Below, piece by piece: positions 1-64,000 of a stretch of 64,000 bases of DNA. The position numbers and the translations under genes were made by a program. The notes beneath the pieces are model-generated. The model was not told the DNA's origin, ran no database searches, and saw only the letters and a program-made list of their open reading frames with translations. Source of the DNA: Asterias amurensis. Taxonomy: Eukaryota; Echinodermata; Asteroidea; Forcipulatida; Asteriidae. The stretch is from contig NC_092651.1 of the NCBI RefSeq assembly GCF_032118995.1, positions 17,034,349 through 17,098,348 of the forward strand, read 5' to 3'. Within the stretch, counting starts at the first letter, position 1. Each line of letters opens with the position of its first letter.

Positions 1-450
1 ATAATGGTTGTGCTTGGAGCAATCAAGTCCTTGATAATTGGTAAGAGTGCCTCCTGACTGCATGTACGTGTTTGTAAAGTCACAATGTAGCATTTCCTAG
101 AGTCTTCTTCAATGCCCCCAAACACCCATTGCCCGTCCATATAAGGTCCCTTGCAGGTACTTCCTCTTGCCAATTTTACTCTTGTCAATCTGCACACGCT
201 TCCCTTCCCCGCCAATTTGCTTCTTCTCCAGATTGAACATCACTTCCTCACACGTCTTGCGGCAAAACATGTCCCAATCGACCCCTGTGTGCTCTCCCAG
301 TTGTAATTGTTACCGAATTTGTTCCTGAGACAGGTCACAGCACTACCAATAAGTAAACTTCAAAACTTTCCCTATTGAAATTTACTGTTGGAAACCCAAC
401 TCTTGCTCCTGATGGATTTCTCGCAACGATGTTTCTTGCTATCCTTCCAT
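1..450 (-). pseudogene. Merlin (ISXO2/IS1595-like) DNA transposon transposase, decayed and cut by the window edge
   Basis: Read on the minus strand, this stretch matches the ISXO2-like DDE transposase fold used by Merlin transposons. In order I see a basic Cys-containing segment (WKDSKKHRCEKS, about 420-449), then TGVDWDMFCRKTCEE, then the DDE-start block VQIDKSKIGKRKY, and one frame further on GQWVFGGIEEDSRK followed by ALLPIIKDLIAPSTTI at the window edge. It is broken. The frame changes by one base just after GKRKY (around 160). A TAA interrupts the segment before QLQLGEHTGVDW (around 310), and the amino-terminal part is also out of frame. The carboxy-terminal catalytic residues would lie off the left edge. 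Merlin transposases act in the nucleus to cut and paste the element. No terminal repeat is visible inside the window. Confidence 0.72.
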
Positions 451-2100
451 CTCCGGCACTCCCATTTCAATTTGTCCAGTCTGCTCTCGACAAACCCCTA
501 TCTTCTGCACAAGCTGTGCTGTGGAATGCAATAAAGAGAGAGGGTGGAGAAAAAAAAAGGATCGATCGTTCATGGTAGTAGTTTCGTGGCATTCATGTGT
601 TATTAAACAAAAATAATGCAGTGATTCTGTTTTACATGCCCTTGCAGTCTGTGTTACTTCTGGCGCTGGGACAACCCCCAGTTTTAACTCCTTGACCAGC
701 TTGATTTAAGTTGGTCACCAGCAATAAGGCAAAAAAAAAAAAAATAAATACATGTACTAGTTGACTGTCTGTCCCTCATCTTTTTGTTTTTCTTTTTTTA
801 CTTTACTTTTTTTTTCTTCAAAAAGACAAATTGAACTTGTAGCAAAAGTGGTGACTTAAAACAAAGTATTGATGGCCAGTTTGAAATAAAATGAAAGCCA
901 CCTTTGAAAAAAATAATGAGGCCCTCATCCGCCTCTTTATGGAAAAACCTGGACGATCAACTTGTATTTTTTTTTACATGGCCTAATTCATAATGCAGGT
1001 TGAATTAGTTGTAGAATTGCACCTGTGTGCCCCTCACAAAATGCCCACATTTCTACTTTGCATATTAATATAAGGAGCTTTCTTGGTATCAGGAAGCCCT
1101 TACTTATACAAAGCCCTATCACAGGATTACTATGTGCTGTGGGTTCACATAAAAGAAGTTTTTAACGAAACTCCTTTGCAAACAACTATTATATAACACT
1201 CTGGGTTTTTGGCTCTTCACAGCTTGTGTAGAAGATATAAACGGCCACCACAGTATTGGATATATATTCTATTGTTCTTCAGTTGTGCCCTAATCATGTT
1301 ACATTAGTTGCGTCCACATATTAACCACAGCCACTGTGAGCATGTTTGTCCCATAAGCCATTTTGAGATATAGGTTCAGGTAAATTTGTGTGTGTGTATA
1401 CACCCAAGCTAAACAGTACACTCCTATTGGGTCCACCGTATTATCTCAAAAGGGCTTATTGCCCTGTTCATGGTTAGGCAATACTGTTTTGCTTCACTCA
1501 TACTCCATAAGCTTATAGTGCCCTTTGTGGCTGATGCAAAGTCTCTGGGTGTGGTTCTCTGGTATGTAGGAAATTTGCATAAATCCGGATTACTGCTCAC
1601 CTAAGAAGTTTAACGAAACCATGGAGGAATAACCAATGAGGGTGGCTGTGGTGCTTGAAATCTCCATATAAGTGAGGTTCAAGCCATTTCTTCACATTGA
1701 AAACTGGAATAGCACTATGAACACTGATGGGTGGTGTGTAATCTACAAATAATTCAATTCAATTCAAATCTGAGAATATACAAGTTATTAAAAAATAATG
1801 TCAGAAGCGAAACTCATGTTAAAGGGCTATTGTTATTGCATCTCCTGTACACACTAAGTTTCTATAGCATCCATTCTATGTATTATGTAGTACGATGTTT
1901 AACTGAATGAATATATTGCCTTCAAGCTGGATGCTTTGGGGTTTTAGAAGTGTTTGTTATGAAACAAAAAAGGTTTTCAAGATGTATGAACAGTGGGATA
2001 TAATGAGTCACATAAATATCACCTGAAAATGCATGGAGTTTGTTTAATTTAGGAACAGACTAAGGTTGTCCTTAAATAATGAACACAACAATTATTGTAC
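451..2100. other. No gene recognised; AT-rich non-coding DNA
   Basis: I see only short homopolymer and low-complexity runs here, such as A- and T-rich tracts near 730-830 and an AATTC-like run near 1750. No convincing exon, repeat end or RNA gene was found. A short open frame at 375-578 on the plus strand is antisense to the Merlin remnant and is not credible as a gene. Confidence 0.5.
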
Positions 2101-4098
2101 CATCAACTGTGTAGACGTTGGCTGTCCTTATCTGGGAAGCAATACAAGAAAAAAGTTGATCGACATCTTCATGGGTGTGGCCAACTGGTAGGAAGTGCAT
2201 GATTACCTGTAGTAATGAAGGAGTACAACATGCCAGTACACAATTAATAAGTGTTTATTTGTGCAACAGTTATTATTTACTGGAGTTGAAAGATGAGATG
2301 TTCAATTTCATTAGGCAAAGCCAGGTTGAGTAAAATATCTCAATGAAAGTACTCTCACAATGAACGCATGTGTGGTGTATGCACTAAAAATAATTTAAAA
2401 AGATGAATGCATGATAAATAGCAACAAAACACACTGTTTGACAAAGGCCATGCAATGGTTTGATTATTCAAAAATGCAGGATCTCCAAAGAACTGGGTTA
2501 CTTATTATTTGTTATATTATATTCAGTATTGTGGAGGTTTGGTGGTGCTGAATCAATCTAGTGAAGCCTTTTTGTTTTTGCCAACAATTCTTACTAGTGA
2601 AACAAACTTACCTCCTCAAAAACTTCTAGTTGCACCAACAATGAAGCAAACGCCATCATATAACGGTTTTGTTTTAACGAAAACAGTTATCAAGCTGAAG
2701 AAACAAAGCTCTCCCTAGTTTGTTCTTGTGTAATATAAGAGTCTTCAGCAAGCAGTTTATCATCATATTGCTGTCATGCGGGATGTCATTATGGTCTAGA
2801 CACACCAGTGGTATTTTACCTTCCGGGACACCTGTGTGAACCAGAACACCTGTTGAGGAAAACAAGACACATTTTAAGTGAATTAATTTGTTTCAGTCAT
2901 CACAGTTTACAGCATTACAAACGATCAATCTGTCTGCAATAGTTTATTATGATTACATGAACTTAAATGTTAAATACTATTAAAGTTACAACTGTATTTG
3001 TTTTAAGTATGACATACATTAAATGTTTTGTAGTCATGGTAGTATACTCATGTTTTCAAATACAGGGCCCCCAAGGAAAGCAGTTTTTACCGAGGAGGCC
3101 ACCCTGTTTAAATAAGTATTGAACAATTGTTGAGAAAGAGACAAAGTCACAAATAAAATGTGCCAAAATCAGCAGTTTTGTCTTACTGAGAGAGGATGAA
3201 CTAACAATTGACAACTAAAGCAAGCAATACAACTTTGCTGGACTTAATCCACTTTATATTGAGACAAGAAGTTCAGTAAATACCCAGACAATGTGTTTTT
3301 CAAGAGACGAGGGTAAAAAGTCTGAAGTGTTTAACTAATGAATCTAATACAAGTTCAGTCACGAACATGGCAGCTTCACCATAGTTTTACCTGTTATATG
3401 CACTGGGAGTCTAGCCAAGTGAACCGATGCGTTGTCACGTTTGATGAAATGGGGTACATCAGTTTTGGCCTGATCCATTCCATCTATGATTATGGCTGTT
3501 AGGTCATCTGGTTGTCGTCTGGCCCTCTCTCTAGCTTTCTGGTACTCTTTGCGCTCATTTCTGAATAAAAAATTGTGGACACAGTTTGTTTGACTTCTTT
3601 AAACTTGGCCTGATACACACAATTTACTCTTAGCCTTTAAAAGGCCATGTTAATAAGATCAGATTCTAATAAAATTTAAATGAAAACCACACTGCTTCCG
3701 ACACATTATAACTAAAAAAAAGATGAAAAATTATTTTGTGGAAAAAATTGCATCGTCAAAGCTTAACCCCCAGTCTCATCACTATTACAGGCAGCAAGCA
3801 TATTCCTCGTGGTACAACATTGGTGTTGGAAGGGTGTGATCTTAAGAGGGTGCTAGATTAAGTAAGCTTTTCAACATTATATTTGGACAGTTCCAGCTTA
3901 AAAGAACACTTCACCAAAAAGTAATATAAACAAAACAATTGTTGTACACAATGTAATCCGAACATTCCTAGTACTTACTCAACAGTGAGAGTGTGCTGTG
4001 CCATCATCTCTGTGACGTGTTTGTGCTCACTATCTGTCAGTGCTTTGCCTCTCTTTTCTTTCAGGTTTGTACATATTGTACACTCTGTAAACTCTAAT
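2101..4098 (-). pseudogene. Spliced transposase-like gene (IDGMDQ / QLDNC / GHTHEDVD family), four exons seen
   Basis: Four minus-strand exons join in phase. Exon 3979-4098 ends in a perfect gtaagt donor and encodes CTICTNLKEKRGKALTDSEH. Exon 3391-3560 encodes RNERKEYQKARERARR and IIIDGMDQAKTDVPHF. Exon 2612-2849 encodes GVLVHTGVPEGK, DIPHDSNMM, FLQLDNC, then MMAFASLLVQLEVFEE. Exon 2101-2216 encodes VIMHFLPVGHTHEDVDQLFS. I know this order from uncharacterised invertebrate and fish proteins; the spaced Asp residues in IDGMDQ and QLDNC suggest a DDE/RNase H-like, transposase-derived fold, which is inference. Near 2665-2680 the expected RENKNR block is damaged: TAA stands where a Glu codon belongs and one base is missing. 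This copy is therefore probably a pseudogene, unless the assembly is wrong there. Upstream exons are not found; the fossil virus cluster begins about 550 bp upstream. The donor at 2101 is tentative. Confidence 0.75.
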
Positions 4099-4652
4099 CT
4101 ATATGGAATGGACAATGAAATTGTGTTTAGCTTATACAGTAAATAATATCAATAATAATGTAGCTCAATGTGATTCTTACTGTGCAAAGTATAAATAACC
4201 TTTGACTGTTTGTGTCGTCATATCACTAACAATATACTGAACTGTATACAAAAGAACCAAAATACTCTGTACATTTTCGTCTACTAGTTAATAACTTGCT
4301 GCAAACAAACAACGTGACATAAACAAATGACCAAACTACGGAAGATACCGCATTTTAATACAACTACCATTTAGTCTCATAAAGTCCCTTAACCAAATAG
4401 CACCAATAATAATTACAAAACACACATTTGTTCTCTGTTTTCTTTGTCTTTAAATGTGTTTATTTTACCGTTCTCATTGACATCAAATTATAATGTAAAT
4501 CAGCAAACATTTATAAAAGTATTAAATATCAAGAGATGTTGTGGTAACCCTATCACTTTGAACTTTTCGTTTTGGGTAGAGATATGTGAACGCAGTCTTT
4601 GCCTGTTTATATGTGAACATTCCGTCTTCCCTCATGCGAAAACGTTGATTTA
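4099..4652. other. Non-coding gap between the spliced transposase-like gene and the fossil cluster
   Basis: No upstream exon of the minus-strand gene could be identified here, and no transposon end is obvious. An open frame on the plus strand (4444-4770) runs antisense into the polymerase remnant and is treated as chance. Confidence 0.4.
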
Positions 4653-5123
4653 CTACCAACACCCACCTTCTTTGACTTTAATACATACTAAATATGTATC
4701 CTTGTCAATCTGGTTTGTTCTTTTATTCAAACCCTTACAACTAATTTTGTTTTTGGCTCCAAGGCAATAGTAGGTTTTGCTACAAAGGGCTACTATACCG
4801 TCCCCTTCCCACTCTACTTTAAAGAGACCCGGAGTTCTCTTATCGAAGTTGCGATGCTCAGCCATATCTTCACGGGGAAACCACTTGAACTTTTCTTGTT
4901 CAAACGCATGTCTTTTCTCGAGTCTAATTACTACATCTAGAGTTTTTCCTCTGATGGCGAGATAGGCGGAATCTGTGTCCATCTCACACATCTGAAAGTC
5001 AGAGGGGTCGATGAATTTAAGTAGAAAGTCGTAGTAGAATTCTAGCATGCGTAGTTTGGCATACTGGTACACGAAGAATCCAATTTGAATTGGGCGGTTC
5101 ATTCTTATGGAGGGCTTTGTCAT
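4653..5123 (-). pseudogene. Family-B DNA polymerase, palm-domain C-terminal piece (unit 1)
   Basis: This open stretch contains PIQIGFFVYQYAKLRMLEFYYDFL, the helix before polymerase motif C, then CEMDTDSAYLAI. The DTDS is the metal-binding motif C of family-B polymerases. It is followed by FKVEWEGDGIVALCSKTYY, a conserved block seen in the long polymerase-like proteins of cnidarian, fish and echinoderm mobile elements. The product would copy the element's DNA. It is a fossil piece, not a whole gene. It lies just downstream, on the same strand, of the small gene with the histone-type stem-loop. Confidence 0.8.
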
Positions 5124-5260
5124 ATCTACTTAATAAATCCCATCACCTATGTTATGTAACGCCCTCAAGTGTGGATTAGTTACAGCTTGCAAGGCATAAG
5201 TGTCCGTACAAATTTTAACATTTCTATGTTTTTCCTGATTAGTTTCGGTCTTTCCATGGT

Positions 5261-5276
5261 GGCTCTTAAAAGAGCC
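5261..5276 (-). terminator. Histone-type mRNA 3' stem-loop (unit 1)
   Basis: On the minus strand the 16 bases GGCTCTTTTAAGAGCC form a perfect 6-bp stem with a UUUA loop and are followed by ACCATG, as in replication-dependent histone mRNAs. A purine-rich GGAAAGA follows within about 10 nt, in the place of the U7-binding downstream element. It lies 32 nt past the end of the open frame at 5309-5797. Confidence 0.75.
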
Positions 5277-5308
5277 TGTTTTGGCTGTGAATGCCTAAAA
5301 ACAGGGCT

Positions 5309-5797
5309 TCAGCGACCCCCACTTCTTTGGGTACTCCCTCCTTTCACCCTCTCGTCTCTGACGTTTAGCGCCTTCATTGTGGGTATTGCGCCTATCAGCT
5401 GCTCGTCTTGAGGCTGGTTCTTGATGTTGGGATTTTTTTTGTATGTTGCTAGGGCACGTGCATGCCTGCACCAACCTGAGTTAGAGCCGGGCGAAGGATT
5501 GAGGGCGTCCCGAAGCTGCCTCCTTCTTTCGAAACCCTTTCGCATACTGTCCAGGTAATTGAAGTAAGCCTTGTTCGAAACAAAGGCTGCCTGGACCATT
5601 GTTTTCTCAATGGTGATATATTCAATGTTTTTGTCGTATTCTCCAGTCTTGATACCCAACGAAATCCTATGCAACTCATTGCAGCATTGGCGTTGGCCTT
5701 CTAGCAACACTACATGGTTAGTTTTGTCTGCGATATCATGGTTAAAATGATTGTATGCGGATACCCTCCAGCTCATGCAGTTACCGTCAGCGTCCAA
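5309..5797 (-). pseudogene. Small gene of unknown function carrying the stem-loop (unit 1 copy)
   Basis: The protein has a conserved DADGNC block near its start, then NHVVLLEGQRQCCNELHRIS, KTGEY, an aromatic FNYLDS region, KGFERRRQLRDALNPSPGS, and a polar tail. Two homologues occur in units 2 and 3 (11568-12164 and 16755-17126), which keep a more strongly basic tail. I do not recognise the family. DGNC resembles the active-site start of OTU-type cysteine proteases, but only four residues match, so that is a weak idea. The copy is a fossil and diverged from the other two. It is followed by a histone-type 3' stem-loop. Confidence 0.55.
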
Positions 5798-5933
5798 CGT
5801 TGCAAAATGAATGTAATGTACTATAGGGAATTGGTTAACTATACGCTCGTTTTCTTAAGCTTTCTTATTTCACTCTGACCTAAATTTTCTCAAGTCAGAT
5901 ACTACAATTTTATCCAATGCATCATCAAAATAT

Positions 5934-6377
5934 TTATTGACTTTCATTACATTCGTGATTGGTTTGACTCACGCCATCATAAATCGGTAATTTACAACCG
6001 TAGCAATTTCCTTTTCTATTTTCTTGAACCCTTTTAAGAATAAAAGGAACAAATAATGATGTATTTATATTAAATGAAAGTTCCTTACATGCCTCTTGCT
6101 CTTTGGATGTAACATCACACTCTGACTCTGACTCTCCCTCTGGCTTGGGTTCGGCAACGTTCAACACCTGTACATCATTGTCCTCAAATACGTCCTCAGT
6201 GGGTGGGGGAGGGCTCTCCTGTTGTAAATCTAAAGAGTCTGTAATGTGTTGTTGTTTCACCTCATGTCTTACGTATAGTGCAAAGTCGACTCTTCCAATC
6301 GTACGTAACGCCTTCTCAAGTTGATCTGATAATCCACGCGGATCCTCTCTTGAACTTTTCTTAAATGCTAAAAACAT
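5934..6377 (-). pseudogene. Unrecognised unit 1 gene with C-terminal CxxC...HxC motif
   Basis: The frame encodes an acidic, Pro/Glu/Ser-rich middle (around residues 50-95) and ends with GNCYGCKLPIYDGVSQTNHEC, a possible small zinc-binding knuckle. Short C-terminal knuckles of this kind are, from memory, common in hypothetical proteins of marine invertebrate mobile elements. The function is unknown. It lies between the small gene at 5797 and the open frame at 6780 on the same strand. Confidence 0.35.
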
Positions 6378-6459
6378 TTGGAAAATTCGTTCTTAAGTTC
6401 CATTATGATCGCGTTTGAGTTTGTTAAAATCATCCGCTTGTCACAGCCGGCAGGCTGAT

Positions 6460-6780
6460 TTATAATACAGATTTACAATAAAAACTAAAAAAACAAAGGA
6501 AAATATTTATACTGAGGGAGATCATTCCAGTATACGCGTAGCTCGTCTTCGGAAATGACGCAGGACCCAAGTTCGACATGATTTCGTCAAAGTCATTCCC
6601 CGGGGCTTCTGGCTGGTCGATGAAGGGATGTTCTGTACTTTGAACATAAGCTAATTCATGGTCTGTATCGGTTTCACCCATCTGCAGCTGATACATTCGC
6701 TGAGAAAGAGCTACTTTTTCGCTTATCAGTGGGATTATAGCCATTAGGAAGTAGCGTGCTGCTGCTGTTGTGTCTTTCAC
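6460..6780 (-). pseudogene. Unrecognised short open frame of unit 1
   Basis: The start encodes a helix-rich segment (MKDTTAAARYFLMAIIPLIS) followed by a polar, acidic part. I do not recognise it. It sits on the same strand as the neighbouring fossil genes, and no homologue is visible in units 2 or 3. It may be a chance frame. Confidence 0.25.
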
Positions 6781-6995
6781 AAAAGAATTCCTGCGAAAGA
6801 CAACTCCATAGCATAGTAGTTGACCATAGTTGACCTGCCATCTTCCATCGTTATAAAAGTCCTGGTAAAGAATTAACCGTATTGGTAATTCTGTTGTTTA
6901 TCACTGTTAATACTCGTGTGAGGAGAAACTTAACCGATGCAGTAGGGTTTACCTTTGTAAGTTGTGAGAGTATCTCCATTTTTCTGACTATCTTT

Positions 6996-7871
6996 CTCTG
7001 AGCGCAAGTCTATTGGTCTGATACCACGGTCACAAACTTTCCTAGTCAGGTAAACTACACATCGAATTATTCAGCCAGTTTGAACATATTGCTATCAGCT
7101 AGATGGAACTTGCATGGTCAGAAGGAGTTATGGCGCAATGGTGTTGTGCCTGAATTCCTCTGAGCGCTAGTCTATTGGTCTGATACCACTGTCACAAACT
7201 TTCCTGGCAAAGTAACTACACATTGAACTATTCAGCCAGTTTTAACAATTTGCTACCGGCTGGAACTTGCATGGTCAGAAGGAGTTATGGCGCAATGGTG
7301 TTGTGCCTGAATTCCTCTGAGTGCAAGTCTATTGGTCTGATAACCACAGTCACAAACTTTCTTGGCAAAGTAACTACACATCAAACTATTCAGCCTGTTT
7401 GAACATATTGCTACCAGCTAGATGGAACTTGCATGGTCAGCAGGAGTTATGGCGCAATAGTGTTGTGCCTGAATTTCTCTGAGCGCAAGTCTATTGGTCT
7501 GATACCACGGTCACAAACTTTCCTGGCCAAGTAAACTACACATCAAACTATTCCGCCAGTTTGAACATATTGCTACCAGCTAGATGGAACTTGCATGGTC
7601 AGAAGGAGTTATGGCGCAATGGTGTTGTGCCTGAATTCCTCTGAGCGCTAGTCTATTGGTCTGATACCACGGTCACAAACTTTCTTGGTAAAGTAACTAC
7701 ACATCGAACTATTCAGCCTGTTTGAACATTATTGCTATCAGCTAGATGGAACTTGCATGGTCAGAAAGAGTTATGGCGCAATGGTCTTGTGCCTGAATTC
7801 CTCTGAGCGCTAGTCTATTGGTCTGATACCACGGTCACAAACTTTCTTGGCAAAGTAACTACACATCGAAC
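6996..7871. repeat. Minisatellite, period about 157-162 bp, 5.4 copies
   Basis: Copies begin CTCTGAGCGC (or GTGC) at about 6996, 7158, 7315, 7477, 7639 and 7801. Each carries CTATTGGTCTGATACCAC and TGGAACTTGCATGGTCAG, and the copies differ by a few bases. The array separates the polymerase N-terminal part of unit 1 from its remaining genes, so it probably expanded after the element had died. Confidence 0.9.
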
Positions 7872-7879
7872 GTAACTGA

Positions 7880-8673
7880 TCAACCAACAGTTCTTGAAGG
7901 TTTCGACTTCTTCTGATATTCATAACATCACGGTGTTTTTCTTGGATGGCTATTCTCGTAACAATAGCCTTAGCACAACAAGTTTGCGTTTGGTGATCAT
8001 TGACCTGAAGGATAGACTTCTTACTCAGTAAAAATTTGCTCAGCTTTTTAATTAATTGCTTGGATTTCTTTTGAGACCACCTTTTGACAGTTTCATATGA
8101 ATGAAATATATCGCGACTGATTGATAAAAACGAATTGTCTGAAACGATTGTAGAATCGCTGTGAGACAGGCGAGGAATCTCTCTATCGTTAAATCATTCA
8201 TTTTCATAAATGGTAGTGAAATGAGGGTCCACACCATTTGCCAACCTATCAATTAAACTCTGTAAAATAGAACCTAATCTAGGTAGTACTTCTCTCAAAG
8301 TTAAATCTTCCAGACTGGTAAATTTAACTTCATAATCATAAGTGCTAGCTTGAAACTTTTTAATTTTTTTTTCTTTAACACTCACTACTTTATAGAAATC
8401 TTTGGGTGTCTCCTCCCGCTGTCTCTTTGTAGGCGATTCATAGTTCACATCATCGTCGGACAGTTCATCCTCCCAAGATCTCGTTATAACTTCATCGGGT
8501 GGCTGGACCCCAATCCAGCTACGGAGTTTCTCGTTCATGTATATCTCCTTCCGGAGAAACTCCAAATATACCATTGGAATTGTCGGTATAGCTACCAATG
8601 CTTCAAAGAGGTCTATGGTTGTAGCGAGTATGTTTTGGGTTTTTTCATCTTCAGCTGTTGCACAAAATTGCAA
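7880..8673 (-). pseudogene. DNA polymerase N-terminal region (unit 1)
   Basis: The open stretch 8194-8673 holds YDYEVKFTSLEDLTLREVL, homologous to YDYNVTFTNMENVNLNEA in units 2 and 3. Lower coordinates keep ISLPFMKMNDLTIERF and, near 7900-8050, a segment like SKKSILQVNDHQTQTCCAKAI. This order matches the N-terminal region of the long element-encoded family-B polymerases, in which a 'SLPFM...LTAER' block precedes a 'C.AR' block. It is a fossil, broken several times. Confidence 0.6.
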
Positions 8674-8751
8674 GATTGAAAGGGAAGAAATGCGTTTTCC
8701 CGCGCTCTTTTATATTGTTGAATTGAAGTAGGAAATGAGTTTCCTCTTAAG

Positions 8752-9150
8752 CCTCTTCATAATAAACATTGCATTGTTCTTCTAGAGTCATCATATTATA
8801 CACATATTATGCTGTATTTGAGACCCATGCCAATGGTTACACCCAACACGTTCAGGAACACCAACCACAAGAACTTTCAACCCCCCTATATTCCTTGAGG
8901 TCTTAGCAGCGTGGTTCTTATGCAAGCGATTTATTGGACATACGTCTTCTTACTTTTAAGTACTCCCTCTTGAACCTCTTCATAATAAACATTGCGTTGT
9001 TCTTCTAGAGTCGTCATGGTACACATGTCATGCTGTATTTGAGACCCGTGCCAATTGTTAAACCAAAAACATTCAGGAATACCGCAAGAACCTTCAGGTT
9101 CCCCTACATTCCTAGATGTACCTTTGAGGCCTTAGCAGTCTGGATCTTAT
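8752..9150. repeat. Two direct copies, period about 224 bp, at the left of unit 2
   Basis: CCTCTTCATAATAAACATTG occurs at about 8752 and 8976, each followed by an Arg-codon-like TTCTTCTAGAGTC and by CTGTATTTGAGACCC. The same CTGTATTTGAGACCC also begins unit 3 at about 12700. These copies mark the junction where the direct unit duplication starts. Confidence 0.75.
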
Positions 9151-9182
9151 GTTACAGTACCACAGGTTGACCCAGTCTTGTT

Positions 9183-9593
9183 TTACGGCCATCTCTGCGG
9201 GCACTGGATGCACATCTTTGGATTTGTGGATGGCATTCGAATCAGTACATGGTTGGGTCCATTGACTTTCGGTACCGGCGGCAGGGTGTGTGACTGGTGA
9301 GCAGGGGTGCCCTCCCCAACTCCCATACATGTCATATTTGTATGTAATATCACAGGATCAACATTTTTTTGGCCATGTTTTAGTCCTTGCAATGTGAAGT
9401 ACCTCACTTTGACTGGCTGATGGTCTTTGTACAGTTTTGAAAAACACTTCAAACACTTCCCAGGCCAGTTCCACTTGCATTTTGCATTATGTGCAATTGC
9501 TATGGAGTTGTCAGTTTCCTTGGATTGAAACAACCATGCACAGAAGCATTTCATCGCGCGTAAACATATGCTGTTGAGAAACTGCAGGAACAT
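9183..9593 (-). pseudogene. Unrecognised left-end part of unit 2
   Basis: The sequence is shared almost base for base with 12849-13145 in unit 3. Readable segments include PKVNGPNHVLIRMPS and KMCIQCPQR. I could not assign it to a family or decide which frame was used. The higher-coordinate end contains a short piece of the polymerase exonuclease region. Confidence 0.3.
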
Positions 9594-9616
9594 TCAAAGT
9601 CTCAGTATACGAATTT

Positions 9617-10138
9617 CTAAGTTTTTTTTCTGTCAATGACTTTTATGTAACATTGGTGCTCAAATCCAACCATTTCCTTACATGTGTTGCAATATTTTTT
9701 GATGCATGAATGTTTTCCTTGTTTAACTGACATGGCGACACTTATATACGCGTTACAAGTTTTACATCTATAATACAACTGGCACACAGTTTTATTGCCT
9801 ATGCGTCTACTCTTGTGATTAGCAAAACAGACAGGATTTCTAAAATTTCTATTACAAGTCTCACACTTTATCCAGTCATTATTGTTAGCGTCTCCACAAC
9901 CTTCAGAAAAACATACTTTACATGAAATATTACACACATGAGTGGGGACTGTCCCATTATACTCTTTATGACATGTGTCGCAGAAGTTGCTGCGATTAAG
10001 GAATCCCGACATTGATCTTATAACATCATAATGCCCTCTAGCTAAATGAAGGTAAATTGTCCGTGGTTTTTCGGGACCCTTAAAAATTGTAGAGTAGCAA
10101 TGCTCTCTGGAAAGAACAACTAATCTGTAGTCCCCCAT
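9617..10138 (-). pseudogene. DNA polymerase zinc-binding region (unit 2)
   Basis: At least five CxxC pairs are visible: NFCDTCHKEY, ISCKVCFSEGCG, IKCETCNRNF, YRCKTCNAYIS and KYCNTCKEMVGFEHQC. This Cys/His-rich block lies between the N-terminal region and the exonuclease domain in the long element polymerases. It probably binds several zinc ions and may help DNA binding. The unit 3 homologue is 14782-15318. This is a fossil. Confidence 0.6.
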
Positions 10139-10232
10139 GACATCTTGGAATCGCTGTAGTTCTTCAATACCACCGAGCGTTCCTTCTACAATTCCAGCCC
10201 TTCTATGGAGAACAGTAACGAACGGCTCAACA

Positions 10233-10436
10233 TTATTTGGTCCTATTTTTTAGGATATACTTAATTATATTACCGGTCTTCTCCTGGAGAGCTTGACCGA
10301 TCGCGATGGCACGAGCAAGGCATGTGTTCGTACCATCATCTTTAATTTTTACAATACTATGTTTTGAAGCCAGCAATTGCTCTAACTGTAGGAGTCTAGC
10401 AGGAGTATTACTTTTGCCACCCTTTTGCAGTTTCAT
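10233..10436 (-). pseudogene. DNA polymerase N-terminal region, 'CLARAIAIG' block (unit 2)
   Basis: The frame encodes MKLQKGGKSNTPARLLQLEQLL and then DDGTNTCLARAIAIGQAL. It corresponds to the 'C.AR' block seen in related polymerases, and the unit 3 homologue at 15413-15616 differs at only a few bases. It is a fossil piece of the same long gene as its neighbours. Confidence 0.5.
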
Positions 10437-10593
10437 GTGTACAAAGTGTATAGTTACAGTCTCGTCAAATCTAATAAACTGATAGCTGTTTAGTACATTT
10501 TGTATTTCTTTTCGAACAAACGCTCAGCCGTCAAGTCTTCCAATCTCATAAAGGGAAGAGAAACCGGAAAACTTAAGATCGGTGAGTCGAAAA

Positions 10594-10866
10594 TCATACG
10601 CACTCTGTCGTCAGATGGAATGCCAAACCCAATTTACTTATAATGCTTTGAATAATATTACCTAGAAGAGGTGTAGCCTCATTAAGATTTACATTTTCCA
10701 TGTTTGTAAAAGTTACGTTATAGTCATAAGTATAAGCCAGAGAGTGTTTGTTCAATTTCTCATTAATCTTTACTAGTTTATAGTACTCCGAGAAGAAGTC
10801 CTCCTCTGGCTCTTTCTCCACTCGAAGCCTCTTCCTACGTGATGGCAGGCGGATCACACAATACAT
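10594..10866 (-). pseudogene. DNA polymerase N-terminus (unit 2)
   Basis: The frame starts with a basic stretch (RLPSRRKRLRVEKEP) and holds AYTYDYNVTFTNMENVNLNEA and LGNIIQSIISKLG. Homologues are at 15651-16046 (unit 3) and 8194-8673 (unit 1). A TATATATA box lies about 47 bp upstream of its Met, so this is probably the gene's 5' end. It is a fossil. Confidence 0.55.
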
Positions 10867-10912
10867 TCAAAGGTTGTATTGTTATTTAAATAAGTCCATG
10901 GGGCGATGCCCG

Positions 10913-10920
10913 TATATATA
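10913..10920 (-). promoter_or_regulatory. Putative TATA box of the polymerase gene (unit 2)
   Basis: A TATATATA stands within a GC-rich neighbourhood (GGGCC before, CGGGC after, read on the minus strand), about 47 bp upstream of the first Met of the polymerase N-terminal part. The same arrangement occurs in unit 3 at 16093-16100. Confidence 0.45.
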
Positions 10921-11234
10921 GGCCCGGACACAAGTCCTGGGCCGTCTTTTCTGAGGTCATATAGTTTTTTGACCAAACATTATTGGGAGGGTTCAAAACC
11001 CAGCAGCGGGCGGGACCCTCTTCGACTTGTACTTCATTGTTATTCATAGAATTACAATTATTATTTCATTCATTCATATAATTTTTATAATTTCATAACA
11101 TTCGTACAAGTCTTCGGAGGGATTGCATGTTCAAAGTAGATAAATAATCTGTGATGGTCAAAAACTGAAGACCCAGGTCAACAAACCTGTATGAGGAACT
11201 CTTATTTATTCTATTTAACATAAATAACAAAGTA

Positions 11235-11486
11235 TTACATACATGTACTAGAACTAAGCACTACTTTACTGAAGGATACTTCCTCGGTTGGCTTATTATA
11301 AAACTTAGCAAATGTACTTGCATTTGACCAGTCGGCTGTTTTCAGAATTTCTTGGAGCTTAACCCCATGCGCAAAAGCTGCCGATGTAGCTGCATTGCGA
11401 AAACTATGAGCAGTGTAAACAGGGGGATCTATTCCCGCTGCACATAAAACCTGTGTATAACAGACAGTGATTAAATCTCTCTTTTG
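11235..11486 (-). pseudogene. Tyrosine recombinase, C-terminal piece (unit 2)
   Basis: An 84-codon stretch without Met encodes VYTAHSFRNAATSAAFAHGV, then ILKTADWSNASTFAKFYNKP. This is the C-terminal catalytic part of a tyrosine recombinase: HSFR carries the second catalytic Arg, W stands at the late His/Trp position, and the Tyr of FYNK is the likely nucleophile. Such enzymes integrate or excise circular DNA. The N-terminal part is not seen; the stem-loop of the upstream gene lies immediately 5'. The unit 3 copy is 16418-16669. Confidence 0.7.
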
Positions 11487-11496
11487 AAAATGTGGT

Positions 11497-11512
11497 GGCT
11501 CTTAAAAGAGCC
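11497..11512 (-). terminator. Histone-type mRNA 3' stem-loop (unit 2)
   Basis: The minus strand reads AAACC, GGCTCTTTTAAGAGCC, ACCACA: a perfect 6-bp stem, a UUUA loop, and canonical flanks including the ACCA cleavage context. CAAAAGAGAGA follows about 9 nt after the stem, like the echinoid histone downstream element CAAGAAAGA. It lies 55 nt after the stop of the gene at 11568-12164. Confidence 0.85.
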
Positions 11513-11567
11513 GGTTTTGCATGTCTAAAAATGCTTCGCCAACCCATACTAACCAATTCCTGGCTAA

Positions 11568-12164
11568 CTATATCCGTTCATCCTTGTCTCTCCTACGTTT
11601 AGCACCTTCTCGGTGTGCTTTGCGCCTTGCAGCTGCTCGTCTTGAGACGGGGTCTTGGGGTTGGGATCTTGCATGTTCTGCTAAGGCACGTACGTACTTT
11701 AACCAACCTTTTTTAGAGCCTGGCGAAGGGTTGAAGGCGCTGCGAATCTGCCTCCTTTTTTCGAAACCTTTTGGCAAACTCTCCGGGTAGTTGAAGTAAG
11801 CAGTGTTGGAAACAAATGCTGCCTGACCCATTGCCGACTCGATGGTTATGTAGTCGACGTCTTCTTCGTACTCCCCGGTCTTGATGGCCAACGAGATCCT
11901 ATGCAGTTCATTGCAGCGTTGACTTTGGCCTTCTAGCAGTGCTACATGGTTGGTTTTGTCTGCAATACTAAAGTTAAAACTGATGTATGCAAATACCGTC
12001 CAGCTCGTGCAGTTACCGTCAGCATTCATCGTTACAAAATGAATCTTAGACCCTGGGTACCCCCTCCTAAGTAACAAGCCACAACAATATGCACAGGAGA
12101 GTGTAATTGGCCAATGGAAATGGACCAATGAGAGGGAAGGGCTTAATGAGACAGAAATATGCAC
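11568..12164 (-). pseudogene. Small basic-tailed gene ending in a histone-type stem-loop (unit 2 copy)
   Basis: The conserved protein part begins near NADGNC (about 12030) and runs through NHVALLEGQSQRCNELHRIS, KTGEYEEDVDYITIE, AAFVSNTAYFNYPES, KGFEKRRQIRSAFNPSPGS and a strongly basic tail (RRAAARRKAHREGAKRRR) before a TAG. Residues upstream of that block read through the neighbouring MULE-like fragment and are probably not part of the gene. I do not recognise the family. The basic tail suggests nucleic-acid binding or nuclear targeting, which is inference. The histone-like 3' end suggests a non-polyadenylated, S-phase mRNA. It is a fossil within the virus-like unit. Confidence 0.55.
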
Positions 12165-12179
12165 TAAAGGTTGGAATCA

Positions 12180-12566
12180 ATGTTGTGCCGCCTTTGTCAA
12201 AGCCTTTTCTTCATCTGATCCTAGGACTTCATTACTTATAAATTCTAAATGAGATTCGCTTGATACCTATGTCTAGTACACTCTGCCTATGTGAAAAGAA
12301 TCGATGATATGTGTTTATAAGTGCCGTCCCAGTGTAAGAAAACAGACCCTTACATAATTGGTTAAGTTTGATTATCTGACCCAACAAGATTGGGATGTTG
12401 GAAAACAACTGATGTAACAAAGCAGGATCCTAAATTGAATGTTCTGTCTATGCCTAATATTAATTGTCTTTGATCTATCATCTTTACAAATACATGTAGC
12501 AACCAAATCTTTTAGTTGTTCTTCATTGTATAGTATAATTGATGGTGGTGTGTCCTTTGTTTGCAT
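12180..12566 (-). pseudogene. MULE-like transposase fragment (unit 2)
   Basis: The segment encodes PSIILYNEEQLKDLVATCICKDD and, after a change of frame, the same sequence as the unit 3 copy; near 12180-12220 a second conserved block reads VLGSDEEKALTKAAQH. Compared with unit 3 there is a small insertion at about 12460 that shifts the frame within the ILGIDRTFNLG block. See 17345-17853 for the better copy. Confidence 0.5.
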
Positions 12567-12848
12567 TATCTCTTGAGTCTTGAATGATTGAACTATCGTG
12601 CATCATGTTTATTACTACTTGAACATCATCAGCAGTGTTTGCTCTACTACTGTGATGTGGCCTTTCATCTGTGCCTAACATTTCAAATTATATCAAACAA
12701 ATGCTGTATTTGAGACCCGTGCCAATTGTTACACCAAAAACATTCAGGAATACCGCAAGAACCTTCAGGTTCCCCTACATTCCTAGATGTACCTTTGGGG
12801 CCTTATCAGTCTGAAGCTTATGTTACCACAGGTTGACTCAGTCTTGTT

Positions 12849-13145
12849 TTATGACCATCTCTGCGGGCACTGGATGCACATCTTTGGATTTTTGGATGGC
12901 ATTCGAATCAGTACATGGTTGGGTCCATTGACTTTCGGTACCGGCGGCAAGGTGTGTGCCTGGTGAGCAGGGGTGCTCTCCCCAACTCCCATACATGTCA
13001 TATTTGTATGTAATATCACAGGATCAACATTTTTTGGCCATGTTTTAGTCCTTGCAACGTGAAGTACTTCACTTTGACTGGCTGATGGTCTTTGTACAGT
13101 TTTGAAAAACACTTCAAACACTTCCCAGGCCAGTTCCACTTGCAT
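12849..13145 (-). pseudogene. Unrecognised left-end part of unit 3
   Basis: This is nearly identical to 9183-9480 in unit 2. It shares PKVNGPNHVLIRMPS and KMCIQCPQR. No family was recognised. Confidence 0.3.
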
Positions 13146-13523
13146 CGGTGTGAAGGAAGAATGGCCGACTGGTTTGTGTTACAGAGAAAGCTTTGAAACT
13201 TCACCTTTTCTTTTGAAAGGTATAAAGCAAGTGATAGATCATTCATTAGAACTAGAAAATAGAACTAGGAAAACATAAAAAGAACATAATACTAACATGG
13301 TTTTTTTTGCTGCACTTTCGTTTCTTGGTGCCACAATTGCAAGAAGCTGTAAAGCTGTAAAGCACTCTTGCATGGGCAAGCTCCTCCTCCTGTAAAAAAG
13401 CCAAGTGCAATTTGTACGTCCTCCAAAAAAAGCCAAACGGGGTGATAGAACATTATTTTTGTCATCAATTCCATCTTCTAGCGATTTGGGCAAATCTATT
13501 GGAAATGTTTTATACATTTCATT

Positions 13524-14039
13524 TCACTGACAATCCCACATCTCCACAACGGTTAACCCAGTCTGGGTTTCTACAAAATGCTTCTTTTCCTGTGTTTTGG
13601 TGTACAACTCATGCATGGGTACGTTTAGTGTAGGATGGACAGTTTCCCCCTGGTAACAGATAGGACACCCGTGCCAGTAGCAACCGTTATACTCATAAAC
13701 GGTCTTTTCTTTGGCACATAAACCATCCTTTTTGAATTTCCCAGTAGCCAATTCACCCCCATTGTTGGCATGCTGTATATGTATGTCTAGCTGACGGTTT
13801 ACCCAGCGCAACCAGACAAGTGATCGCTTTGAGTGTTTGTCGCTGGGATTATAACCAGTGCGGGGAAGCACTGCTATTGTGTCCTTTGCAAGAAAATTCC
13901 TGCGAAAGACAAGATTACATGCAGATGCTATTGTGATCGTTTTCCGGAAGGGATCAACACCCTGATCATTAGCGTCAACTGCAGAAGTGTGCATGAACAT
14001 CTCACGAAATAGAACGCAACAGCGTTTCAATATATTCAC
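13524..14039 (-). pseudogene. Family-B DNA polymerase middle part with NGCYWHGC motif (unit 3)
   Basis: The piece contains SACNLVFRRNFL, a YNPSDKHSKRSLVWLRW block and VYEYNGCYWHGCPICY. The 'NGC(Y/F)WHGC..C' motif is, from memory, a hallmark of the long element-borne family-B polymerases of marine invertebrates and fish. It follows the exonuclease part on the same strand with a gap of fewer than 20 bases. This is a fossil piece. Confidence 0.65.
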
Positions 14040-14056
14040 GTCACTAATACAATAAA

Positions 14057-14746
14057 TTACGGTTCTTCTTGTAAATCAAAGACTCTGTTTTCACTTTTTT
14101 GTATGGCATACCACGCGTGAAATTCTTTTCTTCGTCCCTCTGACATTGAATCTGGGTCATAATATGAGACATCCGGTATAGGACCTACATATTTCTGATT
14201 ATCCCTCGTGTTGAAGAAATGAGGAAAGAAACCCTTTTTCAATTCAGTTAACGCAAATATTGAGGGCAACTTTGACAGAGCCATGGGTAAAAAACTCATT
14301 GAGTCTATTATCCTGCGCTTATACTGAGGTACATCAATGCACAGGACTTTAGCCCCGGTGTATATTACAGATGGAACACACGCATTCTTAAACAGAAATT
14401 CAAGAAGAAAATATGAGTCGTACCTTTTGGCATTATGTGCAATTGCTATGGAGTTGTCAGTTTCCTTGGATTGAAACAACCATGCACAGAAGCTACTCTG
14501 TGTTTTATCCCCCTTGAAAATTTTCATGGAAACACAATGTTTGCATTTATATCCAGCAGGTTGACCCGCACACAATTCACACACCATATCGGCTACACAT
14601 AAATTAGGTACATGAGTCCCACCATCCTGAGTACATTCAAAATCAAAAAATATATACCTGAGTGGTGTTTTAGTTTTCTTGTTCTTGCTTGAATTTAGGG
14701 CTTGAGCCCTCTCATCAGTGTCATCCATTTCATCATGCGTAAACAT
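14057..14746 (-). pseudogene. Family-B DNA polymerase 3'-5' exonuclease part (unit 3)
   Basis: FFDFECTQD is the Exo I motif with the catalytic Asp-x-Glu. HNAKRYDSYFLLEF is Exo II with its Asn and Asp. CELCAGQPAGYKCKHC between them is a CxxC insertion seen in this polymerase family. IDSMSFLPMALSKLPSIF and GFFPHFFNT follow, as in protein-primed type polymerases. The activity would be proofreading during replication of the element. It is a fossil; the unit 2 copy keeps only a fragment of this part. Confidence 0.75.
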
Positions 14747-14781
14747 ATGCTGTTGAGAAACTGCAGGAACATTCTAAGTTT

Positions 14782-15318
14782 TCAGTATGCGAATTTCTTG
14801 GTTTTTTTTCTGTCAATGACTTTTATGTAACATTGGTGCTCAAATCCAACCATTTCCTTACATGTGTTGCAATATTTTTTGATGCATGAATGTTTTCCTT
14901 GTTTAACTGACATGGCGACACTTATATACGCGTTACAAGTTTTACATCTACAATACAACTGGCACACAGTTTTATTGCCTATGCGTCTACTCTTGTGATT
15001 AGCAAAACAGACAGGATTTTTAAAATTTCTATTACAAGTTTCACACTTTATCCACTCATTATTGTTAGCGTCTCCACAACCTTCAGAAAAACATACTTTA
15101 CATGAAATATTACACACATGAGTGGGGACTGTCCCATTATACTCTTTATGACATGTGTCGCAGAAATTGCTGCGATTAAGGAATCCCGACATTGATCTTA
15201 TAACATAATGCCCTCCAGCTAAATGAAGGTAAATTAATTGTCCGTGGTTTTCGGGACCCTTAAAAATTGTAGAGTAGCAATGTTCTCTGGAAAGAACAAC
15301 TAATCTGTAGTCCCCCAT
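14782..15318 (-). pseudogene. DNA polymerase zinc-binding region (unit 3)
   Basis: Homologue of 9617-10138, with the same series of CxxC and CxxxxC pairs and only scattered differences. It lies directly upstream of the exonuclease part, as expected for the family. Confidence 0.6.
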
Positions 15319-15412
15319 GACATCTTGGAATCGCTGTAGTTCTTCAATACCACCGAGCGTTCCTTCTACAATTCCAGCCCTTCTATGGAGAGCAGTAACG
15401 AACGGCTCAACA

Positions 15413-15616
15413 TTATTTGGTCCTATTTTTTAGGATATACTTAATTATATTACCGGTCTTCTCCTGGAGAGCTTGACCGATCGCGATGGTACGAGCAAGG
15501 CATGTGTTCGTACCATCATCTTTAATTTTTACAATACTATGTTTAGAAGCCAGCAATTGCTCTAACTGTAGGAGTCTAGCAGGAGTATTACTTTTGCCAC
15601 CCTTTAGCAATTTCAT
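15413..15616 (-). pseudogene. DNA polymerase N-terminal region, 'CLARTIAIG' block (unit 3)
   Basis: Nearly identical to 10233-10436; only about five bases differ over 204. It encodes KSNTPARLLQLEQLL and TNTCLARTIAIGQAL. It is a fossil. Confidence 0.5.
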
Positions 15617-15650
15617 GTGTACAAAGTGTATAGTTACAGTCTCGTCAAAT

Positions 15651-16046
15651 CTAATAAACTGATAGCTGTTTAGTACATTTTGTATTTTTTTCGAACAAAC
15701 GCTCAGCCGTCAAGTCTTCTAATCTCATAAAGGGAAGAGAAACCGGAAAACTTAAGATCGGTGAGTCGAAAATCATACGCACTCTGTCGTCAGATGGAAT
15801 GCCAAACCCAATTTTACTTATAATTCTTTGAATAATATTACCTAGAAGAGGTATAGCCTCATTAAGATTTACATTTTCCATGTTTCTAAAAGTTACGTTA
15901 TAGTCATAAGTATAAGCCTGAGAGTGTTTGTTCAATTTCTCATTAATCCTTACTAGTTTATAGTACTCCGGGTAGAAGTCCTCCTCTGGCTTTTTTTCCA
16001 CATGAAGCCTCTTCCTACGTGATGGCAGGCAGATCACACAATACAT
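15651..16046 (-). pseudogene. DNA polymerase N-terminus (unit 3)
   Basis: The frame covers the basic start, YDYNVTFRNMENVNLNEA, LGNIIQRIISKIG, and then FPVSLPFMRLEDLTAERLF, which is the conserved block preceding the 'C.AR' segment in relatives. A TATA box lies about 47 bp upstream. It is a fossil. Confidence 0.6.
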
Positions 16047-16092
16047 TCAAAGGTTGTATTGTTATTTAAATAAGTCCATGGGGCGATGCCCG

Positions 16093-16100
16093 TATATATA
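16093..16100 (-). promoter_or_regulatory. Putative TATA box of the polymerase gene (unit 3)
   Basis: TATATATA in the same GC-rich setting and at the same distance from the first Met as in unit 2 (10913-10920). Confidence 0.45.
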
Positions 16101-16417
16101 GGCCCGGACACAAGTCCTGGGCCATCTTTTCTTAGGTCATATAGTTTTTTGACCAAACAGTATTGGGAGGGTTCAAAACCCAGCAGCGGGCGGGACCCTC
16201 TTCGACTTGTACTTCATTATTATTCTTAGAATTACAATTATTATTTCATTCATTCATATAATTTTAAAATTCTATTTCATAACATTCGTACAAGTCTTCA
16301 GAGGGATTGCATGTTCAAAGTTGATAAATAATCTGTGATGGTCAAAAAATGAAGAACCAGGTCAACAAACTGTATGAGGAACTCTTATTTATTCTATTTA
16401 ACATAAATAACAAAGTA

Positions 16418-16669
16418 TTACATACATGTACTAGAACTAAGCACGACTTTACTGAAGGATACTTCCTCGGTTGGCTTATTATAAAACTTAGCAAATGTAC
16501 TTGCATTTGACCAGTCGGCTGTTTTCAGAATTTCTTGGAGCTTAACCCCAAGCGCAAAAGCTGCCGATGTAGCTGCATTGCGAAAACTATGAGCAGTGTA
16601 AACAGAGGGATCTATTCCTGCTGCACATAAAACCTGTGTATAACAGACAGTGATTAAATCTCTCTTTTG
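16418..16669 (-). pseudogene. Tyrosine recombinase, C-terminal piece (unit 3)
   Basis: Eighty-four codons, the same as 11235-11486, with HSFR, the late Trp and the FYNK Tyr all present. Only scattered base differences separate the copies. Confidence 0.7.
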
Positions 16670-16679
16670 AAAATGTGGT

Positions 16680-16695
16680 GGCTCTTAAAAGAGCC
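16680..16695 (-). terminator. Histone-type mRNA 3' stem-loop (unit 3)
   Basis: GGCTCTTTTAAGAGCC followed by ACCACA and, downstream, CAAAAGAGAGA, exactly as in unit 2. It lies 59 nt past the stop of the frame at 16755-17126. Confidence 0.85.
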
Positions 16696-16754
16696 GGTTT
16701 TGCATGTCTAAAAATGCTTCACCAACCCATACTTCATGGCGAATTCCTGGCTAA

Positions 16755-17126
16755 CTATATCCGTTCATCCTCTTCTCTCCTACGTTTAGCACCTTCTCTG
16801 TGTGCTTTGCGCCTCGCAGCTGCTCGTCTTGAGACGGGGTCTTGGGGTTGGAATCTTCCATGTGCTTCTAAGGCACGTACGTACTTTACCCAACCTGATT
16901 TAGAGCCTGGCGAAGGGTTGAAGGCGCTGCGAATCTGCCTCCTTTTTTCGAAACCTTTTGGCAAACTCTCCGGGTAGTTGAAGTAAGCAGTGTTGGAAAC
17001 AAATGCTGCCTGACCCATTGCCGACTCGATGGTTATGTAGTCGACGTCTTCTTCGTACTCCCCGGTCTTGATGGCCAATGAGATCCTATGCAGTTCATTG
17101 CAGCGTTGACTTTGGCCTTCTAGCAA
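16755..17126 (-). pseudogene. Small basic-tailed gene ending in a histone-type stem-loop (unit 3 copy)
   Basis: This copy shares LEGQSQRCNELHRIS, KTGEYEEDVDYITIE, FNYPES, KGFEKRRQIRSAFNPSPGS and the basic RRAAARRKAHREGAKRRR tail with unit 2. The DGNC region lies just upstream, near 17200. Function is unknown; see 11568-12164. It is a fossil. Confidence 0.55.
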
Positions 17127-17344
17127 TCCTACATGGTTGTTTTTGTCTGCAATACTAAAGTTAAAACTGATGTATGCAAATACCGTTCAGCTCGTGCAGT
17201 TACCGCCAGCATCCATCGTTACAAAATGAATCTTAGACCCCGGGTACTCCCTCTTAAGTAACAAGCCATAACAATATGCACAGGAGAGCGTAATTGGCCA
17301 ATGGAAATGGACCAATGAGAGGGAAGGGCTTAATGAGACAGAAA

Positions 17345-17853
17345 TATGCACTAAAGGTTGGAATCAATGTTGTGCCGCCTTTGTCAAAGCCTTTTCTTCA
17401 TCTGATCCTAGGACTTCATTACTTATAAATCCTAAATGAGATTCGCTTGATACCTATGTCTAGTACACTCTGCCTATGTGAAAAGAATTGATGATATGTT
17501 TTTATAAGTGCCGTCCCAGTGTAAGAAAACAGACCCTTACATAATTGGTTATCTGACCCAACAAGATTGGGATGTTGGAATACAACTGATGTAACAAAGC
17601 AGGATCCTAAATTGAATGTTCTGTCGATGCCTAATATTGTCTTTGATCTATCATCTTTACAAATACATGTAGCAACCAAATCTTTTAGTTGTTCTTCATT
17701 GTATAGTATAATTGATGGTGGTTTGCCATTTGTTTGGATTATCTCTTGAATGATTGAACTATCGTGCATCATGTTTGTTACTAATTGAACATCATCAGCA
17801 GTGTTTGTTCTACTACTGTGATGTGGCCTTTCATCTGTGCTTATACATTTCAA
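17345..17853 (-). pseudogene. MULE-like transposase fragment (unit 3)
   Basis: The frame at 17419-17853 encodes PSIILYNEEQLKDLVATCIC, then ILGIDRTFNLGSCFVTSVVF and YHQFFSH. After a frame change near 17425 follow VLGSDEEKALTKAAQH and a stop. The pair 'lGiD.TFnLG' and 'GsDeEkAL' matches the first and second catalytic Asp regions of Mutator-like (MULE) transposases; the third acidic region is absent. The fragment sits upstream of the stem-loop gene in both units 2 and 3, so it was duplicated with them. Whether it inserted into the element or belonged to it cannot be decided here. Confidence 0.6.
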
Positions 17854-17880
17854 ATTATATAAAACAAATTTTAATAATCC

Positions 17881-18215
17881 TTTACAGGCAGTTACAACAG
17901 TAGATCAGCTCCATATAAAAATATCAAGAGAAATTACAGTATACAGGAATTTGAAAACGTATAAAGATTATTTGACAAAATGACAAAGCAGATAGATATA
18001 CAAATGGCAGATATGTACAGATGGTTGAAACCACAAGTGTTTTTTTGTTTTGAACTTGTTTGAGATTCCTGGAGCCTGCTTCTGTGTCATTAATTACTTA
18101 AGATTGATGTACATTTCTTGGATTTGAAGTGGTGACATCTTTTCTTAATTTGTCAAGGGTCATTTTGACGTCCTAATGTCGTTTTTATTACCATGTTTCT
18201 GATTTCCATGACTGT
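17881..18215. other. Non-coding gap, nothing recognised
   Basis: AT-rich sequence between the end of unit 3 and the next open frame. No repeat ends or exons were seen. Confidence 0.4.
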
Positions 18216-18587
18216 CTAAAGAATGGGGAATTGTCCAATGTATTCTACAACTGCTGTGTTAAGTTTGCATTCATTATTTGGTAACTGGTCAAACCAGAGC
18301 TTTGCTTGATGAAGCTCATCATCCGGATCCCAATACTTCTTTTCAGGGTCATGCTTCAGAACTGAAGCAACATTTGCACCATGCATTTCACCACCCCCCC
18401 CCCTCTCTGTTCGCTCTGGGTAATCCCCTGGATCAGTACAGCTTGTCCAGGTGTCTTGACAGCATTGAATGGAGCCTTGTAGATTTGACAAACTTCTGCT
18501 AATTACTCTGCTGTCCAGTTGTGCCTGTTCTGGCTTAGCTTCTTCTGCACCTGTTTTTCTGTTTTTTCGCGATGCTGCAAGACACAA
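18216..18587 (-). CDS. Unrecognised minus-strand open frame, possible exon
   Basis: A 123-codon frame preceded on the minus strand by TTGTGTCTTGCAG, a good splice acceptor, so the coding part may begin at SRKNRKTGAEEAKPEQ rather than at the Met. It continues through QCCQDTWTSCTDPGDYPER, a run of Gly codons (nine consecutive G) and a well-composed tail (KHDPEKKYWDPDDELHQAKLWFDQLP) before a stop. I do not recognise it. It may be the last exon of a host gene or of a transposon gene; the G run is a likely site of length error. Confidence 0.35.
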   Translation of the reverse strand: MCLAASRKNRKTGAEEAKPEQAQLDSRVISRSLSNLQGSIQCCQDTWTSCTDPGDYPERTERGGGGEMHGANVASVLKHDPEKKYWDPDDELHQAKLWFDQLPNNECKLNTAVVEYIGQFPIL

Positions 18588-18784
18588 GACAAATTTTGAT
18601 CATCTTAAGACATGTGCAGACTGTTTGAGGTATTCACCTTGTGAATTATCCCCTGTGAGTTTCATAGAAAAAAACAGCAGTTTAAATCACTGTGACAAAC
18701 AGTTGCAGCTCCTCGTTTTCCAATTGTTCCTCTTTAGCAAGTATTTTTGCAGGAAGAAGTCACTGGTTTTATTATTATTGGTTT

Positions 18785-19690
18785 ATTAAAACACATTCAA
18801 ACATTGCAGCTACAAGCTGAATTGAGTTTAAAATACAGAGATTCATAAAAAAATTGAAAAGTTTAAAAATTACAAAAAAAACCATTAAGAATTACAAACT
18901 GTTTTTATACATTAAAAGGGCAAACTGGCTAGTGCCAGTAACAAATTAGATAAAACAAAAAATTGCACAGCAAGTCACCTTAAAGGAACAAGGCGAAGGG
19001 TTGGGGACAAATAGGCAAGCCAGCTGAGTGAACAAAAATCAAGAGCTATTGTTGAGTGCTTGGACAAGGGATGGAATGCAACTATTTTTGTAACGACCAG
19101 TTCTACATTTTGGGGGGCACATTTTGTTGGCATTCCGCAAGTTGTTGTTTTTGTTTGGTGGGAGCCAGTGCCTGTAATTTTCAGATTCAAACAAGGTCTT
19201 ACCAAAGTTGACAAATAAATGATTCATTCTATCAGTGATTGTAGGTAAACTGAACAATTGGCATACTTCCACATATAATGTTGGTGTATTTGGCTGACCA
19301 GCCAGAATGATACGAAAAGCCCTTTTTTGTAACCTTTCAAGGGTTATGAGTTATGTTTTAGTAAGTCCAGAGTACCAGACAGGACAGGCGTATTCGATAG
19401 TGGGTCGGACATACATAACATATACAGTTAACAGATCCTTGACAGAAATAAAACAACGTTTAAGCTGGCATAAAAAGAACAGTCTACGGTTAAAATTACC
19501 ACACAAGTTGTTCACTTGGGAATCCCACTTCAAATTACTCTGTATATAAATACCCAACAATTTCAAACAATCAGTTCGATTAATTTGAGAATCTAAAATG
19601 TCAAAGGTGGGTGGATCAGGTTGGTTACGTTGAAAAGTGATATTCATTAGCATACAGCGCAACTTCTGGGGTAGATTTGCCATCTTTGTA
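18785..19690 (-). mobile_element. 5'-truncated LINE (CR1/L2/jockey-like), 3' end of ORF2
   Basis: The minus strand encodes the C-terminal end of a non-LTR reverse transcriptase. KLLGIYIQSNLKWDSQV, then RPTIEYACPVWYSGL, LERLQKRAFRIIL, and a short C-terminal tail ending at 19039 are diagnostic of the thumb/'LG..D..L.W' and 'EYA.PVW' blocks. One TAA stands where a Gln codon is expected after GLTKT (about 19347). A 3' UTR follows, ending in an A-rich AATAAT repeat near 18780. The 5' end, near 19690, lacks most of the RT and all of the endonuclease domain, as is usual for truncated LINE insertions. Confidence 0.8.
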
Positions 19691-20134
19691 AAAAACTGTC
19701 ACGCACATAGCAACTGCTGCGTGTGTGCCATCAGAGGGTGTTGTAACTAACCTTCACAGAACAGCGTTAACAACTTTCATGAGCAATAGAGGGTGCTTTG
19801 GGGGAAAAATGGGGGGGGGGTTGGAAATGGTTTTTATTTGACGAAAGAGGGCCCTTAAGGCTTGAGTTCTACTTATGCGAATGCGATACTAATTTCGACG
19901 TCACAAATAAATTTGCAATGAATAGTTCGCATCAGTTGACTTGTGCTGAACTCCTGCGAAACATTCGCTGCGAAACATTAGCTGCGAAACATTAGCTGTG
20001 AAAACAGACCCTGCTTTTATACTCATTCATCTCTTTCCATTCCTGGATCTACCTATAACACTGTTCATTCCTGACAAACAGACGATAGTGGGTCAATAAA
20101 AATTTTATACAAATTGAAAATTTGTTATAATAAA

Positions 20135-20510
20135 TAAGCTTGGGCGATATGATATTATCGAATACAGCGATATTAATTTGGAAACGATTTCGATATCGTA
20201 TGGATTTGGTTTTAATCGAAATATCGATATATCGCAATATATCGTGATAATCGCGATATATCGCGATATCGATTAAATATCGTGATGTATTTGCTAGCTG
20301 AGACATCTTGCACCCCATAGGTTTGGAGTAAAACCAAAAGAATAGGTCATTAGAACATCTCTCTTATGCCATGACTGTCTCTTCTACAACTTTCACTTGG
20401 AGTTTGAAGACTGATGATGTCAAATTTAATTAATCGCGATTATATCGAATATCACGATATATTGTCGGCGATATATCGTGAATAAAATAAATCGATATCG
20501 CCCAAGCTTA
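20135..20510. mobile_element. hAT-type MITE, 376 bp, with perfect 8-bp target duplication
   Basis: The ends are inverted repeats (TAAGCTTGGGCGATAT and ATATCGCCCAAGCTTA). They are flanked on both sides by ATAATAAA (20127-20134 and 20511-20518), an 8-bp duplication typical of hAT elements. The interior is rich in ATATCG palindromes and encodes nothing. Confidence 0.88.
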
Positions 20511-20984
20511 ATAATAAAATATCAATTCAAGATGCAAGTTCAACTGATGAGTCATGAATTTGACGAAAGGGCAATTAGCAGCATTCAGCACCCAGATGTT
20601 TGGTGGCATTCTTGCCGGGTTTTTTTTTCCAAACAAAAAACAACAACCACTTTAAAAAAAAGTGTGTGTAATTGGAAGAAATTGTAGCACCCCTTATAAT
20701 TGAAGGGGATATCAAGCTGCTGATTGGCCTTTTGAACAGTGCATCTGATGTTTTGAGAGAAAAAAAAAAAGCGCCAAGGTAAGTCCAGTGTTTTTATCAG
20801 TTTTGGGTGTTTTTTTTTTAAAGTTTTTATGCTCCAAAATATGCAGTAGGCTCTACTGATGCTATTTTATATCAATTGACCCAAGTTAGGAGCTTAATTT
20901 TAGGAAATACTGAAAGTTGAAAAATAGGGCAAAAATGTAAAAACCCTGATAGGGTAAGTTCACAATTTATATCGATTTACATTG

Positions 20985-21632
20985 CACCATGTGATGGTTT
21001 ACATGGTGCTTTTGCACTATAGGAAGCCAAACAAACATGGAACACTGAGAACAACCCCCCTTTATGTGTTTTCACAAAACACAGAACCAACGGCTTTACG
21101 TCCTATCTGAAGGATGAAGCAATACTGGTTTTTAGTGTCTTGCTTAAAGGCAGTGGACACTCTGGTAAGTACTCAAAATATTTATTAGCATAAAAACCTT
21201 TCTTGGTAATGAGTAATTGGGAGAGGTTGAAAGTTTAACATATTGTGAGAAACAGCTCCCTCTGAAGTGACAAAGTTTTCGAGAAAGAAGTAGTTTTCCA
21301 TGAATTTGGTTTTGAGACCTCAGAAATAGATTTTGAGGTCCCGAAATCAAGCATCTGAAAGCACACAACTTCATGTGACAGGGGTGTTTTTTCTTTCATT
21401 ATTATCTCGCAACTTCGACGACCAATTGGGCTCAAATTTTCACGCATTTGTTTATTCATGCGTATGTTGAGTTACACCAAGTGAGAAGACTGGTCTTTGA
21501 CAACTACCGAGTGTGTTCATTGTCTTTAACAACACAAGTGTCACAACTGGGACTCAAACCCACACTCTGCTGATCAGAAACACCACAGCTTGAGTTAGAT
21601 GCTCTTATCTGCTGGGCCACATCCCTCCACAT
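20985..21632 (-). mobile_element. tRNA-derived SINE, split by a MITE
   Basis: The minus strand starts with a tRNA-like head. The A-box-like TGGCCCAGCAGATAAG is at about 21603-21618 and the B-box-like GGTTTGAGTCC at 21551-21561. The body continues with a GCAAGACACT block and a GACGTAAAGCCGTTGG block (about 21090-21143), as in SINEs I recall from sea stars. The TTAA MITE at 21148-21525 interrupts it. The left boundary is approximate. Confidence 0.7.
21148..21525. mobile_element. TTAA-flanked MITE, family 1
   Basis: The ends read AGGCAGTGGACAC and, inverted, AGACAATGAACAC. TTAA flanks both sides (21144-21147 and 21526-21529). The interior has a GAGACCTCAGAAA...TGAGGTC inverted motif and no coding capacity. 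The TTAA duplication suggests a piggyBac- or Kolobok-type transposase in trans. Several relatives occur in the window. Confidence 0.85.
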
Positions 21633-21639
21633 TTTTATA

Positions 21640-22137
21640 TTCGTAAGTTTTACAGATGCTACATAATCAGATTTTATATTTCCCTTTCTTGATTTACAGG
21701 GCAACTGGTCGTAGTCTCACAGTGCCAGTTTGCTGATGACGGCGTGTGGAGAGAAGAACCTTGCCATCCTCCGTGACGGGATGGCCAAAGCAAAACCAAG
21801 TCCTGAAATACTTTGACCACTTCAACAAGAGCTCATCAATAATACTCAAGTAGCGAGTCAAGTTTTACTATTCAGACTGCACTATAAGATGATGTGACTT
21901 GTGGCATCGCATGATGTTTATAAGAGAGCCACAGAGCCTGGACTTTTCTGCAAGCACAAAGTGTACAGAAGTCAGCGGAAGACAACGTAATCTTTTTTAA
22001 AGATTTGGGATTGAGCTAATAGTGAACCATCTCTGCCTTCACATGTACCCATTTACTCCTGGGCGAAGAGAAGCAATTATGGTTAAGTGAACCACCAACC
22101 AATTTCATAGTACTGCATATTTCACCATGGATTTGCA
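21640..22137. other. Non-coding, nothing recognised
   Basis: No gene, repeat end or RNA was recognised between the SINE head and the next MITE fragment. Confidence 0.35.
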
Positions 22138-22349
22138 AGAGAAAGAAGTAATTTTCCACAAATTTGGTTTCGAGACCTCATAATTAGATTTTGAGGTCTC
22201 GAAATCAAGCTTTCTTTCATTATTCTCTCGCAACTTCGACGACCAATTGAGCTCAATTTTTCACAGGTTTGTTATTCTATGCATATTATGTTGAGATACA
22301 CCAAGTGAGAAGACTGGTTTTTGACAATTACCACGAGTGTCCAGTGTCT
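22138..22349. mobile_element. TTAA MITE family 1, left-truncated copy
   Basis: It holds GAGAAAGAAGTAATTTTCCAC, the inverted GAGACCTCA/TGAGGTCTC pair, and the right end ...GTGTCCAGTGTC next to TTAA (22350-22353). The left end is missing. Confidence 0.75.
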
Positions 22350-22353
22350 TTAA

Positions 22354-22653
22354 AGAATCTGGACACTATTGGTAATTATTCAAAATAATTGTTAGTAAAA
22401 ACTTATTAAAGTGGTAGCGAGAAATTGAAAGCTGAAGTAACATAGTTTTTGAGAAAGAAGTAATTTTTCTCTTAAACAAGGCATCTGAAAGCACACAACT
22501 TGTGCAACAAGGGTGTTTTTTCTTCCATTACTCTCTCGCAACTTTGAGGACCAATTAAATTTTCACAGTTTTTATTTATTTCATGCAAGTGTTTGGATAC
22601 ACTTTGTCAGTGAAAATACTGGTCTTTGACAACACCAAACGTGTCCAGTGTCT
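22354..22653. mobile_element. TTAA MITE family 1, adjacent copy
   Basis: It starts AGAATCTGGACAC directly after the TTAA that ends the previous copy and ends ...GTGTCCAGTGTC next to TTAA (22654-22657). Two elements therefore share one TTAA. It has lost part of the interior. Confidence 0.8.
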
Positions 22654-23133
22654 TTAAGCATCTCTTTGAAATTGGCTCCTGTTCCTTTTCAGACTTATCA
22701 GCTCCAAGTGAAGATGATAAGCCTTGCTTGCCTCTGAAAGTATTATTACACAATTTTGAACACATTCGTAACATTGAAAACAATGAACCTATTCTAAGAT
22801 AAAAGAGCTAGATAGTGATTGTCAATTTTTTGGGGAAAAAACAAGGGAACAGTTTTGAAGTACGACATAAACTTTGGCTGGTAACTTGTTTGTACTCTGG
22901 CACAAATGAATTTATTTCAAGACAATGTTTTTGTTTGTTGTGTCTTTAATCGATCCTTACAAACAATCAATTGCTTCTGTTGTTTGTGGAAAACATGATG
23001 AATGTTACTCCAATCCATTTGTAATGAATTACTTTATTCAAAATTTGTAATAAATTTACAACATTATTAGTCAATTGATATTTTGGTTGAAAAGATTTGT
23101 CTTTATGTCTAACATTTACTACCAAAAAGTTAA

Positions 23134-23510
23134 AGACAATGAACACTATTGGTAATTGTCAAGACTAGTCTTCACAGTTGGTCTCAATCTGTCGTCGAAG
23201 TTGCAAGATATTAATGAAAGAAAAAAGCACCCTTGTCGCACCATGGTCACACAAAGTTGTGTGCTTTCAGATGCTTGATTTCGAGACCTCAAATTATAAA
23301 TCTGAGGTCTCAAAATCAAATTCGTGGAAAATTACTTCTTTCTCAAAAACTTTGTCAATTCAGAAGGAGCTGTTTCTCACTATGTTTTATATAATCAACC
23401 TCTCCCCATAACTCGTAAAAATAATTATTATCGTAAAACCTGTCTTGAATACTATTCAAGAAAGGTTTTATGATAATAATTTTAGTTATTACCAATAGTG
23501 TCCACTGTCT
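23134..23510. mobile_element. TTAA MITE family 1, inverted copy
   Basis: It starts AGACAATGAACACTATTGG after TTAA (23130-23133) and ends ...GTGTCCACTGTC followed by ATAA, a decayed TTAA. Relative to 21148-21525 it is inverted. Confidence 0.82.
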
Positions 23511-24199
23511 ATAAAATATTTTAATATAGCAGCCGTGAGCCCAGGGATTTTCATTTAAAACAAAACCAAGTTTATTATCACCAATCTAAATTTATAATAA
23601 TTATTGGAACCCATATTCAAGTTATTTGAAACTTTACATCAACAATTATTGGATTAACAAACACAACTCTCCCCAGTTAGTTAGTTTATTCATGGCATTG
23701 TTGTAGCACCCCAGAGAAAAATGGAAGGGGGTCATTCTAGTTTTATCAGGGGACTCTATAGGTGTACTTTTCACTCTTTGTAAAGTTGTGTTGTTTGGAC
23801 AATTTACTGAAATGCACTTTGTTAATATGGTTTTTCTTGGAAACAAAGTCAAAGTCCGAAAACAGAAACCTCGAAATTGAGGCCTAAAAGTTTCTTTACT
23901 AGAAAAATTCGTATGTAAACTTTTTCAACCAAGAGGGCGCTGTCTTAAAAAAAATTCGAACCAAGAGGGCGCTGTGTTCATTTATGCGCGTTTTTTGTAA
24001 TCGGTGTTCCCCGGTTTTGCCTGCCCACGTTGGTTTTTAAATTTCGTCAGAAACAACGGTAAGTAAGAATTTATTCGCTAGGTTTATTGATAAGTAAGGC
24101 TAAACATAGGTTGTAGGTCACTTAGGTGTTGATCTGGATGTAGTGGGGCACAGTTTTAATACTCAAAATTGTAAATTAAAAACCTATTTTTGTTGTCTA

Positions 24200-24990
24200 T
24201 CATTCAACTCGTACCCAAAAAGTGAACTCGTACCCCAGTGAACTCGTACCCATTAAATTAATCTCGTACCCAAGTCAACTCGTATCGTGCGCGATGTAAA
24301 CAGTCGAGTCTCTAGTAGTAGTAGTAGCTAAAATGTTTGTGGTTTGACTTGCCAAGCAAAGAGTCTCCTCTCCCTTGTACAACTAAGAAACACGTAAGGC
24401 TCCACTGGTTTATTATTAATATTATTTTATTAATATTTAGTTGCAGTTGCACTTGACTTGTATTGTATATTAATTTAACTTAAAATATTAATGCATAAAG
24501 TTTGGTATTTTATTTAGGCATTTCTAGTTCTACAATACTATCAAATAGTAACAATACAATACTAGGCCTGGGCGAATTATTTGGATATCCGGTTAATGGC
24601 GAATAGGTTTTCCTATTCGTAACGGCGAATGCCTTTTTTTTCTTAACCGGATATCCACAAAGGGCGCGAATACCTATATCCTCCCCTTACCAGTTTTCAC
24701 GCTATTAAAATATGCCTTTTTCTTTGAATTGGGAAAAAAAAATATATATATAAATTGGATAGTCCTGTAATATATCGTAGGAGGTCCTGTTTTCGAGGTG
24801 TCCCTAAAATCTTGGCAAATCTTTTACCTCTCTGTGCGCGATGTAAACAGTCCCAAGATAAAAAAATTTTGGTTTTATTTGCCAATCAAAGAGTCTCCTC
24901 TCCCTTGACCAAAACTTAGAAACACGTAAGGCTCCACTGGATATTTTGCACTTGTAAATGCAAAAAGTTTGGTATTTTAGGCATTTCTAC
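24200..24990. repeat. Direct duplication around an inverted-repeat element, plus short CTCGTACCCA repeats
   Basis: GAACTCGTACCCA-like words recur four or five times at 24208-24290. GCGCGATGTAAACAGTC followed by CAAAGAGTCTCCTCTCCCTTG and AAACACGTAAGGCTCCACTGG occurs at 24289-24402 and again at 24836-24940. Each copy is followed further on by AGTTTGGTATTTTA. The segment between them holds GGATATCCGGTTAA and its inverse. Confidence 0.6.
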
Positions 24991-25840
24991 AAGGTACAAA
25001 AGTATGTCATAATGTTGAGACCACATAAAAATATTTGCCCACCGAAAAAGTTTCATCAAACACTGTTTAAATTCACAATTCATGATGATCAACTCATGCG
25101 ACTGAATATTTTACTGAGCATTCTGGAAAAAAAATACAGAGGCTTAAAGAAGCCATGAGCCTTATATCATTTTATAACATTTTTGGAGGTTTTGTTTTTT
25201 AACCCTCCGATCAATATTATTATTTATATTAAAAGTTAAACGATCAGCTTGTTGATTCAATTATCACTGTTTATTTATACGCTTTATTATAAATTTTAAG
25301 AGAAAAAAGGGGGAAAAAATAAATAAAAATCAGATTTGAAAGCCAATGATTATTCACACTTTTTATTAAATTATTTATTTTTGTTATTTTTTGAAAATTA
25401 CCATGGTAATTTTAAAATTTCATTAAAAAATATTTTGAATAAAACGAAGACAACTGCTGGCTATAGAGTCATACACAGAGTCTCAAAGAACACTTGTAGT
25501 CACTGTAGATGTTTCTTCCATGTATGGCTTCACCGGGAAACCATGCTTTCTTGTTTGCCGTGAAAACAGGAAAAACTCAAAACAAATGGGGCCAGTTGAA
25601 GTCATCGAAGATCGGTGTGTAGTCATGGTAGTGTGAACATTTCAATGTCCATCAAGTTTTAATATATGTTTGCATACTTCATATTAACAAAAGAAGGTAA
25701 TTAGGGCATCGGTTGATATAAGGCATCATTATTTTTTTCCCAATTCAAAGAAAAAGGCATAATAGTGTGAAAACTGGTAAGGGGAGGATACTACCAAGTA
25801 ACCGGAGATTCTTTAATATCCAAATAAATATCCGCAAACG
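24566..25840. mobile_element. Degenerate inverted-repeat element (hAT-like end?)
   Basis: The left side (GGCCTGGGCGAATTATTTGG, then CCTCCCCTTACCAGTTTTCAC near 24675) recurs inverted at 25730-25835 (GTGAAAACTGGTAAGGGGAGG, then ATCCAAATAAATATCCGC). This suggests one element about 1.27 kb long with decayed ends. No transposase is recognised inside. Confidence 0.4.
25439..25636 (+). CDS. Unrecognised 65-codon open stretch, possible exon
   Basis: Without a Met, the frame reads KRRQLLAIESYTESQRTL, VTVDVSSMYGFTGKPCFLVC, RENRKNSKQMGPVEV and then a stop. Its composition looks protein-like, in contrast to the AT-rich surroundings. It lies inside the possible inverted-repeat element 24566-25840, so it may be what is left of that element's gene. 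I do not recognise a family. Confidence 0.25.
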   Translation: MKRRQLLAIESYTESQRTLVVTVDVSSMYGFTGKPCFLVCRENRKNSKQMGPVEVIEDRCVVMVV

Positions 25841-26939
25841 TCGGACGACAACTGAGTGATAGGAATGTTTTGTTTGAATCCTTAGTTATGAAACTTCTAT
25901 TATTATTAAGACAGCATAAAACAGCATAAATTAAGTATACACTATGCTCACCTCCGTGAAGAGTTTAAACAATGACATTTCTGATATAATTTGTTCAAAG
26001 ATTATGAACGTTTTCCTTCATGTAGAGTCAATCACGATCAAAAGAAAAAGCAAATCGCCGTCTTTAAATTAGATTCAGTTATTTTTATGAATGAACCGAG
26101 TGACCCACTCGTCTAAAACTAATTAGTCTTGGTTCCAAGACCATTGGTGTTGCGCGGTCACACACAACCAACGTTCCAATCTATGCACGGCAAAAACTGT
26201 ACACGCTTGTAACGAACGAGCGCTAGCGGGCGCTCTGTTTCTGTGGTTTAGATCTCACCATAGTCTTGGATATTTGCAACAACGGGTCTTAACTTTTTTA
26301 TTGATTTTCGGCAAATCTCCCCCGACTTTCCGCTGGAGCCAATCAGAGGCTGCGTAGCAGTTGGCTCATGAATAATAATCAGTGTTGTGCATGCAGTGTA
26401 CAATGCATGCAGTAAGTGCGTTGCATGACTTTTGCTATACTCTGCATGTGTGAGTGGGTTTACGTTTTTATCGGAGTATAATAATATACAGATCAGTAGG
26501 ATTTGAAACTTTGCATGGTAGAAATACGATATGATATAGAATTAAGGTTTGCGGTAACACCAAAAACCTTTTCTATTAATATCCAGATACAGACTTCTGC
26601 ATTGCCATGATGCAGTTTGAAATGCGATCGTGGGGTTATGCTCCCAACGTGTCAGGGCCCAATTTTATGAAGCCTGTATTGGCACAACAATTTGCTTAGC
26701 ACAAAATAGTATTGCTCTGCAGAAACTGGTTACTGAACCAATTTTTAATTAAATTTGAAATGTTGTAGACTTGTGGCTAGTACCCAACTAAATTTTTGGA
26801 TTGTAAAGAAATTTTGTAGAGTATTTTCTGCCAAACAGAAAACTGGTGGGCCCTGTAGTGTTATTCACAGTGAAAGTAGTGTTTAATCTTGGGGGAAGGA
26901 AATCTTGAGGGATTCAAAAGCGTCCTTTTGAGAATGTAT
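25841..26939. other. Non-coding; one weak dispersed-repeat trace
   Basis: Near 26655 the sequence GGGCCCAATTTTATGAAGCCTG resembles the ends of the MITE at 57541-57735. Otherwise nothing is recognised. Confidence 0.35.
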
Positions 26940-27640
26940 TTTGAAACGTAAGCGTAGCTGCAGATCTTAGAATGTAAGCATAGCTTGACTCGGGATTGAA
27001 AGCGTACCTTTTTTGATAATATAGCGTAACCTAAACGTATCTTGGAGTGTATAAGCGTAGCTGAGTAGCTGCGTAGCTGCAGATCTTAGAATGTAAGCAT
27101 AGCTTGATTCGGGATTGAAAGCGTACCTTTTTTGATAATATAGCGTAACCTAAACGTATCTTGGAGTGTATAAGCGTAGCTGAGTAGCTGCGTAGCTTGG
27201 AACAAAACAATATCTTTTGGAGCGTAAGCATATCTTGGAAAGTAAACGTAGCTGCGTATCTTGAAACGTAAGCGTAACCTCACATGGGATTGAAAGCGTA
27301 CCTTTTGATACTATAACGTAACTTGAAGGAACGTAAGCAGATCTAGGAATGTAAGCGCAGCTGAGTAGCTTTGAGCTTGGAATGTTGACATATCTTTTGG
27401 AGCGTAAGCATATCTTGGAACGTAAGCAGAGCATCTTGAAATGTAAACGTAGCTGCGTATCTTGGAACGTAAGCGTAGCTTGACTCATGCTTGAAAACGT
27501 ACCTTTTGATATTATAGTGTAACTTGAAGGAACGTAGACTTAAGCGTATCTTGGAACGTAAACAGAGCCGAGTAGCTGCGTAGCTTGGAACGTAACCATA
27601 TATTATCTTTTGGAATGTAGTTGTAACCATATCTTTTGGA
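26940..27640. repeat. Degenerate GTAAGCGTAGCTTGGAA array with a near-perfect 119-bp duplication
   Basis: Words such as AACGTAAGCGTAGCT and CTGCGTAGCTTGGAACG recur throughout. A 119-bp unit, starting at about 26960 and 27079, is repeated almost exactly. Open frames here (rich in Tyr, Arg, Leu and Ser) are repeat translations, not genes. Confidence 0.85.
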
Positions 27641-28286
27641 ACAACTCATAAGAAATTGTGAATTTTGATTGCTTGTCGAGTGGTGACTACTGCTATAACT
27701 CACTTGGTTAATCGTGCGGCTAAGACTACGTACTATAAAAAGTAGTTGTGATCAAATTCCTGCTTGGTATAACCACTTTGTTCCGCTATGGTATCCTGTA
27801 ACCTCATAGACGAACATCTCTAACGGCAATAATGTTTCTGCTTTTTTATGGTTCTTTTAATTTTGTTTGCGCAAATCTTTCTTCTCTTTTTTTTCTTCTT
27901 TTTTTTATGTGCCAAAATTAGGCTCTATGTGTCCTTTGAACTCTCATTGACCAAGGGGGTGACAGAAAATCCACTCTGCAATCTCAAAAATTGTAAACAA
28001 TTATTAATTCTTACCCTAATTCAGTCCCCAACTACTCAGCTTTACCACTACACTACAAATGACGGTTGTCCCGACTCGACGCGTCGCAAGGTCAGGACAC
28101 GTGACAAATGTGCGCGTATTTTTTCCCCCAGGACAAACGTGGAGAATTATCTGCACACATTCGTCCCGGAAAGAAACAATACCCAATCCATGCTTTGTGT
28201 ACAAAAACATATGTCCACGTGACTGGGAACCACGTCTGGAAACCCCTCGCATTTTCAACCAATAATTCGACAAAATTCATTTCAGG
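27641..28286. other. Non-coding; a CpG-rich patch with many overlapping open frames
   Basis: At 28050-28215 several frames on both strands are open at once. That reflects base composition rather than a gene. No homology was recognised. Confidence 0.35.
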
Positions 28287-28290
28287 TTAA

Positions 28291-28648
28291 AGAAATACAC
28301 TTTCGGAACAGAAAAAAATTAAAAGTTCACAGATATACAAATAACTTACAGGGTTTACAGAAGGTAATAGTGAAAAACTTCTCTTGAAATATTATTGTAG
28401 AAATGCTTTACTTTTTGAGAAAACATTAAAACAATTATCAATTCTCGACATCGCGAATTACGATTTATTTTTAACACTTGTCATGACACAGCAAAACGCG
28501 CGGAAACAAGGGTGGGTTTTCCCGTTATTTTCTCCCTACTCTGATGACCAATTGAGCCTAAATTTGCACAGGATTGTTATTTTATTAAGTTGTGATACAC
28601 GAAGTGTGGGCCTTTGGACAATATGTTTACCGAAAGTGTCCAATGGCT
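28291..28648. mobile_element. TTAA MITE family 2
   Basis: TTAA flanks both sides (28287-28290 and 28649-28652). The right end reads CCGAAAGTGTCCAATGGCT and the left AGAAATACACTTTCGG. The interior shares GTCATGACACAGC and GATACACGAAGTGTGGGCC with copies at 58185, 59999 and 62389. Confidence 0.85.
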
Positions 28649-28690
28649 TTAAAAGACTTTTTTGGTGTATTTTTTAATGAATAATTTCAG

Positions 28691-29175
28691 GTTCGTTCTG
28701 TTACTGCTGACGCGTTAACTAGGAAAATCATGGAGTTTGCTGAAGAGAACAACCTTGACCTAAAGAACCAGCTTGCAGGATTCGGGAGTGATGGGGCAGC
28801 CAATATGCTTGGTTGTAGAAATGGTGTGCGGCCATCACAACCTAAACAGGTAAGTTAATAACATTTTCAACTGTCGTGACTGAGAGTGAGCGACAGCAAA
28901 GCAACATTAAAAACTTAAAAGGCTGTCTATGAAATAAATATTTTCAGCAAATTGGTAAATTTTTACCCCTTCCCTTATAGCTAATTTGCATACCTCTTCC
29001 ACTTTTTACAGGTGTCGCCAATAGCAACCACTGCATTGCCCATCGCCTGGCACTAGCTATTGGGAGTACTGCTAAGAGCTGGCCATACATCAAGTCTTTC
29101 AACGACACCCTGTAGATGATTTATCAATATTATGAATATTCAGCAATTTGATCTGGAGGATTAACGGAGCATTCA
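28691..29175 (+). pseudogene. hAT-type (ZNF862-like) transposase remnant, two exons
   Basis: Exon 28691-28849 (acceptor TTTCAG, donor GTAAGT) encodes TADALTRKIMEFAEENNLDL and LAGFGSDGAANMLG. This is the block with the conserved Asp of hAT/ZNF862-like proteins. The second block at 29012-29175 encodes NHCIAHRLALAIG, the next conserved 'HC..HRLALA' motif, then SWPYIKSFNDTL, a TAG and YQYYEYSA. The two blocks do not join in frame across the putative intron (28850-29011), and there is an in-frame stop, so it is decayed. A family-2 MITE ends about 40 bp upstream. Confidence 0.72.
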
Positions 29176-29457
29176 GGTGAGTTTATTATCGCACTGTTTT
29201 GAGAGAGCATTTTCATTAAATCATCTCGATTCTCCATGGAAATTGTTTACAAACATGCACACCATTCCCAATGTTTGCGCCCAAATTTTGTTTTAAGGTG
29301 TTTTTTAGAAACTAGCGTCAGAAGTCAAGTGGAGTTAGATATAAAAGCATTTACGTAGCCAAGAAACACGGTTGACCATCACAAATTTGAGTGATACTTG
29401 TGTGGATCATTATATTCTACTTTTAAAATATCTTTCTAACCATATGGGCGATTCCAT

Positions 29458-31147
29458 GGTTAGTCGCATTACACTTTTTAGTGTCATTTCTTGATCTTGG
29501 TGCTAGTAGTTCTATGTGAGATATTATTTCCACTAAGTTTATAGACTGATTTGTACTTGACACCCAAGGCTTTGAAGTGATGATATTAAAAATATTGTGG
29601 GCGTTGTACTCTGGATGTTATAGCTTTGTAAAAAGCGGTTAGTCGCATTACACAAAAAGGACATGATGAAAAATACACTTGTCTCAATTCAAAAGTTTCC
29701 TCAAACTAAAAATCTTGCAAAGGTTTTACTACATTTAGCACACATCTCTTTTACATTAGTATCCAACAGGATACTTATAAATAGTCAGCAACTTGAACTT
29801 TTAGGTTTACGTGGCAAAACCATGGTTAGTCACATTATGGTTAGTCGCATTACAGTTTGTCCGACCACTTAAGCCAAGCCCAATGGAGCCCAAACTGAGT
29901 TTTTGTTTGGCAAAATCAGGTTCATTCCTTATCAACAAACAAAATAAATTAATTTCACTTGTTTTTACTAAAATAATAACGCCTTTTCTCTTAAAAATCA
30001 TAGAAACAAGGCTGAAATGTGTATTTTTAGAAAAGCAAACTTACATTTTTCGGAAATATTATTATTTCCCATTTTACTGACCACCTTTATTTTCAGAGTT
30101 GTGCATTCAACATAAAATGTTAAATATCTTGCCGAGTATGTAGGAATTGAACAAAAATAAAATCGCAGATTTAAAGTGACTTACATACATGTAACCATGT
30201 CCCTGAAAATCAAAGTTTGGGTTATTGTTTAAAAGTGGACTGTGAATTTAAAATGGCCTTGTTGGTTATCACAGGTTCCTCAACGCAACAAACAATTTGT
30301 TTTGTGTCGAAAAAGATTGTGTCGTATAAAACAAAACAAAAAACCTTCTTGATCACCCATCTCCTCGACTTGACCTGAATACATTTCACTGCATGTTACA
30401 CCACACACCACTGACCATGCATTGCTACCCTTGCATCACTACCCTGGTTTGTAAGGCAGCATTTTGTAAGGTTATCATGTTTCTTCTTTCTGAAGGAAAA
30501 TGGTGGCAAGAGGACATCAGCTTTTTGCTTTTGTTTGCTCTTTTGGGAGATTTTTCTGTGCTCTTCTTGAATTCCTTGTATTTTAACATCATTCTGCTTT
30601 TTCAGCCTAGGCAATGGTACAACATGTACATTATGTCCACAATTTGTGGAGTAAATTAGTTTCATTACTTCACTTTTCTACTCAAAATTCTCAGAAATGT
30701 TGCTTTTCTTTATTTTGTTTCATATGTTAATGATGAAGCTAGATTGGAGTGGCACATGTACAACACATGTTATAGTTTTCAGCATGGAAAAATGCATTGT
30801 GGGTAGGGCATGAGTGGCATCTGCAGAGCCCCAGATCTCTTAATTCATGTAATATTGTCCTCTAGTAAGTCAAAACCAAGATATCCAGCTTTGCTGACCT
30901 CTTAGCGTCCTCCACTTGAACAAAGATTTGGTTAGTCGCATTACATTGCATGGTTAGTCGCATTACCGGTTAGTCGCATTACACTTTTTGATGACTCGTT
31001 ATTAAAATACACCAACTAGAGTGTTGATTTCTTTACTCATTTCAGACTTGGTAATAAGGGTAGAAGCATATTTTGAATTGCCATGAAGATAGTCAGTGGA
31101 TTTTTCGTACAATTGAAATAACTTCATCTCTCGGTTAGTCGCATTAC
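29458..31147 (+). repeat. Dispersed cluster of the motif GGTTAGTCGCATTACAC, all in one orientation
   Basis: Copies start at 29458, 29637, 29824 (one mismatch), 29839, 30930, 30952, 30968 and 31133. The spacing is irregular, from 15 to about 1,100 bp, and the sequence between copies is unrelated. I know no family with this motif. Open frames in this region (for example 30393-30665) overlap on both strands and are not convincing. Confidence 0.7.
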
Positions 31148-31628
31148 GCCCTGTTGAAGCTCCCACAAGTACACTCACATATTGCTTAAATGAGAAACAC
31201 AAATTAAAATTCATTCTGGATTTTAAATAGTTGTACCTGCTGCTAATCATAACTATTAAAGTTTTGCTGGAAGAACCTTTGTGGGGGACAATATTTAACT
31301 TTGAAGAAATCACCTTAATGTGCTCACTTTTTAGGGTCTGTTCACAGCTTGTGCAAACATGAGCTGAATTTGTACAAAATGGTACAGAGTGTGTAAACAA
31401 AGTTAATGTCTGTTTCCTTTCATATGTTAGCTATAACTTTTACGTGAAAAGAAAGTTGTTACACAATTTTTATTTTTTGGTGTCATGTCCATGTTTGCTT
31501 GGAATCGCCCATATGCATTTCATAACAAACTGTTTCAAATGCTTTTCAAAGACCAACTCGTCCGATCCAAGGCAACATGTTCCTTTAATAGACATTGATG
31601 AAACTTCTAAACAGTTCTACTAAACAGA

Positions 31629-32333
31629 TAGCCTTGCTCAAGGCAGTCGAGCTATTCACTCCGATAAAAGACCGCCGTTGTATAAAAACCCACCCGTATT
31701 GACTGTGCGTAACATCGCATGACATGATGCCACCGTACACTATCCGCATGCATCGGCCATCAGGCCGACAGCCTTGTAGGGTCTCTGTTGAAGCAACTGA
31801 CCTCATTACAAAGAGTTCCCACAGTCAGCTCATTACCATAATGTCCGCAAAAGACGAGACATGTTTACATCACACGCCACCACCACGGGGTCGGGACGCT
31901 CATCGAGCATGATAGGGTCCAAAGGTCGTGATAAGGGAAGTGCGTGATTGGACGTCAAAATTCATTTGCCTCACATCTAACTTACTCACATCCTGTGTTG
32001 TCTGATAGGTCTGACGAAAGATATTCAAATTCATGAGCTGCATACTAGCATATCCGAGAGCCCCCCCATTTTTTTCCACTAGTGGAATTTTTTTTCATGA
32101 AACACATTAAACCCGGAAGTTACAGACCCGACAAGGCTGTCGGCCTGACGGCCTCCGCATGCGGCTAGTGGTACGTGTGCGGACGACTTGTGTGCACAGT
32201 ATTCGTATGATGTGAAAGTGTGTATACGGGTGGGTCATGCAGTGTGATCAAAAGCACCACGCACAGGGTATACGTGTGGGTTTACAGCGGCATCTTTTCG
32301 GAGCGAATAATGCGACTGCCTTGAGCAAGGCTA
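31629..32333. mobile_element. Foldback MITE, 705 bp, MULE-like, perfect 9-bp target duplication
   Basis: Both ends carry TAGCCTTGCTCAAGGCAG in inverted orientation within imperfect inverted repeats of about 150-200 bp. CTAAACAGA flanks it exactly on each side (31620-31628 and 32334-32342). A 9-bp duplication and long terminal repeats fit Mutator-like elements. The short open frames inside are not genes. Confidence 0.88.
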
Positions 32334-32342
32334 CTAAACAGA

Positions 32343-33113
32343 CTTTATTGGTTTAAATTCAGCTGCTCACAAATCGGATAGGAAATGTTTATAACATTGC
32401 TTGTATATAGACTAGTATAAAAATTTAATCAGTGGCTCTTAGAATTCATACCATTCTTTATTCTTTGATATCTGTTTACAGGTTCTTTAAGATGATGAGA
32501 AGCAGCTGTTTCATGCACCACTGCTGTGATGAGATCACTGGCTTGCAGCCTCATCATCACTTAACACACTTCATCATCTCTCTACTACAAGCTTCATACC
32601 TCAACTCTGTAACCTATTCAATACAAAGATTAAGGTAGGTTTGTGTTTTGTTTATGAGTTGTAAAAAGGCCTGTTTATGTTTACATACACCATGACTTCA
32701 TCATCACAACACTTAAAGGGCCAATTGTCACTCGAGTAAATTTGTCGCCAACTTTGAGGCAACTGCTGACAGTGCACACAAACACAACACTTTGATTAAT
32801 CAAAGTGCTCTTGAAAAACATGGTCTCACTACCCCTAAGAAATTAATGTAAAATATTAATCAGCTTTTTCTAAGCATTTTCAATAAAAATTAATTGCTGA
32901 GAACTTTCTGCCGAGCGGGCGTACTTCTCCTGGAGGGCCAAAGCCAAAAGTGGTCATCCTGAGCTCTAAATTTTCAAGTCTTTCTTTTGGGTGAAATAAG
33001 TATGTAGCTATGTAGAGTAATATCTAAAGTTTCAGGATTATAAAAAGAAAATGAGATATAGTCTCCTATAATGCTAATTATGCAGTGATTTCAACGAGAA
33101 ACGAGCGCTTAGA
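32343..33113. other. Non-coding, nothing firmly recognised
   Basis: A frame at 32432-32638 followed by GTAGGT could be imagined as an exon, but its composition and neighbours give no support. Confidence 0.3.
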
Positions 33114-34056
33114 GTGCGACAGGACGGAATGATTAATTAAAACTATAATAACTTAATTAACAGATTTATCAGTTTTGTTATTTTTGTAAATAGACTAGCT
33201 GGTCATGGAGCACATGTATCTAAACCAAATACTTAAAATAATATTTTTTAATTTATGCGAATATGCAGATCTAAAGGTATCAATTCCGTCCTGTCGCATT
33301 TTTTAATCTATTAATTAATATTCAAATGCTTAATTTTGTATTTATTTGTATGAATTCTTCCAAACTATCAATGACAAGTGTGTTTGACACTTTAGGCATA
33401 TTTGCTTTCAATTAATTCCTCCAATTAACTTAATGAGGCAATCCGTAGTGTTCAAAACAGGACAAAAACAAGTGCGACAGGACGGAAATAGGTGCGACAG
33501 GACGGAAAACAAGTGCGACAGGACAGAATTATTTAGTCAGTTTCCCATTTTATATTAAGTTTTTCTATGGTTATTTATACACTGGCTTAAAATGGATTAA
33601 AAACATTTAATTAGACCCATTTTTATTTTGGTTATAGTTGATTAAAACCATGTGAACGAAATTCCGTCCTGTCACATTTCCGTCCTGTCGCATGTATATC
33701 ATAATTAATCCTCCAGTAATTGAAAGAAAGAAACATGCAAAAATTATTCTTTTTCTGTAGGTTAGAGTATATGAGGGTATACTTGATTATAAAATAAAAC
33801 AATGTATTTAGTTGCATTCAATTTGATAAAAATTTAAAAGATAATTGAATGTTTCAAACACATGTTTCTATCGATCCGTCCTGTCGCGCGAATAAATTTG
33901 TGTTACTATGGCAACAAACTAAATACTATTCAATTTTTTTTTGGAGCTTGCTTGGGTCAGTTGGTTTCTTGTCTACACACCATAAATTAGTTTGTGTTTT
34001 ACTGGTTCTATTGTTAAATGCACTGAAAATACTACATAAAATTCCGTCCTGTCACA
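33114..34056. repeat. Cluster of the motif GTGCGACAGGACGGAAT in both orientations
   Basis: Plus-orientation copies start at 33114, 33472, 33492 and 33513. Inverted copies (ATTCCGTCCTGTCGCAC-like) lie at 33283, 33661, 33678, 33874 and 34041. Nine copies lie in 0.94 kb of otherwise AT-rich, unrelated sequence. These may be protein-binding or transposon subterminal sites; the family is not recognised. Confidence 0.75.
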
Positions 34057-35324
34057 CAAACGATACTTTTGGCTTTGGCCCTGAAGTCCTTCTGCCAGCA
34101 CGAAACTGTACAGTTATTAGTACGTGTTATATATATATATACAATCATGAATAATGTGATGCGTAAGTCACACACAGGTGTAGGGGTGTCGGCATAGCTG
34201 TGTCAAAGATCACATCGAGTTTGTCTTGTTTAGGTTTACACACCAGCCCACTCAATTGTTTAAATATGCCAAACAATTAGTAAAATTGACTACATGTATT
34301 TTTAGTTCTAAGCTTTTGTACCATTATAACTGCACTTGAACTTGACAGAAGAAGTTGAATGTGAGAAACAATGGTATAAATTGGTGGTATCAAGTTTCCA
34401 TTTTAGAAACAAGGGAAACTGAGAGTGTAATAAATTGTAAATATTTGGTGTTGAACAATCAAAAATTGACTAGAGCAGGGTTTCAACCAAGCTGAGTTGT
34501 CCATTATTATGTTGGTGGTCTCCACATGTTGTCAATGTGTTTGCTCGGGGCGCCAGTTCTTGTTTCAACCCAAAATTATTTAAGATTTATAAGACAATCA
34601 GCCATTTTGAACACCAGTAAGCGAGTACCTACAAAAGCAGAGACTGTGAATGTATTATTTAGTAATCATATAAACAGTTTATGTTCACCAATGTCAAGTT
34701 GTTGTAACAAAAATGGTACTGTTCAGAGTTTTCTTTTTTTATAAGAGTTTTATTCCTGACAGTTACAACTTGATATTTTGTGAAATCAGTATTTTTCACA
34801 TTGATGTGAATAATACTTATCCTCCTTCTTCAGTAAACACATCAAATAACCAACTTTGAAAATGATCTAAAATAGGTTGTTCAATTTGAATGACCTAAAA
34901 ACGCTTTCATATCGGCTGATATTGATTGGGACAATCAACACACAAGCAAGAACGATTTGTAGGGTCTTCAGCCAATATTTCAGAGAGAATTAACTATCTC
35001 AAAGCTTAATACTCTGTGAGCTTTTAGATTAAAACTCATCATTTTTTGATGTTGACAGCCGAGCATTTAACTAGCGTGATACTGTTGCTCTGTGAGAGAC
35101 CACTGCTCTCATGATTACTGCTCTATGAAAAATGTATTTTTATAACTGTTCCAATTCGATTATGCTTGCCAATAAATGATCCTTACTTTTGTTAATACTT
35201 GTTGAGAAAACAGCATTATTGGCACAGAGAGTGTCACTGTACTTTCATCAAGATGTGATGCATCCATGTTTAGCGAGGTGACTCATGAGTACCAACCACT
35301 TTTCTATTTGTTATTTTCCTCTAG
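34057..35324. other. Non-coding, nothing recognised
   Basis: A short (TA)n run lies near 34128-34142. No exon or element end was seen. Confidence 0.35.
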
Positions 35325-35499
35325 ATATGGCAATGCAACTTAGAAAATGAGAAGTCTAATCGATTTCATTCTGAGCTAGAATGTCGCATCAAAAATCTCG
35401 CTTAGCAGCTTCAAAAAGGTCTTGAAGATCATCAATCTCGCTTAGCAGCTTCAAAAAGGTCTTGAAGATCATCAAGATGTCAGAGAGTATCAGGCAAAG
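35325..35499 (+). pseudogene. Possible coiled-coil exon broken by a 40-bp tandem duplication
   Basis: Between a good acceptor (TTTTCCTCTAG) and donor (GGTAAGAAA) the frame reads WQCNLENEKSNRFHSELECRIKNLA, then a TAG, then QLQKGLEDH. ATCTCGCTTAGCAGCTTCAA begins a 40-bp block present twice, at 35395 and 35435. Because 40 is not a multiple of three, the second copy shifts the frame; after it the original frame would read DVREYQAK up to the donor. The heptad-like spacing suggests a coiled coil. The parent gene is not recognised. Confidence 0.35.
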
Positions 35500-36394
35500 G
35501 TAAGAAAACATTATTAGTTATGCCACAAGCGTGAGTGGGATAAAGAAATATCTAGTATTTCAGTGTCCTGTTAAAGTTGGTTCCCATGTACTCCTAGAAC
35601 TATGCGGTTCGTTCCAATATTACTCAGATCCCATGCAGGCACTCAAGTTTTGTAGTCACCAACAGATACAGTCAAGGAAACCTACTGCTATCTTAACCGC
35701 CATCAGCCCAAGAATCAGTACTCGCCACCAGAGGGCGCTATCATTTTCATAACCGCTATCGCACCTTGAACCACTATCACAGTTGCCTAAACATCTTCTA
35801 TCACTGTTCGAGGCTCGTGGCATCTGCTGTTGAGCCCACATACATAATCACTTTTAACCTCGCATCATGTCACATGGCTTTCATGGTTCTGGAGATTCGC
35901 AGTTAAATTCTATGTACATGTGTACACATAAAGAGCCAAAAGCTGATGAAAAGACAGGGCACCAGTCTACTATCACATGAGCACCTGTGATAGTGATTGC
36001 AGGAATGATGGCGCTTAGTTTGTGAGGTTATGGCAGTTTAGATAGTGGTTAAGTTTTTGTGACTACACAACATGAGGGATATACAACACTATGTTTAAAT
36101 TTCTGCCTGGTATGCTAACCAAGAAGGCGCAACCTTCACAGTTATTGGTAATTTAAAAATCGCCAATAAAACACGGCTCATTGAGTCACAAAAAAAAGGC
36201 GCAACATGGAGTTCTCCAATAACAGCGATAATTCACTGTAATTCACTCAAATATAATAATTATAAAACATGGTTTGAAGAAGAAAAAACTAAGCTTATTA
36301 TAATTTTTAGTTTTGCACAATAAGCTATTGCATATAGGTAATTTAGATGAGATGAAAAATTCAATTTCCATGGAAATTTTTCGTGCAAAGATAA
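35500..36394. other. Non-coding, weak repeat traces only
   Basis: CCAGAGGGCGCTATC near 35730 is a common short motif in marine invertebrate repeats. Nothing else was assigned. Confidence 0.3.
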
Positions 36395-36656
36395 TAATGG
36401 AAGAAAAACACACTTGTCGCACAAGTTGTGTGCTTTCTGATGCTTGAATTCGAGACCTCAAAATCTTATTCTGAGGTCTCAAAATTAAATTCAAATATTT
36501 AAGTGAGAAATTACTTCGTTCCCAAAAATATGTTACTTCAGAGGGAGCTGTTTCTCAGAATGTTTTATACCATCATCAGCTCCCTTTTACTCCTTACCAA
36601 GTAAGTTATGATGCTAATAATTATTTTGAGTAAATACCAATAGTGTCCGGTGCCTA
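36395..36656. mobile_element. TTAA MITE family 1, inverted and truncated
   Basis: It shows CGCACAAGTTGTGTGCTTTC, the GAGACCTCA/TGAGGTCTC pair, CAGAGGGAGCTGTTTCTCA, and an end reading ACCAATAGTGTCCGGTGCC. The other end is lost. Confidence 0.75.
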
Positions 36657-36732
36657 GAGGATTAGAGATTGTCTTAATAAATGGTGATTGTTATCTTTAC
36701 CTTTTTCTTGTTCCTTTGTTTCCATCTTCTGC

Positions 36733-36825
36733 AGATGCCTCATCACCGATGCCTCATCACCGATGCCTCATCATCGATGTCTCATCACGGATGCCTAAAC
36801 AGCGATGCCTCAACGATGCCTCTAC
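36733..36825 (+). repeat. 15-bp minisatellite (GATGCCTCATCACCG), about six copies
   Basis: GATGCCTCATCACCG repeats with variants (CATCATC, AACAGC). Its period is a multiple of three, which keeps chance frames open. Confidence 0.85.
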
Positions 36826-36889
36826 CTTTTTTTGTAGTTTGTATATTTTATTATAGTTGTAGATTTTAGGTTATTAATTGTGTGGTAAA

Positions 36890-38945
36890 TTGGTCACACT
36901 TTCCCTTGTGTGTAGATTTGCTCAGACTTTCCCTTGTGTTGAAAATCTTTTGCACTTCCTCCGTGTAGTGATTTTCTAGCACTTCCAAGTTGTGGTGGAA
37001 CTTCCCCTTGTGTTGTGAACTAACAAGTTTACAAACTGAAACGTTGTCAAAGGCTAAGTTGGAGAAATGTTTCTCTTCTAGCCCTAATCATTTAGGTCAT
37101 TCAATTTAGATGTGCTGATGTATGGAGTTGACAAACTTGGTTGCCATATAGTGGAGCCGGATGGGAATTTTTCCCCAGAGGGTATTAGATAGGCGGGGTT
37201 TTGCCCATCTCATACATCAGCAACAGGCATGCAACATCTGATTTGTATGGTTTTTGGTTTTCTCAGCCATAGAAAAAACACAGCACAAAATCTTGCTGTG
37301 TCTGGATTTCTGGAAATGTCAAATCTTTTATCAAAATACAGAGTTGCATGACTGAACTAGGAGACACTTTAGTGTCTAAATTCTTTGGAGTCAATCAAAA
37401 TTTGACTCTGTTGATTTAGTTAAATATTTTGTTAAGATTAGTCAACGTTTCAGGATGTGCCAGGGTGTGTCACACTTCCTTTGTGTGGTGAGTATCTGAA
37501 ACTTTCCTGTGGGTTAATCTGAGTTGCTCACACTTCCTTTGTGTAATGAGTATTTGACACTTTCCCTTGTGTTACCCAGAGTTGCTCACACTTCCTTTGT
37601 GTAGCGAGTATCTGACACTTTCCCTTGCAATACTCTGAGTTGCTCACACTTCCTTTGTGTATTGAGTGTTTGACACTTTCCCTTGTGTTACTCTGAGTTG
37701 CTCATACTTCCTGTGTGTAGCGAGTAACTGACACTTTCCCTTGTGTTACTCTGAGTTGCTCACACTTCCTTTGTGTAGCGAGTAACTGACACTTTCCCTT
37801 GCGATACTCTGAATTGCTCACACTTTCTTTGTGTATTGAGTGTTTGACACTTTCTCTTGTGTTACTCTGAGTTGCTCATACTTCCTGTGTGTAGCGAGTA
37901 ACTGACACTTTCCCTTGTGTTACTCTGAGTTGCTCACACTTCCTTTGTGTAGCGAGTAACTGACACTTTCCCTTGCGTTACTCTGAGTTGCTCACACTTT
38001 CTTTGTGTAGTAATTAACTGACACTTTCTCTTGTGTTACTCTGAGTTGCTCACACTTCCTTTGTGTATTGAGTGTTTGACACTTTCCCTTGTGTTACTCT
38101 GAGTTGCTCACACTTCCTTTGTGTAGCGAGTATCTGACACTTTCCCTTGCGTTACTCTGAGTTGCTCACACTTTCTTTGTGTAGTGATTAACTGACACTT
38201 TCTCTTGTGTTACTCTGAGTTGCTCACACTTCCTTTGTCTAGCGAGTAATTGACACTTTCCCTTGTGTTACTCTGAGTTGCTCACACTTCCTTTGTGTAG
38301 CGAGTATCCGACACTTTCCCTTGTGTTACTCTGAGTTGCTCACACTTCCTTTGTGTAGCGAGTATCTGACACTTTCCCTTGCAATACTCTGAGTTGCTCA
38401 CACTTCCTTTGTGTATTGAGTGTTTGACACTTTCCCTTGTGTTACTCTGAGTTGCTCATACTTCCTGTGTGTAGCGAGTAACTGACACTTTCCCTTGTGT
38501 TACTCTGAGTTGCTCACACTTCCTTTGTGTAGCGAGTAACTGACACTTTCCCTTGCGTTACTCTGAGTTGCTCACACTTTCTTTGTGTAGTGATTAACTG
38601 ACACTTTCTCTTGTGTTACTCTGAGTTGCTCACACTTCCTTTGTGTATTGAGTGTTTGACACTTTCCCTTGTGTTACTCTGAGTTGCTCACACTTCCTTT
38701 GTGTATTGAGTGTCTGACACTTTCCCTTGTGTTACTCTGAGTTGCTCACACTTTCTTTGTGTAGTGATTAACTGACACTTTCTCTTGTGTTACTCTGAGT
38801 TGCTCACACTTCCTTTGTCTAGCGAGTAATTGACACTTTCCCTTGTGTTACTCTGAGTTGCTCACACTTCCTTTGTGTAGCGAGTATCCGACACTTTCCC
38901 TTGTGTTACTCTGAGTTGCTCACACTTCCTCCGCTGACACTTTCT
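36890..38945 (+). repeat. Satellite array, 58-bp unit of two ~29-bp half-units
   Basis: From 37460 to 38940 about 26 copies of a 58-bp unit run without a break, for example with TTGCTCACACTTCC at 37582, 37640 and 37698. Each unit contains two similar halves, CTCACACTTCCTTTGTGT and CTGACACTTTCCCTTGTGT. A looser region at 36890-37020 contains the same half-unit words. Blocks of several units recur, showing a higher-order pattern. Confidence 0.93.
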
Positions 38946-39113
38946 GTTGTATTGTCATACACTTTCGCCTAATCTAATTGTTGTTTAGGCTTACACACAC
39001 TTCCCCCTGTGTGCTGAGTTAATTAATTTTCCACTTTAGTTTAAAAAGATACATCCTTTTCACACTCATAGACATATAATTCAGAAACTAACATGTCAAT
39101 TTCACCATAGAAA

Positions 39114-39480
39114 AACCTTCCCTTGCAAATAATCAGGGCACTCTTGATTGTCTTCTTGGGAAACAGTTTTACTAGTCAGAGAGCACTCTGATTGAAACTG
39201 TTTAATGGCATTTTAAACAATTTTGTTAGCATAACTTTTGGATGAATATAATTGAAACCTTCCCTTGCAGATAATCAGGGCACTCTGATTGTTTTCTTGG
39301 GAAACAGTTTTACCAATCGGAGAAACTGTTAAAAGAATTGTTTAACAAATATTTTCAGCACTTTACAGTCCGAATTTTCCTTTGCAGAAAATCAGGGCAC
39401 TCTGGTTGTCTTCTTGGGAAACAGTTTTACTAGTCAGAGAGCACTCTGATTGAAACTGTTCAAAGACATTTTAAATAAAA
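39114..39480 (+). repeat. Three direct copies of a ~120-140-bp repeat
   Basis: Copies start at about 39114, 39256 and 39372. Each carries AATCAGGGCACTC, CTTCTTGGGAAACAG and, at the end, a GCACTCTGATTGAAACTG-like segment. Confidence 0.85.
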
Positions 39481-39633
39481 CTTTGCAAAACTTTTAGATC
39501 TTGATCTGAAGAAAAAAAAATACTAAAAAATCAATTCTGAATTACATGTATATGTCTTTGTGGTATTTAAGTTAAATGTACGAGTTGCTCCTACCCAAAA
39601 ATGAGACAATTTAAAAGAGTGAAGCTAACAAAA

Positions 39634-39895
39634 AGTAATGACTTTTCTTGCAAGTGAAGCCATTAACTTTGTTTCATTGACCAAACATTAAAACAAAACT
39701 GGAAAAATCAGTAACATTTTCAAAAAGTAATGACTTTTCTTGCAAGCAAAGCCATTAACTTTGTTTCATTGACCAAACTTAAAAACAAAACTATAGAAAA
39801 ATCAGAAATTTGTTTTTAAAGTAATGACTTTTCTTGCAAGCGAAGCCACTAACTTTGTTTCATTGACCAAACATGAGAAAAAAACCTGGAAATTT
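39634..39895 (+). repeat. Three direct copies of a ~92-bp repeat
   Basis: AGTAATGACTTTTCTTGCAAG begins copies at about 39634, 39728 and 39819. Each is followed by AACTTTGTTTCATTGACC. Confidence 0.85.
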
Positions 39896-40111
39896 CAGTA
39901 TCTTGCAGAGGTATGGACATTTCTATCAAAAACAATTGCATTTTGTCAGGTCTTAAGGGAAAACAACATTTTTTTATTATTTTATTTTTTGGGGGTCAGG
40001 TTTTTTTCAATGAAATTTTCAAGATTTAAAACATGGACTCATTGTGTAGGAGCAACTCATTCTGATGAATTTTGTTAATGTATGTTAGGGCCTCATCCAA
40101 ACCCTCTGAAA

Positions 40112-40206
40112 AACTCGCAGAGTTGTGCAAACACCTGTGCCTGTTGGTGGACCCCCTCGGCTGCCTGGAACAAGTGTTGGTCCTGGGGGCCTGGGTGCAA
40201 TGGAAG
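40112..40206 (+). pseudogene. Exon-like remnant encoding VVQTPVPVGGPPR (left copy)
   Basis: The frame reads KTRRVVQTPVPVGGPPRLPG and then GLGAMEG up to a GTATGT donor. The same peptide block (RVVQTPVPVGGPPRPPGT) occurs on the minus strand at 52725-52815, and in both places it is followed by a second remnant. The protein is not recognised. Confidence 0.45.
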
Positions 40207-40506
40207 GTATGTTCTCCGTTCAGTGAAATTCAATTTGATGTACAACTAGTGTTCTCCTTCACTGGTGTAATGCCTTACAAAATTTGACAAGCTAGAGCGA
40301 GCATTTTTGGAAGCATGCATTCATACTAGGGCCTGAGCTGGAAGGTAGTGGTTGGTCCCTAAAACGTTCTGGTCGGCAAGATCTCTCAAGACGTCGGGAT
40401 GAGGGCCCCTTATTATTTAGCCTTTTGTTGGTCACGTCATTCTTTTGTTTTTGAGTAAACAGGTTTGTACTGGGGATCTATTGAGATCATGAAAGGTGAC
40501 TTGAGA

Positions 40507-40635
40507 TGTCTTCATTTGAGCCAATGGAATCTGGACCGGTGGATGATGACGACTTCTATCCAGTTGATGATGTGAGGGCTGGAGAAACAATTTCTGCTTG
40601 GTCATGCCACTTCACACAAAAATATCTAGTAAGAA
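40507..40635 (+). pseudogene. Exon-like remnant with acidic DDDD segment (left copy)
   Basis: From a Met it reads MSSFEPMESGPVDDDDFYP, VDDVRAGETISAW, up to a GTAAGA donor. The minus-strand copy at 52344-52572 keeps WDPNSTDDKDSHPDDD and VLVGETSSAMA. The acidic stretch followed by GET is shared, which supports common descent. Function is unknown. Confidence 0.4.
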
Positions 40636-40786
40636 CACCCATTTGATTGCCTTTTGATACCAAAGATGACATTGGATTCCTATAAATTGTAGTTGCTTTG
40701 AATTGGTTGGTTTTAGCATAGAGTAAGGGTTTTAGAAGTGGTCAATTAGGGTCAGTTTTGTGTCAAGGTTCTTAGGGTCTGGGAAT

Positions 40787-43752
40787 GTTGCACTACACTT
40801 TCACATGTGTTTTAAATTACCCAAACGTTTTGAATTACCCATACTTCCCCTGGTGTTGCATATTCTCTACACTTTCACATGTGTTTTGAATTACCCATAC
40901 TTCCCCTGGTGTTGCGTATTCTCTACACTTTCACATGTGTTTTGAATTACCCATACTTCCCCTGGTGAGGGCTTATTCTCTACATTTTCACATGTGTTTT
41001 GAATTACCCATACTTCCCCTGGTGTGGTTTATTCTCTACATTTTCGCTCATGTTTTGAATTACCCATACTTCCCCTGGTGAGGTCTAATTCTCTACATTT
41101 TCACATGTGTTTTGAATTACCCATACTTCCCCTGGTGTGGTGTATTCTCTACATTTTCACATGTGTTTTGAATTACCCATACTTCCCCTGGTGAGGTCTT
41201 ATTCTCTACATTTTCACATGTGTTTTGAATTACCCATACTTCCCCTGGTGTGACATATTCTCCACACTTTCACATGTGTTTTGAATTACCCATACTTCCC
41301 CTGGTGTGGTTTATTCTCTGCACTTTCACATGTGTTTTGAATTACCAATACTTCCCCTGTTGTGGAAAATTCTCTGCACTTTCACATGTGTTTCGAATTA
41401 CCAATACTTCCCCTGGTGAGGTCTTATTCTCTACATTTTCACATGTGTTTTGAATTACCCATACTTCCCCTGGTGTGACATATTCTCTATGTTTTGACTT
41501 AACCCATACTTCCCCTGGTGTGGTTTATTCTCTACATTTTCACATGTGTTTTGAATTACCCATACTTCCCCCTGGTGTGGTTTATTCTCTACATTTTCAC
41601 ATGTATTTTGAATTACCCATTCTTCCCCTGGTGTGGTTTATTCTCTACATTTGCGCTCGTGTTTTGAATTACCCATACTTCCCCTGGTGTGGTTTATTTC
41701 TCTGCACTTTCACATGTGTTTTGAATTACCAATACTTCCCCTGTTGTGGATAATTCTCTGCACTTTCGCATGTGTTTTGAATTACCCATACTTCCCCTGT
41801 TGTGGATAATTCTCTGCACTTTCACATGTGTTTCGAATTACCCATACCTCCCCTGGTGTGACGTATTCCTCTATGTTTTGAATTACCACTACTTCCCCTG
41901 GTGTGGTTTATTCTCTGCACTTTCACATGTGTTTTGAATTACCCATTCTTCCCCTGGTGTGACATATTCTCTATGTTTTGACTTAACCCATACTTCCCCT
42001 GTTGTGGTTTATTCTCTACATTTTCACTCGTGTTTTGAATTACCCATACTTCCCCTGGTGTGGTTTATTCTCTGCACTTTCACATGTGTTTTGAATTACC
42101 AATACTTCCCCTGTAGTGGATAATTCGCTGCACTTTCACATGTGTTTCGAATTACCAATACTTCCCCTGGTGAGGTCTAATTCTCTACATTTTCACATGT
42201 GTTTTGAATTACCCATACTTCCCCTGGTGTGACGTATTCTCTGCTTTGAATTACCACTACTTCCCCTGGTGTGGTTTATTCTCTGCACTTTCACATGTGT
42301 TTTGAATTACCCATACTTCCCCTGGTGAGACATATTTTCTATGTTTTGACTAATTAACCCATACTTCCCCTGGTGTGGTTTATTCTCTACATTTTCACTC
42401 GTGTTTTAAATTACCCATACTTCCCCTGGTGTGGTTTATTCTCTGCACTTTCACATGTGTTTTGAATTACCAATACTTCCCCTGTTGTGGATAATTCTCT
42501 ACATTTTCACATGTGTTTTGAATTACCCATACTTCCCCTGGTGAGGGCTTATTCTCTACATTTTCACATGTGTTTTGAATTACCCATACTTCCCCTGGTG
42601 TGGTTTATTCTCCACACTCATGTGTTTTGAATTACCCATACTTCCCCTGGTGTGGTCTAATTCTCTACATTTTCACATGTGTTTTGAATTACCCATACTT
42701 CCCCTGGTGTGGTTTATCTCTACACTTTCACATGTGTTTTGAATTACCCATACTTCCCCTGGTGTAGTTTATTCTCTACACTTCCACATGTGTTTTGAAT
42801 TACCCTTACTTCCCCTGGTGAGGGCTAATTCTCTACATTTTCACATGTGTTGAATTACCCATACTTCCCCTGGTGTGGTTTATTCTCTACATTTTCACAT
42901 GTATTTTGAATTACCCATACTTCCCCTGGTGTGGTTTATTCTCCACACTCATGTGTTTTGAATTACCCATACTTCCCCTGGTGTGGTCTAATTCTCTACA
43001 TTTTCACATGTGTTTTGAATTACCCATACTTCCCCTGGTGTGGTTTATTCTCTACACTTTTACATGTGTTTTGAATTACCCATACTCCCCCTGGTGAGGG
43101 CTTATTCTCTACATTTTCACATGTGTTTTGAATTACCCATACTTCCCCTGGTGTGGTTTATTCTCCACACTCATGTGTTTTGAATTACCCATACTTCCCC
43201 TGGTGTGGTCTAATTCTCTACATTTTCACATGTGTTTTGAATTACCCATACTTCCCCTGGTGTGGTTTATCTCTACACTTTCACATGTGTTTTGAATTAC
43301 CCATACTTCCCCTGGTGTAGTTTATTCTCTACACTTCCACATGTGTTTTGAATTACCCTTACTTCCCCTGGTGAGGGCAAATTCTCTACATTTTCACATG
43401 TGTTGAATTACCCATACTTCCCCAGGTGTGGTTTATTCTCTACATTTTCACATGTATTTTGAATTACCCATACTTCCCCTGGTGTGGTTTATTCTCTACA
43501 CTTTTACATGTGTTTTGAATTACCCATACTCCCCCTGGTGAGGGTTTATTCTCTGCACTTTCACATGTGTTTTGAATTACCCATACTTCCCCTGGTGAGA
43601 CATATTTTCTATGTTTTGACTAATTAACCCATACTTCCCCTGGTGTGGTTTATTCTCTACATTTTCACTCGTGTTTTAAATTACCCATACTTCCCCTGGT
43701 GTGGTTTATTCTCTGCACTTTCACATGTGTTTTGAATTACCAATACTTCCCC
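40787..43752 (+). repeat. Satellite array, 57-bp unit, left part
   Basis: About 52 copies of a 57-bp unit containing TTCACATGTGTTTTGAATTACC and CATACTTCCCCTGGTGTGG. Higher-order copies are clear: the block starting GTGAGGGCTTATTC recurs at 42541 and 43094 (about 553 bp apart). Because 57 is 19 codons, long Cys/Phe/Leu-rich frames stay open by chance. The array resumes at 50611 after an insertion. Confidence 0.95.
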
Positions 43753-46268
43753 CCCAGCAAACATAATAACGTGCCCTGAACGTCGCTACGACGTTATTTG
43801 AATGTTGGGAGAACGTTTTTATTTAACGTTGTACGGACGGATAAGTGTGGAGTTTTGTCAACGTCTAGATAACGTCGCGTCATGACGTAATATAATAACG
43901 TTGTGAAAACGTTAAATCTTCACGTTTTGATAAAGTTATTTCTGAACGTGATTGTGACGTATTTATATAACGTCATCAATAGGAAAAACCCAACGTTATA
44001 AAAACGTTATAAATGCTTTAAATAAATGTAAATTTATCACAACAAATCAAGACACATGCATACCAAAAGTGCTTTTGGCTCTCTTAACATCTTTAATTGC
44101 ATACAAATCATTTCATAGAAAAGACAGCAAAACTTTAAAGCATGGTTAAATATACCTCAAAATGCGTTGTATAATAAAAATGGCAAAGATGGAGATTTAC
44201 AGTTAAATGGTCTGTATACGTTTGGCAATGACTCTACAAATTTAAGGCAATAAAAAACAACTGTAGTGTCAGAAGTTCAGCAGCTTTAGGTAGTGTAATG
44301 CATTTTGAGAAGCGTTTAACTTCGAAGTTCTCCAGTTATAGAAAAAATAGATCACTTTTTATTCCCCAAAATTTAGTTCTAAGAAATATTCTTCCTGTGT
44401 GGAAATAATCGTCCTGTTTTTTTCCCAGTGAAATCTCCAAAACACAAACATCTTTTGCAGTGAAATATTCACAGAGGGTTAGTTTTATTGTATTTATCTA
44501 CATGTATATATTATATTATATACACATACAGTAAGTTCCATACCATTGTTACTGAAACTCACTGCTTGTTCAAATCTAGTTGTAGATACATCGTACCATA
44601 AAACTAACCTGTGAAAATTCATGTGGGAAGAATATATAGTCTGCAATTGGAACACCCAATCTGAGAAGCGTTTCTGGCAGAAACACTCATCAGCTTCAAA
44701 ATGTTTTTCCAAAACCACATTACTTCAAAGTGAACTGTGTCTCAAAATGTTTCTTACCAGGTAATTTTATTGCCAAATGTATAACAACCCTTAGAAAACA
44801 AACGTTTTTAAAGTTAACTTTAAACACAGTTCCAATTGTCTTCAGATTTCAAAAGTAAAAATACAGTGCCATTTTAATGAATATCCACACAAATTGTTTT
44901 TGTTTTTTTTACATTTGGATGGAGCAAAATCCAGTGTGAATGGCAAAGTTGTTGAGGAGGAATGTTGAATTTAGAACTTTTTTGAACATATTGAATAATG
45001 TTAAATACTGTTCTTGTTTAAATTTCTTCATTTAGTGCATCTAAGTTTTTAAATCAGTAACAATTAAAGCTCAGCTTTGAGATAAAATGTTAAAAAGGGT
45101 TTGGGGAAAAAAGGATAGCAGGCAGCAAGTGGTACACGGCAAAATTGTCGATGGATTAGTCAGAATCACCAAGGGTCACCACATCCGAAAAAGGTAGGTA
45201 TTCCTCAACAAGGTTCCTAAATGTAAAAGAAAATGTGAAACAAAGAGAACATTTAATCATTTTGACCTTTCCCACAAAATGTGTACATGTATTTCCTTTA
45301 TCAATGTACACATGTATATCGGTTCATCCATGTCGGGTCAACAAGAACGAGTTTGACATTGTTATTTTCTAATGTATACATCGTGAAACATAACTGTCCA
45401 TATGTACCTGCACAATATCAAAATGTCTATGGACTGAAAACATGTTCCATTAATCTTTGTATAGGATAGTGAATACCTTTTGTCTTCAAGCTATCTAGTT
45501 TTTTTTTACAATATAATAGGCGTTGCCAACGTTTCCATTGAGAGTATTTCACATACAAAGCTACATCATGCACATGTAATTCACTCACCTGTACTTGGGC
45601 CCAACTTTTGTTGTGGGGAAATTTGTAGGTGTCAAGAAGATGAGATGGCCTCCTCTAACCTTTTCAGCAAGCTCCTAACAGTAAAATAAAAACATTTTTA
45701 AGAAAAACATAAAGTAATTGGGGTGGTCATTCGAAATGGTAAAACTAAGCATTTTCATTCCTTCTACCCAGTACCCACATATTGTTTGTCTCAGCTAACA
45801 AAATTAACTGTAATTGATCAACAAACCTTTTTTTAAATGCTGCCGTTTCATTAAAAAAAGGTAAATCAATCAACATTAAAAAAGCATCAATCATGCTTCA
45901 CTATTCCATATATGCTTTCTGAAAAAAATACAAATGTTGGTTCCTTTCAGTTACCCCTTAATTACTCCTTCAACAATATTAATTATATATATAAATTGAT
46001 GAAATACTTTTCCTTTTACCGTAGCTGATTTGTGGAAAGCACAATAACAGTAACACACACAAATTGGTGCCCTCATAAGTAAGCATAATAATATATTAAA
46101 TTAAACATCATGGCGTCGAAAAGCAGTCAATTTTCCATCAAAAATCTGTGGTTCACAATTATTCTACTCTGGGACAAAGGATACAGAGTAAACTGGTGTC
46201 AAAGAGCACGGAGGAAGACCAAACACGAAGATTGGTTGGCCGTATTCTAGCTACCTCTGCCATTGTAT

Positions 46269-47018
46269 TAGTTGCGATAATCGTAACCCTCCTCCCGACC
46301 AGGCCGGAGGGTTACGAGACTCGTTCGAGCGTAAACGGTTGATCTGGTCCAACACGTACAATTTGGACAGCTAGTCACCAGATTTGCCCCATTTTTACCA
46401 CTTTTAAAAATCATGACACAAATTCTGAGGGTACTACCTTAATCCGCAATGTCTAATGCAGCCTGCCATAATACTCAAAACACCATTGAGGAAATATTTC
46501 GAAGAAAAATGGACAAAAACTTACCAGAATCGGAGCGAATTCACAGGTTCAAATGTCGAACCTGCGTGGGGCGGAGCTTCGGCTGTATGTGTGGGATGTG
46601 TGGTTCAAAAGGTCGTGGCAGTGCGTGGGGTGCGTTGTGTAGCCCGGCAACTGTGCACATAATATGTGCGGTCCGAGGCTATTCCCGCTTGCGGACTCAC
46701 ATCACTACACGGGCGGACGGGATGTTATACTTATCAGCAACAACACAGTACACGTGTATGTACATTTACATGGTGTACAGTACTGTGGTGCATATCATGT
46801 ACATGTACAGTGCATTGTCCTATTTTATATACGGGCCCTGATGACATGTCTTTTGATTTCCTTTTTTTTTTTCATCAATTATTTATTCGTTTGTCCAGTT
46901 CCATTTGTGATCTTTTTGGATTTTATATAGTGTCTTTTTTTATTTAAGAAAGTGTTGTGAATACACCATGAACAGACCGATTGCGATACCAATGTTTACG
47001 TATGATCACGTGACCTAC
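46269..47018 (+). repeat. Left arm of a ~750-bp inverted repeat
   Basis: It runs from AGTTGCGATAATCGTAACCC to CACGTGACCTAC and recurs inverted at 48745-49487 with high identity, across a 1.7-kb spacer. A local hairpin (GTAACCCTCC...GGAGGGTTAC) stands near its outer end. Both arms contain the same open frame (46449-46841 on plus, 48833-49300 on minus) beginning MSNAACHNTQNTIEEIF and with CRTCVGRSFGCMCGMCG. Without recognisable homology I do not call it a gene. Confidence 0.85.
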
Positions 47019-48744
47019 ATGCCTTTCGATTTCATAATTGTTTTTATCATTTGTATTTTCATTAATATTTCTGCTTCGTTTGTCCAGTTCAATTTGTTCT
47101 TTTTGTAATTTATATAGTGCCCCTTTTTTATATAATATTTTTTAAAGAAAGTGTTGTGAACTGCCTGTTTGTTTATTTCTAATCGAGGCCTACTTTTGTA
47201 AATGTAAAGCGCCGTGAGCACGTGAGTAATAATAATACAATGTAAAAAGTACATCGGAAGAATAAATAAGGAATAGTAAACTTGCGGCAAGAACCGTAAG
47301 CCGACGCCATGGTTTCGAAATAAGGACCTCTAAGTTTCTGTGCTCGCTTTACTTTTAAAAAAGCTTCCTCGCTCTATGTCTATAGATATGAAAATGACCC
47401 GCTAAAACAATTGTATTATACAATCTTGTATTTTAAACTTATCTGTGTATATTTATGACATTTTTAAAGTCTGTGCTTGATCTCCGACAAGCTTATTTTT
47501 TTCTTGAGTGATTTCGTTTGACCATCCCAGGTACATGTATTGGGGTTGTGATCGAGTGCGTTGTAGAAGCTCTGTTTATTTAGGGCATTTAAAATATCGT
47601 TAAACGTCTACCAACCTAAGGTTGTTTTAATCAGTTTGGAGCCACTATAAACAACTAAATTTACATGCAATGATATGCAAGCAAGTATGTAGCAAAACGA
47701 AATCACAGCTATTGTTCCAGTCACTGCAGCATGGTTACCGAAAATTAAAATGGAAGCGGCATATGACAAGTTAAAAAAACAGTATCCCTTGACCCCTACT
47801 ATCCTTTAAAAAAATAATATTAATGTGTGCATAACACCGTTGAATAAATATATAGAATTCTGGCTTTCCTTCCCTCCTTAGTTTTTGAAATAATCTTCCA
47901 ATAGGGAATGTGCGACCGGCCTTACGGATAATGTATTTTTGTCGCAAATAACAGGATACGCGATGTTGTCCAAAACCCTGGCCGTGGTGTAAAAACAATT
48001 CCGCCCGCTTATTGTTAGTTGTACAACGAAGATAATTAATACTGGTAGGACACTTATTTCGCGCACAGTCCCCTGTGCTCAAGGCGCTTTACAAAATAGG
48101 CCTAAATTATAAATAGTGAACCAATAATATAGACCAATTGCGCGCAACGTCACGTGACCTGTAAGAAAGTGTAATTTCTTAAAATCACTGAAGAATATTC
48201 AGGGCTTTGTAACATGCGACCTTACCGCGGTGGCTGAACAGTAATGGGTAAACACATTTTTCCACCAAACTAGGAAATTCCACGAGAATGTTCACACGGT
48301 GTCAAGTGTTACCCTCATTGTAAAGAATTTGCTGCCAATACTTTCAATAAAACTCCTCTCCCGAAAAAGCTGCCAATCCCTTTATTTTAATCCTCATTTT
48401 TTTTTTTTTTTAGAAGGGATAGCTTTCATCTAGAGTCGGACAACTTCGCTCACGGCACAGCCCGACTTCAGCTGTGCACAGCGCAAAATCTACGGCGCGT
48501 GAGCTTGCTCAAACATCAGTAGCTCACGTAGTTTATAATCTCAAAAGAAACCTATTTTTTAATAGAATACTGGAAATATAGAACAGCAAGTGTGATTTAA
48601 ATTTATGTTACAACATTCAACTTTACAAAAAGGGTTTCGTTTTTAGCTAGACAAAGTTATATACCGCCGATTTCTTGTCCATTGGTACGAGTCTTCCCAT
48701 CCTCCCATGTCTTTGCTGTGTATCTGTCCTTTTCTTTGGGTACT

Positions 48745-49487
48745 GTAGGTCACGTGATCATACGTAAACATTGGTATCGCAATCGGTCTGTTCATGGTGT
48801 ATTCACAACACTTTCTTAAATAAAAAAAGACACTATATAAAATCCAAAAAGATCACAAATGGAACTGGACAAACGAATAAATAATTGATGAAAATACAGA
48901 TGAAAAAAAAAAAGGAAATCAAAAGACATGTCATCAGGGCCCGTATATAAAATAGGACAATGCACTGTACATGTACATGATATGCACCACAGTACTGTAC
49001 ACCATGTATATGTACAATACACGTGTAACATCCCGTCCGCCCGTGTAGTGATGTGAGTCCGCAAGCGGGAATAGCCTCAGACCGCACATATGTGCACAGT
49101 TGCCGGCTACACAATGCACCCCACGCACTGCCACGACCTTTTGAACCACACATCCCACACATACAGCCGAAGCTCCGCCCCACGCAGGTTCGACATTTGA
49201 ACCTGTGAATTCGCTCCGATTCTGGTAAGTTTTTGTCCATTTTTCTTCGAAATATTTCCTCAATGGTGTTTTGAGTATTATGGCAGGCTGCATTAGACAT
49301 TGCGAATTAAGGTAGTACCCTCAGAATTTGTGTCATGATTTTTAAAAGTGGTAAAAATGGGGCAAATCTGGTGACTAGCTGTCCAAATTGTACGTGTTGG
49401 ACCAGATCAACCGTTTACGCTCGAACGAGTCTCGTAACCCTCCGGCCTGGGCGGCCGTCGGGAGGAGGGTTACGATTATCGCAACTA
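48745..49487 (-). repeat. Right arm of the ~750-bp inverted repeat
   Basis: Inverted counterpart of 46269-47018, from GTAGGTCACGTGATCATACG to GGTTACGATTATCGCAACTA. Differences are a few short indels. Confidence 0.85.
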
Positions 49488-50610
49488 CCATTGTATGTGT
49501 AAAAATGTCTCATTGTATTGTTGTCTGGAGATGTACACACGACGTACATGAATGATGACATATATAAACAATCGTGATAACCAAAGAAAATACTTGTTTT
49601 TTTACGGAAAACACAACAAGACAAAGTGAGTTTTTGTATGTAAAATACTTACCATTGTCGAGAAGATGACAACTTCACAACCGATGTAAATTTGGTCGGC
49701 GTAACGTACAGGCTAGGAGAAGAATACGACGGTTGAACGGCGACAGTGCAGCATAACATTTGAACAATCCCCCACAATCCTCCGCGCGGATTGTAGCCTC
49801 GTACTTTATATGAGAATTTACTTTTTTAATAATTGTATGAAGTTTTTTATTATTAATCTTTTTGTTCTTTACTAACACCTATATGAGTGTCTTTATTTTT
49901 TTTATTTATAAAATATTACCATAAAATAATATTATAATAAAAAAATATTATTTTGTATTGAAAACGTTTTGTAGAGGATTTCTGCATGACCGCGGTCATC
50001 TGCCTCGTGGTACAACGTTGATACAACGTTATATCTGTACGTTGCCCACGTGCCCCGAGGATACACGTCGTGCGACACATGCCAGTGAACTGTCAAAACA
50101 CTGTTCGGTAACTTTGTTAAAACAAGTTTCCACAACGTCCCATTATCAGACGATGAAAACTACGTCGTTGCAAAGTTAGTTGTACGTTGCCAAATAACCT
50201 GACGAAGGTACAACATTCAAGCAACGTTGCCAAACAAAGCTCAAGTGACTTTATTAAAACGTTGTGAAAACACAAAGCCACAACTCTCAGATAACGTTTT
50301 GCACAGAACATTCACATAACGTTTGTATATGACGTTTAAAAAACGTTAGACAAAAGTTGTATCTAAGTTATGGAGTAACGTGACGAAACCAAAACCTTCT
50401 GACAACGTTGCATAACAATATACACAGGACGTTTTTATACGATGTTAAAACATAACGTTTTTATAACGTTGTATTTATGTCATTGTGTAACAAGACCAAA
50501 CTGCAACCTTTTGGCAACGTTGAAGGTTAGTTGTGTTTTAGTTGGTAAGCAACATTACCAAAATACAACTTCACAGTAACGTTACGATGACGTTACGTGT
50601 TTGCTGGGCC

Positions 50611-52085
50611 TGTTGTGGATAATTCTCTGCACTTTCACATGTGTTTTGAATTACCCATACTTCCCCTGGTGAGGGCTTATTCTCTACATTTTCACATGTG
50701 TTTTGAATTACCCATACTTCCCCTGGTGTGGTTTATTCTCCACACTCATGTGTTTTGAATTACCCATACTTCCCCTGGTGTGGTCTAATTCTCTACATTT
50801 TCACATGTGTTTTGAATTACCCATACTTCCCCTGGTGTGGTTTATCTCTACACTTTCACATGTGTTTTGAATTACCCATACTTCCCCTGGTGTAGTTTAT
50901 TCTCTACACTTCCACATGTGTTTTGAATTACCCTTACTTCCCCTGGTGAGGGCTAATTCTCTACATTTTCACATGTGTTGAATTACCCATACTCCCCCTG
51001 GTGAGGGCTTATTCTCTACATTTTCACATGTGTTTTGAATTACCCATACTTCCCCTGGTGTGGTTTATTCTCCACACTCATGTGTTTTGAATTACCCATA
51101 CTTCCCCTGGTGTGGTCTAATTCTCTTCATTTTCACATGTGTTTTGAGTTACCCATACTTCCCCTGGTGTGGTTTATTCTCTACATTTTCACGTGTTTTG
51201 AATAAGCCATTAGTTCCCCTGGTGAGGTCTAATTCTCTACATTTTCACATGTATTTTGAATAACCCATACTTCCCCTGGTGTGGTTTATTCTCTACACTT
51301 TTACATGTGTTTTGAATTACCCATACTCCCCCTGGTGAGGGCTAATTCTCTACATTTTCACATGTGTTTTGAATTACCCATTCTTCCCCTGGTGTGGTTT
51401 ATTCATTACACTTTTACATGTGTTTTGAATTACCCATACTCCCCCTGGTGAGGGCTAATTCTCTACATTTTCACATGTGTTTTGAATTACCCATACTTCC
51501 CCTGGTGTGGTTTATTCTCTACACTTTCACATGTGTTTTGAATTACCCATAGTTCCCCTGGTGAGGTCTAATTCTCTACATTTTCACATGTATTTTGAAT
51601 TACCCATACTTCCCCTGGTGTGGTTTATTCTCTACACTTTCACATGTGTTTTGAATTACCCATACTTCCCCTGGTGAGGTCTAATTCTCTACATTTTCAC
51701 ATGTGTTTTGAATTACCCATACTTCCCCTGGTGTGGTTTATTCTCTACACTTTCACGTGTTTTGAATTACCCATACTTCCCCTGGTGAGGTCTAATTCTC
51801 TACATTTTCACATGTGTTTTGAATTACCCATACTTCCCCATATGTGGTTTATTCTCCACACTCATGTGTTTTGAATTACCCATACTTCCCCTGGTGTGGT
51901 TTATTCTCTACATTTTCGCTCGTGTTTTGAATTACCCATAGTTCCCCTGGTGAGGTCTAATTCTCTACATTTTCACATGTATTTTGAATTACCCATACTT
52001 CCCCTGGTGTGGTTTATTCTCTACATTTCACATGTGTTTTGAATTACCCATACTTCTCCTGGTGTGGCTTATTCTCTACACGTAC
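50611..52085 (+). repeat. Satellite array, 57-bp unit, right part
   Basis: Continuation of the 40787-43752 array. Its first units repeat the order found at 42480 onwards, including GTGAGGGCTTATTC at about 50669 and 51000. About 26 copies. Confidence 0.94.
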
Positions 52086-52339
52086 ACGGCTTTTAGGAAG
52101 GTACAAGTTATATTAATCCAAAGTCATCTTTGTTATCATTTATTTGCAATCATGTAGGGAGAAAATTACACTTATTCAGCTTACTGAAACTGTTAATTAA
52201 AATTGCGATGTTTGCGTCAATACGTCAAGCATTTTCTTCAAAGCTTTTGGTACATGCCATGTGTTTTTACACACAATTGCCAACTTTGTATTCAATCAAA
52301 GTTGGCCCAAAGCAAGTTCGATTGTAGTAATTTCGTTAG

Positions 52340-52830
52340 TTTATTACATCCGAACGTCAAATTGCAGCCCCATGAAAAGCAAGGGGGAAATTAGTGGCCA
52401 TTGCAGAACTTGTTTCTCCGACCAGCACATCATCATCTGGATGGGAGTCTTTATCATCTGTCGAGTTAGGATCCCATCGGAACAAGCGTTGACATCTCTT
52501 GGCACCACCAGTGCAGCTTGGTTGCAAGACAACAATCGGTGAAATCTTTGGCCCTTGAGGGCACCAGTTCATTTAAGCAAGCAACAACTACCTTCTGCTC
52601 AACGCTTGCGTTTAAAACACAGCGCAAAATTGCGTCTAGCTTGTGTATATTTTGCGAGACGTTACAGCATTGAAGTAGACACTAGGAGTACATCTAATTG
52701 AACTTCACTGAACAGAGAACATATCGACCATTGCACTTGGGCCTTTAGATCATCACAAGTTCCAGGTGGCCGAGGGGGTCCACCGACAGGCACAGGTGTT
52801 TGCACAACTCTGCTTTTTTTTTGGCCAAAT
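52340..52830 (-). pseudogene. Inverted copy of the two exon-like remnants that flank the satellite on the left
   Basis: On the minus strand RVVQTPVPVGGPPRPPGT (about 52725-52815) is followed by a block with WDPNSTDDKDSHPDDD and VLVGETSS (52344-52572). Order and orientation mirror 40112-40635, so the whole 57-bp satellite is bracketed by an inverted duplication. The nucleotide match AGAGTTGTGCAAACACCTG is exact on both sides. Confidence 0.5.
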
Positions 52831-52927
52831 TTTTGAATAAAAAAATTGAACAGGACTCTCCTTGTAACTTGTGTTTTATTTGCATCAAACCTACCTCCTA
52901 CCTCCCCCCCCCCCCAATTACAATATG

Positions 52928-53035
52928 GAAGGCCCATCTTATCCCGATGGAACCCAACCCCACACTATAAGGACCAATGTTAGCCCCCCCTACAGTGTGG
53001 GGGTGGGTTCCATCGGGTTAAGATGGACCCTCAGG
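52928..53035. mobile_element. Short hairpin repeat (~108 bp)
   Basis: CCATCTTATCCCGATGGAAC at the left pairs with GTTCCATCGGGTTAAGATGG at the right, around a loop of about 25 bp. It is preceded by a C run (52905-52914). It is probably a foldback MITE. Confidence 0.7.
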
Positions 53036-53289
53036 CCAACATGTTTAACTACAGTGCAATTGGGTATGTATAAAAACGCTTTTAGCTATGTATTTTTGCG
53101 CATATGAAATTAGGTGTAAAAATAATACACACCCATTGCTGCACTGTGGTCAAATATGGCGGCCAAGTAGACGACTCAAGTAATAATGAGATATTAGTCT
53201 TTGACTTTAGGGCAACCAAAACTTAAATTGATTCACCCCTTTAAAATAAGCCTTTATTTTAGTACATACAAAACAGAAATTTATAAATA

Positions 53290-55955
53290 CACAAGGCCCA
53301 CCTTGTACCATTTTCAGGCAAAATTTGATAAAACCACAAGGCTATAGCCTTGTACGCATTTTCAAGCAAAATTTGATAAAACCACAAGGCTATAGCCTTA
53401 TACGCATTTTCAAGCAAAATTTGATAAAGCCACATTTTCAAGCAAAATTTGATGAAACCACAAGGCTATAGCCTTGTACGCATTTTCGAACAAAATTTGA
53501 TAAAACCACATTTTCAGGCAAAATTTGATAAAACCACAAGGCTATAACCTTGTACACATTTTCAAGCAAAATTTGATAAAACCACAAGGCTATAGCCTTG
53601 TACATTTTCAGGCGAAATTTGATAAAACCACAATAAAGCCACATTTTTACGCAAATTTTGATAAAACCCCAAGGCTATACGCATTTTCAAGCAAAATTTG
53701 ATAAAACCACATTTTCAGGCAAAATTTGAAAAAAACCACAAGGCTATAACCTTGTACACATTTACAAGCAAAATTTGATAAAACCACTAGGCTATAGCCT
53801 TGTACATTTTCAGGCAAAATTTGATAAAACCACAAGGCTATAGCCTTATACGCATTTTCAAGCAAAATTTGATAAAGCCACATTTTCAGGCAAAATTTGA
53901 TAAAACCACAAGGCTATAACCTTGTACACATTTTCAAGCAAAATTTGATAAAACCACAAGGCTATAGCCTTGTACGCATTTTCGAAAAAACTTTGATAAA
54001 ACCACATTTTCAGGCAAAATTTGATAAAACCACAAGGCTATAACCTTGTACACATTTTCAAGCAAAATTTGATAAAACCACAAGGCTATAGCCTTGTACA
54101 TTTTCAGGCAAAATTTGATAAAACCACAATAAAGCCACATTTTTAGGCAAATTTTGATAAAACCCCAAGGCTATTATAAAGCCTTGTACGCATTTTCAGG
54201 CAAAATTTGATAAAACCCCAAGGCTATAACCTTGTACACATTTTCAAGCAAAATTTGATAAAACCACAAGGCTTGTTGTCGCATTTTCAAGCAAAATTTG
54301 ATAAAGCCACATTTTCAGGCAAAATTTGATAAAGCCACATTTTTAGGCAAATTTTGATAAAACCACAAGGCTATAGCCTTGTACACATTTTCAGGCAAAA
54401 TTTGATAAGCAAAATTTGATAATGCCACATTTTCAGGCAAAATTTGATAAAACCACCCTTGTACACATTTTCAAGCAAAATTTGATAAAACCACAAGACT
54501 ATAGCCTTGTACGCATTTTCGAACAAAATTTGATAAAACCACATTTTCAGGCAAAATTTGATAAAACCACAATTTCAAGCAAAATTTGATAAAACCACAA
54601 GGCTATATATATAGCCTTGTACATTTTCAGGCAAAATTTGATAAAACCACAATAAAGCCACATTTTTAGGCAAATTTTGATAAAACCCCAAGGCTAAAGC
54701 CTTATACGCATTTTCAAGCAAAATTTGATAAAACCACAAGGCTATAGCCTTGTACGCATTTTCGAACAAAATTTGATAAAACCACATTTTCAGGCAAAAT
54801 TTGATAAAACCACAAGGCTATAACCTTGTACACATTTTCAAGCAAAATTTGATAAAACCACATTTTTAGGCAAATTTTGATAAAACCCCAAGGCTATAGC
54901 CTTGTATGCATTTTCAAGCAAAATTTGATAAAACCACATTTTCAGGCAAAATTTGAAAAAAACCACAAGGCTATAACCTTGTACACATTTTCAAGCAAAA
55001 TTTGATAAAACCACATTTTCAAGCAAAATTTGATAAAACCACTAGGCTATAGCCTTGTACACATTTTCAGGCACAGTTTGATAAAACCACAAGGCTATAG
55101 CCTTATACGCATTTTCAAGCAAAATTTGATAAAGCCACATTTTCAGGCAAAATTTGATAAAACCACAAGGCTTTAACCTTGTACACATTTTCAAGCAAAA
55201 TTTGATAAAACCACAAGGCTATATATATAGCCTTGTACATTTTCAGGCAAAATTTGATAAAACCACAATAAAGCCACATTTTTAGGCAAATTTTGATAAA
55301 ACCCCAAGGCTAAAGCCTTGTACGCATTTTCAAGCAAAATTTGATAAAACCACATTTTCAGGCAAAATTTGATAAAACCTCAAGGCTATAACCTTGTACA
55401 CATTTTCAAGCAAAATTTGATAAAACCACAATAAAGCCACATTTTTTGGCAAATTTTGATAAAACCCCATGGCTATAGCCTTGTTCACATTTTCAAGCAA
55501 AATTTGATAAAGCCACATTTTCAAGCAAAATTTGATAAAGCCACATTTTCAAGCAAAATTTGATAAAGCCACATTTTCAAGCAAAATTTGATAAAACCAC
55601 AAGGCTATAGTGTTGTCGCATTTTCAAGCAAAATTTGATAAAGCCACATTTTTAGGCAAAATTTGATAAAGCCACATTTTTAGGCAAATTTTGATAAAAC
55701 CACAAGGCCTTGTACACATTTTCAGGCAAAATTTGATAAAACCACAAGGCTATAACCTTGTACGCATTTTCAAGCAAAATTTGATAAAGCCACGTTTTCA
55801 GGCAAAATTTGATAAAGCCACAATTTTAGGCAAATTTTGAAAAAACCACAAGGCTATAACCTTGTACGCATTTTCAGGCGAAATTTGATAAAATCACATT
55901 TTGTGATAAAGCCACATTTTCAGGCAAAATTTGATAAAACCACAAGGCTTAAGCC
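53290..55955 (-). repeat. Satellite array, ~45-49-bp unit with palindromic core
   Basis: The units contain TTTTCAAGCAAAATTTGATAA, AACCACAAGGCTATAGCCTT and GTACGCA. AAGGCTATAGCCTT is a perfect 14-bp palindrome kept in most copies. Units are mixed with shortened ones lacking the palindrome. Minus-strand frames such as WLYQILLENAYKAIALWFYQ are repeat translations. Confidence 0.93.
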
Positions 55956-56057
55956 ACTTTATGTCACTTTCGCAGAGATAGGAGCTATGTTTTAGGAAAT
56001 ATTGAAATTTGAATAATGGGGAAAAAATTGGAGAAAAAACACTGTCAAGGCATGCAA

Positions 56058-56410
56058 GGGGTATAAAGTCCATAATTTTTATCAATTGGGGCCATTTTTA
56101 TAGTTAAGATTTTATGCTCTGAAATGATAAAGTAGGCTCTCTTTATTCCATTGCATTTTTTTGGAAATATGGTTATAAAAAAGAAAAGGCCCCAACATAT
56201 TTAAGGCTCTAAAATGATAATTTTTCTTGACGTCTTGGGTATAAAGTCCATAATTTTTATCAATTGGGGCCATTTTTATAGTAAAGATTTTATGCTCTGA
56301 AATGATGCAGTAGGCTCTCTTTATTCCATTGCATTTTTTTGGAAATATGGTTATAAAAAAGAAAAGGCCCCAACATATTTAAGGCTCTAAAATGATAATT
56401 TTTCTTGACG
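56058..56410 (+). repeat. Tandem duplication of ~175 bp
   Basis: GGTATAAAGTCCATAATTTT to TTTTCTTGACGTC occurs twice (about 56058-56232 and 56236-56410) with very few differences. Related but diverged sequence (TTTTATGCTCCAAAATATGC, AGTAGGCTCT) lies at 20790-20960. Confidence 0.85.
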
Positions 56411-56795
56411 TCACCAATTAATTGATTTTCTTATATTTATATTTAAACGAAAAATAGAAAACCACAGAAAAAAAATCACAAGGTGGTTGAGATGTCAATC
56501 ACACTGGTCACTCAGCATTTTAATTGAGTTTAGTCAAACGCCGTTTGATAAAACAACTTCTATCTATTATTTTCGATTTTTTATCCATGATCATATTTAT
56601 ATAATCTAAATAATCAATCATGTACACTTCCTATTGCCAGGCATGATATTGGGTTATGTAAAATCAAGTAGGAATGAGGGCAGGACTACTAGGCCTGACC
56701 AACATATGGTGTTAGCTTGAATAGAGTTTTCAGGCTATTTTATACCAATTTTAAAGATTTGTGCATGGGCAAAAACAATTGGAAATCAGACTTAA

Positions 56796-57149
56796 AGGAT
56801 TAGACACCTTTGGTTATTGTTCAAGACCAGACTTCCCACATGGTGTATCTCAACATAATGCATAAAACAATAAACCACTCAAATGTGATTTGTCATCGAA
56901 GTTGCAATGACAGGCTTGACACACAAGTTGCTTTCAGATGCCTTAAATTCTATCACTTGAGGTCTCGAATTCAATTCAAATAATTTAGTGAGAAATTACA
57001 TGTACTTCTTTCTCAAAAATTATCTTACTTCAGAGGGAGCCGTTTCTCACAATGTTTCAGACTATATCAACAGCTCTTTATTGCTTGTTACCAATCAAGT
57101 TTTTACGCTAACAATTATTTTGAGTAATTACCAATAGTCTCCAGTGCCT
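56796..57149. mobile_element. TTAA MITE family 1 at the 3' end of COQ2
   Basis: TTAA stands at 56792-56795 and 57150-57153. The ends read AGGATTAGACACC and ACCAATAGTCTCCAGTGCC. It is inverted relative to 21148. Its right boundary lies 12 bp past the COQ2 stop codon, and on the COQ2 strand it contains AATAAA at 57077-57082. Confidence 0.85.
57077..57082 (-). promoter_or_regulatory. Candidate COQ2 polyadenylation signal AATAAA, inside a MITE
   Basis: This is the first AATAAA downstream of the COQ2 stop, 84 bp past it, and it lies within the family-1 MITE. Use is not proven; other signals could lie further downstream. Confidence 0.4.
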
Positions 57150-57165
57150 TTAAAATGAATGAGTA

Positions 57166-57339
57166 TCATGCCTGTATTTTACTTCTATTGTCCGTCTTCG
57201 TTTTACCATCGGATGATTCAGACGCAGCTTTAGCCAAGGTCCCTGCAACAATACCTGCAAAGATGATTGCACCCAGCCTGCGATTGGAGTAGAACTTGTT
57301 CCAGCAGTCCTCAGGATTGTGAATGTCCACAGTCCACAC
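57166..57339 (-). CDS. COQ2: COQ2 last exon (F) with stop
   Basis: Acceptor CCGCTACCAG. It encodes [20 protein letters not shown], a last helix ([17 protein letters not shown]) and a polar tail ending in TGA at 57166-57168. The preserved DIHxPEDCW block identifies it. Confidence 0.95.
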   Translation of the reverse strand: MWTVDIHNPEDCWNKFYSNRRLGAIIFAGIVAGTLAKAASESSDGKTKTDNRSKIQA

Positions 57340-60300
57340 CTGGTAGCGGTAGAAATAGAAATAAAAATATCCATTCAGTCAGAAGACATTTTTTCTGGAA
57401 GATCTAAAGAAGATCTAAATAACAAGAAGCGAGAGGGTGCTTATTGGCTGTCATGACCAACAACTGCTTTGGTTGAACTTGCCATTGGTTGATCACCGGC
57501 CATTAACAGTTTTTAGTTACAAAATGCGAAAACGCACGCCAGGACCAAATTTCATAGAGCTGTTTAGCAGACAATACTGCTTGCAAAAACTCTTTACCTA
57601 AGCAAAAAGTGAGTGGGGCACCGATCCGATGTAAACTTCATGTACCTTTGGCTGGTAACCTGTTTCTGTTAAACAATACCGGTGCTTGTCTTTGCTTAGC
57701 AAGTTTTTGTGCTTACAGGCTTTATGAAAGTGGGCGAAGGTTTCGACCAGGAAAGTTCAATAGCTTTATATTAATAAGGTTCTACATAATTGGGTCTCAG
57801 AATTCATCACTACAATAACCTATCTTTCTGAAAGTTTGTATTATACTCAGCGCCTTGAGTATCTTGTTTGGTAAATACATGCGCTAGATAAGACTTATTG
57901 TTATTATTTACCTGGTTGCCAATGTGAGCTGCAGTGAGCGCTACTGCTAGGTAGTAAGGCAACGTCTGTTCCGCCATGATGCCAGCTGTCGTCAGACCAG
58001 ACAACATAACGGCACCAAATCCTGTCAACCAATACTTGGTGTTCTCACCCATCTTGATGGATGTAGATCCAAGACCCAATGCCATGTCGTCTCTCTTATC
58101 CTAATGGAATAGAAATGGGACCAAGTTAGATGGTAAATAGTATACAAATAGTAAGGGAATAAAAGGGTAGCGACAGGTTCTTAAAGCCATTATACACTTT
58201 CGGTAAACAGCATTGTCCAAGTCCCACACTTCGTGTATCACAACTTATATACAAAATAACAATCGGTCATCGGAGTCGGGAGAAAATAACATAAAACCCA
58301 CTCCTGTTTTTGCGCGTTTCGCCGTGTCATGACATGTGTTTATAATAAATTTGTAATTCTCGCTATAAACGAGAATTGATATTTTTTTAATGTTTTCTTA
58401 AAAAGTAAAGCATTTCATGGAACAATATTTCAAGAGAAGTCTTTCAACAATACCTTCTCTAAACCCTATAAATTATTTGTAAATCTGTGAATTTTTTTTT
58501 TTTTTCTGTACCGAAAGTGTATAATGGCTTTAAACGGGCCTTTATCGCACAGCCATGACCCTACAAGGTGCTTTTGTTAAAAAAAATACTATTAAAGAGA
58601 CTTCGACAAACGAACATTAGAGGTTTGAACACATTTTTCCCAAAACTTTGTGAAAAATCTTGTTAGTGCACGTGGGTTGTGTGTACACGGGTTTAGAATT
58701 AGATTACGCGCTGTTACTACTAGTTATCTGCGTTCCGCGCAATAACATGGGAATAGCGAAATTGCCTGGGGTATTTATAAATGAATGTTTTTGAGTGTGT
58801 TGGTGTGAATATTTTCACGAGTTGCACGAATGAAAAACATTCATTATTTGTTTTATACATGTATAACGTGCAAGTAGATCTTTGTACACTCATTTTGAAT
58901 GGAGGGTACAACTTCCCTGCAATAGAACAAATCGGATGGAATTTAAAAAAAAAACACAGTGAATGATGTAGCGGCCAATGGTACATTTATTTGCTATCAT
59001 GTGACAAACAATCCTATTAATCAAATGGCAAAGATCTTCTTGGGTGTTAATAAAGACAAATAAAGTCAGAGGTGAGAGTCATTGCTGACAGCAAAAATCT
59101 GAAACTAGGGTCAAAATTTTAAGAGATAAGTTAAAAAGATGCCATTTCCAGCCTTTTGTAACCCCTGGGGTTTAGATTTCACAATGCTTTTAGGAACAGT
59201 GTCCTTAACACTAGAGGAGTAGATCAAAGAACAGGATTTTATTTATATGTAGACACAATAACGACTGATTTTCGTCACCAGGCTGACTTAAAAAGTCATA
59301 CATCAAGCTTATTTCACAGTTTAGCAGGGAGTTTTTGCTTGTGCACATGAGTAATCTATGTTACTAATACTAGGCATTCTACGCTTACACAGCTAGCGCC
59401 GAAACTTGGTGCTGTCACAGTAAGCGGAGAACGGTGATCGTAAGCGCAGAATTCGACGGTAAGCAGAGCCATGAATTGGGCCTAGATCAGTCCAAATGTT
59501 AGACAAGAAATATTGAGTGGTACATACCTGATGTCCATAGATGGTATCATAGACCATAGTCCACGCCATACAGGACATGTAGAGAGGCAATACAATGCTC
59601 CAATCACATGACCCATGTACTGCTGAATAGCCAATCAGAGCTCCAAAGTTGATTGTCAAGCCTGTATCAAAACAAATTCAACAATAATTAAAGTTAGTTG
59701 TTTTAAAATCAAGGAACACTTAACTTGCATCAGAGGTCAAACTGGTTTAATCGGATGACCCAACTTGACCAGGGGTGGATTTCACAAAGAGTTAAGCCTA
59801 GTCTTATCTCGAGATAGGACGTGTTGCCTAACTTAGGACATGAAGGACTAGCATTATGTTTTAAATAAGGGAATAAAAGGGTAGCGACGACTTCTAAACT
59901 GCCGTTTAAATCCGGCAGGGTCGTGGCCGTGTGATAAAGGCCCAAGCCTATAAAGGAATAGCGAAACTGTCAGAGAGGTATTTATGAATAACTCTTCAAG
60001 CCATTATACACTTTCGGTACAGACAAAAAATTAAAAGTTCACAGATTTACAAATAATTCACAGGAGCTACAGAAGGTACTGATGAAAGACTTATCTTGAA
60101 ATATTATTCCATGAAATTCCCTTTTTTGAGAAAACATTAAAACAATATTAATTCTCGATAGCAAGAATTACAGATTTATTTTAAACACATGTCATGACAC
60201 GGCGATATGTGGGGAAACAAGAGTGGGTTTTCCCTTTATTTTCTCCCGACTCCGATGACCAATTGCGCCTAAATTTTCACAGGTTTTCTTTTTTTATATA

Positions 60301-63300
60301 TAAGTTGTGATACACGAAGTGTGGGCCTTGGACAATACTGTTTACTGAAAGTGTCCAATGGCTTTAAAGAGTCCTATGTAGGACTAGTCCTAAGTTAGGA
60401 CTATCTTTGTGAAATTGACCCCTGCCACTTGGACTTATGCTATATCAGAAATGGCGGCTACAGATGGCTCTAACTGCTGTTAAGTCTGTTGGTAAGGACA
60501 TCCTATTTACTTCAATACATGATGAAGCAGCAATCAAGCCATAGCCATAGCCATAGTCTGAGCGGCTTATTTGGACAAGGGCTCATTTAGACCTGCAGCA
60601 GCTGAACACAACCTCTAGATTTAGGCGTTTTGAAACTTGGAAATCGGGAAAGTCTCAACAAACAAAAACTGAGCAGTCGGCGTGTATGCATTTATACAGC
60701 TACCATGCAGACCTTGAATTTTGTCTTTGAAAAAGCAAGGCCATTGACATTTTGCAAAGGGCATTTCCAATGGGAAAAATCAAGTCTATGGAAGTCTTTC
60801 AAAGGGCAAAGAAGGCAAAGATCAGCCGTTGATTTCACCAAACACATCCTAACTTAGGATTAATCTTAGGACCCAAGACGTAGGATGCATTGAACCCATC
60901 CTATGTCAAGAAGGGTTACTCGTCCTAACTCGGGATAGGATTAATCCTAGCGTTTCTCAAAATCGGCCGCAGGGCATGTAACTCCAGTCTTGCCTTGATC
61001 CATAGAAAAGGCATGCAGCTTATGTCTGTTTAAAATGAGAGGGTGGTGCCTGGCAAAGCAAGACTTCATACTTTTATTTCAATTCAATTCATAAAGTTTC
61101 AATGGCACAGCTGGGATCCTGAACTAACGAAATCAGCTGAACATATTAAAGGATTTGGGCACTTTTTTTAACACAAAACATAATGTCCAAAGATTTACAT
61201 TAAACTTATACAGCTTGAAGATAATTATGATAGAAAGCTTCCCTTAAAATATTACTTGCTGAGATGCTGTATTTGTTGAGAAATGAGAAGAGGAAAAAAA
61301 GTCCCCCCAAAATAGTTTATGTCTCACTCTCAGTGAGACGAAAATTATATTGCATGTAAAAACGTATTAACCAGGTATGGTATGTTATGGTAAAATACCA
61401 TAACTGGTTAATCTGTTTGTACACGCTAAAACTGAGACTAAAATAATTTTTGTGGCATTGTTTTACTCATTTCACAAAAAATACAGCACCTCAGTAAGTA
61501 ATATTTTAAGGGAAGCTTTCTACTATCATTATCTTCAAACCGTCTAAGTTTAATGTAAATCTGTGGACATTGTGTAAAAAATACCCAGACCCTTTAACAA
61601 CAGGACAGATGGAAAATATCTTACCTAGAAATGCCTGTGGCCAGTAAGTAACTCTCTTCATCAGTGGGTAGATGACGATTGGTAGAACAGCAACAAATCC
61701 AAGAGCTATACTGTATACAAAGACAGGACGATAAGGAAATCTATTTAACACATAATTTTCCAGAGACATAAATTCTACAAGCAAGTATTGATCAGAGGAT
61801 GACTCTTCCAGGAACAAAATAAGAAGAAACTATAAGTGAGTAGTAAACTTGCGGGTACAACCATGTGTAAATCTCTTTTGAGCGAGTGTTGGCTCTGAGA
61901 CCAAACTGGCTCTTTTCAGAGCCAATACTCACTCAAAAGAGATTAACACATGGTTGTACCCGCAAGTTTACTATTTATTTTTAGTTTCTTCTTATTTCTC
62001 TACACCATGCAAAGCTTCAAATAATACTTGCAGGAACAAAATGTTTGATATGACATAATAAATATTGCGGTGCTAAACCAGACAAAGACTTGTAGGCCAG
62101 CAAGAGAATCTCTTATACAATACGTTCATTGATTGACAGCCAGTGTAATTCTTCAAGTATTGGAGAGAATGACATACCTGTATGGATTAAGAGTCAGCAA
62201 TATCCCCAAGGCAACGCTGAGTTGAGCTGCTAGGAAGACTAGGGCCTGTCTAGGGCTGATGTCACCTGCAGCTATGGGTCTTGAGCGTGTCCGTTCAACC
62301 TGTACAAAATCAAATATAATCATTCCGATAATTGTGGAACTGATATGTGTCAAAATGATGTGCATCATTGACCAATTAGTTCATTTAAAGCCATTATACA
62401 GTTATACACTTTCGAAACAGAATTTTTTTTAAAAGTTTTTACAAATTTACAAATAACTTACAGGGTTTACAGAAGGTAATGGTGAAAGACTCCTCTTGAA
62501 ATATTATGTCATGAAATGCTTTACTTTTTGAGACAACATTAAAACAATTATCAATTCTCGCTAACGAGAATTACAGATTTTTTTGTATGTCATGACACGG
62601 CGAAACGTGCGGAAACAAGGTATGGGTTTTCCCGTTATTTTCTCCCGACGGCCGATTGAGCCTAATTTTTCACAGGTTTGTTATTTTATATATAAGTTGT
62701 GATACACGAAGTGTGGGACTTGGACAATACTGTTTACCGAAAGGGTCCAATGGCTTGTATATCGAGCCTCGAATTAATCCACGTTACCCATAGCAATGAC
62801 CGATCCATTAGGCTCCACCCAGGACGCACGTGTGGAAGAACACATGAGCCTCTCCAAGGGACTTGGACAATACTGTTTACCGAAAGGGTCCAATGGCTTG
62901 TATATCGAGCCTCGAATTAATCCACGTTACCCATAGCAATGACCGATCCATTAGGCTCCACCCAGGACGCACGTGTGGAAGAACACATGAGCCTCTCCAA
63001 TGCCATTCTGCACAACTCTGCCGCGCGCCAAGCTATTGCGCACGCAAGTCAGACTTGTTGTTGCGCAATGGGTTGTGATGGGTCAATATGCAATGGGGCG
63101 GAGCTAATGGATCAGTTCCTATTGCTGCCCTTTGCAAAGGTCCAACAATACAAATTTTCATTTTCTTCATAGAGGTGCCCCTACCAGGAAAATTTCTGTG
63201 TCCATTCATCAAGGGTGGAAGTTCAACGTCTGTAACATAGGTAAATTCGACGACCGATTGAATTCAAATTTTCACAGGTTTGTTATTTTATGCATATGTT

Positions 63301-63566
63301 GAGATATACCAAGTGAGAAGACTGGTCTTTGACAATTACCAATAGTGTCCAGTGTCTTTAAGCAGCCCTATGAAATTGCTCCCGGGTCACAGTACTTACA
63401 GATTTATCAAAGTCCTTGTCCCACATGTCATTGACGGTACAACCTGCTCCTCTTACTACAAGGCCTCCTAGTCCGCAGAGACCAAGCATGTATAAACTAG
63501 GAAAGTGACCAGGCGCTGTAGCCAATGCAATACTCCACGCACAAGGCCAATAGCACAACCACGTTC
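57166..63566 (-). CDS. COQ2: 4-hydroxybenzoate polyprenyltransferase, mitochondrial; last six exons
   Basis: COQ2 attaches the polyprenyl tail to 4-hydroxybenzoate in the inner mitochondrial membrane, an early committed step of ubiquinone synthesis. It belongs to the UbiA family, whose members have about nine membrane helices. Six minus-strand exons are seen: 63400-63566, 62178-62299, 61625-61710, 59528-59661, 57912-58100 and 57166-57339. All have GT..AG introns and the phases fit. The joined 289 residues follow human COQ2 closely: NDMWDKDFD is the first Asp-rich motif and [13 protein letters not shown] the second, both binding Mg-diphosphate. [30 protein letters not shown] and [12 protein letters not shown] also match. 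The N-terminal targeting peptide and first exons lie beyond the right edge. Every intron carries transposon-derived sequence or is AT-rich. No damage is seen, so the gene looks functional. Confidence 0.96.
57541..57735. mobile_element. MITE in a COQ2 intron
   Basis: The left end (GGACCAAATTTCATAGAGCTG) and the inverted right end (GCCCACTTTCATAAAGCCTG) are imperfect inverted repeats. The interior repeats the GCTTAGCA/TGCTTGC words typical of this family. Related sequence lies near 26655. Confidence 0.65.
57825..57910 (+). mobile_element. SINE-like 3' tail abutting the COQ2 exon E donor
   Basis: CAGCGCCTTGAG, then ATGCGCTAGATAAGACTTAT and an ATT-rich tail end directly at the exon border (57911). 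This 'GCGCCTTGAG...TGCGCTATATAAG...(ATT)n' tail is, from memory, common in sea-star SINEs. Confidence 0.6.
57912..58100 (-). CDS. COQ2: COQ2 exon E
   Basis: Acceptor TTCCATTAG, donor GTAAAT. It encodes [20 protein letters not shown], then two membrane helices, ending AAHIGNQ. DKRDD completes the second Asp-rich motif. The donor is built from the ATT-rich tail of a SINE-like repeat. Confidence 0.95.
58185..58529. mobile_element. TTAA MITE family 2 in a COQ2 intron
   Basis: TTAA flanks both sides (58181-58184 and 58530-58533). The ends are AGCCATTATACACTTTCGG and its inverse, nearly perfect over about 21 bp. Confidence 0.88.
58534..59527. other. COQ2 intron sequence, no further gene
   Basis: Fragments near 58535-58790 resemble 59870-59990 (GGGAATAGCGAAA, GGTATTTATAAATGAAT), an older dispersed repeat. 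No exon was seen. Confidence 0.4.
59528..59661 (-). CDS. COQ2: COQ2 exon D
   Basis: Acceptor TTGATACAG, donor GTATGT. It encodes [17 protein letters not shown], then [20 protein letters not shown] and a Gln. It contains the first half of the second Asp-rich motif and ends on a codon boundary. Confidence 0.95.
59770..60424. mobile_element. MITE with CAGGGGT..TTTCACAAAGAG ends, host of a nested insertion
   Basis: The left end CAGGGGTGGATTTCACAAAG pairs with the right end TTTGTGAAATTGACCCCTG. Interior words GACTAGTCCTAAGTTAGGAC are typical of this widespread family. A family-2 TTAA MITE (59999-60363) lies inside it. Confidence 0.75.
59999..60363. mobile_element. TTAA MITE family 2, nested
   Basis: It starts AGCCATTATACACTTTCGG after a decayed TTCA and ends GTGTCCAATGGC before TTAA (60364-60367). 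It is inserted in the MITE at 59770-60424. Confidence 0.82.
60425..61145. other. COQ2 intron sequence with a partial MITE
   Basis: Near 60840-60970 words such as CATCCTAACTTAGGATTAAT and GGATAGGATTAATCCTAGCG match the family of 59770-60424 in part. No exon was seen. Confidence 0.4.
61150..61593. mobile_element. Palindromic TTAA MITE, family 3
   Basis: TTAA flanks both sides (61146-61149 and 61594-61597). The two halves are inverted repeats of about 150 bp (GATTTACATTAAACTTA, GAAAGCTTCCCTTAAAATAT). The right half runs to within 32 bp of COQ2 exon C. Confidence 0.88.
61625..61710 (-). CDS. COQ2: COQ2 exon C
   Basis: Acceptor TGTATACAG, donor GTAAGA. It completes the Ser codon, then encodes [19 protein letters not shown] and VTYWPQAFL, with one base left over for Gly. 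It is an 86-bp exon covering one membrane helix and the conserved PLMKR.Y.PQ loop. Confidence 0.95.
61818..61998. mobile_element. Hairpin repeat in a COQ2 intron, with a histone-type stem-loop at its tip
   Basis: The left arm (AATAAGAAGAAACTA, AGTAAACTTGCGGGTACAAC, CTCTTTTGAGCGAGTGTTGG) pairs with the right arm (CCAATACTCACTCAAAAGAG, GTTGTACCCGCAAGTTTACT, TAGTTTCTTCTTATT). Between the arms is a small loop with a second, inner hairpin. Confidence 0.8.
61908..61923 (+). terminator. Perfect histone-consensus stem-loop sequence within the hairpin repeat
   Basis: GGCTCTTTTCAGAGCC is the metazoan histone 3' stem-loop consensus (6-bp stem, UUUC loop). It is followed after about 9 nt by CTCAAAAGAGATT, similar to the purine-rich element in the virus-like units. 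The 3' flank is AATAC rather than ACCA, and no histone gene precedes it. It may be a captured histone 3' end or chance within a hairpin. Confidence 0.4.
62178..62299 (-). CDS. COQ2: COQ2 exon B
   Basis: Acceptor TTTGTACAG, donor GTATGT. It encodes [20 protein letters not shown] and a membrane helix ([14 protein letters not shown]). It ends two bases into a Ser codon. Confidence 0.95.
62389..62756. mobile_element. TTAA MITE family 2 in a COQ2 intron
   Basis: TTAA precedes it at 62385-62388. It carries GTCATGACACGGCGAAACG and GATACACGAAGTGTGGGAC and ends GTCCAATGGCTT. Its right end is included in a 143-bp tandem duplication. Confidence 0.8.
62715..63000 (+). repeat. 143-bp tandem duplication
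   Basis: GGGACTTGGACAATACTG to GAGCCTCTCCAA is present twice, head to tail (62715-62857 and 62858-63000), with no difference that I can see. The unit joins the MITE end to flanking DNA, so the duplication happened after the insertion and recently. Confidence 0.9.
63240..63357. mobile_element. TTAA MITE family 1, right end only
   Basis: TCGACGACCGATTGAATTC through ACCAATAGTGTCCAGTGTC next to TTAA (63358-63361). It lies about 40 bp from the donor of COQ2 exon A. Confidence 0.8.
63400..63566 (-). CDS. COQ2: COQ2 exon A (first one in window)
   Basis: The acceptor CCTGATACAG and donor GTAAGT are clear. It takes one base from the previous exon to complete Gly, then encodes [29 protein letters not shown]. 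It holds the first Asp-rich motif and ends on a codon boundary. Confidence 0.95.
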
Positions 63567-64000
63567 CTGTATCAGGGGGAAAGCAAGCAACAAAATTAAA
63601 CTATTTTTTATTTTTATTTTATTTTATTACCTTCAATACACAAATACATTTAAAAAAAATGACATTGGTGCAAAAGGGAAACCCCGAACAGGCACACAGG
63701 CCCACTAAATTGGGACCCTTGTTACATCAAAAACCAAAAGACAAGGGACAAGCACAACTACAGGCAAACAACCGAACAAAACAAAGAAATACTATAAAAA
63801 GTAAACAAAATCACAAAGAAGATGGAAAAACTACAATTTAAAAATAGCAAAAAATTATTGCACATAAGCATGATAAAAATACACTGGAGAACGGTACTAT
63901 CCTAATTAATCATCACTGGCTGGTGAGTAGTTGCCAAGGAGGCCAAATTGACAATCTTTTTAATGACTTCAAAAACTTTTGCAATCATAATATTTGTTAA
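63567..64000. other. COQ2 intron upstream of exon A; low-complexity tract
   Basis: It includes a T/A-rich tract (63601-63660) and an A-rich stretch (63720-63860). No further exon is seen before the window ends. Confidence 0.5.

Follow-up and report, generated by a model that had tools for sequence, protein, structure and literature searches.

We consider it probable that the small gene of a once-active Polinton/Maverick-type element in the genome of Asterias amurensis carries a complete replication-dependent histone 3' end, which the element kept and used, and that the transposase genes of Mutator-like (MULE) transposons in the same genome do likewise. Histone 3' ends of this kind are generally regarded as a signal of replication-dependent histone genes. 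Here, the signal, its match to the histone genes of the host, its place behind the stop codon and its linkage to element genes can all be read directly from the DNA, and the sequence gives good support to histone-type 3' processing of the genes that carry it. Taken singly, histone 3' ends and such elements are known; their union appears to be new, and it suggests that selfish DNA may have borrowed the pathway by which the cell makes the messages of its DNA replication phase.

The window, that is the whole stretch of 64,000 nucleotides that was analysed, belongs to contig C4 of a genome of 491,506,623 bases in 23 contigs. The histone stem-loop has the form GGYYCU-UYUN-AGRRCC, with a stem of 6 bp and a loop of 4 bases. 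A pattern scan of the window found GGCTCTTTTAAGAGCC three times without mismatch on the minus strand, at 11497-11512 (unit 2), 16680-16695 (unit 3) and 5261-5276 (unit 1), and, as a fourth pattern site, a single plus-strand occurrence of GGCTCTTTTCAGAGCC. Only 0.01 such sites are expected per shuffle, none of 100 shuffles reached four, and a second-order Markov control produced none in 100 simulations. The stem of unit 2 is GGCTCT paired with AGAGCC, its loop is TTTA and ACCACA follows; the 6-bp stem and 4-base loop of a histone-type 3' end were also found with the Rfam model RF00032 (Histone3). With this covariance model, units 2 and 3 score 40.3 bits (E 2.1e-8), above the gathering score of 34 bits, and the chance expectation is about zero, which confirms on this contig the canonical histone stem-loop and ACCACA that an earlier note had reported for unit 2. 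Two matches lie below the gathering score, unit 1 (30.7 bits, E 7.9e-5) and a fourth stem-loop at 61903-61948 on the plus strand (28.5 bits), placed within a fold-back repeat (61834-61981) of an abundant family.

A downstream element-like CAAAAGAGAGA is present on the minus strand at 11476-11486 in unit 2 and at 16659-16669 in unit 3; in unit 2 it starts 11 nt past the stem. The same arrangement had been claimed for units 1 and 3. It is complete in unit 3, whereas unit 1 has kept the stem-loop and ACCA and lacks the downstream element, DNA-polymerase coding sequence following instead. Nor can the three units be taken as separate instances: the pieces of units 2 and 3 are 95 to 99% identical, with a dS of 0.026 that marks a recent duplication, and these units were therefore counted as one case, while unit 1 is diverged from them (dS 0.64 to 0.70).

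How close is this signal to that of the host itself? The H2A, H2B, H3 and H4 genes on contig C12, which were recognised from sequence, have their stem-loops 29 to 32 nt past the stop codon. In all 13 host histone 3' ends that were measured (14 were read), the purine run begins between +10 and +13 after the stem. It begins at +12 in units 2 and 3 and in a further copy of the small gene on contig C14, and at +12, +12 and +11 in MULE subfamilies A, B and C, so that host and elements have the same type of downstream element; it is found in this form in units 2 and 3, in the C14 copy and in MULE A to C, and is missing from unit 1. The distance from stop codon to stem-loop is short as well, with 12 nt in the C14 copy and 28, 26 and 35 nt in MULE A, B and C, respectively. 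Moreover, CAAAAGAGAGAT is common to a host H1 gene and the small gene of the element, and the loop TCTC, characteristic of MULE subfamily C, occurs in a host H1 gene too. The likeness to histone 3' ends that had been put forward is thereby extended to those of the host, which match in stem, loop, flank, spacing and type of downstream element. The replication-dependent histone mRNA 3' end (RF00032; SLBP/U7 snRNP) resembles the present one in its stem, loop, ACCA flank, short stop distance and downstream element; it differs in that the signal there stands at histone genes, and here at a Polinton gene, at MULE transposases and at others, where processing is predicted. A search of the genome for U7 snRNA with RF00066 gave no match, and the controls of this search were silent as well.

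In the established pathway for replication-dependent histone 3' ends, SLBP, the U7 snRNP and CPSF73 take part (PMC1924863). If the small gene used it while the element was active, host SLBP would bind the stem-loop of its pre-mRNA and U7 snRNP the downstream element; cleavage would follow ACCA(C) and no poly(A) would be added, so that production and use of the message would fall mainly in the period of host DNA replication, when the polymerase-bearing element needs it. We infer this SLBP/U7 processing, the lack of poly(A) and the S-phase timing of these messages, as well as the benefit to the element, from this established pathway.

In unit 2, the small gene is a frame of 153 codons (11568-12029, minus strand) with a basic C-terminal tail. 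The frame of unit 3 (16755-17216, minus) is broken by a stop, and the copy in unit 1 (5309-5797, minus) has 73 to 79% DNA identity to units 2 and 3. Within the span 11235-12164 of the earlier note, the segment 11235-11450 is a separate dispersed repeat outside the gene. The distance of 55 nt from stop codon to stem-loop applies to the shortened frame in unit 2, and not to the frame end shared with relatives, ..KYGLxKHF and a stop, which in the C14 copy is separated from the stem-loop by 12 nt. Neither Pfam nor PHROGs has a family that matches the small protein. Among about 5.8 billion protein sequences, a search in which hits must share short words returned only four relatives, on short contigs and none named histone, and a profile search added none to these four; a search of the viral contigs gave no relative of the gene either. 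As had been supposed, the gene before the stem-loop is not a histone or a fragment of a histone cluster, judging by the absence of a Pfam family and of any relative so named. In two of the relatives, P0002 and P0004, the frames seem to continue through the stem-loop region, and the stem of P0004, as deduced from the protein, is changed. A structure model of the small protein was of low confidence (pLDDT 57.6) and was left out of the reasoning.

Units 2 and 3 share with unit 1 a block (window 5257-5812) that extends from a cap-like ATTCATTTTG to the stem-loop and ACCA. In unit 2, the cap-site-like ATTCATTTTG lies at 12035-12044 (minus), at the left border of the block, and resembles the CATTC that host histone genes have close to their starts. 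The span 5257-5812 is also that of a mature histone-type mRNA. Given these two borders, the block might be a retrocopy, namely a copied mature message of histone type. At a dS near 0.67, however, it may be that the flanks can no longer be aligned or have been rearranged, and in unit 1 the match of the polymerase frame to its relatives extends into the 3' arm, so that a junction at a microhomology is an equally good explanation.

What the window contains is best explained as decayed copies of a Polinton/Maverick-type element. Pieces of DNA polymerase B are found on the minus strand at 14057-14773 (PF03175, E 3.3e-9), at 13524-14075 (PF03175, E 1.9e-4, below the Pfam cut-off) and at 4653-5129. 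The last contains DTDSAY, which we take to be the DNA polymerase B motif, and has 1024 relatives at E <= 0.001, some of them named, in Diadema setosum and Apostichopus japonicus. The viral contigs gave no relative of the polymerase pieces, and the window frames that were scanned contained no integrase. On C14, the small gene is divergent to an open frame of at least 1297 codons in which the polymerase pieces are contained, and the same locus (L067) has an integrase frame with an rve domain (E 3.3e-9) and a chromodomain (Chromo, E 2.2e-7). Copies of a motif of 41 to 48 bases are present there in inverted orientation at 2307380-2307623 and 2322690-2323964, about 16.5 kb apart; those of the second group lie partly before and partly behind the small gene, which is therefore near one end of the element. 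A type B DNA polymerase, seen as PF03175 in the window and in the long frame on C14, thus goes with a retroviral-type integrase on C14. For capsid, ATPase and protease genes, several long frames of this locus gave no Pfam match and one gave no PDB match. The element is like the adintovirus-like Polinton/Maverick group in its PolB, its rve integrase with chromodomain and its inverted motif copies on both sides; it is set apart by a gene near its end with a histone-type 3' end and by capsid genes that lack Pfam confirmation. The assignment of the signal-bearing gene to a DNA-polymerase-bearing element, first proposed from the window, is upheld by this independent C14 locus with its PolB frame, its integrase with rve and chromodomain, and its inverted motif arrays. 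Between the inverted motif copies there is also a frame with a death domain (L067:442-1389; PF00531, E 8.3e-7).

The question arises as to whether the small gene is at home in this element. It might be a host gene, already equipped with a histone-type 3' end when a Polinton took it up or overran it, and its rarity fits such an origin: we found four good copies in the genome, the three of the window and the one on C14, and a remnant on C10 whose stem is mismatched. A nanos-like gene on C5, with the signal 27 nt past its stop codon, offers a precedent of a non-histone host gene. However, all four good copies adjoin polymerase pieces, the C14 copy lies next to the polymerase and amid the motif copies of one end, and the genome search gave no uninterrupted copy of the gene away from the element. 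We therefore regard a host origin as unlikely. The remnant on C10 (L019:4776-5265) has an inverted repeat of about 55 bases on its flanks, and the downstream element forms part of this repeat.

A DNA query of the region retrieved, besides the gene copies, many short matches that covered only the stem-loop and downstream element. Transposase-like sequence was present in the surroundings of three of them (L026, L027 and L028), and in L026 and L028 the end of its frame is 28 nt away from the stem-loop that follows. A search with the MULE protein gave 35 matches in the genome, and 30 loci were fetched. Among the ten best matches (L037-L046), nine have the stem-loop and downstream element 26 to 35 nt past the stop codon; L044 has lost its stem-loop. 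Three subfamilies can be distinguished: A (three copies) has the stem-loop 28 nt past the stop; B (L042) has it at 26 nt, with GGTCCT and AGGACC enclosing TTTC, which amounts to two compensatory pair changes; and C (five copies) at 35 nt, with the loop TCTC. Both B and C are about 55% identical to A. The copies of subfamily C, located on C4 (two), C7, C15 and C17, are 94 to 98% identical over pieces of 1.5 to 3.6 kb that include the stem-loop, and the shared sequence continues past it, so that the stem-loop is internal to a mobile element. In the broader scan of 30 MULE loci, the stem-loop was found in 13 (12 places, L047 and L052 being the same) and was absent from 17, many of which are fragments; two others of the 17, L049 and L050, are long-framed and distant (34 and 32% identical). 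Two frames, of 630 and 649 codons, match the MULE domain PF10551 above cut-off (E 1.4e-10 and 1.6e-9), together with weak matches, below cut-off, to PHD in both and to FLYWCH in one. Such elements have the PF10551 transposase in common with Mutator-like transposons at large, and differ from them by a transposase gene that ends in a histone stem-loop and downstream element. The signal had been ascribed to a DNA-polymerase-bearing element only, which proved too narrow, since it is also present in MULE transposons and in repeats of this genome.

Was the signal kept because it served the elements? By the method of Nei and Gojobori, over 125 codons, unit 1 differs from units 2 and 3 and the C14 copy with a dS of 0.64 to 0.70 and a dN/dS of 0.30 to 0.35, and units 2 and 3 differ from C14 with a dS of 0.24 and a dN/dS of 0.23 to 0.31. 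Between units 2 and 3, dN/dS is about 1.5 at a dS of 0.026. These ratios indicate that the small protein was constrained during the active period of the element, and it seems to have been drifting since the last duplication. The stem-loop and ACCA are identical at 20 of 20 bases between unit 1 and units 2, 3 and C14, for which the neutral chance, from the neutral identity implied by dS, is 5e-6 to 1.3e-5. In an alignment of 30 stem-loops (22 distinct), all cells pair, and changes are confined to pairs 3 and 4 and always affect both sides; four cells in two pairs are changed, and slid controls show none. Most rows were retrieved with patterns or models biased towards paired stems, which inflates the pairing, and further pair types did not outnumber those of the shuffles (500 of 500 were as high). 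MULE B is the cleanest case of covariation, because its locus was found by protein similarity. The changes follow the known histone pattern.

Alternatively, the ancestor of each element may have picked up a piece of histone 3' end that had no role. The flanks of the small gene and of the MULEs do resemble host histone 3' flanks past the stem-loop, so the signal probably descends from a captured histone gene end, whichever reading is preferred; moreover, the signal is absent from most of the distant MULE matches. Such passive capture agrees poorly with a stem-loop placed 12 to 35 nt past the stop codon in unrelated genes, with the compensatory stem changes of MULE B, and with the identity of unit 1 over 20 of 20 bases despite a dS of about 0.67. 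We consider it improbable, and, because of this position, these compensatory changes and this conservation, we favour a signal that was kept for use.

Behind the gene in unit 2, and in unit 3 too, lies a tyrosine-recombinase-like repeat piece (11235-11450, minus; PF00589, E 0.002, below cut-off), which begins 47 nt past the stem-loop. It is present alone at 10 other places in the genome and in two pieces at an eleventh. Since this piece is a dispersed repeat in its own right, an integron-like cassette was considered and rejected. A single protein read from the recombinase-like frame through the downstream element was rejected as well, because other copies start at the piece's own border.

A hairpin that works as DNA and not as RNA, whether within a terminal inverted repeat or as an integron-attC-like site for a recombinase, would account for the recombinase-like piece behind units 2 and 3, and for a downstream element that lies inside an inverted repeat in the C10 remnant and also in the fold-back repeat of the window. 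We tend to exclude this hypothesis as very improbable, given that the recombinase piece is a repeat of its own that begins 47 nt past the stem-loop, that the stem-loop changes follow the histone pattern, and that further shared sequence comes after the stem-loops of subfamily C. Finally, a resemblance by chance is refuted for units 2 and 3, where the expectation is near zero, E is 2.1e-8 and the downstream element stands at host spacing, and has next to no probability overall, even though an exact 19-base match does occur in a long frame of a phage-like contig. Exact-pattern scans of the viral contigs had yielded nine loci, eight of them without a Histone3 match at the Rfam gathering score; the ninth, in this GC-rich contig (L001, 21.3 bits), was taken as chance.

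If Polintons and MULEs use histone 3' ends, the expression of selfish DNA would be coupled directly to host DNA replication and to early embryos. The search for transposon transcripts would then have to change, because RNA-seq of poly(A)-selected material would miss such messages. Among the top-ranked open-licence papers, no title or abstract opening reported a transposon or Polinton with a histone stem-loop, which is weak evidence of absence, and neither 'histone' nor 'stem-loop' is present in the accessible portion of PMC11071308.

The signal has other carriers in this genome. In a genome scan with RF00032, the top 75 of 111,810 first-look candidates were scored, and 74 passed the cut-off; 1 of 14 control genomes gave a match, below cut-off. 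The sequence was read at 52 of the 75 matches (at 1 of 24 for an array on C9), and classes were assigned by resemblance, partly by eye. On this basis, the 75 consist of 24 matches in the C9 tandem array, 22 dispersed repeats without a recognised coding frame, 13 histone genes, 8 MULE genes, 4 members of a zinc-finger-like family on C10, 3 copies of the small gene and 1 nanos gene. One repeat type had 1634 first-look candidates, 40 of which were scored.

The nanos gene (C5:25320500-25321430; L107, L096; zf-nanos, E 8.1e-18), whose stem-loop is followed by a host-type downstream element, would be a germline regulator with a histone-type 3' end. The array on C9 (17750544-17918224) is a tandem one, mostly of 5.4-kb period, with one histone stem-loop per unit; in the one unit read, no histone frame was found in the 1.25 kb before the stem-loop. 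Between 8.66 and 10.83 Mb on C10 (L074, L076, L070, L103), a family that ends in ..HKFKKP, or fragments of it, has zinc-finger-like cysteines and a terminal histone stem-loop, and gave no Pfam match. In the abundant repeat family to which the fold-back repeat of the window belongs (L029; L073-L104), the stem-loop and downstream element are near the end, often in inverted pairs, with the stem variant GGTTCT/AGAACC and variants of the loop. Upstream of its stem-loop, this family has a CTGATCGAAACGTC-type motif, which presumably recalls hammerhead ribozymes.
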